Below are positions 1 through 64,000 of a stretch of 64,000 nt of DNA, piece by piece. The stretch is from Hysterangium stoloniferum (taxonomy: Eukaryota; Basidiomycota; Agaricomycetes; Hysterangiales; Hysterangiaceae). The notes beneath the pieces were generated by a model. It saw only the letters and a list, made by a program, of their open reading frames with translations, ran no database searches and was not told where the DNA came from. The translations under genes and the position numbers were made by a program. The DNA lies in contig WHVD01000265.1 in the NCBI GenBank assembly GCA_015178975.1, positions 20,861-84,860 of the forward strand, written 5' to 3'. Each line of letters opens with the position of its first letter. Position 1 is the first letter of the stretch.

Positions 1-268
1 TAACAGTGAGACGGTTTGGGTGAAGCAGAAGTTGGTGGGATGGGAAATTGGACTGGACACAAATATCCTGTCACCTCCATCGACGCCGCCTGGTGACAAC
101 TAAATATTATTGTTATTGTTATTTCAATCATTTGAACTATATATTGCCATCATCGTGAGAGAGAGACCTTGGACAAGCTTACTTAAGCCACAGCGAAGTC
201 GTTACTACCATCTAACGCCTCAGTTTTATTTTCATACCTCTTCCCTTTCACTTTGACGAACGCTTATA

Positions 269-1946
269 ATGGATGAAGAATACGATGTAAGCTCAGAACT
301 TTCATCTGAAACCTAATTTAAGTATAAAATTGCTAGGTCGTAGTGCTCGGGACTGGTCTCACCGAATGCATCTTGTCAGGCTTACTTTCAGTCGAAGGCA
401 AGAAGGTGCTGCACATGGATCGTAACGATTATTACGGTGGAGACAGTGCCAGTTTAAACCTGACACAGGTCCGCTCAATTTCCTCGCACCGATTCCTATT
501 TGCTAACATCGATCTGCCCTAGCTCTACCGCAAGTTCCGCCCAGGCCAAGAGGCCCCACAACAACTCGGCCGGGACAGGGACTACGCTATCGATCTCATC
601 CCAAAGTTCATCATCGCATCTGGCGAACTCACCAAAATGCTCGTTCACACCGACGTCACTCGATACCTCGAGTTCAAACAAATCGCCGGCAGTTTCGTCT
701 ATCGCGATGGCCGAATCTCCAAGGTCCCCAGTACCGAGATGGAGGCTGTAAGAAGCCCCTTGATGGGCCTTTTTGAGAAGAGGCGTGCGAAGAAATTCTT
801 CGAGTTTTTGCAGAACTGGAAGGAGGAGGACCCTGTTACACACCAAGGTATGAGCGGAAGAATAGCTGTAGGCCGCACTTAATACTGCATCAGGCATCGA
901 CCTCGATACGGACAGTATGAAAACCGTATATGAGAAGTTTGGTCTTGAGCCTGGAACTCAAGACTTCATCGGCCACGCCATGGCACTACACTTGGATGAT
1001 GAGTATGTGCAACCCGTATCCGTGCAAGTCGCTCACATCAATTTTAAATCTATCTCAGTTACATCACCAAACCCGCGCGACCGACATACGAGCGTATCGT
1101 ACTGTACACCTCCTCCATGGCCCGATACGGCAAATCTCCCTACATCTACCCCCTTTATGGTCTTGGCGAACTTCCTCAGTCTTTTGCGCGTCTAAGTGCC
1201 ATCTATGGCGGTACCTATATGCTCGACAAAAAGGTCGACGAAATTGTCACCGATAGCGATGGTCAATTCGTCGGTGTTCGATGCGGCGAGGAGACCGTGA
1301 AGGCGAAGCAGGTCATTGGTGACCCTAGCTACTTCGGCGCCGGCCAAGATAGCGGCAAGCTCCGCGTTGTGGAGGAAAAGAAGGTTGTGAGGGCTATTTG
1401 TATCCTCAAGCATCCTATTCCCGGAACGGACAATAGCGATTCCGTGCAGATCATCATTCCGCAGAATCAGGTGAACAGGCGGAACGGTACGTGCAGTTGT
1501 GCTTATGGTTTATTTATTTTATGCTCTGTCTGATCCTTTCATTGCTACTACTATCGTAGACATATACATCGCCATGGTCTCTTCGACGCACAATGTCTGT
1601 GCCAAGGACGTCTATGTTGCGATTGTCAGCACTATTGTCGAAACGGACAAGCCTGAGCTTGAAATCGCACCGGGTATACAACTTTTAGGCAACATCTACG
1701 AGAAGTACGGCTCCCATATACCCATTGACGCAATCGCACTGACATACATGTATGACTAGATTCGTATCCGTCACACCTCTTTACACTCCCACATCATCTG
1801 GAGAAGCTGATCAGATCTTCATCACCCGTTCCTACGATGCCACATCTCACTTTGAGACTGTTGTTGAAGATGTGCAGGATGTTTGGAAGAGGGTTATGGG
1901 CAAGGACCTTGTTCTTAAGAAGCGGGAGGTTGAGGTTGGGCAGTGA
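269..1946 (+). CDS. GDI1: Rab GDP-dissociation inhibitor (GDI1)
   Basis: Cytosolic chaperone that extracts GDP-bound, prenylated Rab GTPases from membranes and recycles them. Spliced translation gives 447 residues, the usual family length. I read exons 269-286, 337-468, 523-847, 894-1002, 1059-1486, 1560-1704 and 1760-1946; all introns are GT..AG and 46-73 nt, and the frame stays open. The N-terminus shows the GDI/REP dinucleotide-fold signature [12 protein letters not shown] followed by DRNDYYGG. The middle carries [16 protein letters not shown], a hallmark of the Rab-binding platform, and the C-terminus ends in VSVTPLYTP plus a charged tail. The start is the only ATG that puts the six-residue first exon in frame. 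The gene is convergent with RAV1 downstream. Nothing looks broken. Family assignment is near certain; exact splice sites are by eye. Confidence 0.95.
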
Positions 1947-2200
1947 TCTTTTTACATTTAGTTTCTTTCATCCCACCGTTGTCTCTCGTTGTTTGGAACC
2001 TGTGCCTACTCCACTAACTCCGCATTACTAAATAAATTTACAATACAGACAATCTATCCTAATCACCCATTTGTGCGATTAATGTAAGACATCCGATGGA
2101 CGCTAACAAACTCGGTTCGAACTATGAATCGGATATAAAGAAACCATTTGGTGACAAGATACAAAAACAAATCTACACAACATTTATATATAATTTACCT
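1947..2200. other. Tail-to-tail intergenic region
   Basis: This ~250 bp stretch lies between the stop codons of GDI1 (+) and RAV1 (-), so it should hold both 3' UTRs. It is AT-rich toward 2000-2200 with AATAAA-like motifs (for example near 2030). I see no gene in it. Confidence 0.6.
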
Positions 2201-5200
2201 TCAAAAAAATGCATTCATATCAAATTCCGGCACCGTAACGTCCTGCTTCGCCGTCTTCATAAGACTGCCCAAGCCCTTCTGCCGTTCAGAATCCAGCTTA
2301 GTCTCAGTCTCAGGGACTCGGGACGATTCCAGGGATGTTGTTACGGCAAAGGGCTTTTGCCCCTCACCGGCCGGCGAAGCCGGTTCAGTGGAAGGGATGG
2401 AGGGTATATCCATGTCGATGATCATGGAGGCTCGACGTCTTGCACGAAGATTAAACGGAGAGCGGACGTGTGGCGAGGTAGGCTCATCCAGTGCGATTTT
2501 TGCGGTGATCGAAGGAGTCAGTGACGGTCGTTCGAAAGACCATGATGCTGTCAAATCGAGGGCTAAAACATGACATCCTGGACAAATATTACTGTTTAGT
2601 GCACATGTTGATCAATGGAATAACTTATAAAAGTATCGCACCCATTCGACAGAAAACGCGCGCCATTTGGAGTATGAAGTTGAATTCAGTGCGCTCCGGA
2701 ATCTCACTCGTCCCCTTTGCTGTCTGTAGCGTCTTCGACTTGAGCTGCGAGAATAACAGCGCCAAGCTAGGATCATCATAGTGGAGGTCTTCCCCGATAT
2801 CATTTATCCTAATATCAATGCTCAGGCTCGCAGCAAGATCAGCAAGCGGAGTCTAATCAACCGTATCCCGAGTCAATGTCTGCCCAAAGAGATACATCCA
2901 AATGCAAACACGCTTAACTTACCAGCAACACACGCACAGCAAGATCCCGACGATTCATTTTCCAAAACGCCCAGCTACTAAGGTAGCGGTTCCCGTCCTT
3001 GAAAGCGAGGGGCACTATGATTGTTTTGAGAAGATCTTGGAACACAGGTCCGTCATCTCGGTGTTCGACAATACGGGCTAAGGCTATCGCTAACTGGACG
3101 TCATTGAGCTGCTTCACGCATACGTTGACTGCGTCTTTTAGGCTTCCACCCAGAAGAAAGAAAGCTGCTGCATACGCTGTTGCAAACAAATACCAGTTAA
3201 CGCACGCTCATTATCACAGTTGACAGTTAAATGTCCTACCAAACCGCTGTTTGCTAAGAAGGGCATATGCATTCTTCAGCGCGGCAGTCTTCCAACGAGG
3301 CTCTTGGAAGTCGTGTCCCAAAAACTTGAGCATAACGGATTGTTCTTTGTGCCATGCGGCTTGTCGCCATAATCCATGTACCAACCGGACTTTTCCCAAT
3401 GCGAAGTAATACAAAGCGCATCTGGTAGGATCCCGATCGTCCCCCGCCATGAACTCGTTACGTGCGATCGTTTCCATATGAGATCGCTAGATGCGAAGCT
3501 CGGTCATAAACATATATCTAAGCCTCAAGGGTGCATGCAGGACGCACCAATGACTCAGTCGACTCCATCCATATGTATATCCCCAATGCCTTAGCATCAT
3601 CCCAGACCATTTTACCTCCACAAGCAGCCATTGAAGCAGACAGCAAAATCTCTTGGCTCTCGCTGTGGAAGGCCCACACCATGTCTCGGTATCGGAGACG
3701 TTCCCTTCCTCTTCCTCGTGGAGCCGCCCCTTTTGGTGTTGAAGTTGGGGTGATGACTCGCTTGTTAAGGATGTAAAAGGATCTCATGGAGATGAGGTAT
3801 CGAAGGCCGTTTGAATCCAAAGCTCGACGCTGCTCATCTACCTTCATAACCACATTTAATGAATACGTGCATCGGTGCTATCTAACAAACATGCCCACCT
3901 CGAGCGTAGTCTGAATCAAGACAATTAAGTGGGCTTGCTCATTTGACGTCAATCCTGGGACGGGGCTGGTTTCCAAATGCTTCACGGTACGATCAACAAG
4001 GTCTTTGGAGAAGGCCTGAACGCTCCCGTCGTCGAAACTAAGTTGTGGTTCAACATTATGCAGATGTCGAAACTGTCGTCACAAACCCTTCAGAACCATT
4101 GGTAGCAAATAGGGAAGTATAGGGATATCCTCCCAAAGACTATGGCATGGATGTCAGCATGGATCAAGTTAGAATAAGCGCATTCCTTACACTTCGCTTT
4201 TGCAGCTTCTGAAGAATCTGATCCACCAACAGTGGTTTCACATTCAGGGTTTGCTCATTGTTGCTTCGCGCACACTCCAAGCCCTCCGCAAACCGCACAA
4301 TGACCCCTTTCACATACTCTAACTTTTCTGTAGAAAAGGCTTAGTAACAACACAGTGACCAGTATTAATATCATAAAACGCACCCCATAGCAAACATTGA
4401 AGAAGCATCTGCGGGTGATAGTCAACCAACGGGCCGTTCTGTGTAGCAACAACCTCGAATAGGGATCTGTTGTTGTCGGTATTTTGATCAGGGGTAACCG
4501 CTTGTCCGAAATGTAACATTTGATGGCCTGCAGCTATGAGCAAGGAACCGTCTGTCAGCCAGACAGAATCACAGATCGGATGTGGTGTCAATCTTGTGGT
4601 ATGTGTCAATTATACAATATGATATGATGGAAAAAAAGCTGACTGACTGTGAAATATCGACCTTTCCGACGATCCCCCAAGCAGCCTCTTGTTCGAAGTA
4701 GGTCATCCGTTGTTGACATAGAAGGAGGACCTCGTGCTCATAGCCAACAGCTAGAATCGATTGACCGTCTGCATTTGACGTCCAATCCAAATCGTTGACA
4801 GGTTCAGAAGCACTGATCATTAGCAAATTAGGACGCAGATCGCTAGAAGTTGATAGTGATCTACAAGTCTGCTACATACCTTACAACTCGTCTATATTCA
4901 AGACCGGTGGAAAACTGCGATTCTTTCGAGTCCCAAATTGTGATTTCTTCGCCTTCAGGGTGTGGGACAACTGTGTTGTTACTTAGGTTGTGCTCCTTAA
5001 GAACTTGATAGAAAGATAACACACCTAAGACGGTTTTCTTGGTTGAACTGCATCTCGCCATGCGAATATCTTGTCGAAGCGTGTGTACAGAACCTGTACA
5101 ACGCCACTTGCCACGATCGCATTCTGGCGACGATCCTAACTCGGCACCCGGTACCCAGAAAGATAGAACTCCGTCAGTGGAGATACTCATCAATACATCG

Positions 5201-7635
5201 GCCTCCGTGGATACCGCATATTTAGGCCATGTAGTTGGATCAACTGGGAGGATGAATGGAGGCGGTGTAGACAGTGGTAGGGAGGTATTCGAATGGAGGG
5301 TTGGAACGGTCTCAGTGGTTGGAGCTGAAGGAACATGGATTTGCACAATGGATGATTCTTGGGTAATGCCAATGAGTAGAGTATGCGATTGAGCTGAAGG
5401 AATTGAGAAAAGTGATGTAAGCGGTGGCACGGCCAGCTTGAATATGTCTGGCGTAGTTCTGCTATGATTCTGGATTATCAGCTGATTCCGGGATGGGTCA
5501 AACAAAGCTGTTGTATTGCCTGCAAACTTAATTCAGTAGCTGCATCGGAGCGAATTTAACAAAAAGAGCGACCTTCATCGAAAACTGCTACCGGTCCCTT
5601 TCCTCGCCATGCACCAACTCGTCTTAAGTAAGCATTTCCAGATTGTTGGTCAAAGGTCCATGCTTCACCGCCAGATGTCCGTACTACAGCCACACCTGTC
5701 CCTTCAGGAGTGCGCACAAATTTTTCAATGATTTCCTCTTGTTCCAAATGATCAATTCGATTCTCATGGTCGTTAATGGCGACACGTCGTAACCCTTCCT
5801 GCTCAGCATTGAAGAAGGACAGGGGGTTGAACGCATAAGATACTAATGGGGGAGAGGTCGTTAAGCGAAGATTGCTCCCGGATACACATGTCTTTTCATC
5901 GAGAGAAGGTAGATTGGACATGAGCAATTGCGCAGGCGGCCGTGGGACAGAAAGTGTCGAAGGTGGCATATGGAACAACGTAAATTGTCTAAGGAGCGTG
6001 GGTGGCCGACGATCAATGTTCTGTAGAAGAATAAGTCAGAACTGTCTAGTGTGACGCCTCAGAAAATCCCCAAATCGGAACGTTTTCAGGGATTCTTTCT
6101 GGACTCCTGTATGGCGTAAAACCTATGCGGGCAGTATCAGGATCTAAACGAGACTCAGCATTAACAAAAGGTCCATAACAGTTGGATCCTTCGTTAGCAA
6201 GTCCGCTTCGCATCCTATCCGCTCACATGAGTTTGAGTCACAAAAGGGGGTCCGAAAAGATCCTCAAAGTTTCAGATTGGGGGTGTTCACGAGACATTGA
6301 AGTGAAATGTTTGTAGACGTACTGCAATACCACGGACAACGATGGACCCATCTTTCAGTATGCGGAGAAAAAGGTCCCATTCTTCATCCCTAATTTCTTC
6401 TAGCTTCTTGAGTTGATCCTTTTCGTTCACAAATACACTCCTCTCTGTAGAATTGGTCGGAAGTTGCTGATCTGCTGTTAAACGAGCAATTGATTGCAAA
6501 AGAATTTGACGATCGATTGGAAATATGAAAGATGCCGGTGGCATGGATGTTAGCGGTGAAGGAAGAAATGATCCAGGGTCTAGTGCTGAATGAAGTTGTA
6601 GACGCTGTGGCGCATCTAAAACAGGATGAAATATGCGAATAGTTGAGTCTGAGGTCAATGTGTATAGTGTCAAGTCAGGCCTGAAATTATAAGTCACATG
6701 TTAAATTGTGTTTAGTTTGGAAGAGATCTGTGTACCGGCTATGTGATTTAGGAGCCCTCCATATCAAACGCACCAATGGTCGAGGATGGCGTATTGTTTG
6801 GGTTTCCTGTGGAAGGGCCGTTAAATGCAATCGGACCAAGTTCCCGTGCTTCTGCATTATCTTTGTCAGTATTTTAGATTTTTAAAGAGACTGGGAAACC
6901 CACCGAAGATATTGACGCAATGTGGGTGAGAGAGGGAGAAAATAGGATTTGGCTCAACATGGGCACGCTGTTGCAGTAAACTCAGTTTTCAACATCCATT
7001 CCTGAGGCATCAACAATCTTACGCTGCCTCCCATTTTTTGATCCAAGTCGGGATATCATTTTGTAGCGTTAACGTATATACAGAAAGGGTGGTCGCGGTT
7101 CCGACGGCCAACAAGCCTGTATACTCGATGTCATTCTAATAAAATTTCAGCTGGTTCGAGCTCACCCGACTTGCAATCTGCAGCAGTAACTTCCTCTCCT
7201 AGCGACAAAGTTGAATGAACTTTGGTCGTTATAGACGATTTCCGTGCAGCAGACTCAGAGACGGACCAAAATGCGAGTTGTGAGCCCATGGAGGCTACTA
7301 TCTAACACATGATATTAAACAAAGCTAATCAACTACGTACAAAAGGCACACACTAGCTTCAGCCCAGCATCCGTTACAACCACCTTGAGCTTTCCTTTGG
7401 TACTATAAGAAGCGGGGAATGCTTCCCAAAATGCCAAAATCCGAAGAAGACTCAATTCTCGGGCATCCAACACGACCAGTGTGTCTGCAGATGCGTATAA
7501 CTGGGTGCATAACTCTCAAAAAGTAGAAAATGGGGTGTAGAACGCGTCAGGACTTACTAGGAGGGAGTGTCGAGCAAGGGAAACTTGGGCGACATCATTG
7601 GGCCAACCTGTATAAGCATTCAGAAGTGAGAGCAT
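2201..7635 (-). CDS. RAV1: RAVE complex subunit Rav1 / DmX-like protein
   Basis: Rav1 is the large scaffold of the RAVE complex, which reassembles the V-ATPase on vacuoles and endosomes with Skp1 and Rav2. The gene is one minus-strand unit broken by many ~50 nt introns. Exon 1 is 7635-7558 (26 codons, starting MLSLLNAYTGWPND), exon 2 is 7500-7354, and the last exon is 2577-2201. N-terminal exons read as beta-propeller sequence (for example LYTLTSDSTIRIFHP near 6670). The C-terminal Rav1 domain is unmistakable at 3480-2914, with DPTRCALYYFALGK, LVHGLWRQAAWHKE, EPRWKTAALKNAYALLSKQR and AAAFFLLGGSLKDA. The length after removing introns is roughly 1,500 codons, similar to other fungal Rav1 proteins. 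I checked the first two and the last two exons for frame and did not resolve every internal junction. The start is the first ATG that opens into the conserved N-terminus. Confidence 0.92.
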
Positions 7636-7845
7636 GGTACAAAGACCACTATTGAGGTGACAGGAGAAGGAAAGTCATAAAATAGGCTAGGGCGGAGGGG
7701 GTTAGCGCCTGAGTACGTAATCAAGCGTCACTAAAGTACCGTAGATCGCTATATCCGACAAGAATTTACGGCAGGTCACTTGAGACGACCATCTGTCTAT
7801 CATCTAAAATATTGTTCTTCTCGAAGCACTTGGCTAGTGACTTCG
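7636..7845. promoter_or_regulatory. Shared divergent promoter of RAV1 and the methyltransferase gene
   Basis: Only about 210 bp separate the RAV1 start (minus strand) and the likely methyltransferase start (plus strand, 7846). Both promoters and 5' UTRs must fit here. No clear TATA box is visible. If the methyltransferase instead starts at the in-frame ATG at 7780, the gap shrinks to ~145 bp. Confidence 0.5.
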
Positions 7846-9496
7846 ATGTCAAACTCGCTGATTATATTTCGGCTGAAGCAAATATATGGTACAGGGTCGC
7901 CGATGCCGTTTCTTTCAAAAGATCTATTTGAGGGACTATCCAACCTTGAATTTCAAGATGTTCTCGTGAAGACATTATTGCATTCTCCTCCGCTTGAGCA
8001 ATTCCCACCATCACCGGAATCGCGGCACCGATTCTGGAAATGGGTAGTGACCTTTTTGGAAACAAGTGGAGAGGCGAGCAACCCATCTTTTTGCATGATG
8101 ACCCGCTGAGTCACAAAGTTGTACGAAGAGCAGGAGGTGGACGAACGTATATACGAAGCTTGCCTCGACTCACTCGCCACAAGGTCTGTTAGAATTATTA
8201 TTTTAGGGGTTATCACAGTTGCCATTTCACAAAATGTTCCGAATACTCAAAAATAATTGGACACACTACAATAATATTGGGAGTCTGTCTCGTTTTTGAA
8301 ATAGTAAATCAATTTTCAGACGAAACAGTTACTGAAACGCTCAGTTTTATGCTTGCTAATGTTAAAATGGTGATCGAAACCGTTCTCAAAACAGCATCAA
8401 AATAGGGCCACTGTGATAACCCCTATTTTACTGGAAATTATCGTACAATTAATGATAAGTTTTACAGATCCGCAACTTTTGCTCTCCAACCCCCATCCCC
8501 CGCTTACTGCACTTATTTTTGGCATATACGACCAGAAAATATACAGTCTGAATCTACACTACGCACCACGACACTCCTCGAATCACGGACATTAATTGAA
8601 GGTGGGACAACTGGCTTCCGAACTTGGAGAGCTAGCCTAGTGTTCGCCGATTGGCTTCGAGTGAATCCCGGTATATTAGAACGATTTTTTCAGGTGGAAA
8701 ATCTCTTACTTATCACAGATGTCGTGCAAAACCGTCGAGTACTCGAATTAGGATCCGGAATCGGATTTTTAGGGCTTGTTGTTGCCGACCTCCAACTGGA
8801 TGCCAACCCCGGTAGCTACAGTCTAACGATGACTGATGTGCACTCGGAAGTTCTATCACGCTGCCGTGACAATTTTCAATTATCCTGCAGTAGGTATTGA
8901 ATCCCGGAGGTGTTTTCTGGTTGGCTAATCTGTTTCTCACTTCACTATATATTAGACAACATGAATAGACATTCGTCGTTGGATTTTTGCTTGCTGGACT
9001 GGTTCGATGCCCTACAAGATGATTCCACTGCCGATCCGAACTCGGTACTCAATCAGATTTTGATAAAATCGGACATTATTATCGGCGCAGATCTGGTAGA
9101 GCCATTTTCTCTAGACGTAGAGGCGTTTGTAGGAATGATTTGACTTCAGGTCTATGACACATCGGTTTTGCCAGCCCTATCTGCACTCTTCGTTAAGTTC
9201 TTTCTCAATAAGAACTCTGTAGTTAAAACTACGTCACGGAGGTGCACCCCTTGCATTTATATCGCGCTAACAGTTCGACAAGAGCAAACCTTTTCAGCAT
9301 TTACAGAGTGTCTCGGTGCGTGTCTGATATGCTTTATCAGGTGTATAATTAAAAATCACATCTAGCACAACATAATCTTCTCTACGAAGAATTAGATATC
9401 ACTGGGATTTATCCGGAACAATTTTTGAGCAGAGCAGAAGACAGCGGCGATTCTCATATAAAGTTTATACAAATAACTCAGTATGATGGTGCTTAG
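7846..9496 (+). CDS. EFM3: FAM86/EFM3-type protein-lysine methyltransferase
   Basis: Class I SAM-dependent methyltransferase of the FAM86 group; the yeast and human members methylate a lysine of elongation factor 2. The SAM-binding motif I is VLELGSGIGFLGLVVADL (~8740-8790), followed by MTDVHSEVLSRC, SDIIIGADLV with the downstream VYDTSVLPALSALF, and IYIALTVR. The N-terminal FAM86 segment reads FPPSPESRHRFWKWVVTFLE. Introns I can place are about 8067-8111 (45 nt; removing it deletes an in-frame TGA and keeps frame), one containing the MITE (about 8187-8543), ~8892-8955, ~9102-9150 and ~9315-9365. The stop is 9494-9496. The intron with the MITE has a weak donor (GTTAGA), so splicing there may be impaired and the gene could be damaged. 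An alternative upstream start is 7780. Family identity is confident, the substrate is inferred. Confidence 0.75.
8205..8424. mobile_element. MITE, 220 bp, with TIRs and ATTTT target duplication
   Basis: The left end AGGGGTTATCACAGT and the right end ACTGTGATAACCCCT are perfect 15 bp inverted repeats, extendable to ~19 bp with one mismatch. A 5 bp direct repeat ATTTT flanks both sides (8200-8204 and 8425-8429). There is no coding capacity. Size, TIRs and target duplication fit a non-autonomous DNA transposon; the superfamily cannot be told from this copy. It lies inside the methyltransferase gene, in what I read as an intron. Confidence 0.85.
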
Positions 9497-10399
9497 TATG
9501 CTCATTTTTTCGAGTATAAATCCGTAACATTTACGCTATTGATTGATTTCAGGAATTTCAGGAGCTTGCTGTGTTGGTATCAAGATCTAAATTTCACGTA
9601 TGCTGAGCTAAACCGCCTGTTGGCCCCTCACACTTATCAGTGATACCCATACGATTAATACAAGATCTTCCTCGGATCCGAAGCATTTTTTTCTACTATG
9701 ACCCCTCCGTTTTCGATTAATATCATTATCTGCGACAAAAAGGTTGTTTAAAGCATTGACGATTTGCTGACAACCACTTAAACTTAACATCGAACATCTG
9801 TCTATAGACGTGTCATGCGCTCCCTGAACTTGCAATTCGGCCAGCCCCCACACATCTAAATGGACTGAAAATGGTCACTTTCAGCCCTTCTCACTCCTTC
9901 AGAATGGGATTACAAGACTGTTTTCTTTTTGCACAAGCCATGCAAAATGTCATTGACTATTTTCATTGAGTTCAATCCCAGTGATTATTCCAGATTTTAT
10001 CAATCTTCAGATAGCTGCTGGGTAGATGTGGCCATTTGATGATGCAATTCATCAATGCTAAATATCTTCCTAACTGCATTCACTTGTTCAGTTACTGTGT
10101 GGTGAACTTGATATAAGCTGTCTTTAAGTGGAATCTATCCAATTGTATAGCCCTGCCCTCACAATAATACTGCAAAACCAGACTTATCACAACATCCAAA
10201 TGATATTAGTGTGAATGCCAAGTCTTGGCAGTACAACATGTTCTGCAGGGTGACAGACATTTGTTGGAATTGGAAATACAATATCTAGTAGCTACAGCAC
10301 AAGAAATATGTAATTATTATAAGTCCCCAAGTTGGCATCAGTCAATTGTGACATGTAGAATATGTGAGTATATATCCTCTAAGCAATACTACCAAATAA
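9497..10399. other. Intergenic, no assigned gene
   Basis: A minus-strand open stretch at 9608-9853 (81 codons, containing GHSRKKCFGSEEDL) has protein-like composition, but I recognise no family and see no flanking exons. The rest is AT-rich without features I can support. Confidence 0.4.
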
Positions 10400-10472
10400 G
10401 GTCCAGTAGCTCAGGTGGCAGAGCATTGGCATATATAGCCAGGAGGTCCTTGGTTGAATCCCAGACTGGGTC
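10400..10472 (+). repeat. tRNA-like sequence, probable SINE head or tRNA pseudogene
   Basis: The 73 nt fold as a cloverleaf. The acceptor stem pairs GGTCCAG with CTGGGTC (7 pairs, two of them G-U), and the D stem is GCTC/GAGC with box A TAGCTCAGGTGGCAGAGCA. The anticodon stem is TTGGC/GCCAG around the loop ATATATA. The T arm has loop TTGAATC and one mispair, and lacks the invariant C56, so box B is imperfect. The implied anticodon ATA is not used in normal tRNA-Tyr (GTA), no intron is present, and the surroundings are repeats. A TTTT run follows at ~10477. A tRNA-derived SINE or a tRNA pseudogene is more likely than a working tRNA. Confidence 0.55.
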
Positions 10473-10605
10473 AATACTTTTCTATACCTTTAATAACATT
10501 GTCCCATTGCTGTTGGCATTCCTATCTTCATGGTGCCAATTCCAGTTGTATTGAAAATCATTGTGTCAGTTGCCCTGATACTATAGGGTGAGGTGGGATA
10601 GACTT

Positions 10606-10987
10606 ATTAAGATCTAAGCAAATGGGGGAAGGAGGGCGAGACCAATGATATGAAAAGAGCTAATTGGGGGACTGATGATAGAGATTGTACTAGTTGGGAG
10701 GTCCAACTCTATAAATTTAGTGGAGCTTGGCTTCAACTTATGTGTTGCACCCTCACATGAACTGTTAGGGTGCTCTGGTATTTCAAACAGAGCAGATAGT
10801 ATGGCAAAGGTGAAGATCAACACTTCACTCAATTGACCAGTGGGTTGAAATACTAAGAGTTGTAAGGTAAGAGTTCATGGCTTACCAAAGAATGTCTTTG
10901 AGGGTATTGAGAAGGGAGGAAAGAGACTGAGAACTAGTAGAGGGTAATCTAAGTCAATTTTCAAACTAAAGAAATGTAGCATACTGT
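10606..10987 (-). repeat. LTR family E fragment
   Basis: This segment resembles 23963-24615 and 21121-21231: it shares the TTAAGATCTAA end, a GGAGGTCC block, and GGAGCTTGGCTTCAACTTAT followed by GTGTTGCACC. The last block is the family E version of the hairpin conserved in other LTRs (10734-10747). The boundaries are approximate and the copy is decayed. Confidence 0.5.
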
Positions 10988-11120
10988 TACGACCCATTCC
11001 TGGATACTTCAATATCCAATATCATCTGAAACATCCAACCTCCACCCCAAGTCTCCAATCCAACTTCCCATCTCAATATCTGATCCTGACTTCCAACTAC
11101 AGAACATGCCTAAAAAGGGA
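10988..11120 (+). repeat. LTR family D, 5' fragment
   Basis: It begins TGTTACGACCCATTCC and continues with the TTCAATATCCAA block, matching the start of the complete family D solo LTR at 21792. The similarity fades after ~110 bp, so it is a truncated 5' end abutting the family E fragment. Confidence 0.55.
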
Positions 11121-11299
11121 TATTATGTAATAGTATTCTAGACCATGTTTCTACACATGTTTAGCTATGTACATACTGTGTTTTCTTTTGAGATTTTTCA
11201 CTATTTTTCCTCCCTTGGTAGCAGCCTGCCAATATGCAAATGCCAAACATTGAAAAGGTTTTGTGAGTCACTGTACTTTAGCACAGCATGATCACATGA

Positions 11300-11616
11300 T
11301 CTCAAAGTTCCACGAGGAATATGGTGGTCCCTGCCATGTCCACACACACATCATCCAGGCCATCTTGGGCCATGGCTTCTCTGGCGCCTACTACCAACAT
11401 TTCCTCCCCAACCTCCCCACCTCCTGTCCCTGTGGCACAGAAGACATCCAGTCCTGCCTCTACATCCTTTCCGAGTGCCCCCTTCATGAGGAGCACCACC
11501 ACACCCTCCACACTGCCTCTCAAGACCTATCACTCCCCATTATCCTTGGCACCTACAAGGGCCTTGAAGCCCTAGCTGAGTTCATTGCCACCTCTGATGC
11601 TTTCCAGAAAGTATGA
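11300..11616 (+). pseudogene. LINE reverse transcriptase C-terminal remnant
   Basis: The open frame ends at a stop at 11614-11616. It reads through a C-terminal zinc-ribbon-like module (SCPCGTEDIQSCLYILSECP followed by histidines), then LGTYKGLEALAEFI, a typical tail of basidiomycete non-LTR reverse transcriptases and their RNase H-linked proteins. No reverse-transcriptase core is present, because the element is 5'-truncated. Non-functional on its own. Confidence 0.65.
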
Positions 11617-12345
11617 CCGTGTTAGGGTACATACATGGCAGGTTTCCAGAGAAACCCACAGGATATCTGGTAGGACTTGGCTTCAGCTTATAGGCTGCAC
11701 CCTCACAAGATCGTGTTGTCCAATTTCAGACAGGCGGACAGGAATTACAGGGAGTCTGGCAGGGTTCATGGGTTGAGGGGTCGTAGGCCAGAGGTCATGG
11801 GTCAAGAGGTCAGGAGTCGAGATAAATAAGAGAGATAGATGTGTCAGAGCCCGTGGGCTCTGACTAGCGTGAGTGGTGTAATTCAAGGAGGAGTTTAGAG
11901 TGGAAAATCTATTAGATTACTGGGGGGAATCTAAGCCGATTATCTGACTGGGATTGTATGTACAACATCTGTGTTACGACTGGACAATCCCGCTGGACTC
12001 CGGGCACTAACCCGTACGCCCCCACACGCTACAAGCACCAATCATCTGTTTATAGGATTTCCTGCCCGGACTCCGTTATGTCAAGCCTCGTTACATTCGA
12101 CCTCATTACGACACATATCAGTCACCGAACTTCCCCTGGACTCCATCTCTGTCTATGTCCGTCTTCGTCCCACGCATCAGTCACCGGTCCCCGCTTAGAA
12201 TCCCGTCACCGCTCTAATCGAGCCCCATTCCCATTTTAGTCAAATGACCTGTCACGATTTAGGACTCCGCTCCCGCTCCGTTTCCCGTTATGGGTTATGC
12301 TTTGTCACGATTCGGACTCCGCTCTGTTCCGTTCCGCTCTGTTCC

Positions 12346-12450
12346 GTTCTGTTCTGTTCTGTTCTGTTCTGTTCTGTTCTGTTCTGTTCTGTTCTGTTCT
12401 GTTCTGTTCTGTTCTGTTCTGTTCTGTTCTGTTCTGTTCTGTTCTGTTCT
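12346..12450 (+). repeat. Pentanucleotide microsatellite (GTTCT)21
   Basis: Twenty-one uninterrupted copies of GTTCT lie inside the 5' LTR. They are flanked by imperfect units (GTTCC, GCTCT) that appear unexpanded in the 3' LTR around 19730-19747. The array therefore arose by slippage in this LTR after, or during, insertion. It also creates a long Cys-Ser-Val-Leu-Phe open frame that is not a gene. Confidence 0.95.
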
Positions 12451-12552
12451 GTTCCGTTCCTAACACCAATTTGGTGTTTACTATTCCCGTTTTATGTTTT
12501 GTTAGTTTCGTTTCATTATTACTGGATTTGGTATGTCATGCATTCCACGGTC

Positions 12553-12596
12553 TATATAAACTGGCAGATGTTGTACATACAATCCAGTCAGAAAAT
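12553..12596 (+). promoter_or_regulatory. Element A core promoter and predicted RNA 5' end
   Basis: TATATAAA is at 12553-12560. About 33 bp downstream is AGTCAGAAAAT (12586-12596), which is complementary to the primer-binding site at 12932-12942. The spacing fits transcription starting at 12586, giving an RNA that can prime itself. The same arrangement is in the 3' LTR (19841-19848 and 19874-19884). The start site is inferred. Confidence 0.65.
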
Positions 12597-12849
12597 TAGC
12601 TTAGATTCCCCCCAGTAATCTAATAATATTTTCCGCTCTAAAACCTTACTCGATTCACATCGCTCGCACTAGTCGGAGCCCACGGGCTCCGGCACATCTG
12701 TCTCTCTCAACCAACTCGACTCACGACCCACGACCTCCGACTTACGACCCGCGACCCAACTTACGACCTACGACCCATGAACCCCACCCGGACTCCCCGG
12801 GATCCCCGTCCATCCGTTTGAAATTGGACAACACGATCTAGTGAGGGCA

Positions 12850-12863
12850 CAGCCTATAAGCTG
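12850..12863 (+). other. Conserved LTR hairpin near the U5 end
   Basis: CAGC-CTATAA-GCTG forms a 4 bp stem and 6 nt loop, embedded in GAGGGCRCAGC...GCTGAAGCCAAGTCC, about 70 bp before the LTR end. The same block occurs in the 3' LTR (20138-20151) and in LTRs of other families (see findings). Confidence 0.6.
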
Positions 12864-12931
12864 AAGCCAAGTCCTACCGGATATCCCACGGGTTTCTCCG
12901 GAGACCCGGCCTGTGTGTGTATCCTAACAGT

Positions 12932-12942
12932 ATTTTCTGACT
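12932..12942 (+). other. Putative self-priming primer-binding site
   Basis: ATTTTCTGACT begins two bases after the 5' LTR. It is not the usual TGG start of a tRNA-type site. It is the exact complement of 11 nt at the predicted transcript 5' end (12586-12596), as known for Tf1-type elements. Confidence 0.65.
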
Positions 12943-12965
12943 AATACTCGCAGATTGTTTTCATT

Positions 12966-14258
12966 ATGCCACCAAGAAGAAGTACACGCACACAGTCATC
13001 AATGCCTAAACCGTCGACTCTTCATTCCCCGTTAACTCTGTATACCAGTCAGACGCTTGCGAACCAGTCAGAACCCATGGAAGAAGCCCGTATCGAAGAA
13101 GTCCCGGAAAACCTGGACAAATCAGAGAACGAGTATGATTCCGTGTCCCCCGACAAGGGCAAAGGTGTCGAAATCCCTCTCAAAAACCCTCCGCCTCTTC
13201 AACGACCGCATTTGGGGGATCCTACTTCTGAATTTTTAGCAGGAACCATAGATAAATTCATGACTCACCTGCTCGAAGAACGAAAGAAAAAGGAACAAGA
13301 ACCTCCACGGTCAAAAGTCAATGCTCCAGAACCCTTCACGGGTTTCAACCCAAACAAACTCTCCACTTTCCTCATGCAATGTCGCTTCAACTTCCGTGAT
13401 CGTGCCGCTGCATTCTCCACGGACTCCCAAAAAGTCAATTACGCACTGTCATATTTGTTGGGATCCACGTTGAAATGGTTCGAACCGGCTTTTAGCGGGA
13501 TTTCCGAGGAAGAGCCGCTCTGGCTTGAAAATTGGGAGGCGTTTGTTGAGGAGCTTGAAACCAACTTTGGCCCATATGACCCGACAGGAGAAGCCGAGAA
13601 TAGTCTCACAAATCTTCGTATGAAGGACACGCAGCGCATCACGGACTACATCGTCCAATTCAATAATCTTGCAGCTCGTTGTCAGTGGGGCGATCCCGCT
13701 CTCCGCCACCAATTCTATGCCGGTCTGCCGTCCCGCCTTAAAGACGAAGTCTCAAAAGGAGAAGATGGCAAGCCAAAAACCCTGTCCCGTATGTGCCTCA
13801 AAGCTCAAAACGTGGACGCACGTTATTGGGAACGTCGCACCGAAGTTGCCTGCGAGATGTCCGCGGACAAAGTAAACAAGTCCAAGGACAAAAACAATAA
13901 CACCAATTCGTCAACCAGCAACCAGAACTCCACGCAATCTGACAAGAAGAACGATAAAAAGTCTTCAAACAACAACAACAACAATAAGGACAACAAGGAC
14001 AACAACAAGGGTCAACAGTCCGGCAAGCAAGCCGGAAAACCCGACCTCTCAGGCAAACTCGGACCCGATGGCAAATTGACTCCACAAGAAAGACAATGTC
14101 GTATGGACAACAACCTCTGTCTCTTGTGCAGGAAACCCGGTCATCGAGTCCCGGAATGTCTGCTGGCAAAAGCAAACTCTTCAAAGGGTCGATCAGCCAA
14201 AGCTTCCACGGAAACCCCGTCGAAGGACAAACCGGCTGCCAATTCGAAAAAAGAGTAA
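12966..14258 (+). CDS. gag: Element A gag polyprotein
   Basis: Uninterrupted 430-codon frame starting MPPRRSTRTQSS. Residues ~110-290 are the retrotransposon capsid domain, with FTGFNPNKLSTFLMQC, YALSYLLGSTLKWFEP, FGPYDPTGEAENSL and AARCQWGDPALRHQFYAGL. An Asn/Lys/Asp-rich low-complexity linker follows (~310-365). A CX2CX4HX4C zinc knuckle (CLLCRKPGHRVPEC) sits at ~385-398 and would bind the genomic RNA. Gag forms the cytoplasmic virus-like particle. The stop at 14256-14258 is followed by pol in the -1 frame, which overlaps the last ~160 nt of gag, so Gag-Pol probably depends on -1 frameshifting; no obvious slippery heptamer was verified. Confidence 0.93.
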   Translation: MPPRRSTRTQSSMPKPSTLHSPLTLYTSQTLANQSEPMEEARIEEVPENLDKSENEYDSVSPDKGKGVEIPLKNPPPLQRPHLGDPTSEFLAGTIDKFMTHLLEERKKKEQEPPRSKVNAPEPFTGFNPNKLSTFLMQCRFNFRDRAAAFSTDSQKVNYALSYLLGSTLKWFEPAFSGISEEEPLWLENWEAFVEELETNFGPYDPTGEAENSLTNLRMKDTQRITDYIVQFNNLAARCQWGDPALRHQFYAGLPSRLKDEVSKGEDGKPKTLSRMCLKAQNVDARYWERRTEVACEMSADKVNKSKDKNNNTNSSTSNQNSTQSDKKNDKKSSNNNNNNKDNKDNNKGQQSGKQAGKPDLSGKLGPDGKLTPQERQCRMDNNLCLLCRKPGHRVPECLLAKANSSKGRSAKASTETPSKDKPAANSKKE

Positions 14259-17200
14259 GCAACCCCGCGGACTCCGTGCGGGTTAGGGGTTGCGTTGCCT
14301 CTCCACACATTCAAGAGTTCACTCGCCTCAACGCATCCGCTCTTTCACATTTTGATTCATTTTTCGTTAAACTTATGTCTAATATGATCCCGAAATTCGT
14401 TTTTTCAGCTCTCATAGATTCCGGCTCGACTCATTGTTTTTTTAGATACAAAATTCACGCAAAAAAATTCTTTGTCAACTTATTCGATAAATCCCGTCAC
14501 ACTCCGCCTCTTCGATGGCACAAGTAATTTGGTTGTTACCCAAGCTTGTGATTTACCCATCAATTTCCCTTGTGGAACATCTCAATTGGTCACTTTCTAT
14601 GTGACCCAGTTAGACTCAAGTTGCTCGGTGGTCCTAGGACATAACTGGCTTACCCGCTACAATCCATTGATTGACTGGATAGCTAACAGTATAACATTCC
14701 AGACTCCCGCGGCGACCGAGGAAACTGCACCTGTCTCGGCCTCCACGGCACCCATGGCCTTCCTGGCACCTGCAGTCTCGAGGACTCCTGTGATCCCTAC
14801 GGCACCTATAGCTTCCCCGGAACCCACGGCACCTCCGTCCATTTCTCTGATTAATGCTGCAGCTTTTATTAGGGCTTCAAAAATGGATGGGTCCCAGGTG
14901 TTCACTATCAACTTAAAGATTGATGAAGCAACTGGATGTTTTTCAACCCCAGTATCTGAATCTGAGCAAGCCGCTGACCTAGAAGGCGTCCCGGAGAAAT
15001 ATCATGACTTCGCGGATGTTTTTAGCAAGCGGAAAGCTGACCGGCTTCCGCCTCATAGAGAATACGACTTAAAAATTGATCTTGAAGATGGCGCCCAGCC
15101 ACCCCTAGGACATATTTACCCACTTTCATCCACGGAACTATCCGCAATCCGTGATTTCCTGGATGAACATTTGTCCATAGGTTTTATTCAACCCTCAAAG
15201 TCTACTTTTGGAGCACCTGTTCTCTTTGTCAGAAAAAAGGATGGATCCCTTCGACTATGTGTTGATTTTAGAGGACTCAATGCTGTCACCAAGAAGGATA
15301 AATATCCACTCCCACTTATATCTGACCTCCTCGATGCTCCGCGGAATGCCCGGATTTACACCAAAATAGATCTCAAGCACGCCTATCATTTGGTCTGGAT
15401 TGCCGCAGGCGACGAATGGAAAACCACTTTTAGAACCCGTTATGGCGCCTTTGAGTGGTTGGTCATCCCTTTTGGACTCACCAATGCTCCGTCTGTTTTT
15501 CAGTGTTTTATCAACGACATTTTCTCTGACATGCTCGGTGTATGCGTCATTGTTTACTTGGATGACATTCTTATCTACTCCGAGAATCCCGCAGAACACG
15601 ACAAACAAGTCCGTGAGGTTCTCCGGAGGCTCAGACAACATGGTTTATTCGCAAATGGTAAAAAATGTACTTTTGACACGGACTCCGTGGAATACCTAGG
15701 TTTCATGATGGGACCCGATGGTCTCCGCATGGATGAAACTAAAGTACAAGTTATCAAAGATTGGCCCGAACCCCGAAAAGTTAAAGATATACAATCCTTC
15801 CTCGGCTTTGCCAATTTTTACAGACATTTTATCTGTGGATATTCCAACATCACGGTACCCCTCACCTGTCTTACATGTAAGGGTACTCCGTGGAATTTTA
15901 ATGATAAGTGTCAAAAAGCTTTCAATCTTTTAAAAAATTCTTTTTCTACAGCTCCTATTCTGTCGCATTGGAAACCGGACTTCCCGCTCATTGTTGAAAC
16001 GGACGCCTCCGACTATGCACTTGGAGCCATTCTCTCCATCCAGGACTCTGACGGAGAAGTCCATCCCGTGGCTTTTCTGTCCTGGACTTTTACCAGAGCA
16101 GAGCTCAACTACGACGTTCATGGTAAAGAACTTCTGGCAATCTTTTCAGCTTTCAAAGCGTGGCAACACTATTTGGAAGGTTCAGGAGCTCCTATTGACA
16201 TTGTAACAGATCACAAAAACCTGGAATACTTTTCTACCACAAAACTCTTGACCCGCCGGCAGGCCTGCTGGTCTGAATATCTCTCTGCCTTCAACATGAT
16301 TATCCGTTTTCGACCCGGCCGTCTTGGCGGCAAACCCGACGCTTTAACTAGACGATGGGACGTCTATCCTAAAGAGGGGAGCAATGACTATGCAACGGTA
16401 AATCCGCACAACCTGAAACCTATTTTCACGAATCAACAACTTACCGCATCAGTCCGCGCAACTTTCCTCGTCAATCCCATTGTCCGTGGAATTATCATTA
16501 TGGATATCGAGAAGTTACATCAAGATATTCTATCGGTGATTCCGCTAGACCCAGTTACTAAAGCTCATCTGGACAATCCTGTGGACCCCGATAAACCTCG
16601 GTGGTCTCTTGATCAACATGGTTTCATTAGACTTGACGATCGTATCTATGTACCAGACTCCGACGGCCTCCGCCTCAGGATCCTTCAATACAAACATGAT
16701 CATCCACTCTCAGGACATTTCGGGTACAACAAAACTCTATCATTAATAAGAAGAGCATACACTTGGCCCGGACTCTGTGGATTCATTAAGCACTATTGTA
16801 AATCTTGTACTACTTGTCCCCGCTCGAAATCTCAGCGACACAAGCCATACGGCCTTTTGAAACAACTCCTGGTACCGGAACACCCGTGGAATTCTATCTC
16901 TATGGATTTCATTGAACACCTACCGGATTCCAAAGGCTTTTCTGCTATTCTAGTCATTGTTGACAGATTCTCAAAACAAGGTATCTTCATCCCTACTTAT
17001 GATACAATTACGTCCGTGCAGTTAGCGGAACTTTTCATTATCCACGTATTTTCCAAGCACGGAGTTCCGTCCCACGTGACTTCTGATAGAGGATCAGAGT
17101 TCGTGTCTCACTTCTTTAGATCCCTCGGAAAATCCTTGGACATGACACTACATTTCATGTCCGGACATCATCCGGAAGGTGACGGACAAACCGAATGCGT

Positions 17201-17983
17201 CAACCAGACATTGGAACAATACCTCCGCATATATTGCAATTATCAACAGGACAATTGGAAGACCTTGTTACCACTTGCAGAGTTTGCTTACAACAATGCA
17301 CCTTCAGCCACTACTGGCATTTCCCCATTCTTTGCAAATAAAGGATATAATCCAAATATTACAGTACATCCAGAACGAAATCTCACCTCTGCTCGTGCTC
17401 AAGAGTTCACCACGGATCTCCACGAGCTCCACAAGGAACTCCAGACTGCAATATTGTCCGCGCAAGAGCAATACCAACATTCAGCGGACAAACACCGGAT
17501 CCCGCCACCCAACTTCAAGATTGGCGACCGTGTTTATGTCAAAGCTCAATTCTTCAGGACTACCCGTCCATCAAAGAAGCTTGCTGAAAAATATTTAGGC
17601 CCATTTGAAATTATTGCACAAGTAGGTTCAGTTTCTTGGACTCTACGGCTTCTGGATAGCATGCGCGCGGTACACCCGGTATTTCATGTTTCTATGCTTG
17701 AACCTTGTACTGCTAACACTATCCCAGATCGCGTGCAATCTCCGCCTCCTCCTGTCGCATCGACGGAGAACCCGAGTTTGAAATCTCACAGATTTTAGAT
17801 TCAAAAATAGACAAGCATCGACGCACTTGTAAACTGCTTTACTTGGTCAAGTTAGCGGGTTACGAGGGCACCGATGAAGAGACCTCATGGATTTTGGCCA
17901 TGGAACTCAGTAATGCCACGGAAATCATTACTGACTTTCATACAGCTTACCCACTCAAACCTGGACCATTATCGTCTCTCTGA
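14259..17983 (+). pseudogene. pol: Element A pol: protease-RT-RNase H-integrase-chromodomain, two frameshifts
   Basis: Order: aspartic protease (ALIDSGSTHC near 14412), reverse transcriptase (YLDDILIYS near 15555), RNase H (ETDASDYALGAILS, HGKELLAIFSAFKAW, VTDHKNLEYFS), integrase with an HHCC zinc domain (HPLSGHFG...CKSCTTC) and a DDE core (SMDFIEHL, VTSDRGSEF, HPEGDGQTE), then a chromodomain. A single-base length change in a T run at ~14440 moves the frame right after the protease active site. A second shift at ~17757 throws the chromodomain (stop at 17981-17983) out of frame with integrase. The chromodomain aromatic residue that is Trp in element B (LYLVKWAGY) is Leu here (TTA, 17852-17854). 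Several conserved arginines are Cys or Trp. The copy is inactive; the long central frame runs 14472-17798. Confidence 0.92.
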
Positions 17984-18194
17984 CCGCACTCCACAGACCC
18001 CGTGTTACGTTTGGACTCATTTTCATTATTCCCTGTCGCCCTATGTCTCTCTTTGCTTTTACAGGTTCTGACATGTCTTGTCAAGTCTTTAAGCGGATTC
18101 CCCGTGGACTTTGGCTTTGACTTTTAATTTTTATGTTTTTTCTTTCACGCTTTGCTTTTATGATTCAAATTATTTTTTAATTCTATACTACTTT

Positions 18195-19177
18195 TCAGTC
18201 TACATTTATGGGACTGTGTTTTTTCCCCGCCTCCTCAGCTACCTCTCCAGGAAGCTCCGTGATCTCCGCGGCAACCCCCTCCTCATCCGACCCGGCATCC
18301 TTGGAACTCCCGATCTGTGGCTCTTCATAGACATAGCCGCCATACTCCGCCAGGAACTTCCAAAACTCCTCACGGAGTCCGGACAGCTCCTTTGCCACCA
18401 CAATTTGGACTTTGTTGCTCTTCCGGAGCAACTCATTTTGGGCCTTGATGCCCTCGGCGATCCGTCCAAGGACCTCGTCCAAACCGGACAACCCGTCCGT
18501 CCCACTTATGTCTCGCATCCCGGACCCCGTGGCCTGCTTATGCACAAACGAGCACCTCGCCTTGAGGTGCATGCATTGGTAACATCCCAGACCCCGGCCG
18601 GACTTTCTGTTGCATTCCGTGTTCCAGTTGTTGCAACCGGAACACCGCAGCTTGTTCCGCGTCGGAAGACGGACTGGCGCCGCCTTCCTTGCCTTCTGTT
18701 GATATGGTCAGTTTCCGTGGGTATCCCACGGATATGAGGCCTACCTTTTGGGGGCTCTCTGGCTCCCCCTCGGACTCGGACTCCACCTCTGTCACTTTGC
18801 GCTGAAAATAACAAGTCAGTAAAGTTCGACAAGTGAGATTTGGAACTTACCTTTCCCACAACAATGGCGGCCCTCTCCGCGGCCAACCGGGTGTTCTCTG
18901 CAGCCACCCGGGCATTCTCCGCGGCCACTCGCGCAGCCTCCTCCGCCTCACGCTCCCTCTCCTTCGCGGCCTCTTCCTCCGCGGCCAACGCTTCCTGGTA
19001 CTCTCTGTCCAGGGCCTCCTCGGCCTCCCTAGCCTCTCTCTCTGCTGCTTCACGAAGCTGGCACTGCTCTTCTCGCCGCACCAACAATTGGGCCGCACTC
19101 CAAGGTGCCCGATACGGAGAACCCATGGAGGGCCCTGATGTAGGCATTGGTTTTCGTGGTGTTGGTTTTGGTCCCAT
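18195..19177 (-). CDS. Antisense spliced Zn(II)2Cys6-type accessory gene of element A
   Basis: The gene lies between pol and the 3' LTR on the strand opposite gag-pol. Exons are 19177-18851, 18801-18745 and 18695-18195; introns are 49 nt each with GTAAGT..TTTTCAG and GTAGGC..CAACAG. Spliced length is 294 residues with no stop. Residues ~35-105 are Ala/Glu/Arg-rich and predicted coiled coil. Exon 2 is acidic (EVESESEGEPESPQ). Exon 3 opens with a basic stretch, then cysteines at 146, 149, 156, 166, 169 and 176, spaced CX2CX6CX9CX2CX6C, the fungal Zn2Cys6 DNA-binding pattern. A leucine-rich amphipathic region and an acidic tail follow. No fungal-specific transcription-factor domain is present. 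A TATA box lies 54-60 bp upstream. Element B carries the same gene with the same architecture. Function unknown; DNA or chromatin binding is inferred. Confidence 0.85.
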
Positions 19178-19230
19178 AGTGACGAAGATGGGGGTAATGA
19201 AGAAGAAGAAATTTCTATTTTTTCAAAAAT

Positions 19231-19287
19231 TTATATAGGCTCATTGCGTTTGAACCTTACCTTCCAGATCACATGACTCTTTGACAC
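19231..19287 (-). promoter_or_regulatory. Promoter of the antisense gene, element A
   Basis: On the minus strand TATATAA occupies 19237-19231, about 54-60 bp before the ATG at 19177. Further upstream (19287-19265) is GTGTCAAAGAGTCATGTGA. A close match, GTGTCAAACATCATGTGA, sits upstream of the TATA box of the element B gene. The shared block suggests a conserved regulatory site. Confidence 0.6.
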
Positions 19288-19374
19288 ATACGTGTAACCG
19301 ACATGACTTTTGACACATGCGCATAGCCGACAAGAACCTTATCCAGGTCTAGAGCCTCTTTGGGACTTCGGCAT

Positions 19375-19387
19375 AAAGGGAGGATAC
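19375..19387 (+). other. Polypurine tract of element A
   Basis: AAAGGGAGGATAC directly abuts the 3' LTR. Its counterpart in element B is nearly identical (AAAAGGGGAGATAC on the minus strand). This is the plus-strand DNA primer site. Confidence 0.8.
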
Positions 19388-20217
19388 TGTTACGACCGGA
19401 CAATCCCCCCGGACTCCGGGCACTAACCCGTACGCGCTACAAGCACCAATCGTCTGTTTATAGGATTTCCCACCCGGACTCCGTTACGTCAAGCCTCGTT
19501 ACGTTCGACCTCATTACGACACATATCAGTCACCGGACTTCCCCCGGACTCCGTCTCTGTCTATGTCCATCTTCATCCCACGCATCAGTCACCGGTCCCC
19601 ACTTAGAATCCCATCACCGCTCTAATCGAGCCCCGTTCCCGTTTTAGTCAAATGACCTGTCACGATTTAGGACTCCGCTCCCACTCCGTTTCCCGTTATG
19701 GGTTATGCTTTGTCACGATTCGGACTCCGCTCCATTCCATTCCGTTCCTAACACCAATTTGGTATTTACTATTCCCGTTTTATGTTTTGTTAGTTTCGTT
19801 TCGTTATTACTGGATTTGGTATGTCATGCATTCCACAGTCTATATAAACTGGCAGATGTTGTACATACAATCCAGTCAGAAAATTAGCTTAGATTCCCCC
19901 CAGTAATCTAATAATATTTTCCGCTCTAAAACCTTACTCGATTCACATCGCTCGCACTAGTCGGAGCCCACGGGCTCCGGCGCATCTGTCTCTCTCAACC
20001 AACTCAACTCACGACCCACGACCTCCGACTTACAACCCATGACCTGACTTACGACCTATGACCCACGAACCCTGCCCGGACTCCCCGGGATCCCTGTCTG
20101 TCCGTTTGAAATTGGACAACATGATCTAGTGAGGGCGCAGCCTATAAGCTGAAGCCAAGTCCTACCAGATATCCCGCGGGTTTCTCCGGAGACCCGGCCT
20201 GTGTGTGTATCCTAACA
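19388..20217 (+). repeat. 3' LTR of element A (830 bp)
   Basis: Starts TGTTACGACCGG and ends ATCCTAACA, followed by the ATCTG target duplication. Apart from the missing GTTCT expansion and a few small indels it is close to the 5' LTR. Confidence 0.93.
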
Positions 20218-21120
20218 ATCTGCCAGACTATATAGACCATGGAATTAATGACATACCAAATCCAGTAATGATGAAATGAAACTAGCAAAACATGAAACGA
20301 GAATAGTAAACACTAAATTTGGTGTTAGGAATGGGACGGAATAGAGTGGAGTCTGAATCGTGACAGGTCATTTGACTAAAACGGGAATGGGGCTCTGTTA
20401 GAGGGATGACAGGTTTTCTGAGCGGGGTCCGGTGACTGATGCGTGGGACAGAGTCGGACATAGACAGGGACGGAGTCCAGTGGGTATTCTGGTGACTGAT
20501 ACATGATGTAACAAAGTCGAACATGGACAAGTCTGATGTATGGAGTCCAGGGGGAATTCCAGTAAACTGACAATTGGTGCGTCTAGGGCATGGGTGCGTA
20601 TAAGTTAGTGCCCAGAGTCCGGCGGGAATTCCGGTTGTAACAAACTGGCCCACCATCCCTGCTCTTCCCCACCCTACATTTGACCCTCTTGCCCATACCA
20701 ACCAGCTACATACACATCCTGCTGCCCCCACCTACCATTAGGGTACTTTTCTCCCAACTGCTATGTATCTTAGTTATGCGACACAGTATATAAATGTATT
20801 AAATAAAAAAATAAAAAGCATGATCACATGACATGTTGAAAAATATAAACAAGTGCAAACAATCAACATTGTCATATGATTTTCATGCAAAAGCCTGTCA
20901 GTGACAAAAGGTATCCAATGACCCCTCTTTATTAAAATATTTATTTGTTACCATATATGGATATTACATAATGTCTTTATGGTACCTTGGACTATGCATG
21001 ATAGAGCATGTTGGCAAATACTTTGGTGATTTGTATGATTTTGTCTACTGGGGTATAAGCTATACAAGTTGAAACTGCAAAACATTGGATACATTTTGTA
21101 AGTCACTGTAGAATTGGACC

Positions 21121-21231
21121 TCCTGATTAGTGTGATTCCTTATTTTCAGACCTCCCAATTAGTACCATTCACCATTTTTGGACCTCCAAAATCATCCCCT
21201 TTTTGCCCCCTTGTTTAGATCTTAACAGTCA
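21121..21231 (-). repeat. LTR family E end fragment
   Basis: On the minus strand it begins TGTTAAGATCTAAACAAGG and contains two GGAGGTC blocks, as in the family E segment at 10606. It directly follows the remnant Copia gag in the minus direction. Confidence 0.4.
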
Positions 21232-21475
21232 CCCTCAACAGCTGTGTTAGCCTTGGCCATCTTATAATTGGATCTTGGTTTCTCCAGAGTTTTCTCTTTC
21301 TCTTGCTTCTTGTTGCTTTTGCTTTTGCAACCAGATCTAATAAGCCCCTTCTGGCCATATTTTCAGCATTCTGTATCTGGACTCAAAGTGTTGGCACTAC
21401 TCTAACCACTTTTTCCCTTTGCCACTTGGTTGCCTTTACCATGGTCATTAGGGTACTTTCTGCACCCTTGAGCTG

Positions 21476-22652
21476 TCATTCAACCTGAAGATGCTCAAAA
21501 TCATCAATGAGATTCAAAACAACAACTTCTAGCTCAAGTTCCACCTTAGCAAAAGATACTGACATAGACATGGAATTGATTATGGAGCAATAAGACCTCA
21601 GAAGTATAACAGTAATGAAGTCTGCCTTAGAGAGACCAATGCCCATACTGGTGATTTGCTCTTGTATCTTCACCAAGGTCTCCAAGTGCTTCCAGACATT
21701 CAATTTGTCCTCACATTTCATTTTGTACATGCAGTGACAAATATCCACCTTAACAGTGAGCACCTTCTTTTCATGCTTCACACAGACTGCCTGTTATGAC
21801 CCATTCCCGGATGTTTCAATATCCAACTTCCAACTTCCAACTTCCAACTACGGAACATCATAGTTACCGCATCTTCCATAATCTTCCCTTGTTCTGCATT
21901 TGGTAATTGTCCATTGACAAGTATTCACTCGTTTGTTTATTATATTCTTGTTTCGGAATAATGTCTCCCCAATTCATCTTATTGTATTCCCATTTCGGAA
22001 TACTTCTGTTTCCATCTTATTGTGGTTTTAGCTTGTAGTACAATAACGAGAAGACTTATATTAGTTTCCATGAATTTGTACTTTACTTTAGATCTGATAT
22101 TGACTTAGTTTCTTATTCCCTCTTCTGTCTTTCTGTACACTCGATATTCGGAACTCTTCAGAACTCTGAATATCTGTATCTTCCAGCGTAAGTCCCGCCT
22201 TTGAAATTAAGGACTTCTGAGCATTTACGTAGAGGCACAGCACATAAGCTGAAGCCAACATCCTGACCCTATCTGATAGTTTCTGAATTCCCAGTGACTT
22301 TCCGATAGTTCTGGAATAAGTTCCAACACTGCCCTTAACACTGCCTCCCACATTTCATGAGCAGTTTTGAGTTTTCAGACTTCTATAACAAGACTCTCTG
22401 GGATTGTTGTGAATATCTGAGCCTTGATAATCAACCCCTGCTGGTCATACTCATCCCAACACTTCTCAAGTTCTTCAAGTGCTACTCCATCTTCTTTTGT
22501 GACAGGACAAGATGTGGGTAGTTCCAGTGATACCTGGACAGTACCATCAATGAGCCACTTCATTCCCTTGGCTACCACTGATAGTGTGGACAGTGTCTGT
22601 ATCTTCTTGAGCACAGGACTTGAAAAGATTTTGAAGCAGAAGGTATGGTCAT
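21476..22652 (-). pseudogene. Ty1/Copia gag remnant, split by a solo LTR
   Basis: The minus-strand frame resembles Copia Gag proteins of the UBN2 type. The first part (22652-22329) has KGMKWLIDGTVQVSLELP, PVTKEDGVALEELEKCWDEY, LIIKAQIFTTIPESL and KTAHEMWEAVLRA. The second part (21791-21476) continues with KHEKKVLTVKVDI, MKCEDKLNVWKHLETLVKI and LNLIDDFEHLQVE. The gap is exactly the solo LTR at 21792-22328. The start ATG at 22652 follows a likely primer-binding region. There are frame disruptions near the start, and no protease, integrase or RT follows, so the element is a truncated relic. Confidence 0.8.
21792..22328 (+). repeat. Solo LTR, family D, 537 bp, target duplication CTGCC
   Basis: Starts TGTTATGACCCATTCCCGG and ends AGTTCCAACA. 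The direct repeat CTGCC is at 21787-21791 and 22329-22333. It carries the conserved hairpin at 22238-22251 (CAGC-ACATAA-GCTG). The second copy of the family, at 44594, is in the opposite orientation. Confidence 0.92.
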
Positions 22653-22674
22653 GGACTCTGTAGAGCCAATACCC

Positions 22675-23949
22675 TGTTGAAATTATACACAGTTCTATAA
22701 TGAATAAACTCAGTGATATACATAGTTGATCACCAAAGTATTGCTATATGGCAATGAGCCATTATAATGGCTCATGCACTGACTAAACATTGGTTTTGGT
22801 TGTGTTCTAGCATATACCATACTGTGATGTATCAGCATCATCTCATAATATCCTCTTAATTTTCTGTGGATTATTTAATATTCTTTCGAATTTATTGTAT
22901 TTTTATTATATTTTTATTGTGAAATATAAGGCCTTATTCCTTTTAACTTCGCATAATAATAGCATATATGAGCTCATATTATGCTATTATATCCTGAGTC
23001 ACACAAGTCACAAATGTGACTACCCGAGTCATTATTAGATTCCGCCGACTCATTGTTTGCTTCTGTCCCAGGACTGTGGCCTTGAACCTTCATGTTCAAG
23101 CAAGAGGTTAGAACCCTTGTCTCAGAGAAGGGAATCACATGATAAACAAAGGGTAAATAATGAGTAGAATATGAGGTCATTATGATCTAACTAATGACCT
23201 CATAAACTAAATAGTTAGCTAATCATTGAGTTATCAAAATGTATATAAGGAGGGCCAAGTTTCCAATAAAATCATCTATCACACACATATTTTACAGTAC
23301 AGCACAGAAGCTTACCTCATCATCCTAAGGACAATAATAGCCTTAGTCTGATACACTAACTGCAAGCACCTACACTTGCAGAATCTTGATTCTTTGTCAG
23401 CAACTCTTGGACTTAGCTAATCATCTAAGTCCCCCAGCCTCACAGCTACCCTTTAGGCTTATTAATTAGATAATAAACCTAATAAGTATATAAGTATCCT
23501 TACTGAAATCCCTGCCAATACTAAGTTTATTGAATTAATCAAGTACAAGCACTCAGATAATCCAATACATATTATTTTCTCTATTAATAAATTATTTAAC
23601 ACCTTGTTAAATAACTATTAATAGTTACAAATAAGCATACAAGAATCCGAAGCTCTTATATCAAGTCTCTGCCAAGTTACTGCACATATATTCAGCTTCC
23701 AGCCCTATTCTCAAGGAATAGTTCTTTTATTTGCTAAAAGAGTCATACACAGTTCTATTGAACCTTTCAATAATAAAAATAAGCATTGATTTGAGTTGTT
23801 TAAGCTTCATAGCACAGCTCATTAATCTATCAGTATTTAAATTACTGGACCTTTGCTTGTTTTATTGTTGAAGCTCTGTGACACTATAGCATATATTGAG
23901 CTATCTAAGAGAATCCCCTGAATACATTACACATACTGAAAACTCAACA
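22675..23949 (-). repeat. Probable Copia LTR (~1,275 bp)
   Basis: On the minus strand it starts TGTTGAGTTTTCAG and ends AATTTCAACA, a TGTTGA...TCAACA terminal pair. It lies immediately upstream of the Copia gag. The next minus-strand bases GGGTATTGGCTCTACAGAG resemble a Met-tRNA-type Copia priming site with decay. No second LTR is visible, so the boundary rests on the termini and context. Confidence 0.55.
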
Positions 23950-23962
23950 AGGATAGAAGCAT

Positions 23963-24615
23963 GAAAACTGGGGATTTGGTTCTAAAGACAAGTGGCTTGG
24001 CTTTAATGTATGTGTTGCACCCTTGCAAACTGTCTGGGTGCTCCAGTATTTTGGAAATAAATGAGAAGTATGATTAAAACAATGTAATCAACACTTGGCT
24101 GATAACTGGAGTGCCAGAGTCTAATGTTGATGACAATTAGAGTCTCAGACTTGCCACAGACAAAAGTACAAGACACTAATAACAGAACAGGAAAATACCT
24201 TAGTTGATATTTGAACTGAGGAATAGTAGAAACAGGTAGAGACTTTATGTTGAAGTCTAAACCAGGGAGGGTTCCTAGGGATGAGGAGAATGGGCTCCAG
24301 GGGTCCATAGGGTTAAAATGTACTTAACTGGGAGGTCTGGTTCTACAGGACAAGTGGAGCTTGGCTTCAATTTATGTGTTGCACCCTTGCACAAACTGTT
24401 GGAATGCTCTGGTATTTCAAAACAAGCAAATAGTACATAACAGACTAAAAGTCCACACTTACATAGCTTAATCAGGTGGGTGGCTGGAGTGTTAAGAGTT
24501 GGAGTGATAAGAGTCTTGGCTGGCTGATGACATCTCGAAGAGGATTAAGTAAAAGAGTAGGGAAACTTGACTCAATATTCAAACTGAAGAATCATAGCAT
24601 ACAAGATGAAAATTA
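23963..24615 (-). repeat. Two decayed LTR family E fragments in tandem
   Basis: The block AAGTGGAGCTTGGCTTCAAT...GTGTTGCACCCTTGC occurs at ~24350, and a weaker version (GGCTTGGCTTTAATGTATG) at ~23995. Both are followed by similar CTGGTATTTC/CCAGTATTTT sequence and a long shared tail with the 10606 fragment. Boundaries are approximate. Confidence 0.45.
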
Positions 24616-25405
24616 CTGTATATACTAAAATGAGATGGAGGATCAGGAGGCTGATTATGGAGGTAAGAAGGCAAATGGATCAAAAAGAAGCAAGTGATGA
24701 GATGGAGAGATGATAGGAACTAAATGCAAAGTAATAGTAGAATACTAAATTTCATCATTTACTTATGACTAAATTATGATTTAATAATAAGTAAACAATG
24801 AAAGGGATAAAAGGACAATATTAGGAGCAAAGAGAGTCAGTCAGAAAACACTGACATGAATCGGATTTTACTCAATAAAGTTGAATAATGATTGAAGTAT
24901 ATTCAACAATATTGAATACAGATGCCTTGTTTGACGAAGTATTAATTTGTCCTGTTAATAAAGTGTGAGGCAAATATAGGACACAGAAGCAAATGAATTA
25001 TTATGTCAAGAAATCTCAGATAGAGGTTGAATTAGTAATACAACATTAAGAATACAGATTATTATACAGGTTTTCTGACTGACTTCCCTCACTTTCCTGA
25101 TGTTTTGTAAAGAACAGCCAGCCTGTAACCCCAAGGTAGATGATGTAAACTCATTATCTTACATAGGGCATGCCTAAATGGAATTTTAAAAAGAAGCCAG
25201 TTAACAGAGGAAAGAAAGAGATCGGTAAAATCCGACGAATCTAGCAAAAAGTGGTCGGTCCGGGGATTCTAACTTAAGATATTAAGATCGGATCATTTTC
25301 GGTGGATAATTCGTTGATTACAGGGCATCTGCCGCTCACCTTCATTTAGCAATTTCATTTCGGTGTTACTTAAAAATTTCACCTCGAACGTAGCTAGAGA
25401 AGAGG
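24616..25405. other. AT-rich stretch without recognised genes
   Basis: No long open frame, repeat end or family similarity is visible to me. The composition shifts back to the host-gene type at about 25200. Confidence 0.4.
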
Positions 25406-26176
25406 ATGCCTCTCCCAATCAAGGTCCTGTACTCCTCCTGGCAGCTCTCGCACAGCATATCGGTGTCCAGCGACCAAATCCTCCTCCTGCATAGGCTAAT
25501 AGAGTTAACAAATCAAGTTCGTTCGTATACGATATACGCTTAGGTACCTTCCTTGCGCAGGTCAGTAAGCGTGCATGTTTTGTCTACACTCATAAAACTA
25601 AAGCTATATTTTACGACAGACTTTTTCTCTTTCGCTTTTACTTCTAAAAGTAGTATCAATTGTGCTATTTCCTTCGAAGGAGTCTAATGCCTTAATTGGC
25701 ATGGCCCCCACCACCATATGTTCAGCAAATCCTTATATCAAACATGCTCACCACATTATCAGCTTTGTTTATCACCGGAGTGATCATGATGTTCGTCGGG
25801 GTACTCATTCGAATCTAGTGTTATAGGACTTTGGGCACGTTATTCGCCTATGAAATAACCATTCGGCCGAACCATAAACTCATTACATGGGGACCATATG
25901 CCTTTGTCCGTCACAAGTTACACGGGCAGCCTCTTTCTGCTTTCCAGGACCGTCATCACCAAACTTGGCGCTAACGGTTCTGGGGATATCTGTAGCATCA
26001 TGACCAAGTCCACTATTATTCAGTGGCTACTGCGGTGGGCTGTGTCATTTTATGTCATTTATGCCCTCTTCAGTCGCGGACCTGTGGAGGATTCGAAGCT
26101 TAAGAAGGCGTTTGGAAAGGAGTGGAGTGATTACGCGCGGAGAGTAGTGTATAGGTGCATTCCGGGGATCTATTAA
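25406..26176 (+). pseudogene. Isoprenylcysteine carboxyl methyltransferase-like pseudogene
   Basis: The C-terminal part matches the ICMT/Ste14 family, which methylates prenylated C-termini at the ER. It reads TIRPNHKLITWGPYAFVRH, then SYTGSLF, and ends RGPVEDSKLKKAFGKEW...YARRVVYRCIPGIY. The N-terminus at 25406 begins MPLPIK, then continues in another frame as VLLLAALAQHIGVQRPNPPP. Defects: a frame change near 25425, an in-frame TAG near 25817, and a frameshift at ~25908 inside the conserved RHPSYTG motif. Introns could explain the first but not the last two. Probably an inactive duplicate of a host gene. Confidence 0.6.
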
Positions 26177-27915
26177 TTATTTAGGAGATATTGTATATTT
26201 GGATCGAGGGCCACGCTTCGGGATTTTTTTTTCACCGATCATCAGGAATTTGGGAATGTCTACACCCATTATGTAGACTCCCTAGCCTCCCTAGCCTCCC
26301 TATATTTATAGCAAACTTTTATACCGACTACTAAATAGGGATCTCGCGAAAGTAGTGTGTCTAGCCGAGCTAGTTAGCTCTCCTAGATGGCTCTAGACAA
26401 TATAGACGGCATACTTACTGATCTTCTCACTTTCCTGATGATAACCTTTCGAATTGACCTATCTCTGGGGGTTTCTAATAACATGGGAGCTATGTATAAT
26501 AAAATAAATTCATTTTTATTTGTAGAAAGATTATCAACGTGCGACTGGATACATTGATGCGTGTTTTAGACATCAAAAAATGTTCGCTAGCGTCTGCTAC
26601 AGTGAGTTGAAAAACCATGCGCTGCAGTATCGATACTGTCCCTGAATATACCTGCAAGGTGCATCGAGACTGTACTCAATCCAGACATTACTGAATCTCT
26701 CCTTCAACAATCCGTTGTCCAAGCTGCCCGTGCTCGGAACCAGCCATCTCGTCGGTGCAGACCTGATATCCCATTCACAGATCAAACCGTCATGTAGCAA
26801 ATACACCGCCAGCGCACCCAGTAAGATGAACATCGCGGCGGTATAGCCCCGATCTAACCTTTTTGTGTTCGATTTTCGGCTATCATCTGGCGGAGATCAT
26901 CCCAACTAAACCCAGATTGTTTCTGAAGGATATGTACAACTCTGTACTCTCTTTTTCATCTGCAAAGAAAGAAATATGGATATAAATGAGCATGAGGGGG
27001 GCATAATAAGTGAAAGCAGGTCACCAGCGAGACTTGCTCTGTTTAATGCTTTTTGCCCCAAGGCCAGAAAACTGCACCTTTAGAGCAGTATGAATGGCCT
27101 GTCAGACAACTAATTTGAATCCTAAATGCTTGACCATATCCCGCCTCTTTCTCAATGAGCACTCTGACAAGGGTGGCTTCTTTGGCGGCAGGCCACGTTC
27201 CGCTGGATTTCTCATCATCCGCCATGATAGATGGGGATGTCAAGGGGAAATGGAAGAGAATGCAGTAGGAGACAGGATGTGAGATGTTGGGAGTGTGGTC
27301 ATGATCAAGCTTTCCAGACCAGTTTGTGATCTTTCATTTCGGCGCTTTAATGAAGGGTGACAAGGCACGCTGCAGTAAATCTGTGTACCGAACGGAAAGT
27401 AAAAAAATTTTCTTTCCAATTGTAAGAGTTGGGATCAAATTTCGAAGCTCAGAATAAAATCAAGTGAGGAAGAATATACGGTGACCTCAGTAGCCTGCAA
27501 GATGAGGGAAACGGATCAGTAATTATATATATGAGCGGTAAGCTAGCTCTTTATATCGATATAAATGTAATTGTTCTCAGGAGGCCCAGCCTGTGATAAC
27601 ACCTGGAACAATAGCAGCACCCTGTAGCCTCTAATAAAACAACAGCTTCTCTGGCCTAAATTTGATCTGCTGAACAAATGGAAGGTAGCAACGTCTTAAA
27701 AGGACATCATACACTGCAATCAACAATCCACGTCTCGTTCTCTTTTCCTTTTTCTGTTGACCAGTCTTTCATTTGTCTCCATTCTCAGGCATCCACATTC
27801 CCCCTCGACTCTTTCCTTCATTCATAGCTCGCAATCTTATCCTGCCAGGAGCAGAAAGAACTTTTCTTGACAACCTCGACGACTCAGCCCAGTTCAAGCT
27901 CAAACGACTCTGGTC
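26177..27915. other. Intergenic region with one weak gene fragment
   Basis: At 27243-27043 (minus) the frame ADDEKSSGTWPAAKEATLVR resembles the start of Myb/SANT-like proteins common near fungal transposons, but no second exon is clear. The minus frame 26833-26597 begins with a hydrophobic segment and is unrecognised. The last ~150 bp before 27916 are pyrimidine-rich and probably form the 5' region of the secreted-protein gene. Confidence 0.35.
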
Positions 27916-29410
27916 ATGTTCGTCAAATATTTTGCTATTGCCCTTGCTTTGGCATTTGCCTTTCCCCGTGTTCTCCCTCGTGAGCTCATCTATGAGCGTA
28001 GCGGTCGTGCAATCTATCCTCGCCGTTTCAGTCAGGAGGCGTGCGGTGGTATTGCTAATCAAATCGGAGCCGCCTGCAATGGCGCAGTCTGTGGTGTCCT
28101 AGGGGGTCGAGTCCCCGGCACCCTCTTAGTCGCAGCAGATCCTTGCGAGCAGCAAGATCTTGCTGACGATATTATCAACGCTAGCAAGCAGCAAGACGCT
28201 GCCACCGCTGCGACGATGGTGGCTCTCGCCGTCAAGTTCAGGCAGTGTGAAAAAAACACTCCGCCAGACTTTTCCAAAAAGTACGCCCTCAATATCTTAT
28301 TTTTGACATTGTCTGACCCAATAGTAGCCCCCCAGCACTCCGAAACAGCGTCTTCTGCCGGAAGGCACCTGCCAACGCTCAATTGAACGGCCTCGTTCAA
28401 GCTCAAGACCCCGCTAATGACCCTAGTATACAGCAATCTATGACATGAGAAATTTGGAAAACTAACGATGGATTCTCTCCATAGGCTTATTCTTTGATGT
28501 CGCTACTCAGTCGACTGTTCTGAAGGGATTCCAAGCAAACACTTTCCCCCTCGGACAAGGTGGTGAAGTCATTGCTCCTCCCCCTGTTGCCTCTAGTTCT
28601 CCTCCTGTGGTGTGTCCGCTACCAACAAACACTCACACCCCCCAACCCATTACTTCAGCCAACCCAATTCCGGTTACCGCAGCCTTCAGTTTCGGCTCTT
28701 GCACCAACCCAACTGTCGAATTTGTGAGTATGCGGACTAAAATCTGTTTTCATCGCTTTCTGAAGCAAGTAACAGGGACCTAAATTTGAAGGTCGCAAAT
28801 TGAGGGAGAACTCCTTCAAGCCCGTCAACAAAGCTGAATTCAACCAGGGATCTGCACTCAATGGACAGATTGTCTTCAATGCTGTCTGCAATATTCTCAA
28901 CGACAAGTGCAAAGCTCCTACTGAGACTGTTACTGCCTGCAAGAATGCCATCGGCACAGTTGCCAACATCTCTGGAGGAGCCCAGGCTGATCAATTTAAC
29001 GCTGGTAAGCAGTTGTCACCAATCTATGAACAGCCCGCTGACTCCATTTATTAGCTCTAGGCATCATTACCGACTTTGCAACCATCCCAGCTACACCCGG
29101 TGGAGGACCTGGTTCTGCTGCTCTCGCCTCTGCTGCCAACTTCAACACGTGTGTCGTCCCCAAGATCGCATTCGGAATCTTTGACGGCCGCACGGAGAAC
29201 TCATTCGCCCCCGTTGGCAATGACTACCAGCACGGATCTGCCTTGAACCCTGACATCATCACTAGATTTGTTTGCGATCAGCTCGTTAACAAGTGTGATG
29301 CCAACACGGTCGCCATAAACGACTGCGCTAAGGCCATCACTGCTACCAGCGGCTTGGCTGGGCAGGATTTCGTTGATGCCTTCAACTCTGCCGTGTCCGC
29401 CAACGCATGA
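27916..29410 (+). CDS. Secreted two-repeat cysteine protein
   Basis: Exons 27916-28280, 28325-28425, 28485-28723, 28776-29004 and 29055-29410 give 429 residues in one frame; introns are 44-59 nt, GT..AG. An N-terminal signal peptide is clear (MFVKYFAIALALAFAFP). Two tandem domains of ~90 residues share the pattern FEGRKLRENSFKPV / FDGRTENSFAPV, then HGSALN or QGSALN, three cysteines with similar spacing, and a QADQFNAGL / QDFVDAFNSAV end. A Pro/Ser linker (~residues 185-205) separates an N-terminal cysteine region from the repeats. I recall similar extracellular proteins as uncharacterised families in mushroom genomes. Likely cell wall or secretome; function unknown. All junctions are supported by frame and by the repeat alignment. 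Confidence 0.85.
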
Positions 29411-29582
29411 TCAATCCAATACCTCTGCCGGATCGGTCTTTCTCTATTCTCATGTAGCTTTCTAGATTGCACATGTATTTATGAGCATTTGAACGAGAAC
29501 GTGGATTACACTATCACTTCAGAGACATTCCGAAGCTTTAGTAAAATTTTTCCTCTATTGAGACCTTGCTTCCCACCCTTAC

Positions 29583-29834
29583 ATGTCCTTCGGGGAAATA
29601 GTCGTTGGAGCTCAAGGTGTTGGAAAATCCACATATGCATACAGAGAATACCGGCTGTTTGCTGCACTCGATCATTATTGGCTTTCAGACTTCTTATCGA
29701 TCGCGATGAAGCGTGGCGGACAGATAGTGGAATGGCCATCTTCGGTGCACGGCAGGACTTTGGCACCTAAGTCTCGTCTCCATAGGACTCAACCTATTGC
29801 AAGTATGCCCCTGGTGTTGTTTAGACGTTTTTAG
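29583..29834 (+). pseudogene. GPN-loop GTPase-like N-terminal fragment
   Basis: The frame starts MSFGEIVVGAQGVGKSTYAY, which carries a P-loop and resembles the N-terminus of GPN2-type GTPases. Similarity ends after ~35 residues, and the GPN insert and G-motifs are missing. It is probably a truncated gene copy; a chance P-loop in an unrelated short gene cannot be excluded. Confidence 0.4.
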
Positions 29835-31552
29835 TCTCACTTTCCATCCAGATTGTCATTATCCCAGATATGGACACACCGGCTCCTCTGGGCCATTATC
29901 CCCTCGTAGAGGATGGTATGTCGGCTCAGACGCCACCGAACCAGTATTGCGGATTCGTCATTCTGCCCTTTATTGAATGTGCGAAGATGTACACTTTATT
30001 TTTATATATTGATACAGAGACAGCTTGGGCAAAATATGGCTGTACTTGGGGGGTCCCATCCCCCTCACCTACCGCCTGTCGAAGCCCAAAAGCGGCAGCA
30101 AGCCAACAAAGTGTCGGAAATGTGTGGCGGGTTTTTGTGCGGATGATGGTGGCTACAAATTCACTTGTAGATTACAACTGATTACTTTATATAGTGCCAC
30201 ATAGCTGAATGTCCATCAAATTAATCGAATATACTACCTGCTAATATAGCATAACCAAAAAGAGCACAGCAAACCGCGGGCGTCCTCAACGACTTGCAAG
30301 ACAAACATCAAGAAATCCCAATACGAAGGAGAAGAAGCACACTTCCTTTGTGCTTTCACCGTGTCCCTCTTCAAGCCCCCGACTGCAATATTTCTTATTA
30401 CCAAAGATGGTCTAGCAACGCACGCACACACACTATGAACGTCTCAAATATTCGTGGCGGGAAAAGGACATGATATGGAGGTTGAGTTGCGACAAATGCG
30501 GGAGTAAGTTGCCGCGTATGTGAAGGAGCATGCCTTCTGGATCCTGGCAGGTGAAATGTGCAACCTCAGTCGGCGTCTTCTAGCATACCTTTTGGCAGGA
30601 GATGGACCAAGATTTTACCCATATCACCTGCCATAACAACGAGCTGGTCTGTACGATGGGCTAATAGATGCATAAAAGGCAACGGAAACTGTTGCACACT
30701 ATTAGCATATAGCGGCTTTGAGCCCGGATTGAACACTTTGTAGGATGTAAATATAAAATCTATGTATGATAGAAAAACAACCAACAGTTCTGGAAGTACG
30801 CAAAAATGATTGAAGTGAGTATGTGACAATGATGCTCATAACTTGTGAGAGAGTAAATTCAGAGTGGGAAAACTACCAGTGGTGTTGGGGGAAAGGTTGA
30901 CGTACTGTATCAAATGGGTCAACCATCAGTTCAGACGAATAGCGCCTTCTTCGTTAGGCCGACCCTTGAACGATCAGGAATCTAAAACAAATAGATCAGT
31001 GGTCAGTCAGTACCTCACAGATATCGCGGGCTTACAAACAGGACGACTACTTCAAATCTAAGGAGGCTTCTGTCATACAGAAATGACAAAACAAGTACAC
31101 TTGTAGAGTATTTATTAGCACATCCTCCAAGTCTATGCTGCTTTCCCCGGAGTTGGCATCCTATTGAGGCAAAACTATGGAGGGCTATGGCTATTCATAA
31201 TTGGACTTTCTATACCATCTTATTCTATTTCTTGTTTGTGTGGTGGCCATGGGTGATATAATATAGATGTCGGTTAGGTCAAATAATATGATGTGACCAA
31301 ACACAAGTAAAAATATCCATACCCTCTTTACTTTAATACGAACAACTGAGGACCTAGCTAGCCGGAACTCCCCACGTTACTTGGTCATCAGATAGAAATA
31401 GCTGGCTTCAAGATGCACTTTCATTGTGAGCGGAAGTAACGGAATACAAATCCACCCAAGGCGCCGACTTAGAGTTCTATCTATCCCTAGCCACTCGATA
31501 ATTAACTCAACTATAAGGCCTCGATCCGCCGTGATTATGAGGAAGTGTAGTG
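29835..31552. other. Region with one unassigned coding-like stretch
   Basis: The minus strand 30829-30280 has protein-like frames (for example FMHLLAHRTDQLVVMAGDMG and a following segment containing ATQPPYHVLFPPRIF) that could be exons of one gene, but I cannot name the family or join them confidently. Nothing else is supported. Confidence 0.3.
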
Positions 31553-31872
31553 TAGTAGAGTGTATTTAGGGTTAAACCCGATGGTAGACTTTAAGAATCA
31601 TGGCACAATACAACTGGTAAATTCCAGAAGCTAGTCTGTACAAAGGCTATATGGAAAGGTGGAGTCTATTTGGGGCTAAACTCGAAGTCAGCCCACGATG
31701 CAGCCCGTGATTCTCCCATGCTGCACGCGTGGCAGACTTTGGGGGCCAGGGTACAATATCATTGGTAAATTCCAGAAGTTAGTTTGAGTAAAGGTTATAC
31801 AGAAAGGTAGAGTATATTTGGGGCAAAGTCAGCCACGGCGCAGCCCGTGATCTTCTCATATTGTATACTGGC
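31553..31872. repeat. Tandem repeat, unit ~147 bp, about 2 copies
   Basis: The unit containing GGTAAATTCCAGAAGCTAGT, then GGAAAGGTGGAGTCTATTTG and GCAGCCCGTGATTCTC recurs 147 bp later with ~85% identity, with a partial copy upstream. It is non-coding. Confidence 0.7.
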
Positions 31873-34800
31873 GGCCCGAGACCTTGAACCGCAGTAACCA
31901 TTGCTATCACAACTTGCTCACAACGAGGTGATACAAATCAAATAAAGAAGAGAAACCGCTCAGACGGCGGCAAGGGATAACCATTGTTATCGAGCATTTC
32001 TGAAATATCGAAAACACTAGCCTGTTTTATCATAGCTTTACCATTGCTTCTACCAAACCCGTATTCATGTCTTATCACTGCTATAATAACCATTCCGGGC
32101 ACTCAAGTAAGAGAGGAAAACCTCCTCAGGCTTATGCCACTTTGACTGGTTGTTGGGCGTGGTTTTACACATACACATCAGTAAAGGTTATTTTAAGCCC
32201 TGATGCGAACCAGTGAATTTTAGCCGGGGTTGGGCGAGCGGTGTAGCTACTTGACCCTTCCCCTCAAGCTTCACAAAGAAAAAACAATGGGGTTTTAAGC
32301 GCCGAGACCTTCTCCTGAGGCGTACAAGTCTCCCAGAATGCGTCCCTCTTGAAAAATTAAAAGTTGAAGAAGGAAAGACCATATTAATTTTTACGGTCCC
32401 TAATAAATGGGATTCATATGTCGTGCGATAGATATTGGTTCTGATTTTCACTCTCCGTGGGAAGCCTACTAAAAATTACAAGGATTTCAACATGTCGGGT
32501 TTAATCTACAAATATTGGGCACCATTAATCACACCCAGAAGTTTAGGCACAATCATTAAGATCATCAATGATAGTGCATTTCCTGGCCCTTGCTTCTTCT
32601 CGCCTTCGTCATGATGGTTTGAAATTTTCCTCAGTTCTGTTCGTCTCACATCTCTGACACCGAAAGAATTTGCCTAACAAGTAAGGAATATACTCATTTC
32701 TTCGCGAAAGCTCACGTTCCATAATAGGAGACATTTTTAACCTCATGGAAGTGGGATGGTTCATGTCTGGTTGGGAAATTGGGAAGACGCTTTAGATCGC
32801 AGGAAGATGCTCTTCTTTCTGTCAAACAGGGGCCTTTGTTAGATAGACCCTTTGCAGGATTCTTTGTTGACCATTTGGGCTTGACGAGGGTCTCCTGTAC
32901 ATGCTATCGTATCATCCGACTCTCTCGCATTTGATTCTTTATGATGAAACACATGCCACGACAATTGTATACCGTTCGAGACCACTTCAGAACGCCTGAT
33001 GCATTCTCACGATGTAACTCTGTAATGTGGGATTTTTCGCCTTCCACCGCAAAGCGCAAAGAAAGTTTCACCCAAGCATCTACATTATTAACACAAAATG
33101 TCCGATGAAGATACACTGCCAAATGCACAGGGGTCACTAGAGGGCGATCGAGAAGCACTTTGGTCATATCTCTCTAGAGACAGGAGCCAGGTTCGAAATG
33201 TAGTTCAACACCATCCCCATAGAATGTTCCACAATTTTCGGGAGATAGAGAACGCTCCCCAGATTATATAGACAAAATGTAAAGCGAATCCGGAGGACAT
33301 GTCCACCAGACCAGGGGATTTGGAATAACATGAAACTCAGCAGTGAACCACGGAAGTGACGTTGCAGATGACGTTTGCAAAGGGCACTTGGTTCCCTCGA
33401 GTGCGCTAGGACGCCATGGGTAATGCTGGCGAGACCCCGAAACTCACTGGCAGCAGGGCCATGGGGGGTTTTGATTACTGAATCAAGGTTAATAAACGTA
33501 TATTGATCGTTTGTGGTGGTGTGGTGATCATGAAACACGATGATGGGCCGGGGATAGACAAAACGAGGCAAGACCAGCCATAAGTTATTAATATGGTTAT
33601 TCATCGCTGGCCCGCGTGGTGCGGAGAAGTCAGAACCACTCGCGCGCGTAGATTTCGGCACTCTAATGGGCTGGTCATAAGGGGTCCGACCTGAGAAGGG
33701 GAAAAATACTCCCAATTGGGGGACGTATCTTTACGTGGCTCTGGAATTAGATGGAAACTTTGTAGTGCGTCATGGAGCTGATGATCTCACTCACATTCGC
33801 GAAGGATACTCTGGTTCCCCACAGTGCGCAAGGACGCCACGGGCAGTGCTGTTGAGACCCCGAAACTCACTGTCAGCATGGCAATAAATCACTGTATCAG
33901 CGTCATGAGACACGATGATGGACCGGGAGAGAGACAAAACAAGATAAGACTGGGGTTATATTCGAGTTATTACTGTTGCCACTTTTTGGCGGCCGTGTGA
34001 TGCGATGCGTGGGACGATTCATGTAGATTTCACATTTGGAAAGGCGGGTTGTAAAGGGTTTGATATCAGAATGAGAAGGAGAAAAATAGTCTCGAACGAC
34101 AACGCCGCAGTATTGGACACCGCTTGCTTGTATAATGTTGCATCATCTATGGTTGACGATGGAGGGTAATGGACTCACCTGGCAAACAAAACCCCATCGC
34201 TATTGGAGATGCTTGAATTCTTCGAAACTCTTTGGATCTTTAGATTCCTCTCCTCATTTGACGATGTATTGCTGTCCCCATAATGGCGGACTATAGCTAT
34301 AGCATATCTGTGGCATACATCGCGACAACAGCGATGATTGTTATGGATTGTTGAGGGTCGCGTCATGTATGGTACACGATGGCGGTCCATGGACCATGGA
34401 CGCACAACCACCACAGGATGTGACGGGACGAAAGCTGTGGGCTACGATGGAACACCGGAACTTCTGTTAATTGGTCCTTTTATACACGGGCAGGGTTCCC
34501 CCGAAGACGCGACTCGGGATCCCACGTTCATATACTAGAGTTGATGACGGCGGTCATTAAGGCCGAGTTTGAGTTCAGTGATTTCTAGAAAGAGCGCTGC
34601 ATAGCTGTTGTAGTGGAAAGGCTGAAACTACGGCGAAACCTGCGGGAGGACATTTTTCGACTTGGACTCGAAGCTATTTTCAAAGTCGGAACGGCCCTCC
34701 GAGTTGAATGGAAGAATGCAGATTCAGGTATGTCTGAATAAAATAATATAGTTGCTTTCGCTGCATTCAAGGATCGGCGTTCTTTTCTGGTTAGAGTCAT

Positions 34801-36115
34801 AAACGGAATAGTGTATATATTTTTAGCTGTACTACACATGTGGCAGTTGCACACAACTGGCTGATTATTTGCCCTCGATCAAGGGCGTGGCGATCATTGA
34901 GGGTCATCGAGTCACTGTCATGGCTTCATATGAAAATTTCGATTACCACCTACCGTGTGGAGGCATTGAGGTGTCATGCAGCTGCCCTACTACAGCCGCG
35001 GGGAAGTGGGCCTTCCAGTGACCAGAGCAGGCTTGATACACGTTCGATTCTGGATGGGGCGATATGAAGCACGTTAAATGTTGACGTATATGGGACAATC
35101 TAGACCTGCTAAACTTGAGGATAAATCCATATCTGGCCCATCATAGCAAAAGCGTCCTCCGGGAAAGCCTCTTCGAAATACCCACGGGAGCGGGTCGAAC
35201 CACTCGGAGGGTACTTCGGTGGAATTTGATGTTTGGCGTCAGATACATACTTTCCAACGGATCCTACCCGCCAACAATAACATCGGCACTCAAGCGATAT
35301 GGTCGGAGACTGGCGATTAAAGAACGCTGTGAACTTGAAGGCGGTGCATCATCAACGAGATCCTCCACATCTATAGTGGCTTCCAGAGCACGATTTGGAC
35401 GGTCCGTCCTAAATATATAGCCCCGAACATACGACGAACTTCATTGCGCAGCCGGATTCTTTCAATGGCGACAGGCTGGCTTGCCAGCAACAAGATTGGA
35501 TGTAGTAGCCATTATTAACCAACGTGTCCTAGCCTTTCAGAGATGAATTGCTCTTTGGGACATGTGCCAGTCCTTGTACCGACTGTCCCCGTGAGCACAA
35601 ATTGCCAATATAGACTCGGGGTCCTTGTGCGGCTAGGAAATATTAGCAGGCGTTCCTGACAATTATAAGAGGAACACGGTTTTTTTTTTTGCCAACGTAT
35701 CCTGTAATTATACACCAGACTTCTTTATGTAATACATCATAAATTCGATGCCTTCCATTTAACTTGAATAATCAGTTGTTACTGAGGTTTGGGCTGCGAA
35801 AAGAGAGCAGTAAGTCGTAGACTCAGCCAGATCTGCGATGCTACTGTTTACTGTACTTGACGGGTGTCTCTAACCCCTCTGTTGGCTTGCTGTAGCGGCA
35901 AATTGGCAACAATGGTAAGACATGCGTTATTTGTTGATTTAATCTTTGTTTATTTGGTCGTGTTTGCCGCCTTCCGGGGAAAGGGTTAACCGATAAGATT
36001 AGATCTTCATATTACATAATCTTAATTGACTCAACGCCCACATAAAACTCTTGCATGCCTTCCGTCCTATCCCCCGGCTAGACTCACTTCTCATTCCTTC
36101 CCATCTCTTACCCCC
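31873..36115. other. Long region with weak, unassigned minus-strand coding signals
   Basis: Minus frames at 33715-33164 (183 codons) and 33167-32904 read like protein (FVYPRPIIVFHDHH; VHLAVYLHRTFCVNNVDAWV) and may be one decayed multi-exon gene of unknown family. I found no promoter, start or stable exon chain. 34175-35720 contains short frames with no recognisable domains. Confidence 0.3.
33368..33965. repeat. Diverged direct duplication, ~410 bp apart
   Basis: The block GAGACCCCGAAACTCACTG, with flanking GCGC(A/T)AGGACGCCA and a downstream CACGATGATGG(G/A)CCGGG...GACAAAAC, occurs at ~33380-33590 and again at ~33800-33945. The duplicated piece includes the FRGL reading of the unassigned minus-strand frame, so it may be a duplicated exon or gene fragment. 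Confidence 0.6.
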
Positions 36116-38083
36116 ATGATCTCCTGCAAGAATGCAGCCAATCTTAAAATCCTAACAAACTCTTTGTCCAGGAACCCGCAGCATGTATATAGAGCACCGC
36201 TGGCGGTGAGCGCGCTGTTCTGCTACCAAGCTCAGCGTTTAGAGTGTCTAAACCGTTCTCTAGACGGTACGGGGGTCACATAGACTAGATGGTGATGAGG
36301 TTGAATCAGAGCGTGGGGCAAATGTACGTCCTGGCCTCGTCTTCATCTCATACATTGTCGAATGTCGTACTGAGACCGTTGCTGTTCTTTTCAGGATTTT
36401 ATTCTATCTATTCTTCGTTCAAATCCATCCATTCGAGATACCAAATCGTATCTCGCGTCGTTTGGTCCACGTCCAGCAGCACCTCAGCCTAAACCAGTGC
36501 AAGTACCGGCTCTACAACTCCCCGACGTCACATCAATGCCGACCGTAAAGCCGACGGTAGAGGCGCCGAGTCTAATTATCTCCTCAATTTTGGACCCTGT
36601 TTATCGCCGGACGGCGTTGGTGAAGATCCAGGGGCCGTTTACAGACCGCCAATTGGAGAGCGTCGCCACTGGAATGGTGTATCTAGAAAAGCTTGGCCTC
36701 GTCAGTGTTGTCGTTGTGGACCACGATGATTGGGTAAAGGGAGAAGCTGGTGAGCGGGCACGTGTTGTTGAAGAAGTAATTCGTGTTACAGCCGCTCTGG
36801 AACGACAAGGGGCCAAGGCACGTCCGCTACTTGAACCTATTGTCAGGCTTGGACCAGAGTCGCATCCCAACAGCCCTCCCGACATCGACCCTCCAGAAGC
36901 GCACGCTTTAGCCCAAGATCTTATTCCTATCCGCTCAGCATTGCGTGCGGGCGAAATACCAGTACTGACCCCGGTTGCGATGGACACATTTCTCCGCTCG
37001 ATGCGTATTGATTCGAATGACGTTATTGCCGCTCTTGTTCGTGGCATGGTCAACTTCGAGTCGCATAAGTCGCCAAGCACAGACACATCCGATTCAGAAT
37101 TCGATCTTACGCCCCTGCGGCTCATGATCATCAACCGTGAAGGCGGCATACCGTCGTACGCGCGTTCAGGCTACCCCCATCTACTCATCAACTTGGATTC
37201 GGAATACTCATATATCCGGGATACGTTTTACGAGCCATGGCAGGGCTCGCATCCAACAGCACTTGCAAACCTTGCGCTAGCGCGGAAATGTCTGTCATAC
37301 ATGCCGCCCACATCCTCAGCTGTCGTCGTGTCGCATCGCTCTCCCAAGTCACTTATTGCCAATCTCATCACAAATAAACCCATTGTCAGTTCCAGTCTTC
37401 CTCACGCGCTACTGCAAGGAAATCGCAAGCTCAACGCACATACGCCTACCCTACTGCGTCGCGGTCTTCCCATCTCTGTGGTCAAGCGCGTGTCCGAAAT
37501 TGATAGACCAAAGATGAAGATACTTCTTGAACAATCGTTCAATCGCACGTTAAACGAAGACGACTTTTACAAGCGTCTGGAGCAACACCTCGACTTTGTG
37601 ATCGTTGCCGGCGACTACATCGGCGCCGCGATCGTGACGAAGGAGTACGCTTGCAGCAAACGCATATCATACCTCGACAAATTTGCCGTGCTCCCATCGC
37701 ACCAGGGCGACGGCACAGTCGACTTCCTCTGGGTCGCGCTGCACGACGAATCGTACGGCCTCGGGCTCCCGTCGTCCGTCAACCCGCACGGGGGCAACGA
37801 GGGCCAGGGCGAGGGCCAGGATCTCGTCTGGCGCAGCCGCGCGGACAACCCGGTGAACAAGTGGTACTTTGAGCGCAGCAGCGGGCACCTGCGCCTGGGC
37901 AAGTGGGTGCTGTTCTGGTGCGATGCGGAGGCGCGGCTGCGCGCTGTGGCGGAGGGGCGGGCGGCGGCTGTTGCGGGGACTGGGCGGCGGCGAGAGTGTA
38001 CGTCGTATGTGGAGCCGGACGAGCGGGGGAGGTTGGGGATGTGGGCGCAGGCTGTGCTGCGGATACCGTCGAGTTGGGTGTGA
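36116..38083 (+). CDS. ARG2: Mitochondrial N-acetylglutamate synthase
   Basis: First enzyme of arginine biosynthesis: acetyl-CoA plus glutamate gives N-acetylglutamate in the mitochondrial matrix. Exon 1 is 36116-36205 (30 codons), the intron is 36206-36394 (GTGAGC..TTTTCAG), and exon 2 is 36395-38083, for 592 residues. The first 28 residues lack acidic residues and have Lys/Arg spaced as in a mitochondrial presequence. An amino-acid-kinase-like part follows (RTALVKIQGPFTDRQLESV, VYLEKLGLVSVVVVDHDDW). The C-terminal NAT domain (~residues 390-590) has SYLDKFAVLPSHQGDGTVDF, then WRSRADNPVNKWYFERS, characteristic of fungal NAGS. GC content rises sharply after ~37600. Convergent with the next gene. 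Intact; an in-frame ATG at 36026 would add 30 residues. Confidence 0.93.
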
Positions 38084-38352
38084 GAGTGAGTGCTGGATGT
38101 CAGTCAGGTCGTGTGTTGAGGACATTGAGGAAAAAGTGTTGTATTATGAGATGTCTATGTACCTTGCATGAATTCTTGGAATTGACGATGCTTTCAGACC
38201 TGTTTTGGGCGCGTATTATCGTTTGTTTATGTTTGTATGGGCCACTTGAAAAGAAAGAGTTATTTAAAACATTTATTGTACATAGTCTGAGGGCTCTCTT
38301 TACACAAAGCTAATAATTAAACAGCATGACGCTCAATAGTGCATAAACACGC

Positions 38353-39067
38353 TCAATAATCCACATCCATATCCATGTCGCGCAAATCATTACCACCACC
38401 ACCATTATTTACACCATCATCCTGCGCTGCTTTTCCGAACGACTCAAAAGTGCAGGACATCAGCTCGAATGTTTGCCGAAGACTTTTCAGCTCATCATTA
38501 CTCAACGAAATGGCATTCGACCTGCGTCGTTTGAACACAGGCGATATACCATCCCCCATCGCCCCAAGTGCCAACGAAGAATCTTCTGAAATGAAAGTGA
38601 TAAGCAGATGGGGGAGAAAGAAAGTTAGGGGAGAGTGGTACTTGGAGGAGGTGAGAAGCCACAGCTAGGTGATAGTGAGGGTGCTGAGGGATCTGAGGCC
38701 CAGTGAGCATCGTAACAAGAAACCAATAATCATATTTATATGGGACACATACCTAATGATTGGATTATAATATTGACCTGATCATCCATGCGCGCCTTAC
38801 TCGATTTTGCCGCTGCCACAACGTCTTCCTCGATGGGATGGGGACGTCTGATCACTATCGAAGGCCGACTAGCAATGGCCGTCGCGACTAAATCGATCTG
38901 GGCCCGCTTGAAAGGCCGCGCAGTGCATTCTGGGCTCTATGAGAAATATCAGAATGACGCACGAGCAAAAGCGACCATGGGCACTGGCATGCGAGCCAAG
39001 CCAAACTTACGGCCACGGGCAATACAATTCTACGACGCTTCCTAGGCCGCGCTGCGTCCATTTCCAT
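38353..39067 (-). CDS. Small basic, probably nuclear protein of unknown function
   Basis: Exons 39067-39011, 38936-38753, 38692-38642 and 38585-38353 join in frame to 174 residues; introns are 74, 60 and 56 nt with GTAAGT/GTATGT/GTACCA donors and CATAG/CTCAG/TTCAG acceptors. The N-terminus has a nuclear localisation signal (RPRKRRRIVLPV), and a second basic patch FKRRR lies near residue 113. The C-terminus is Gly/Asn-rich and ends in an acidic DLRDMDMDVDY tail. A TATA-like ATATAAA is ~45 bp upstream of the ATG. No single exon is long, so the gene is easy to miss. I recognise no family. It could be a small transcriptional or chromatin regulator; that is inference from composition only. Confidence 0.7.
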
Positions 39068-41185
39068 GACATAGACTGGGGACTGATTGAGCGCGAGCTG
39101 GTTTATATGACTTGGAGCAGAAAGGGGCAGCTGCCGCAGCTTTGCCTTGTACTGTTGTGCAGCCGCTCGACCCCTTATTGATCGATATTGGTGTCACTTA
39201 GAGAACGGTTTTTTTTATTTCAGTATAACGCGTGTGGATGCCTTGACTTGTAACCAAGATGAGGTGGGGTGGAGGGTTTTATGCGGATGGCACCCCGCGT
39301 GCCACGTTGGCAAGTCATGGTTCTAACAACACTACATTGTGTGATAAACATAGGAAAATATCCGGGGTTAAAATGACGTGGTATGCGAATCCAAGACTAG
39401 AGATGGGTCAAATGCATATTAAGCTCAAGGTTCTCGCGGAGTCGGGGAATTTCAGAGTCGGTACTTAGAGATAACCTGCATGATACTTCCAAGGAAGGCA
39501 CTTGAAATATGACAGTAGTCCACATGCCATACTATTATAGCCAGTAGGAAATAAATGAAGCCCGAAATGAAATAAAGTCCTTAAGACGGAGCGATGCGTA
39601 GGGGGTGATTCTAATATACATGCATAGGTCTGAGTAATGAAGTCAGGTGTAACTGTGGGAAAATGACACACTTGACAAACGACAGAGTTCATTAAAGTCT
39701 TACCTCTACATGCCAAGACTACATTCCGAGTCATTTAGTGTCAATAAAATTAGTATACTGAACCCACACCATTTCAATAATTCATGACGTATTCGGGCAC
39801 CGCGCTGATTACAACACAAGTGATGTGTCGATAGACTTACAGGTCAATCAACCGAATCAACGACCACGAGCAATGGAAATTCTAATCATTACTTTGATTC
39901 AATAATTACCCTGTCAAATCTGTTATGTTGTCCAATATATTTCTTAAAAACTGAACGATTACAGGGCTAGACACAACACGGAAAGGTACAGAATTAAACG
40001 TCAGGTGCAAAAAGACATACTTTAGAAATCCAAAATTCCCCATTATGGCGTTCTTCCAGCTCGGTTTCTCCCGGCGTCTTGAGGATCGTTGAAGAGATCC
40101 AACTTCACGTCTCTGTCGAGAACGAGGACAATGATAGCAAACTGATGGTTACATGTTTCAGGTGGTTGAGATAAGACCGAGGGAGTTTGCCAAGACCGAC
40201 GTGCCCCGTAGCCGGTATCATATATTGCAGCAACAATTCGGAGAGAGCGCGGTCTATGCTTTTGACAATCTTGTTTATCCAATTAAATAGAAGATTAAAT
40301 TGTAGCATGTCGCCCGGTCTATGTTAGGTTAGAGGGAGCGAAGGAAATACGAGGAAACTACGATTATATTAGCGCAAGCTAGATGCGGACACCCACACCC
40401 TATCATTATACAGGGCAGTGGCGTTCCTACCGACTTCAGGGTTTTCAACTGTTAGGGAGACTTACAACTAGGAGGCGTAGACTTTTCACAGTAGACTTTT
40501 ACACGGTAACTCAGGCTCCGAACAACAAATCATCCTCCTGACCAAGTGCCCGATGGCTACGGTTTCTTAGTAGCCAAGTCCACGCACAATTTATTTTATG
40601 GTCACGAGGCGGTCCCCCTGATGTTCGACTGTGAAGAAAAAACCTGAACGTCGCTGCCTGCAGTTATCGGTTCATGTATTAGCCCACGGAATTTTGTTGA
40701 AATCGCAGTATTTCTTTTATAGGTCATATGCAAGTCACTGTCAAATAAAACCATAAGGAGTGCAAAATAATAGAAATTAATCTTAGTATTTTGTAGTTAC
40801 AGAGAAGTCGACTATCCAAAGGGCATGTGAATGAGAAAGGACCTCGAAATGCGCTGGAAAGTGTTTCAGACACAATCAATTATATGTCAAGATGGATAAG
40901 CTCCCGATCCTGTTAAATTCACGGTAAACCGCACGTTTGGCTTTATTTAGATACAGGGGAATTTGTTAGAAACGTGTAACGAAATACTACAGGTGCGCTA
41001 ACTATATATCTAATCCTAGCCTAAGCCGGTGATCTCTAATATTCCATTAGGTCATACCCGAGAGGATGGGACCATCACACCCTTTCTAATCTATCATATT
41101 GCTCAATTTATTAGCTATCATACATATACCATCACCACCTTGCTACAAATTAGACAGTTGCCGCCATCAGTAACCGCATTCCTGG
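39068..41185. other. Intergenic, no supported gene
   Basis: Short frames only (for example minus 40282-40043) and no recognisable domains or repeat ends. Composition is like non-coding host DNA. Confidence 0.45.
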
Positions 41186-41190
41186 CATAC

Positions 41191-41563
41191 TGTAATCCTG
41201 GCCGACTTACCACACATGGAGAGCCGCATCATTGACCACTGGCCCCCTGGCCGACTTACCAATTGCCCGTGTCGCCGAGTCCCAACCCGCTATTGGGCTC
41301 GATCAACAGCCATTCCCCTAGTGACACATACGCCTGGTGGAACCGGATCAGAATCTCGAATCTCTTCTCATCTCCTTGACCACCACATTATAGAACCCCG
41401 GTTTTCTCCTTTTCTAATTCTGTCGTCACAAACATTCAATGGTTCCGACTCCTATAAATTAGATACACCATACATCTGTAAAGCTAGCAAAAGGAAGCAC
41501 CAAATACAATACTCTTGTCCCATCTGCTACTGACCGAGTGAGGCTGATACCGACAGCCTTACA
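41191..41563 (+). repeat. 5' LTR of element C
   Basis: Begins TGTAATCCTGGCCGAC and ends CGACAGCCTTACA; it differs from the 3' LTR mainly by C/T and G/A changes and a few short indels. Confidence 0.9.
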
Positions 41564-41853
41564 CTTTTTTTTTTGACGTCGACAGATTCCTTGCCATTGT
41601 GCCTCAATCACCTTCAAAATACACACTCCCACTCACATACTCTGAGACGAGATGGAGATACCAACTTGGACTACCTCCTCTCCTCATAAACCCTTTTTCT
41701 AACAACACACCTGGATCATCTACCCACCTAACGCCATCACCAACTGAACCTGACTCTTTGGGAACAGAGACTGATTCAGAACCAGAAAACCTCACACAAC
41801 AACCATATTCCACATACCATGAAACACTATAATCCCAACCCCAAAGATACAGA

Positions 41854-43193
41854 ATGCCACAGACCAAAAAGTCCCAGCCCATAGCTGAAGTCAAGGTTGG
41901 CAAACTCAAAGAATGCCCAATGCTCATGGCTGGACAATACACACTGTTCACTCACCAAAGTTCGTCCACTGCATGCCACAGATACATGAAATTTGGAGAG
42001 AAGAAACCTGACGACATCGTGAGCTACTGTACGTCGTGGATGCCATGATGGAGCCTCGGCTCATGGCCTGGTACCAAGGTGATCAAACACGAATTGATGC
42101 TCTTACCTTGGAGGAGTATCTGAAGGAACTTGCATCCATCACCCTCAAAAAGAACTAGGCCCACCCCATCCAAGAGAAGATCCTCATGACCCATCAGGAT
42201 GGACAAAGATTCATAGATTGGAAGATCAAAATGGAAAACCTCAATGCAATCCTTACCACATCCATGAAACCCTTCACATTATCTACCATGGCCTTGAAAG
42301 TACAACTTGAGGCAAATTTGGACAGAGCACTGAAATGCAACCTTCTCGTTGACCCAGTCCCTTCAACGGATCTTGCAGTGTGGACCAGCAAAGTAAAAGA
42401 ATGGGATGAACATGTTTGTGAGCAGCAAGAAATTGTCCGAGAACAAATCCTCATTAACAATGCGGCCCGTGCTCTCCGTCGCACTGAAAGGAAAGACTTA
42501 GCATCCTGATTATCTGACCCCCCTGTAAATACCAACTCAACAAGCAAGATGTCTAATATCAAGCTCCCCAGGATAACAGATGAGGAAAGGAAGTTGCTAA
42601 CAGAGTATGAGGGATGCACCCACTGTCATACCTTCTATGCAGAACATTGTTCAGACACATGCCCAATGAAAACAAGCAATTCATGGCCAGATGCGACAAC
42701 TTACAGGACACTCATGGTATCAATGGCTCAAGTTGACACACCTTGTACTCTTTCTGGTCTTGCCATAGCCAGGATTGAAGAATACCCAGATGAGGAGACT
42801 GACATGTGCATTGCCTTCACATCACATTCCCCCTTCACAGTTCCACACCTCTACGCTCCAGTAGAGCTTATGGGACCACTCATTTCCGAGTTTCCCCTCC
42901 AAATAAAAGCCCTACTTGACATCGGTTGCCCCTCTACAGTGATTAGTGATGACCTAGTGTCACAATTAGGCCTCCACCATTTTCCCCTACCTATAGAAGA
43001 AGATAACCTATTGTTGCTGTCTGAAACACCCTTGAAGTGTGGAGAATTTGTTAAGATACAGGTTACCTCAGGAAGGGGGATGTGGCAGTCAGTGGTTTTT
43101 AGGGCAAAAATAAATGTTGGTTTACCTGTACCTCTTATTATCAGAATGCCATTCCTTTCCTCCCACCATGTTGTGATCGACACTGCAGAGTGA
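41854..43193 (+). pseudogene. Element C gag and protease remnants
   Basis: The gag start at 41854 (MPQTKKSQPIAEVKVGKL) shifts frame near 42030 and has an in-frame stop near 42157; the capsid part continues to a stop at 42507-42509 (QDGQRFIDWKIKMENLNAIL). The next frame, 42549-43193, has a zinc-knuckle-like segment (CTHCHTFYAEHCSDTC) and a retropepsin-like domain in which the catalytic D-S/T-G reads DIG (ALLDIGCPSTVIS). Protease is therefore unlikely to work. Confidence 0.75.
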
Positions 43194-43211
43194 ACTGCAT
43201 GTGATAAGAGG

Positions 43212-46200
43212 GTGGGTTATGATCTCACCAACCCGAGGATCCCCACACCAAGCACAGCATCAAGGCCCACAGAGAAACCAATAAAGATAACCCACCGATC
43301 TAGTGCCAGCAAGCCAGCATATGAGCCACCACTAGCTGGATATCTGGTACCAGCCCCCATCATGGCAGCTGTACGAGAACATATTGAGATCCTTGCTTGC
43401 CAGGACACATTGGCAAGAAAAGAGGTGGAATTCAAACAGACCTTTGCCAACCGTTTCCCAGTAAGATTACCCAATACTGTGGACATCCCCACACATATCT
43501 ACCACCGCATATGCCTAAAGGACACCTCCAAGGTTATAACTGGGTGAGGATATTCAGCCCTGAAGAAATTCCATGACACCTGGAAACTCTTACTTGAGGA
43601 ACATCTAGCAGCAGGATGCATTCAACCATCCTCCTCAGAATATGCCTCCCCAGCCTTTTGTGTTCCAAAATACCGCAATGGGGTCCCAACCTTGGACATT
43701 CCACCATGTTGGGTAAATGACTACCAAGAACTGAACCAGAACACCATTCATGACAAGTACCCCCTCCCTCGGGTGGACAACATTCTTTCAGACTGTGGTT
43801 GAGAGATAATCATTGGGAAGCTGGACATGACCAACTCCTTCTTCCAGACCAGGGTACACTCAGATGATATACATCTCACAGCAGTGTGCACCCCTTGGGG
43901 GCTCTATGAGTGGACAGTAATGCCTATGGGAGGTTGCAATGCACCATCCACACATCAGAGATGTATGACTGATGTGTATCTAGACGACATTATCATATGG
44001 TCACAAACCCTAGAAGAACATGAACAAAATGTAGCAATGGTATTACAGGCACTCTGGGCAGCCAAGCTGTACTGTAACCCAGATAAGTCTACCCTCTTTG
44101 CAACTGAAATATCCTTCCTTGGCCACCACCTTTCAGGTGCAGAGATCCACCCAGACACTTGCAAAATGGAGCATATTATCAACTGGCCCCAGCCCACTAC
44201 TGCCACCAACGTCAGGGGATTTCTGGGACTTACACAATATATTCCAGCATTCCTCCCAGCATTAGCAGAACACACTAGCATACTTACCCCACTCACCACC
44301 AAGGAGTGTGATCGCCAATTCCCTGCATGGACATCAGCACACCAAAGCACCTTTGAGGCCATCAAACAGTTAGTTACGGGAGTAGACTGCCTCACAGTCA
44401 TCAACTATGAGGACCCAAACAAGAAGATCTTCCTAACCAGGCACACTGGGGCTGTCCTCAGTTCTGGCAACAATTGGGCGATGGCATGACCCATTGCTTA
44501 TGACTCCTACCAGCTCAACCATGCTGAGAAGAACTACCCAGTACATGAAAAGGAATTATTAGCCATAATCAAGGCACTCAAGAAGTGGCGCACTGTTAAG
44601 TACCGTGTCGGAAACTTATTCCAGAACTATTGGAAAGTCACCAGGAATTTGGAAACTATCAGATAGGGTCAGGACATCGGCTTCAGCTTATATGCTGTGC
44701 CTCTATGCAAACACTTGGGAGTCCTTAATTTCAAAGGCAGGACTTATGCTGGAAGATATGGATATTCACAGTTCCAAAGAGTTCTGAATATTGAGTGTAC
44801 AGAAAGATGGAAGAGGGAATAAGAAACTAAGTCGATATCAGATCTAAAGTAAAGTACAAATTCGCAGAAATTAATATAAGTCTTCTCGTTATTGTATTAC
44901 AAAATAAGACCACAATAAGACGGAAATGGAAAGTATTCTGAAATGGGAATACAATAAGATGAATTGGGGAGACATTATTCCAAAACGGGAATATAATAAA
45001 CAAATGAGTGAATACTTGTCAATGGACAAATTACCAAATGCGGAACAAGGGAAGATTATGGAAGACATGGTAACTATGATGTTCTGTAGTTGGAAGTCAG
45101 AAGTTGGATATTGAAACATCTGGGAATGGGTTGTAACATGCACCAGCTTCTTAGGCTGCCATTTCAAGATCTACACTGACCACTGCACACTAGAATACTT
45201 CCAGTCCCAAAAGGAGATGTCCTGCCGACAGATGTGATGGTCTATGTACCTCGCCGACTTCGACTTTGACATAATTTATATCTGAGGTGAGGACAACTTG
45301 GTTGCAGATGCATTATCATGCATGCCCAAAAATGACCCAGATGCCATGCAAGCTGCCTGTGCATTGGCCTATACACGTTCACCAACAAGGAAGCTTGCAG
45401 GGGGTACCCTCAGCATCAAAACTGACCCCTTACTCCTGGAAATGATCCAACAGGGGTATCTCAGTGATGATTTTTGCAAACAGCTGGACCAGGATATAAC
45501 TGCAGGAAGCATTGAAGGGGCACACAGGGATGCAGGTCTCTTATATGTTGGGGGCAGACTAGTTATTCCCTGAGACATCACCATAAGGGAAACACTTTAC
45601 CACCTCGCCCATGACACTCTAGGCCACTTTGGGTTCGACAAAAGCTATGAGTCCCTTTGTCACTCCTACTACTGGCCAAACATGTGACGAGATTTATAAT
45701 CCACATACATACCTTCATGTACAGAATGCCAGTGGAACAAGGACCACACCAGACAGCTGAGTGGCCCCCTACATCCTCTTCCAGTGCCAGACAACCATTT
45801 CGATACAGTCGCCATCGATTTTGTGGGTCCCTGAGGTGAATGGGAAGGATATGGTCCTGATGATGATGGACACCTTGGGAGCCGACATCCGACTTGCCGA
45901 CATCCACTCCTCCTACACTGCCACACAAGTCGCTGTGGTCCTCTTTAATGAATGGTACTGCGAAAATGGCTTGATGCTCCATATTGTCTCTGATCACAAC
46001 CCCCTCTTCACATCTGAACTCTGGAACACCTTACACAAACTATCTGGGGTAAAATTAAAGATGTCCACTGCCTACCACCCCCAAAGTGATGGGCCCAGTG
46101 AATGGACCAACAAGACATTGAATCAAGTGATCCACTATCATGTCAATATAAATCAAAAGGGATGGACAGCACAGCTACCCCATGTACAGTTTGCCCTCAT

Positions 46201-46896
46201 GAACACGGTCAATACCTCCACAGGCTTCTCTCCCTTCCAACTAAAGACTGGCCACTCCCCCTGCATTATCCCCCCCTCACACCCTTAAGTGACAATGCCA
46301 CCCCTGCCGAGATATTGGGATATGAAGTCATGCACCGTTTAGAGCTCAATGTCCAGGAGGCACAAGACAGCCTCACAGCTGCCAAGGTCCGACAGGCCTA
46401 CCATGCTAATGAACATCGTGCAGCAGAAATACCATACCAGGTTGGGGATCTCGTCATGTTATCTACTACACACCACCACCATAACTACAAATGTAAAGGG
46501 AAGAGACGTGCTACCAAGTTCATGCCCTGCTTTGACGGCCTGTACCAAGTCACAGAGGCCTTCCCAGAAAAGTCCATGTACACGCTACATCTTCCCAACA
46601 ACCCTACCACATACCCAGGGTTCCACTCCAGTCTCCTCAATCCATTCATCCCAAATGACCCCTCCCTCTTCCCCAACCAAGAGCTCATCCACCCAGGAAT
46701 GGTTGTTATGGAGGATGGCTCTGAAGAGACACTGATTGACAAAATTGTCAATGCGCACTGCCGTGGCCAGGGGATCCAATACCTCGTACGATGGGTGGGT
46801 TTTGGAAAGGATCACAACAAGTGGCTACCCCACAAAGCCCTTGAAGAAACAGAGGCCTTGGACATCTGGGAGAATGACAATGGGTTAGATATTTAA
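43212..46896 (+). pseudogene. Element C pol remnant: RT, RNase H, integrase, chromodomain
   Basis: RT motifs include KLDMTNSFFQTRVH, PWGLYEWTVMPMGGCNAPST and VYLDDIIIWS. Residues normally lying between the last two motifs are missing, a small deletion ending just before YLDD. RNase H is split by the solo LTR at 44594-45138 and resumes with FKIYTDHCTLEYFQ. Stops include TGA at 45235-45237 and 45283-45285 where arginine is expected. Integrase has VSDHNPLFTSELW and YHPQSDGPSEWTNKT. The terminal chromodomain (QYLVRWVGFGKDHNKWLP) is intact, with its aromatic residues, and the stop is 46894-46896. Not functional. Confidence 0.88.
44594..45138 (-). repeat. Solo LTR family D (545 bp) inside element C RNase H
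   Basis: It is the reverse complement of the family D LTR at 21792, with ends TGTTAAGTACC and GGGTTGTAACA. Flanks are CGCAC (44589-44593) and TGCAC (45139-45143), a target duplication with one C-to-T change at a CpG. The conserved hairpin is at 44684-44697. The insertion post-dates element C. Confidence 0.9.
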
Positions 46897-46923
46897 CATG
46901 GCATTTTTTAGAGGGGGGAAGGG

Positions 46924-47307
46924 TGTAATCCTGGCCATCTTACCACACATCCAGAGCCACATCATTGACCACTGGCCACCCCTGGCTGACTTACTAATTG
47001 CCCATGTCGCCGAGTCCCAACCTGCTATTGGGCTCGATCAACAGCCATTCCCCTAGTGACACATATGTATGCCTGGTGGAACTGGATCAGAATCTTGAAT
47101 CTCTTCTCATCTCCTTGACCACCACATTATAGAACCCCGGTTTTCTCCTTTTCTAATTCTGTCGTCACAAACATTCAATGGTTCTGACTCCTATAAATTA
47201 GATACACCATACAGTACATCTGTAAAGCTAGAAAAAGGAAGCACCAAATATGATACTCTTGTCCCATCTGCTACCGACCGAGTGAGGCTGATACTGACAG
47301 CCTTACA
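46924..47307 (+). repeat. 3' LTR of element C
   Basis: Begins TGTAATCCTGGCCATC and ends TGACAGCCTTACA, followed by CATAC. Confidence 0.9.
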
Positions 47308-47312
47308 CATAC

Positions 47313-48294
47313 GGCTGATCTGTTTGAAGCAAATTGATCAATCACCGGTTGGTGGCAAAGCTGCGATGTACTAAGCAAATGCTTGATCTTATCAGATGAT
47401 TGTTTGGCCAGCCCATATCAATGGCTACAAAATTGAGCTCCATATAGATGCGCTGGGGAGTTTCATGAATGGGAAGGGGGCAAATGGCAGCGACAAACGA
47501 TGACAGGTGTCCTTATAAACCCACTCCAACGTGGGAATGTTACATTAGGTGACATTAGGTGACAGCACCCACATGCTTTGTAATACATATTCGCGTCGTT
47601 TGTCGTGTTTGTTTCGTCACAGCGTCAAATAAAGTTCATTTTCATCGTCAAAAAGTTATCAAGTTAATTATCAAGCTTTATTATATGAATAAAAAATTGT
47701 ATATTCTACATAGTTGTTGTTTAGCCAAGCTTGTCTAATAAAATATCCTTTCTCAGATAAGCTAGAGCCTCGAAGCTTTCATATCATTCAAAGCTTCAAT
47801 TATAAGAAAACATTATCAATGCACTAAAAATACGGACCATGACCATTATGCATCCAATGGTATTCAACCTGCACCCCTGTCACATCCACAAGTTGTGATA
47901 TATATGTACCTTCACATTGCAATCACATTTAATACTTGTATTGCATTGGCATCATTTGCCAGGACTTGCATCATTGTTAGCCTGAGAATGGTATGAACTG
48001 GCATGGTCACACTCATAAGTGTATATTTACTTCACCATGCAATGTGTTTTACTCTCAGTGAGTGATAAACCTTTACTATAACATCTATTGTTATCTACCT
48101 AAATAATACTGAATTAATAGTAAGTAAACTATTAATGTAGAACTAGGGAAAATTGCATACCTCTCAGTGAGTGATAAACCTTCACTGAGAGGCTATGTGA
48201 TCGGTCTCTATGCTCCATAAGCGTAATGTAACTATACAGTTACCCTACACTGTGTTCCAGCTTACCAAAGGTAGCTTACATAATGCTAATATTT
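47313..48294. other. Intergenic with a repeated 26-bp block and a hairpin
   Basis: No gene is seen. CTCTCAGTGAGTGATAAACC occurs at ~48053 and again at 48161. At the second site CCTCTCAGTGA (48160-48170) and TCACTGAGAGG (48182-48192) form a perfect 11 bp inverted repeat around an 11 nt loop. Confidence 0.6.
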
Positions 48295-49876
48295 GTTACG
48301 GCCATGTCACAGCCGTTTGGCCCTGAGGTTATCGCCACCTATCGACGATTCAAGTTATCGCTCAAGTCACCACATCAGAAACCATTGCCCCTGATGCTGA
48401 CGTATGCTTTCGCAGTGATCAAACTCTGTTTACACCCACATCAAAATATACTCGTACTATCTGGTTAAACTTTTGATGCGTCCCTTTTATTATGATGATC
48501 TGTTCTATCCTATGTTTCACATATGCCTATATATACTTGTAACCCTCGAACTATTTCCTTTTCCCGTAATTACGCTCTTGGTTATCTCTTCGGCCTCCGA
48601 ACTAATCATAAACTTCCCATTCCTAGTCAAGCTTATTGTCAATACCCTGTTCCGCTCTTCTCCTAGTTAGTATTTTCTAGACGCCTGATACTTGTATATG
48701 AACCCGCTGTAGTTATAGTTACTAGGCAATCTGTTAGGATACACACACAGGCCAGGTTTCCGGAGAAACCCGTGGGATATCCGGTAGGACTTGGCTTCAG
48801 CTTATAGGCTGCGCCCTCGCTAGATTGTGTTGTCCAATTTCAAACGGACAGATGGGGATCCTGGGGAGTCTGGGCGGGGTTCATGGGTCGTAGGTCGTAA
48901 GTCGGGGGTCATGGGTCGTAAGTCGGAGGTTGTGGGTTGTGAGTCGAGATAGTTGAGAGAGATAGATGCGCCGGAGCCCGTGGGCTCTGACTAGTGTGAG
49001 TGATGTGAATCAAGTAAGGTTTTAGAGCGGAAAATGTTATTAGATTACTGGGGGGAATCTAAGCTAATTTTCTGACTGGATTGTATGTACAACATCTGCC
49101 AGTTTATATAGACCATGGAGTGAATGACATACCAAATCCAGTAATAACGAAATGAAACTAACAAAACATAAAATGGGAATAGTAAACACCAAATTGGTGT
49201 TAGGAATGGGACGGAACGGAGCGGAGTCTGAATCGTGACAAAGCATAACCCATAACGGGAAACGGAGCGGGAGTGCAGTCCTAAATAGTGACAGGTCATT
49301 TGACTAAAATGGGAATGGGGCTCAATTAGAGCGGTGATGGGATTCTGAGCGGGGTCCAGTGACTGATGCGTGGGACAAAGACAGACATAGACAGAGACGG
49401 AGTCCGGGGGAAGTCCGGTGACTGATATGTGTCGTAATGAGGTTGAATGTAACTAGTCTTGACATAATGGAGTCCGGGTGGGAAATCCTATAAACAGACG
49501 ATTGGTGCTTGTAGCACGTGGGGGAGTACGGGTTAGTGCCCAGAGTCCGGTGGGATTGTCTGGTCATAACACAATCAGAATATCGACTCAGAATACCCTC
49601 TTACGCCTCTGGCAGTCTTGTACTAAGAATCCCCTCATCCGCCTTCGTGTGCGCTCATCCACTCTCAGTCACTGACCCTTGGCCTGACACTCGACTTAAC
49701 CTTTGGTCCCGATCAGTATCTCGCCAAAAGGAACTCATTAGGATTAGTCTTTGCCCGCCTGAAATTTAAGGACACTCAATGGACATTTGCGAGGGTGCAG
49801 CACATAAGCTGAAGCCAAGTCCTTCTGATCGGTCCCTGTCGGCCAACTGACATCAGTCAGTTTTCAGTTCTTAACA
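48295..49876 (+). repeat. Solo LTR family B, split by a family A solo LTR
   Basis: Starts TGTTACGGCCATGTCACAG and ends CAGTTCTTAACA, with a perfect target duplication ATATT (48290-48294 and 49877-49881). Pieces 48295-48731 and 49577-49876 sum to 737 bp, close to the 719 bp LTR of element B. Its hairpin copy is at 49798-49811. Confidence 0.92.
48732..49571 (-). repeat. Solo LTR family A, 840 bp, target duplication CAATC
   Basis: Reverse complement of the element A LTR: TGTTAGGATACACACACAGG at one end and GTCTGGTCATAACA at the other. CAATC is duplicated at 48727-48731 and 49572-49576. It lacks the GTTCT expansion. The hairpin is at 48798-48811. Confidence 0.93.
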
Positions 49877-49881
49877 ATATT

Positions 49882-50361
49882 TCAACATGGATATCTGTGG
49901 AAAGAAACATCTAAACCTAAGTATACTTCAGGTATAATTAGGCCCCAAACTTATACACCTGCAACTCCTTTTAATTCTAGTTTAGACATGATTTGAACTT
50001 GTTGTTTGGGACACACTTTTACCAGAGTTTTTATTCTAAGTCCAGACAAATGTTTACCCCTTATAGAAACCTCAAGTTTGAAACATAGGTTTAAAAATAA
50101 AATAAAACCCTAAGTTTTGTAAGACCTTAAACTAATTGCCCACCCATTGCCCACCCATCGGCAGATCAATGCCAGACTGTTGTACATGACAAGACTTTAC
50201 TATCTAATCCTCGCAGGCCTGACTTACATATACTTCATGTATACACAATGTATTAATGTCACTGATATGCAGAGCAGTGACCTACTGTATTACAAAGATG
50301 AGCAATTTTATTAGAAGTTGAATTTCATGAATCAGAAAATCTCCAGGTAGAACAATGACCT
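49882..50361. other. AT-rich spacer
   Basis: No gene or repeat end is recognised between the solo LTR and the next minus-strand gene family member. Confidence 0.4.
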
Positions 50362-53300
50362 CTACTCTTTGTGTAAAATACACCTTTCCACAAGCTTTGT
50401 GTTCTTAGTAGCTAGCTTTCCTTGTTTCCTCAACATTACCAAGGAAGAGCCCCACTTCTTAGCACTTCTTAAGTCAGCAGACCCATTGAGAATGTGGGTA
50501 AGCTGGTTTTGAAACCACTCTTTGCAAGCATGTGACCAGTATCCAACATCCAAATTACCCCTTTGCCATATTGCGGGTTTTGGCCACCATGACATATCTG
50601 CAGCCTGTTGACCATACCCTGTACATAAAAATTAGATGGAACAGAGACAAAAAAAAAAGAGTGAGCTATGATTTACCTGTGAACACTTTGTATACCCCAC
50701 AGATGAGGTTTAGCTCATCCTCTGAAAGGTTGTCATCCCACCAGTAGGTGCCATCTGATGTTTGAAAAGGTTGGCCATGTGTGAACACCTCATCAGTAGG
50801 ACCCACAAGCACAGTGTCCTGAGATATACTCTGCATTACAAGATGCCATCTCTGAGAAGAGCTGTGCACACACAAGGGTGATGGAAGAACATGTCTCACT
50901 GTTCTTGGTATGCCATGTAATCAACTGCATTGGGTTTGTATGACATGTCATGCCACCCAAGTCCAATGCTATGAATGCTGGGCAGAGGTGGGCCTGAGGG
51001 ATAAGGGTGGATGAAAGGGATAGAAGAAGGGATCCAAGTAGTGAATGGAATGCCTCTATCAAGGAGATAGTTGGCCAGATCCTCTTGACAATGTTTGCAC
51101 ACTTGAAGACACTGTAGTGCTGATGCTGCATCTCATGTCACGATTTGCCAGATGCCATGTACACTGTCATTGAGGAAGTAGTATGGCTCGTTGTTCACCA
51201 ATTTGAAGATGAGATCTTGAGAGGTCAATTTTTCCAACAAAGGCCATAGGCACAGGGGGCCCAGATCCCAAATACTCCCAGGTGGATCACGATCTGCCAG
51301 TAGCAAGTCCATGAAATCTCCAATTGCATCCTTATATTCATCCCCAATGGAGGATTCAGTGTTTGCCAGGTTTCTCCTCACATCCCCCAAGGCATACACT
51401 GGAGTGTTGGGTCTGTGATCTTCTGATATGGGAACTTTGAGATATCTAGCGTGAATCCAAACTGAGTGTGCAATATATCCAGTAATGGTTCTGTAGCACC
51501 AACCACTTTCACCTCATCATTTGGATCACCAGTGCCATAGGCTCTCGTGAGATCATCTCCCCAGGAGTTTTGCAATGGTGGTGGGGGGAGGTTGCAAAGT
51601 TTGAAGGGTGGAGGCTTTTCAACCTGTGGTCCATCCTGATGATCATAGCTGCCAGAGGTCTCCTCATAGTCAGTGAAAAAATCTTCATATGTGAATTGTT
51701 CTCTGGCTTCAGGGTCGAATTCGGTGCACAGGTCCCATTCGTCCTCAAAACTGTTGTACCGCAATTGGTTCCCACTGTAGTTTTCCCACCAATCTCCCAC
51801 CTTCCCATGGTTGATTTTGGTTCACACATGGAAACCATTCTCCTCGATCCAAGCATACACAATCACCTTTCCCTTCCTGCCAGTCGGAGCCATGTTGCTG
51901 TGAGAGTGTTCATGGTTGAGCCATTTTTGTTTCTTTTCTAGACTTTCATTCTTTTCCAACTCGGTGTGTCTAGCATCCTGTCTCTTGAAAAAGTCTTGCC
52001 AACTTTCTCCTTGTCACTGATGGCTGTGTACTTGGGGTTTAGGAGTGTGGAAGGGGTCACAGCATTTTTATCAGAACCTGTGGCAAATTGCCCTGGGCGA
52101 GCAATCACTGCTTCAACCTCTTTCCTTGTGGGGCAGTACTGCTGGACAGTCTTGAGCTCACTATGTAGAGGCTTGTCACTCCACTGTCCCCAGTAGTACC
52201 AAATGGGAACACTATTGGCCAACATGAGGAGGATAGTCACAATTAATTGAATACACAAAATGTTATGAAAAACTCCTCATATTTTTAAGTGAGACTATTT
52301 CTCCTGGCTATGACTACATGTTTTAGGGATTTATATTTCATTAACCCAAAATTTCATCTTTAAGACTTGTACACTCCCTTAAAATATGCACAAATGTCAT
52401 GGTTATACAAGATTAACTGGGTTGTTACCTAATCTTTGGGATAAAATACATTCTCTAGTATCTCCATGACTTTTAAAATGTCCACAAACATTATAGTTAA
52501 CCAAAATTACTTGGGTTATGACTTAATCTTTGGGATAAGATGGGTTCTCTTGTATATTATGCAAACTTTCAAATATAGTTCATATAATTTAAATTTATTT
52601 GGTTTAGAAAGTTAACCAGAACTATCTGGCCAACCAATCCATGTTGTGGAATTTATCCCCAAAAGGATAATCTATATATGTTTGTTTGACTAACTTTTGT
52701 CAGATACAAGATAAATATTAATATTTCCTTATTCTCCAGAATATTATCTGATAAACTGAATTTGCTTAAATATTAATTCTACAACAAACAATATAAATAT
52801 ATATACTTTAGTGGACAAATAACTTTTAAAATTTTGGGTTATCCTCCTGAGGGGTAAGAGACTGGGGTTATGAAAATTTGAGACGTGCACTAGAGACACC
52901 AGCCTGTGGAATATCGGATGTGAGATTACCAATGCTAGACCTTCTGATTTGTTCCACCCACTTGGAATGGATCCCATTGTCTTTGAGAGCCTTGATCCAC
53001 GGAGGAGTATCTTGTGGTTTTGCCACACGCAACACAATTGAGATGGCCATTGTACACATTGCCATGAGTGGCAGGAATGTGTCATGGGAGGTGAGTGCAC
53101 ATCCCACAGCATGTCTCTTGAGTTTGTGTGAGTGTAGATAGCCTTTTGCAGAGGGATGGGGGAGATGTCCGAAGTTGAGAGGGAATAGAAACCCTCCATG
53201 GCCCAGCAAGTGATCTGCTATGTGTATCAATCCATTTTCCAACACTTGCCATGTCTTGGCTAAAGAAGGTGACAATTTCCACATCCCATCGACCAATTGT

Positions 53301-53535
53301 ATGGGGAGTGAGTATCGATCATGAGTGAGCTGCAAGAACAAAGGAGCTTCAAACCAGTGGTGCAGTGGGGTCCACGTGGCTTGAGGATAACTGTCCATCG
53401 CCCATTGAATGGTCTGTGCAGCTTTGGGTCATTGGCAAAAATCTCATTCGCAAGATCTCTGTTTTTGAGGTAATGGGGGATGGGGGGAAGAGTGGTCACG
53501 TTCAGTGATGAGAAGACAAGATTTTTGTGGAACAA
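50362..53535 (-). pseudogene. Large multi-exon protein of an unnamed mushroom family, interrupted
   Basis: Successive minus-strand exons read as one protein. 53535-52868: PLHHWFEAPLFLQLTHDRYS, LVDGMWKLSPSLAKTW, AKGYLHSHKLKRHAVGCALT. 52258-51378: VPIWYYWGQWSDKPL, PPPPLQNSWGDDL. 51399-50793: GPLCLWPLLEKL, CKHCQEDLANYLLDRGIPF. 50899-50362: DNLSEDELNLICGVYKVF, VGYWSHACKEWFQ. I recall similar proteins as a multicopy uncharacterised family in transposon-rich Agaricomycetes, but cannot name a function. A 600 bp AT-rich segment splits the region encoding VPIWYYWG from its upstream exon, and frames change several times without clean splice sites. It may be a working gene with long introns, but decay is more likely. 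Confidence 0.5.
52260..52860. repeat. AT-rich insertion with an internal ~105-bp imperfect tandem repeat
   Basis: Inside the unnamed gene the composition becomes strongly AT-rich. The block CTAATCTTTGGGATAA.AT followed by TTCTCTAGTAT/TTCTCTTGTAT occurs twice about 100 bp apart (~52430 and ~52530). No terminal repeats were found. It is either a long intron or a decayed insertion. Confidence 0.45.
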
Positions 53536-55225
53536 AACATTGCATTCAATCTGAATTTTGATTTAAGTTAGACAAAGGTTCAGCAACAAGAACATGGATG
53601 GGGCTTACAGGCATGACAGCCATGATTGTGACAGTTGAAGAAAAATCTATGACTTCTGATATTGGGGATGTTGTCACTGTGGTGAACATTAGATCAGAGG
53701 GAGTAAGAATGATGGTCATACATACCAGTATCAGTATAACACTCCCACAAGGATGTCCAGACCAAGTACTGGTGGTAATAGCATTGTGTCTTGAGAGGAT
53801 TTCTTAGATGTATACACATCTAAGAGGATGGTGCAGGGTGGAAAAGTGGGAGATGAGAGCTAGAGGGACCAGGAAGCCTAGAAGGTCAGGTGATTAGAGA
53901 ATGAGACCTCAAAGATGTATACATGTCTGAAAGGATGGGTGGAAAGAGCTAGGGAGGATGGCCTCAGTTGTGTATACACGTGAAGGAAAATCTTAGTAAG
54001 CAGGCACTCTAACCTTTCAAACACCATCCCATGCCCTGACCTGCCACATCCATGAGCCCCTTTGACCCCAACTTCAAAGTCCATCAAGCATCCTTTCAAG
54101 CATATAAGATTCATAATGAAGATAGAATAGCCATCCTGAGATACTCAGTGGCTGGTATCAAACTTATTTTTAATGTATTTGGCTTGATGGATGCTCCCAC
54201 TACATATGTTTAGGCCCTTCCAGACAATTACTGACAGATATTAGCCATCACTCCTTGGTTCTCCAGGCAGATTTGGAGGAGGTGCATACCTGACAGTACA
54301 CCAACACATCAGGAATCTGATTGATTGAGTAAATTTATGGTTCGTTTTTGATACTATGCAGAGCAATTCTTTTGACACATCATCTTGTTGAAACAGGAAT
54401 TCAACGATAGTTCACTTCTCCCTCACATGTATATGTGAGGGAGTGATCTCCTCAGTAGTCACCCACTCACATCTCCTTCATGTGTATACGTGAGGGAAAT
54501 GCTCTTTCACCTAGTCACCCATTCATATGTTCTCGCTACACTGGTTGTGTGGGTGTTGTCAGTGTCATTGCTTGTATCCACTCACAACCCCCCACCATCA
54601 CCCTCATCGCTCTCTCTCTCAATCGGGGCCATCAGCATTGTTACCTTCATCGCTCTACTCTCAGTATCGGGGCCATCAGTGTTGTTACCTTCATCGCTCT
54701 ACTCTCAGTATCAGTGCCGTCAGCATCCCTCATTCCCATTGATCTCCTGGTGCCACTGTTCTCCCCCCACCCCCCCTTTCCCTTGACCCCATCAGCACCC
54801 ACAGTCTGCTTTGTCTCCAGATCTTTGCCACACCCCTGACTATCCGATTGGTGGAAAAATAGGATAACACAGATGACTACCATGACCTCATCTTGCATTG
54901 ACGGAAGGCTGGGTAAGATGGTGAATGAACTTGTATTGGGCCGACTACATTCTCAAAAAAATATCCAGGTATGATAGTGAATGAACTCTTATTGGGCCGA
55001 CTACATTTTCAAAGAAACATTACTGGGTTCTTCTGCTGATGTCCCCTTCCACACATCTCTGCAGTTTGGCGTGATGGGTTGACTAGGAAGTTGTTGTTTG
55101 GCCGCCAAGTCCTACCCCACTCAATCAAATGAGGCCCATCAGTGGGTCTTGCCCATGGCCATGTATATGCTTTTGATACTCCAAACCTGTGAAGCTTGAA
55201 ATCTCATGTAAGTTTTCATCCATGT
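53536..55225. other. Repeat-derived region with short tandem and palindromic motifs
   Basis: A degenerate RT-like reading (VFGLMDAPTTYV near 54160) hints at an old Gypsy fragment. The motif GTGTATACGTGAG or variants occurs at ~53812, 53908, 53967, 54427 and 54481, and again at 58.9-59.5 kb. No intact gene is present. Confidence 0.4.
54622..54735. repeat. Minisatellite, ~45 bp unit
   Basis: GGGGCCATCAGCATTGTTAC followed by CTTCATCGCTCTACTCTCAG recurs two and a half times with few changes. It creates open frames in several phases that are not genes. Confidence 0.75.
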
Positions 55226-56720
55226 TTAAATCTCTACCATTGCACTTACATTCAAGTTCTGATAGACAAATGCACCAGCAGCTAGCAATATAGTGAGGTT
55301 AATGAACATATACCAAATGTATTTGATCACTGAGCCGAGTGTCCAGTGGCGTTTGAGGGACATCACGGGTTTTTCTTTGTGCTGAATGTGAGCCCAGAGG
55401 CAAATGGATGACTTGTGGCAAAAACCAGAAGATGCTGTGATGATCATGCTTTTCCCGGCATTATCATGAGTCTGTAATGAGTGCACATTACTTTGGTGAA
55501 TATTGCAATTAGACAGGAATGGTACCGTCAAGGTCTGCACTAAGCCTTCATCTGTGTGGTGAAGGACATCCAACGTTGCACCCATCCTCCTGTCAAACAC
55601 ATACATGGCCCCATGATCGCTGCCACCAACAATGACTTTAGAGTCTTCTCCAAAAGCTACTTGTTTTGGGACCCCTTTCTTTGGTCATCCTGTTGAGAAC
55701 GTACAAATGTATGCATCATCATCCAGTTGGTGTAAGCTGAAGCCATCCAAGTTGTTGTCAACCACAAACTGGTTGTGTCGATCACTGATCGCAGCACTAC
55801 CACTGATAAAAAAATCAGTGATGCCATCCAATGGAGCTGCTTCCACACTTACATTCTCTGGCTGACTTTATGAATAGATATGATCTTGCTGTCGTTGCCT
55901 CTCAACATTTGCCTGTCTTGCATAAGTGAGTAAGATCTCCTATCACATCTTGGAAAAAAAGGGGGGGGTTCATAGATGATGTGACTCACATTTGTCCATT
56001 AAATAGTCCAAACACATAGATGTCTTGGGTGACATTATCTGCAAATCCTAAATGCCTAGGTATGGTGACACCTAGTTCAACCAAAAACACTGGATGCAGC
56101 ACTTCTTTTGGGTCATAGTTCCAGACCTGCACAATCTTGTCACGTGTGCTGACTGCAATTCGAACTTTTGTGTCACCTGAGGTATTGCAGGCCAGCACAA
56201 TCACCTCGCCCCCCTGGGTCAATCTTTTAGCCAAAAAGTCCTTGAAATTGCTCTGATTTATTCAGAAAAATTTCAATAAAGAAGATAATGTGATCTCACT
56301 TCTCGAGGACCTTGTTGCCAGAGGACCATATACCCCACTGTGGTGCCAAAGCATAGGGATTCCTGCGGGTCATCGGGGTGTGTTGCCCACATGATGCAGC
56401 TAGTTGGTCCACGCAGGCTGGTGTTCTGTTGTGACCCCTCGATCAGTGTGTATGAATTCATATTCCATAATTTCACCCCATCCGATCCTTACAAACCATG
56501 AGCACTCAGTTATTGCAAGGCCGAGAAAGTCTTACCACCACATGCAAGGATATTGCCATTGGGAGAGACAGCTACACAAATAATGGCATCTGTGTGACCA
56601 TGCAATCACACTGTGAGTTTGTAACGAGTCAGAGAAGTGTTTTAAGAGGAGCTTTGGAGGAATTGGGACATTTTTTGAAACTTGGGAGATTTGTCACAAC
56701 TTAAATAAAGATCGCCACTG
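55226..56720 (-). pseudogene. WD40-repeat protein with C-terminal membrane segment, one nonsense codon
   Basis: Minus-strand exons at about 56720-56530, 56476-56273, 56234-55986, 55930-55640 and 55606-55226 form a beta-propeller: HTDAIICVAVSPNGNILACG, DGVKLWNMNSYTLIEG, STRDKIVQVWNYDPKEV, GGSDHGAMYVFDRRMG. The C-terminus has a hydrophobic segment (YMFINLTILLAAGAFVY). The 55930-55640 and 55606-55226 parts are one continuous frame except for a TGA at 55687-55685 (STG-stop-PKKG), consistent with an Arg CGA codon mutated at its CpG. This WD40 type is multicopy in mushroom genomes, from memory. Function unknown. The 5' end is not resolved. Confidence 0.65.
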
Positions 56721-57108
56721 CTGATAGAGTCTCCAGAATGCACATTTGTAATCATGCTGATAATTGTTGTCTTGCTCTCCACACTTTCATTGCCATGATA
56801 CAAACCTTTTTGTTTATATGTAAGAAGACAATTGGAATCTTATGATATGCCAAGGCAAATGACTTCAAAGCAACAATAAGTGAATAATGAATCATGTGCA
56901 TCTATTGCTCTTTTGTGGTTTTTTTTGTGTCTGTAAAAGGAAGTCATGTGACTTGGCAAGGAGACCAGTATCTCATTAACTAACACACCCACTCGCATCT
57001 ACCACTCACATCACCTGCTAGTTCTTCATCTGTGCTGGTCGTCTCACTGCTCTCACCACTTGCCTCTCATCCCCACCCTAGTCTACCCTATCACTTGCAC
57101 AAACTTCC

Positions 57109-58830
57109 TTGATGGAAACTACCAGACTGGCTGCACTGTTCTTTGATCCGGGGTTGCCTCCAGCAGCATTGCCTATACTCACCTCTCATATGGAACTACA
57201 CTCTGTTGCCCACCCCCCTTGTCAGGTCCTGGCTCATGAGGAACTGCCTCACCTCGATGCCACACACTCTGTCTCCCACCCCCCTCACCGGGTCCTGGCT
57301 CACAAGGAACTGCCTCACCTCAACACCACACACTCTGTCTCCCACCCCCCTCATCAGGTCCTGGATGCCATGCATGTCAGTACCCCAAAAGCACATGCAC
57401 GAACACACCCCAAAAACCCTGTAAGACCCAGGGAAAGGGACATTCATATCAACCCCTGTGATGATGAAGATCAGGGTGCCACTTCAGATGACACAGAGTC
57501 TATGTTGAGATTGTCCACAGCTTCCAACAACGAGGTATCCAATGATCCAGACACCAAGATCCCCAAGCCTGATGGTGAACCTGGGCGCCCTGGTCATGGG
57601 GGATACAACTTACAATGTGCCTTGAACTGGAACATTAGTGCCTACAACAAGCTGAAGGTAAGATGGCATGCTCATCGCTTGAAAAAGTACCGATTCTCTA
57701 GCATCCAGAAATGTGTTTTTAGACTGTGTTAAGTTGCATACACGGAGGGTTTCCAGAGAAACCTGTGGGAAAGCCAGTGGGACTTGGCTTCAGCTTATAG
57801 GGTGCGCCCTCGCGATATCATCTTGTCCAATTTCAAATGGGTGGATGGTAATCCCGGGGAGTCCAGGTGGGGTTTGTGGGTTGAGAGGTCAGGGAGTTGA
57901 GATAGATAAGTTGGAGGTCAAGTGATAGATGGGTCAGAGCCCGTAGGCTCCGATGAGGTAAAGCAGTATGTTTCAAAGAGGAGTTTAGAGTGGAAAATAT
58001 ACTAAGATTACTGGGAGGAATCTAAGCTGATTTTCTGACTGGATTGTATATACAACATCTGCCAGACTATATATAGACTGTGGAATGAATAACATACCAA
58101 ATCCAGTAATAATGAAAACTAAACTAGCAAACATAAAACGAGATAAATAAACACCAAACTTGGTGTTAGGAATGGAATGGAGTGGAGTGGAATCTGAATC
58201 ATGACAGGTCATAAAACCATAATGGGAATGGGGTGGGAGCAGAGTCCAAATCGTGACAGGTCATTTGACTATAACAGGAATGGGGCTCAGTTAGAGAGCT
58301 GACAGGTTTTCCGAGTGGGGTCTGGTGACTGGTGTGTGGGACAGGGTCAGAGATAAACAGGAGCGGAGTCTGGCAGGTATTCCGGTGACTGATACATGAA
58401 GTAACGAAGGATGAGCGTGGACAGGTCTGATGTGCAGAGTCCAGCAGATATTCCAGTAAACTGATAATTGGTGCATGTAGAGTGTGGGTGCATATAAGTT
58501 AGTGCCTGGAGTCCAGTGGGATTTCTGGTTGTAACAGACTGGTAGCGAACCACCTTGATTTGAAGAAATCATACTCAGGACAAGAGCAAGATTTGATCCA
58601 TCTTGTGTGCCATGCTGTAAGTTGGGTAAAAGAACACCTTTGTCCTATCTTACTAATGCATACATATGTAGACTAATGAAAACTTCCCAGAACTTGTCAA
58701 CTATGTCAACTGTTGGCCAGTGGATGACATGATCAAGATGTGGCTCAAGTACACCTCTAGTCATGCAAGACTCAAGGAACTAAAGAAGGTTGGGGGGAGG
58801 AATATGATCAGGTCCAAGGTATGCTTGCCA
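57109..58830 (+). pseudogene. Repeat-associated hypothetical protein, split by a solo LTR
   Basis: The frame from 57109 starts MMETTRLAALFFDPGLPP and has three ~25-residue tandem repeats (HSVSHPPHRVLAHKELPHL). An acidic stretch follows, then IPKPDGEPGRPGHGGYNLQ, a motif I know from hypothetical proteins linked to fungal transposons. The family normally continues with a segment like the one found after the LTR: NCWPVDDMIKMWLKYTSSHA near 58710. The LTR at 57727-58536 therefore interrupts an older gene. The terminal residues of the open frame up to 57732 come from the LTR edge. Confidence 0.55.
57727..58536 (-). repeat. Solo LTR, family A type, 810 bp, target duplication GACTG
   Basis: Ends TGTTAAGTTGCATACACGG and TTTCTGGTTGTAACA, with GACTG at 57722-57726 and 58537-58541. 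It is closer to the split LTR at 11620/20642 than to the LTRs of element A. Its hairpin copy (57791-57804) has lost one stem pair. Confidence 0.9.
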
Positions 58831-59129
58831 TTGACCTGTTCAATCACCTTCTAAGTCTCTGCAGAAGTAGAAAGGATTGGGCTAGTGGTAGTACCAGTGT
58901 TGTAATAATCTGTCAATATTACTACTATGAATAGAATTACATGGAGACATCTCACTTGCGTATGTACGTGAGTGACACACTAAAATCTTAAAGACTAGGA
59001 GACAATGAACTCAAGCATGTAAGGTGATGAGTGAGGAGAGCATCCAGGAATCACACCCAATATGTCAGGTAGAGCTCCATGATGTATACATGTGTGTGTA
59101 AATTCTGAACTCTGCACATCTGAGATGCT

Positions 59130-59490
59130 CTATTCTCCTGTCACCCACCCTTCACCCACCCACATCCCTCACGTGTCTATGTGAAGGATCCCTGTCTTAT
59201 CTCTAGTCGCCCACTTATTGCCCATTCACATCCTCATGAGCGAGATTCTCTCTTCTCCAGTCACCCACCCTTCGCCCACCCACATCCCTCATGTGTCTAC
59301 ATGAAGGATCCCTGTCTTATCTCTAGTTGCCCACTTATTGCCCATTCACATCCTCATGAGAGAGATGCTCTCTTCTCCAGTTACCCACCCTTTGCCCACT
59401 CACATCCCTCACATGAAGGATCCCTCTCTTATCTCTAGTTGCCCACTTGTCACCCATTCACATCCTCATGTGTATACGTGAGCAAGATGC
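59130..59490. repeat. Minisatellite, ~122 bp unit, about 3 copies
   Basis: The unit runs CCCACCCACATCCCTCACGT, ATGTGAAGGATCCCTGTCTT, ATCTCTAGTCGCCCACTTAT, then CACATCCTCATGAG. Three near-identical copies plus a partial one are seen. The 41-residue protein repeat it encodes is a by-product. Confidence 0.85.
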
Positions 59491-59600
59491 TCTTATTCCT
59501 AATTGACCACTGCTGCTATTCTTATAGTACTGGCTCTCAATTTTCCACCACCTTTACTACACTCAGCAAGTATCTTATCATAGGTGATATATTGCCAAAG

Positions 59601-59654
59601 TGTAATCCTGGTGGTCTTACGACAGAAACATATGTCACACCAACACTGACCACT
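59601..59654 (+). repeat. LTR family C 5' fragment cut by element B
   Basis: TGTAATCCTGGTGGTCTTAC and the ...TTGACCACT-like end match the first ~55 bp of the element C LTR. It stops exactly at the element B LTR, so element B inserted into a family C LTR whose other half should lie beyond the window. Confidence 0.65.
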
Positions 59655-60373
59655 TGTTAAGAACTGGAAACTGACTAATGTCGGTGGCCGACAGGGACCG
59701 ATCGGAAGGACTTGGCTTCAGCTTATGGGCTGCGCCCTCGCAAATATCCGTAGGATGTCCTTAAATTTCGGGCGGGCGAAGACTAGTCCTAGTGAGTACC
59801 TTTCGGCGTGATACCGATCGGAATCGAAGGACAAGTCGGGCGTCGGGCCAAGGGGTCGGGCCGGGAGTGGGCGAGCGCACGTGAAGGCGGATGGGGGAAG
59901 TCTTAGTATGAGACTGATACAGGTGTATGAGGGTATTCTGAGTCGATATTCTGATTGCCTAGTAACTACAATTACAGCGGGTTCATATACAAGTAACAGG
60001 CGTCTGGAAAATACTAATGGGGAGAAGGGCGGAACACGGTATTAACAATAAGCTTGACTAGGAATGGGAAGTTTATGATTAGTTCGGAGGCCGATGATAA
60101 CCGAGAGCGGGATTACGATAAAAGGAAATGGTTCGAGGACTACAAATATAGATAGACATATGCGAAACATAAGATTGAACGGATCAACATAATAAAGGGG
60201 ACGTATCAAAGTTTGACCAGACAATACGAGTTATTTGACGTGGGCGTAAATGGAGTTTGATCTTCGCGAAACATTCGTCAGCTTCGGGGCCGATGGTTTC
60301 CGAGAGGATGACTTGAAACGTTGACAAGTGGCGATAACCTCGGGGCTGATAGGGTTGCGACACGGTCGTAACA
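59655..60373 (-). repeat. 3' LTR of element B (719 bp)
   Basis: On the minus strand it starts TGTTACGACCGTGTCGC and ends AGTTTCCAGTTCTTAACA. A solo copy with target duplication at 48295 confirms both ends. Hairpin copy at 59719-59732. Confidence 0.92.
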
Positions 60374-60387
60374 GTATCTCCCCTTTT
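60374..60387 (-). other. Polypurine tract of element B
   Basis: Minus strand AAAAGGGGAGATAC directly next to the LTR, matching element A in position and sequence. Confidence 0.75.
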
Positions 60388-60455
60388 GGCCGAAATCCCA
60401 AGGAGGCCGAAAATCTAGATCCCGTACGTAAAAAACTTGTCGGGTACGGCTGGGT

Positions 60456-60497
60456 GTGTCAAACATCATGTGACTCGGCAAAAGTTTGCATATAAAA
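60456..60497 (+). promoter_or_regulatory. Promoter of the antisense gene, element B
   Basis: TATAAAA at 60491-60497 lies 57 bp before the ATG at 60548. GTGTCAAACATCATGTGA at 60456-60473 matches the upstream block of the element A gene. Confidence 0.6.
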
Positions 60498-60547
60498 GTT
60501 TGAGAGTTCCTGGCGCTTGAAATTCCACTTCCCTTCCTTTAACCACC

Positions 60548-61529
60548 ATGACCATAGGCTCGGGGTCAAAGCCCTTCCCGGTTAGGTTAACAGTTGCGCC
60601 CATGTCGGCGCCGAGTGGTACGGCGAACGCGAAGGAGCGTCGGCGTATACTCGAGCAGAAGAAAAAGGCGCGTGAAGAGGAGGAGCGGAAAGAGAAGGAG
60701 GAGTTGGCGGCCATCGAGGCCGAGGAAAAGAAACAGGCGGCAGAAGAGGCCGCGTGCAAGCACTGGGAAGCAGTGCTTGCAAAGAACAAGCAGCAGGAGG
60801 CCGATCGGGCACGGGAGGAGGCGGCGAAAAAGAAGCGGGAGGGAAAAGTGAGTCGGCTCTGGTGTCTTTTGCGAACCTTACTGACAATATCTGTTAGCGC
60901 AAGGCTGCAACGCCTTCGGAGTCCGATGACGAAGAGGGAGAGGAGGACGAGGAGGATGCACCGGGGCCGTCGAGCCCCAAGGTGGGTTCGGTTTCCTAAA
61001 AAAACTTCCTAAATAATTTTTTTTTTTTCTATAGAAACAAAAGCAGGCCCCCAAGGCGGGGCCCGAAAATGACCCCAAGTGCAATCGGTGCACGAAACGG
61101 GGTCGAACCTGTCATCCCCGGACCAATGGTCGGGGCCGCACTTGTCAAGAGTGCGCTGATCAGAAGCTTGGGTGTGTTTTCCCGGGGGCCGATGGCTCAT
61201 TCCAGGAGCGACAGGCCAATGCTCTAGAAGAGCAAAACCGCCTCATGCGGACCTACTTCTCGGAGACGAGCCGGTACCGATATGAGATGTTGCGACAACA
61301 AGGGCTCATAACTGAGCAATTGCGACTCTTGGGCGTCGGGCTGGAGAAACAGACCAGCGTTATCGAGTCTCTTGGTGGTCAACTTGAGCAGTATTTGGAA
61401 GTCTCGAGTTGCGGTGGGCATGAAATTGGGGTTTCGGAGAAGGTCGGTGGTGTGGTATCGGTGGCTGTCGGTGCGGAGGAGGGTTCGGAGGTCGGAGAGG
61501 AGGGAGAAGTTGTAGAGGGAGAAACTTAG
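60548..61529 (+). CDS. Antisense spliced Zn(II)2Cys6-type accessory gene of element B
   Basis: Exons 60548-60847, 60898-60981 and 61035-61529; introns 50 and 53 nt (GTGAGT..TGTTAG, GTGGGT..CTATAG). The spliced product is 292 residues, against 294 in element A, and both introns sit at the same places: after a Gly-Lys closing the coiled coil and after Ser-Pro-Lys/Gln-Lys closing the acidic exon. Residues ~28-98 are Lys/Glu/Ala-rich coiled coil. Exon 2 is acidic (SESDDEEGEEDEEDAPG). Cysteines at 144, 147, 154, 165, 168 and 175 are spaced CX2CX6CX10CX2CX6C. A helical, Gln/Leu-rich region and an acidic tail follow. No stop or frameshift is present, although pol of the same element is broken. The start could also be the ATG at 60602. 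Role unknown; a DNA- or chromatin-binding regulator is plausible. Confidence 0.87.
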
Positions 61530-61628
61530 ATAGTGAAATATATCGGTTTTTTTCTTTTTAAACAAACAAATCATAGCGTGAAAACATAAGGCATAGTCGG
61601 AAAAAAGGTCGGGTACCGCGTGATAGAC

Positions 61629-64000
61629 TTATAAGGAATTGAGAGGACCGGGTTTGTTCGGATAAGCTTGGTGAAACCCTAAAACGATTTCCGAGGCATT
61701 ACCGAGCTCTGTAGCTAGGATCCATGAAGTTTCTTCATCTGTACCTTCATAGCCAGCCCATTTGACCAAATAAAGTAATTTGCATGAGCGTCGGCGATTG
61801 TCGATTTTTGAGTCTAGGATTTCTGATATCTCGAATTCGGGTTCCCCATCAATAATCACGGGTGGAGGTGGTGGTTGTATGCGATCTGGTATATTGTTAG
61901 GAACACAAGGTTCTAACATAGATACATGAAATACCGGGTGCACTGCACACATGTTGTCGGGGAGCCGAAGCGTCCATGAAAGCGTGCCGGCTTGTGCTAT
62001 AACTTCAAAAGGACCTAAATATTTTTCAGAGAGCTTCTTAGAAGGTCTAGTAGTTCGGAAAAACTCGGCTTTAACGAATACTCGGTCTCCGATCTTGAAA
62101 TCAGGAGGTGGAAGGCGGTTTTTATCCGCAGACCGTTGGTATCGTTCTTGAGCCATTGCGATAGTTTTACGAAGTTCTTGATGTAGCTCGTCGAGGTTTG
62201 TAACAAAGTCTTGAGCACGGGCGGATGCGAGATCGCGTTCCGGGTGGATTGCGATGTTGGGGTTGTAGCCTTTATTTGCGAAGAAAGGCGAAATGCCAGT
62301 AGTGGCATTCGGTGCGTTGTTGTATGCGAATTCGGCCAGCGGTAGTAGTGATTTCCAATTGTCTTGTTGATAGTTGCAATAGACACGGATGTATTGCTCC
62401 AAGGTTTGATTCATGCGTTCGGTTTGTCCATCGCCTTCCGGGTGATAGCCCGAAGTGAAATGTAACTTCATGTCTAGTGCTTTTCCGAGTGACCTAAAGA
62501 AGTGAGAGACAAACTCGGATCCGTGATCGGATGTGACATGCGACGGAACGCCATGCTTGGAAAATACATGGGTAACGAATAATTCAGCTAACTGTACAGA
62601 TGTTATCGTGTCATATGTTGGAATGAAAATACTTTGCTTTGAGAGCCGATCCACAACAACTAGGATTGCTGTGTGACCTTCGGATGCCGGTAGGTGCTCG
62701 ATAAAATCCATAGAAATCGAGTTCCAGGGTTTTTCCGGTATCGGTAATTGTTTGAGTAGGCCATATGGTTTGTGTCACTGTGATTTAGAGCGTAAACACG
62801 TAGTACAGGATTTACAATAGTGCTTAACAAAATCTCGGATGCCGGGCCATGTATATTCTCTTCTAATGAGTGAGAGGGTCTTATTGAGGCCGAAATGTCC
62901 TGAGATTGGGTGGTCGTGCTTATGTTGTAGGATTCGCAGCCGAAGGGTGTCGGAATCCGGTACATAAATGCGATTGTCAAGTCGAATGAAACCTTGTGAG
63001 TCTAATGACCATCGGGGCTGATCGGGGTCGGACGGGTTATCGAGGTGTGCTTTGGTGACTGGGTCTAATGGAATTGCCGATAGTATATCTTGATGTAACT
63101 TTTCAGTATCCATGAGGATAACACTTCGCAAGACTGGATGAATGAGGTAAGTGGCTCGGATAGATGCGGACAGTTGTTCCGATGAAAACATAGGTTTGAA
63201 ATTATGCGGATTAACTGTGGCATAGTCGCTACTCCCCTCTTTAGGATAGACGTCCCATCGTCTAGTCATAGCGTCGGGTTTTCCACCAAGGCAGCCGGGA
63301 CGGAAGCGAATTACCATGTTGAAAGCGGAGAGGTATTCGGACCATCGAGCTTGTCGACGGGTGAGAAGTTTTGTGGTTGAAAAGTAAACTAAATTTTTGT
63401 GGTCTGTAATAACATCTACCGGGTGGGCCGAGCCCTCCAAATAATGTCGCCATGTCTTGAAAGCTTCAAATATTGCGAGTAATTCCTTATCGTGAACGTC
63501 GTAGTTGAGTTCGGGCGCCGAAAATGTGCGAGACAGAAAAGCTACTGGGTGTACTTCACCATCGGTGTCCAGAATGGACAATATCGCGGCAAGCGCATAG
63601 TCCGAAGCATCAGTTTCCACGATAAGTTGAACGTCGGGTTTCCAGTGCGACAAAATAGGGGCGGATGTAAACGCACTTTTCAATTCCTGGAATGCCGATC
63701 GGCATTCTTCGGAGAAATTCCACAGGGTGTCTTTGCGAGTAAGACGAGTGAGCGGAACGGTAATTTTTGAGTAATTGTGAATGAAACGGCGATAAAAATT
63801 GGCGAAGCCTAAAAAGGATTGAATATCTTTAACCTTTCGGGGTTCCGGCCAATCTTGAATGACTTGAATTTTAGCGTCGTCCATGCGGAGACCATCGGGT
63901 CCCATCATGAAGCCTAAGTATTCAACCGTGTCGACATCAAAAGAACATTTTTTACCATTCGCAAAAGAGACCATGTTTTCGGAGTCTTCGGAGGACTTCA
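61629..64000 (-). pseudogene. pol: Element B pol (RT end, RNase H, integrase, chromodomain)
   Basis: From the right edge the frame reads the RT thumb (VEYLGFMMGPDGLRMDD), RNase H (ETDASDYALAAILS, VHDKELLAIFEAFKTW, ITDHKNLVYFS), and the integrase zinc domain (HPISGHFGLNKTLSLIRREY, HYCKSCTTC). It then hits TGA at 62777-62775, where element A has Arg (SKSQRHKPYG). Integrase resumes at 62711 with SMDFIEHLPASEGHTAIL, VTSDHGSEFVSHFF and YHPEGDGQTERMNQT, then the chromodomain (LYLVKWAGYEGTDEETSWIL) and a stop at 61629-61631. Near 63966 a run of four T where three fit the frame also breaks the link to the upstream RT frame. The N-terminal part is outside the window. Two defects make this copy non-autonomous. 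Confidence 0.9.

Follow-up and report, generated by a model that had tools for sequence, protein, structure and literature searches.

A Ty3/Gypsy element in the genome of the truffle-like fungus Hysterangium stoloniferum (Agaricomycetes, Hysterangiales) raises the question of whether an open reading frame on the strand opposite gag-pol is a gene of the element, and what its product might do. This element, A, lies in a stretch of 64,000 nucleotides that was analysed as a whole (the window) and that also holds a second Gypsy element, B. Element A comprises the following parts.

11972..20217, plus strand: Ty3/Gypsy chromovirus element A, from the LTR alignment, with Retrotrans_gag, RVT_1, RNase H and integrase matches
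11972..12929, plus strand: 5' LTR, aligning with the 3' LTR in two segments of 91.8% and 95.6% identity
12945..14258, plus strand: gag open frame, stop to stop, Retrotrans_gag match at E 2.9e-12
14418..17798, plus strand: pol open frame with RT, RNase H and integrase, broken before the chromodomain
19388..20217, plus strand: 3' LTR, from the LTR alignment

The order of RT, RNase H and integrase, the C-terminal chromodomain, the LTRs and the duplicated 5-bp target site ATCTG (11967-11971, 20218-20222) identify A as a chromovirus. The chromodomain of A is a remnant in another frame, read by eye at 17761-17983 (end at about 17983), and the Chromo profile scored in the pol of B only (25.3 vs 25.1 bits). 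Since pol is frame-broken before the chromodomain, the window copy is not autonomous, and together with LTRs that are 92-96% identical this marks it as old. The 5' LTR also carries a run of the pentanucleotide TTCTG (12340-12451) that is missing in the 3' LTR.

The antisense gene of A is located between pol and the purine tract preceding the 3' LTR (19388). Its minus-strand exons (19177..18851, 18801..18745 and 18695..18195) encode 294 codons and a stop, separated by introns of 49 and 49 nt with the ends GTAAGT...TTTTCAG and GTAGGC...CAACAG. The initial annotation had described a three-exon gene of this length opposite gag-pol, and the structure was reconstructed exactly from the sequence. The features of the gene are listed in the direction of reading.

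19178..19387, minus strand: promoter and 5' leader, between the ATG and the 3' LTR, with TATATAAA at 19230-19237
18851..19177, minus strand: exon 1, codons 1-109, rich in Ala, Glu and Arg, probably helical from composition only
18802..18850, minus strand: intron 1, 49 nt, splice signals GT..AG present in 68 of the 70 distinct copies
18745..18801, minus strand: exon 2, codons 110-128, an acidic stretch flanked on both sides by basic clusters
18696..18744, minus strand: intron 2, 49 nt, splice signals GT..AG present in 67 of the 70 distinct copies
18195..18695, minus strand: exon 3, codons 129-294 and stop, with the six-cysteine domain, a helical region and an acidic tail
18552..18644, minus strand: six-cysteine domain CX2CX6CX9CX2CX6C, codons 146-176

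Evidence that the frame is a gene comes mainly from its copies. Of 1970 candidates in the genome search, the best 133 were scored, and these yielded 205 matches; at least 77 copies of the antisense gene were extracted, of which 70 are distinct, and about 30 of these 70 belong by eye to one young family, which makes the counts non-independent. Across the distinct copies, GT..AG was lost at intron 1 in L014 and L060 only and at intron 2 in L016, L054 and L076 only, with intron lengths of 47-64 nt. The only missing intron (in L014) is part of a larger deletion. Precise intron loss was found in none of the 70 A copies and 11 family-B genes, which is expected if the copies derive from unspliced sense RNA. 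The frame is open over at least 285 codons in 26 of the 70 copies; elsewhere the first stop falls most often at codon 34 (9 copies) or codon 39 (7 copies). Old copies (L039-L078) seem to decay chiefly at CpG sites, and their first stops often lie early in exon 1.

Selection acts on the encoded protein. Values of dN/dS in 45 pairs, drawn from 10 of the 26 intact copies, range from 0.13 to 0.42, so that a check for purifying selection suggested beforehand had a positive outcome. At non-CpG sites, 39 copies differ from the reference by.106,.057 and.286 at codon positions 1, 2 and 3, by.25 and.27 in the intron interiors and by.007 at splice sites; these are 39 of 43 copies, because the upstream part of L013, L055, L057 and L074 was unalignable. 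Four cysteines are kept in 70/70 copies and two in 69/70, every copy retains at least five of the six including decayed ones, and exon 3 has a mean identity of 79%. Exon 2 has the highest mean identity to the window copy of the three exons. The gene also travels with pol. The pol search scored 41 of 7835 candidates; of these 41 places, C10, C32 and C81 are at a contig end and C535, C82, C513 and C70 were left out, and in the 34 judged places exon 3 is whole or nearly so beside pol in 31 and a remnant in three (C2, C268 and C520). The reading frame is antisense to gag-pol, located between pol and the 3' LTR and conserved in most copies, as in the described class of such genes. Among database gene models of Hysterangium stoloniferum, P0003 is spliced at both predicted introns and P0002 at intron 1.

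A chance open frame or an artefact of a single copy could be suspected from the low complexity of exon 1 and from the GC-rich composition of the region, which is open on the other strand too. All conservation results speak against this explanation, which is refuted as far as protein coding is concerned and has a negligible probability. Protein-database searches gave no relatives outside Hysterangium stoloniferum among the matches listed (2, 2 and 1, with the best 7,999 and 7,990 candidates scored in the first two and 30 candidates in the third), and in the two larger searches (7,999 and 7,990 scored) helical words may crowd out other candidates. One scan of viral contigs likewise found no relative.

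The gene recurs in a second Gypsy family, represented in the window by element B.

61629..63965, minus strand: pol of element B, 80% identical to that of A over 697 aa, with chromodomain
60548..61529, plus strand: antisense gene of B, exons 60548-60847, 60898-60981 and 61035-61529, 292 codons, CX2CX6CX10CX2CX6C

Both introns of the B gene are at the same place as in A, and the two proteins share 27-31% identity with all six cysteines in common. The family-B genome search scored the best 134 of 1005 candidates and reported 222 matches, and 10 further B copies have GT..AG at both introns in 10/10. Recurrence in other elements had been anticipated, and the homologous gene in the same position in family B bears this out. 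Comparison of copies and families thus supports a protein-coding gene under purifying selection that is shared by two Gypsy families. The conserved introns imply a nuclear antisense mRNA. We infer that the antisense gene is transcribed and that the host splices it, with coding sequence and splice sites supported through conservation. The earlier proposal of a nuclear gene stands on these conserved introns and on the purifying selection on the protein.

Upstream of the gene, conservation is even stronger. A TATA-type box lies about 55-60 nt upstream of the ATG in 18 copies inspected, with variant letters in a few, and in the B gene TATAAAA precedes the ATG by about 57 nt. The block from -190 to -62 has 47/4082 mismatches (1.2%) at non-CpG sites of 39 copies, compared with about 26% in the introns, and splice sites alone are lower in the mismatch table (0.7%). 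The promoters of A and B align with a score of 147, and the best of 300 shuffles reached 112.5. The conserved box and the near-invariant upstream block across 39 copies agree with the claim that the gene has its own TATA promoter. In the block between the purine tract and the antisense TATA (19178-19387; B 60373-60547), TGTGTCAAA and CATGTGA recur by eye.

A promoter block that is more conserved than the coding part would also be compatible with the antisense transcript itself being what matters, with double-stranded RNA limiting the element and the protein secondary. Antisense transcription is discussed as a silencing route for such reading frames in the available parts of PMC7264820. The codon-position pattern, dN/dS and conserved cysteines nevertheless require selection on the protein, and we consider an RNA-based role very unlikely.

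We suggest instead, with a probability of about one half, that the antisense product would be a nuclear, helical and zinc-cluster-like regulator of the element's own transcription. The antisense transcript would start from a TATA promoter of its own, immediately internal to the purine tract, and would be spliced by the host, and the gene would be inherited with the element because sense genomic RNA holds the introns unspliced. The product is most likely nuclear, helical and probably dimeric, with a zinc-cluster-like six-cysteine domain. It might act in trans on element DNA, perhaps on the LTR or its own promoter, and the effect could be a tuning of sense transcription or of copy number. The basic clusters around exon 2 are a possible nuclear signal.

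The identity of the cysteine domain is critical for this proposal. Zn(II)2Cys6 binuclear clusters have six cysteines spaced as CX2CX6CX5-12CX2CX6-9C and usually have basic residues between cysteines 2 and 3. The spacing in the family A antisense protein is CX2CX6CX9CX2CX6C. When all six frames of the 64-kb window were scanned for the general pattern, two matches emerged, the antisense gene of A and its sister at 61080, and 60 shuffles (base pairs in blocks of two) gave none. The six cysteines described initially are present in the stated spacing and kept in copies. Family membership is less clear. Exon 3 matches Zn_clus (PF00172) more often than any other Pfam profile, in 16/27 proteins at E up to 10 with scores of 7.0-20.8 bits, and 11/27 have no match. 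All 27 exon-3 proteins, scanned singly, are below the gathering score of 21 bits, and the best match is the decayed copy L058 (20.8 bits, E 4.1e-4). A Pfam scan of the spliced A and B proteins gave no Zn_clus match, nor did B exon 3 alone, and the profile check proposed for the spliced protein came out negative. The listed matches cover half-domains: profile positions 16-32 are matched by the first cysteine half, and positions 2-16 by the second half in L058, L060 and L063, as though the order had been swapped. The residues between cysteines 2 and 3 are NNWNTE in the window copy of family A and NDRNTE in L005 and intact relatives, apparently without the usual basic run; in B they are TKRGRT. 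Among weak PDB profile matches, 3/8 are Zn2Cys6 regulators (LEU3 at E 1; Pho7 types at E 2.6 and 4.3). In the AlphaFold model of B, residues 55-124, which follow the cysteines, are confidently predicted as a long helix; at the cysteines themselves confidence is low in the A and B models, with block means of 41-58. Foldseek with the low-confidence B model returned 0 matches. For the proposed zinc-cluster identity, the spacing fits, and the scores below cut-off in 27/27 exon-3 proteins and the swapped halves do not. The protein plan appears zinc-cluster-like, with membership in the family not established.

Compared with Zn(II)2Cys6 regulators (PF00172; Leu3, Pho7), the Hysterangium protein is alike in its six cysteines in permitted spacing and in its weak profile matches, and differs in being below the Pfam cut-off in 27/27 cases, in its swapped halves and in being antisense and borne by a retroelement. 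The swapped half-domain matches weaken the interpretation as a regulator and slightly raise two of its competitors. One competitor is an accessory factor of another kind, which would help the integration complex into the nucleus, serve in chromatin tethering or act as a nucleic-acid chaperone; its six cysteines would then make up another zinc fold. The apparent lack of a basic run in family A, the sub-threshold and swapped Zn_clus matches, the long helix predicted in B and the basic clusters flanking exon 2 would suit such a factor. It is at odds with a cysteine spacing within the Zn2Cys6 range and with a chromodomain already present in pol, and a separate promoter, by which the protein would not be made with Gag-Pol, probably suits a nuclear regulator better. 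Such an accessory role is possible but rather doubtful.

An indication that the product might have some specificity comes from divergent alleles. L066, L068, L076 and L078 differ from the window copy by 2-5% in pol and by 2-4% in the compared LTR parts, and by 18-35% in the antisense exons and introns. The edges of this divergent island are sharp, near 18100 and 19230, and dS between L001 and L078 is 0.85. In the gene tree, the four copies (type 2) are united in a single clade (100/100) that stands farthest from the rest, whereas in the pol tree they interleave with the others (2.3% between and about 2.5% within). The pol sequences reject type 2 as one clade at an AU p of 0.0054, a generous value since the group was named after the trees were seen. 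L066 pairs with L016 in pol, and this pairing is rejected by the gene (p 6e-72). The conflicting trees support a scenario in which old alleles have been swapped between copies by recombination.

Without any allele exchange, the divergence island could also have arisen if the transcribed unit mutates faster or if other regions change more slowly. The island edges coincide with the probable transcription unit, and even in recent copies (L009, L010, L015 and L016) introns are two- to fourfold above the LTRs. Copies with old LTRs (L012, L014, L058 and L060) show only weak contrast, with.10-.21 in LTRs and.16-.29 in introns. Of three family-B copies compared in both LTR and gene, two have the contrast, with.43-.53 in introns and.06-.16 in the LTR, and the remaining one, C537, is without it (introns.07, LTR.05-.08). 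A rate effect does not account for the conflict between the gene and pol trees, and as a full explanation it is unlikely. The strong cases would be best explained by old alleles exchanged between modern elements, and a raised rate within the gene may contribute to the divergence as well. Exchange of old alleles suggests that the product carries some specificity.

Constraint within the protein differs among regions. In three type 1 versus type 2 pairs, dN/dS is.17,.13 and.06 in the basic and cysteine region and.38,.37 and.39 in the C-terminal helix. The acidic exon and the N-terminus (.07-.15) are constrained like the cysteines in these pairs. For the decayed window copy against L005 the pattern is reversed: the cysteine region has.95, the helix.07. 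A tentative and rather unlikely extension is that the antisense gene is a determinant of self-recognition or exclusion, with alleles shuffled by template switching among elements that are nearly alike in their other parts and held by balancing selection, each restraining its own kind, and a cysteine domain that may be a zinc cluster with swapped halves. The promoter and the cysteine domain would then be conserved, and diverging helices would set partner specificity, as can be likened to phage immunity regions and plasmid incompatibility.

For a regulator of element transcription, the LTR is a candidate target, and the LTR of A is rich in CGG-N3-CCG palindromes.

19410..19729, no strand: four CGGACTCCG palindromes (CGG-N3-CCG) at 19410, 19475, 19545 and 19721, candidate sites and a lead only

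The motif CGGANTCCG, picked post hoc after a k-mer screen, occurs 12 times in the window compared with 0.38 expected, with six occurrences within the two LTRs of A, and the LTR of B has none of this form. In four old LTRs the core shows 0/63 mismatches compared with 277/1856 elsewhere, a zero also reached by 133/4121 random quadruples and 5/230 rigid shifts. Core conservation showed no difference in recent copies (5/112 vs 166/4076) or in swapped copies (2/48 vs 42/1696). Conservation of the palindromes is only nominally unusual, and binding to the LTR is a candidate lead. Because very different alleles occur in elements with nearly the same LTR, co-evolution with the LTR fails to explain the divergence of the alleles.

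Antisense accessory genes of Gypsy elements are a known kind, which qualifies the initial statement that no described equivalent was known; the introns, the cysteine domain and the allele exchange appear new. Zhao et al. (2011) reportedly dealt with brtn of Boty-like elements. This antisense gene of Boty-like Gypsy elements in Botrytis cinerea accompanies a Gag-Pol with chromodomain, according to the portions available of PMC7264820, PMC4227169 and PMC8365987, and as described in these citing papers it resembles the Hysterangium gene as an antisense gene in a fungal chromodomain-bearing Gypsy element. Gypsy antisense accessory genes are described without known function in the sections seen of PMC7264820 and PMC11963269, and the described reading frames are like the Hysterangium gene in position, orientation and presence in most copies. 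The same sections report that Grande gene23 has a nuclear product and an upstream promoter of its own (PMC7264820), and that Retand reading frames encode TRP28, which is predicted to bind DNA (PMC11963269). By word search, "intron" is absent from the available texts of PMC7264820 and PMC11963269 and "zinc" from that of the Retand paper, with the likeness resting on description. According to the accessible part of PMC11963269, the retroviral gene HBZ of HTLV-1 is likewise antisense, lies close to the 3' end and has a nuclear product. HTLV has its antisense promoter within the 3' LTR according to the corresponding part of PMC7264820, whereas the Hysterangium TATA is in the internal region. A literature search, by the titles and first lines listed, gave no fungal retroelement whose antisense gene is spliced or has a cysteine cluster, and novelty on this basis is unproven.

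A single genome combines strong evidence of selection, a candidate domain, a near-invariant promoter and natural allele swaps. The swaps make the function of such antisense genes directly testable, by asking which alleles act on which LTRs, and whether element copies restrain each other becomes testable too. The window holds further Gypsy remains. A third, distant Gypsy pol at 43428-46896 is 29% and 27% identical in two pieces and has a chromodomain-like end by eye, and the six-frame scan of the window found no six-cysteine pattern near it. At 48294-49877, a B-type LTR is split by an apparent A-type solo LTR (about 48732-49571 on the minus strand, by eye).
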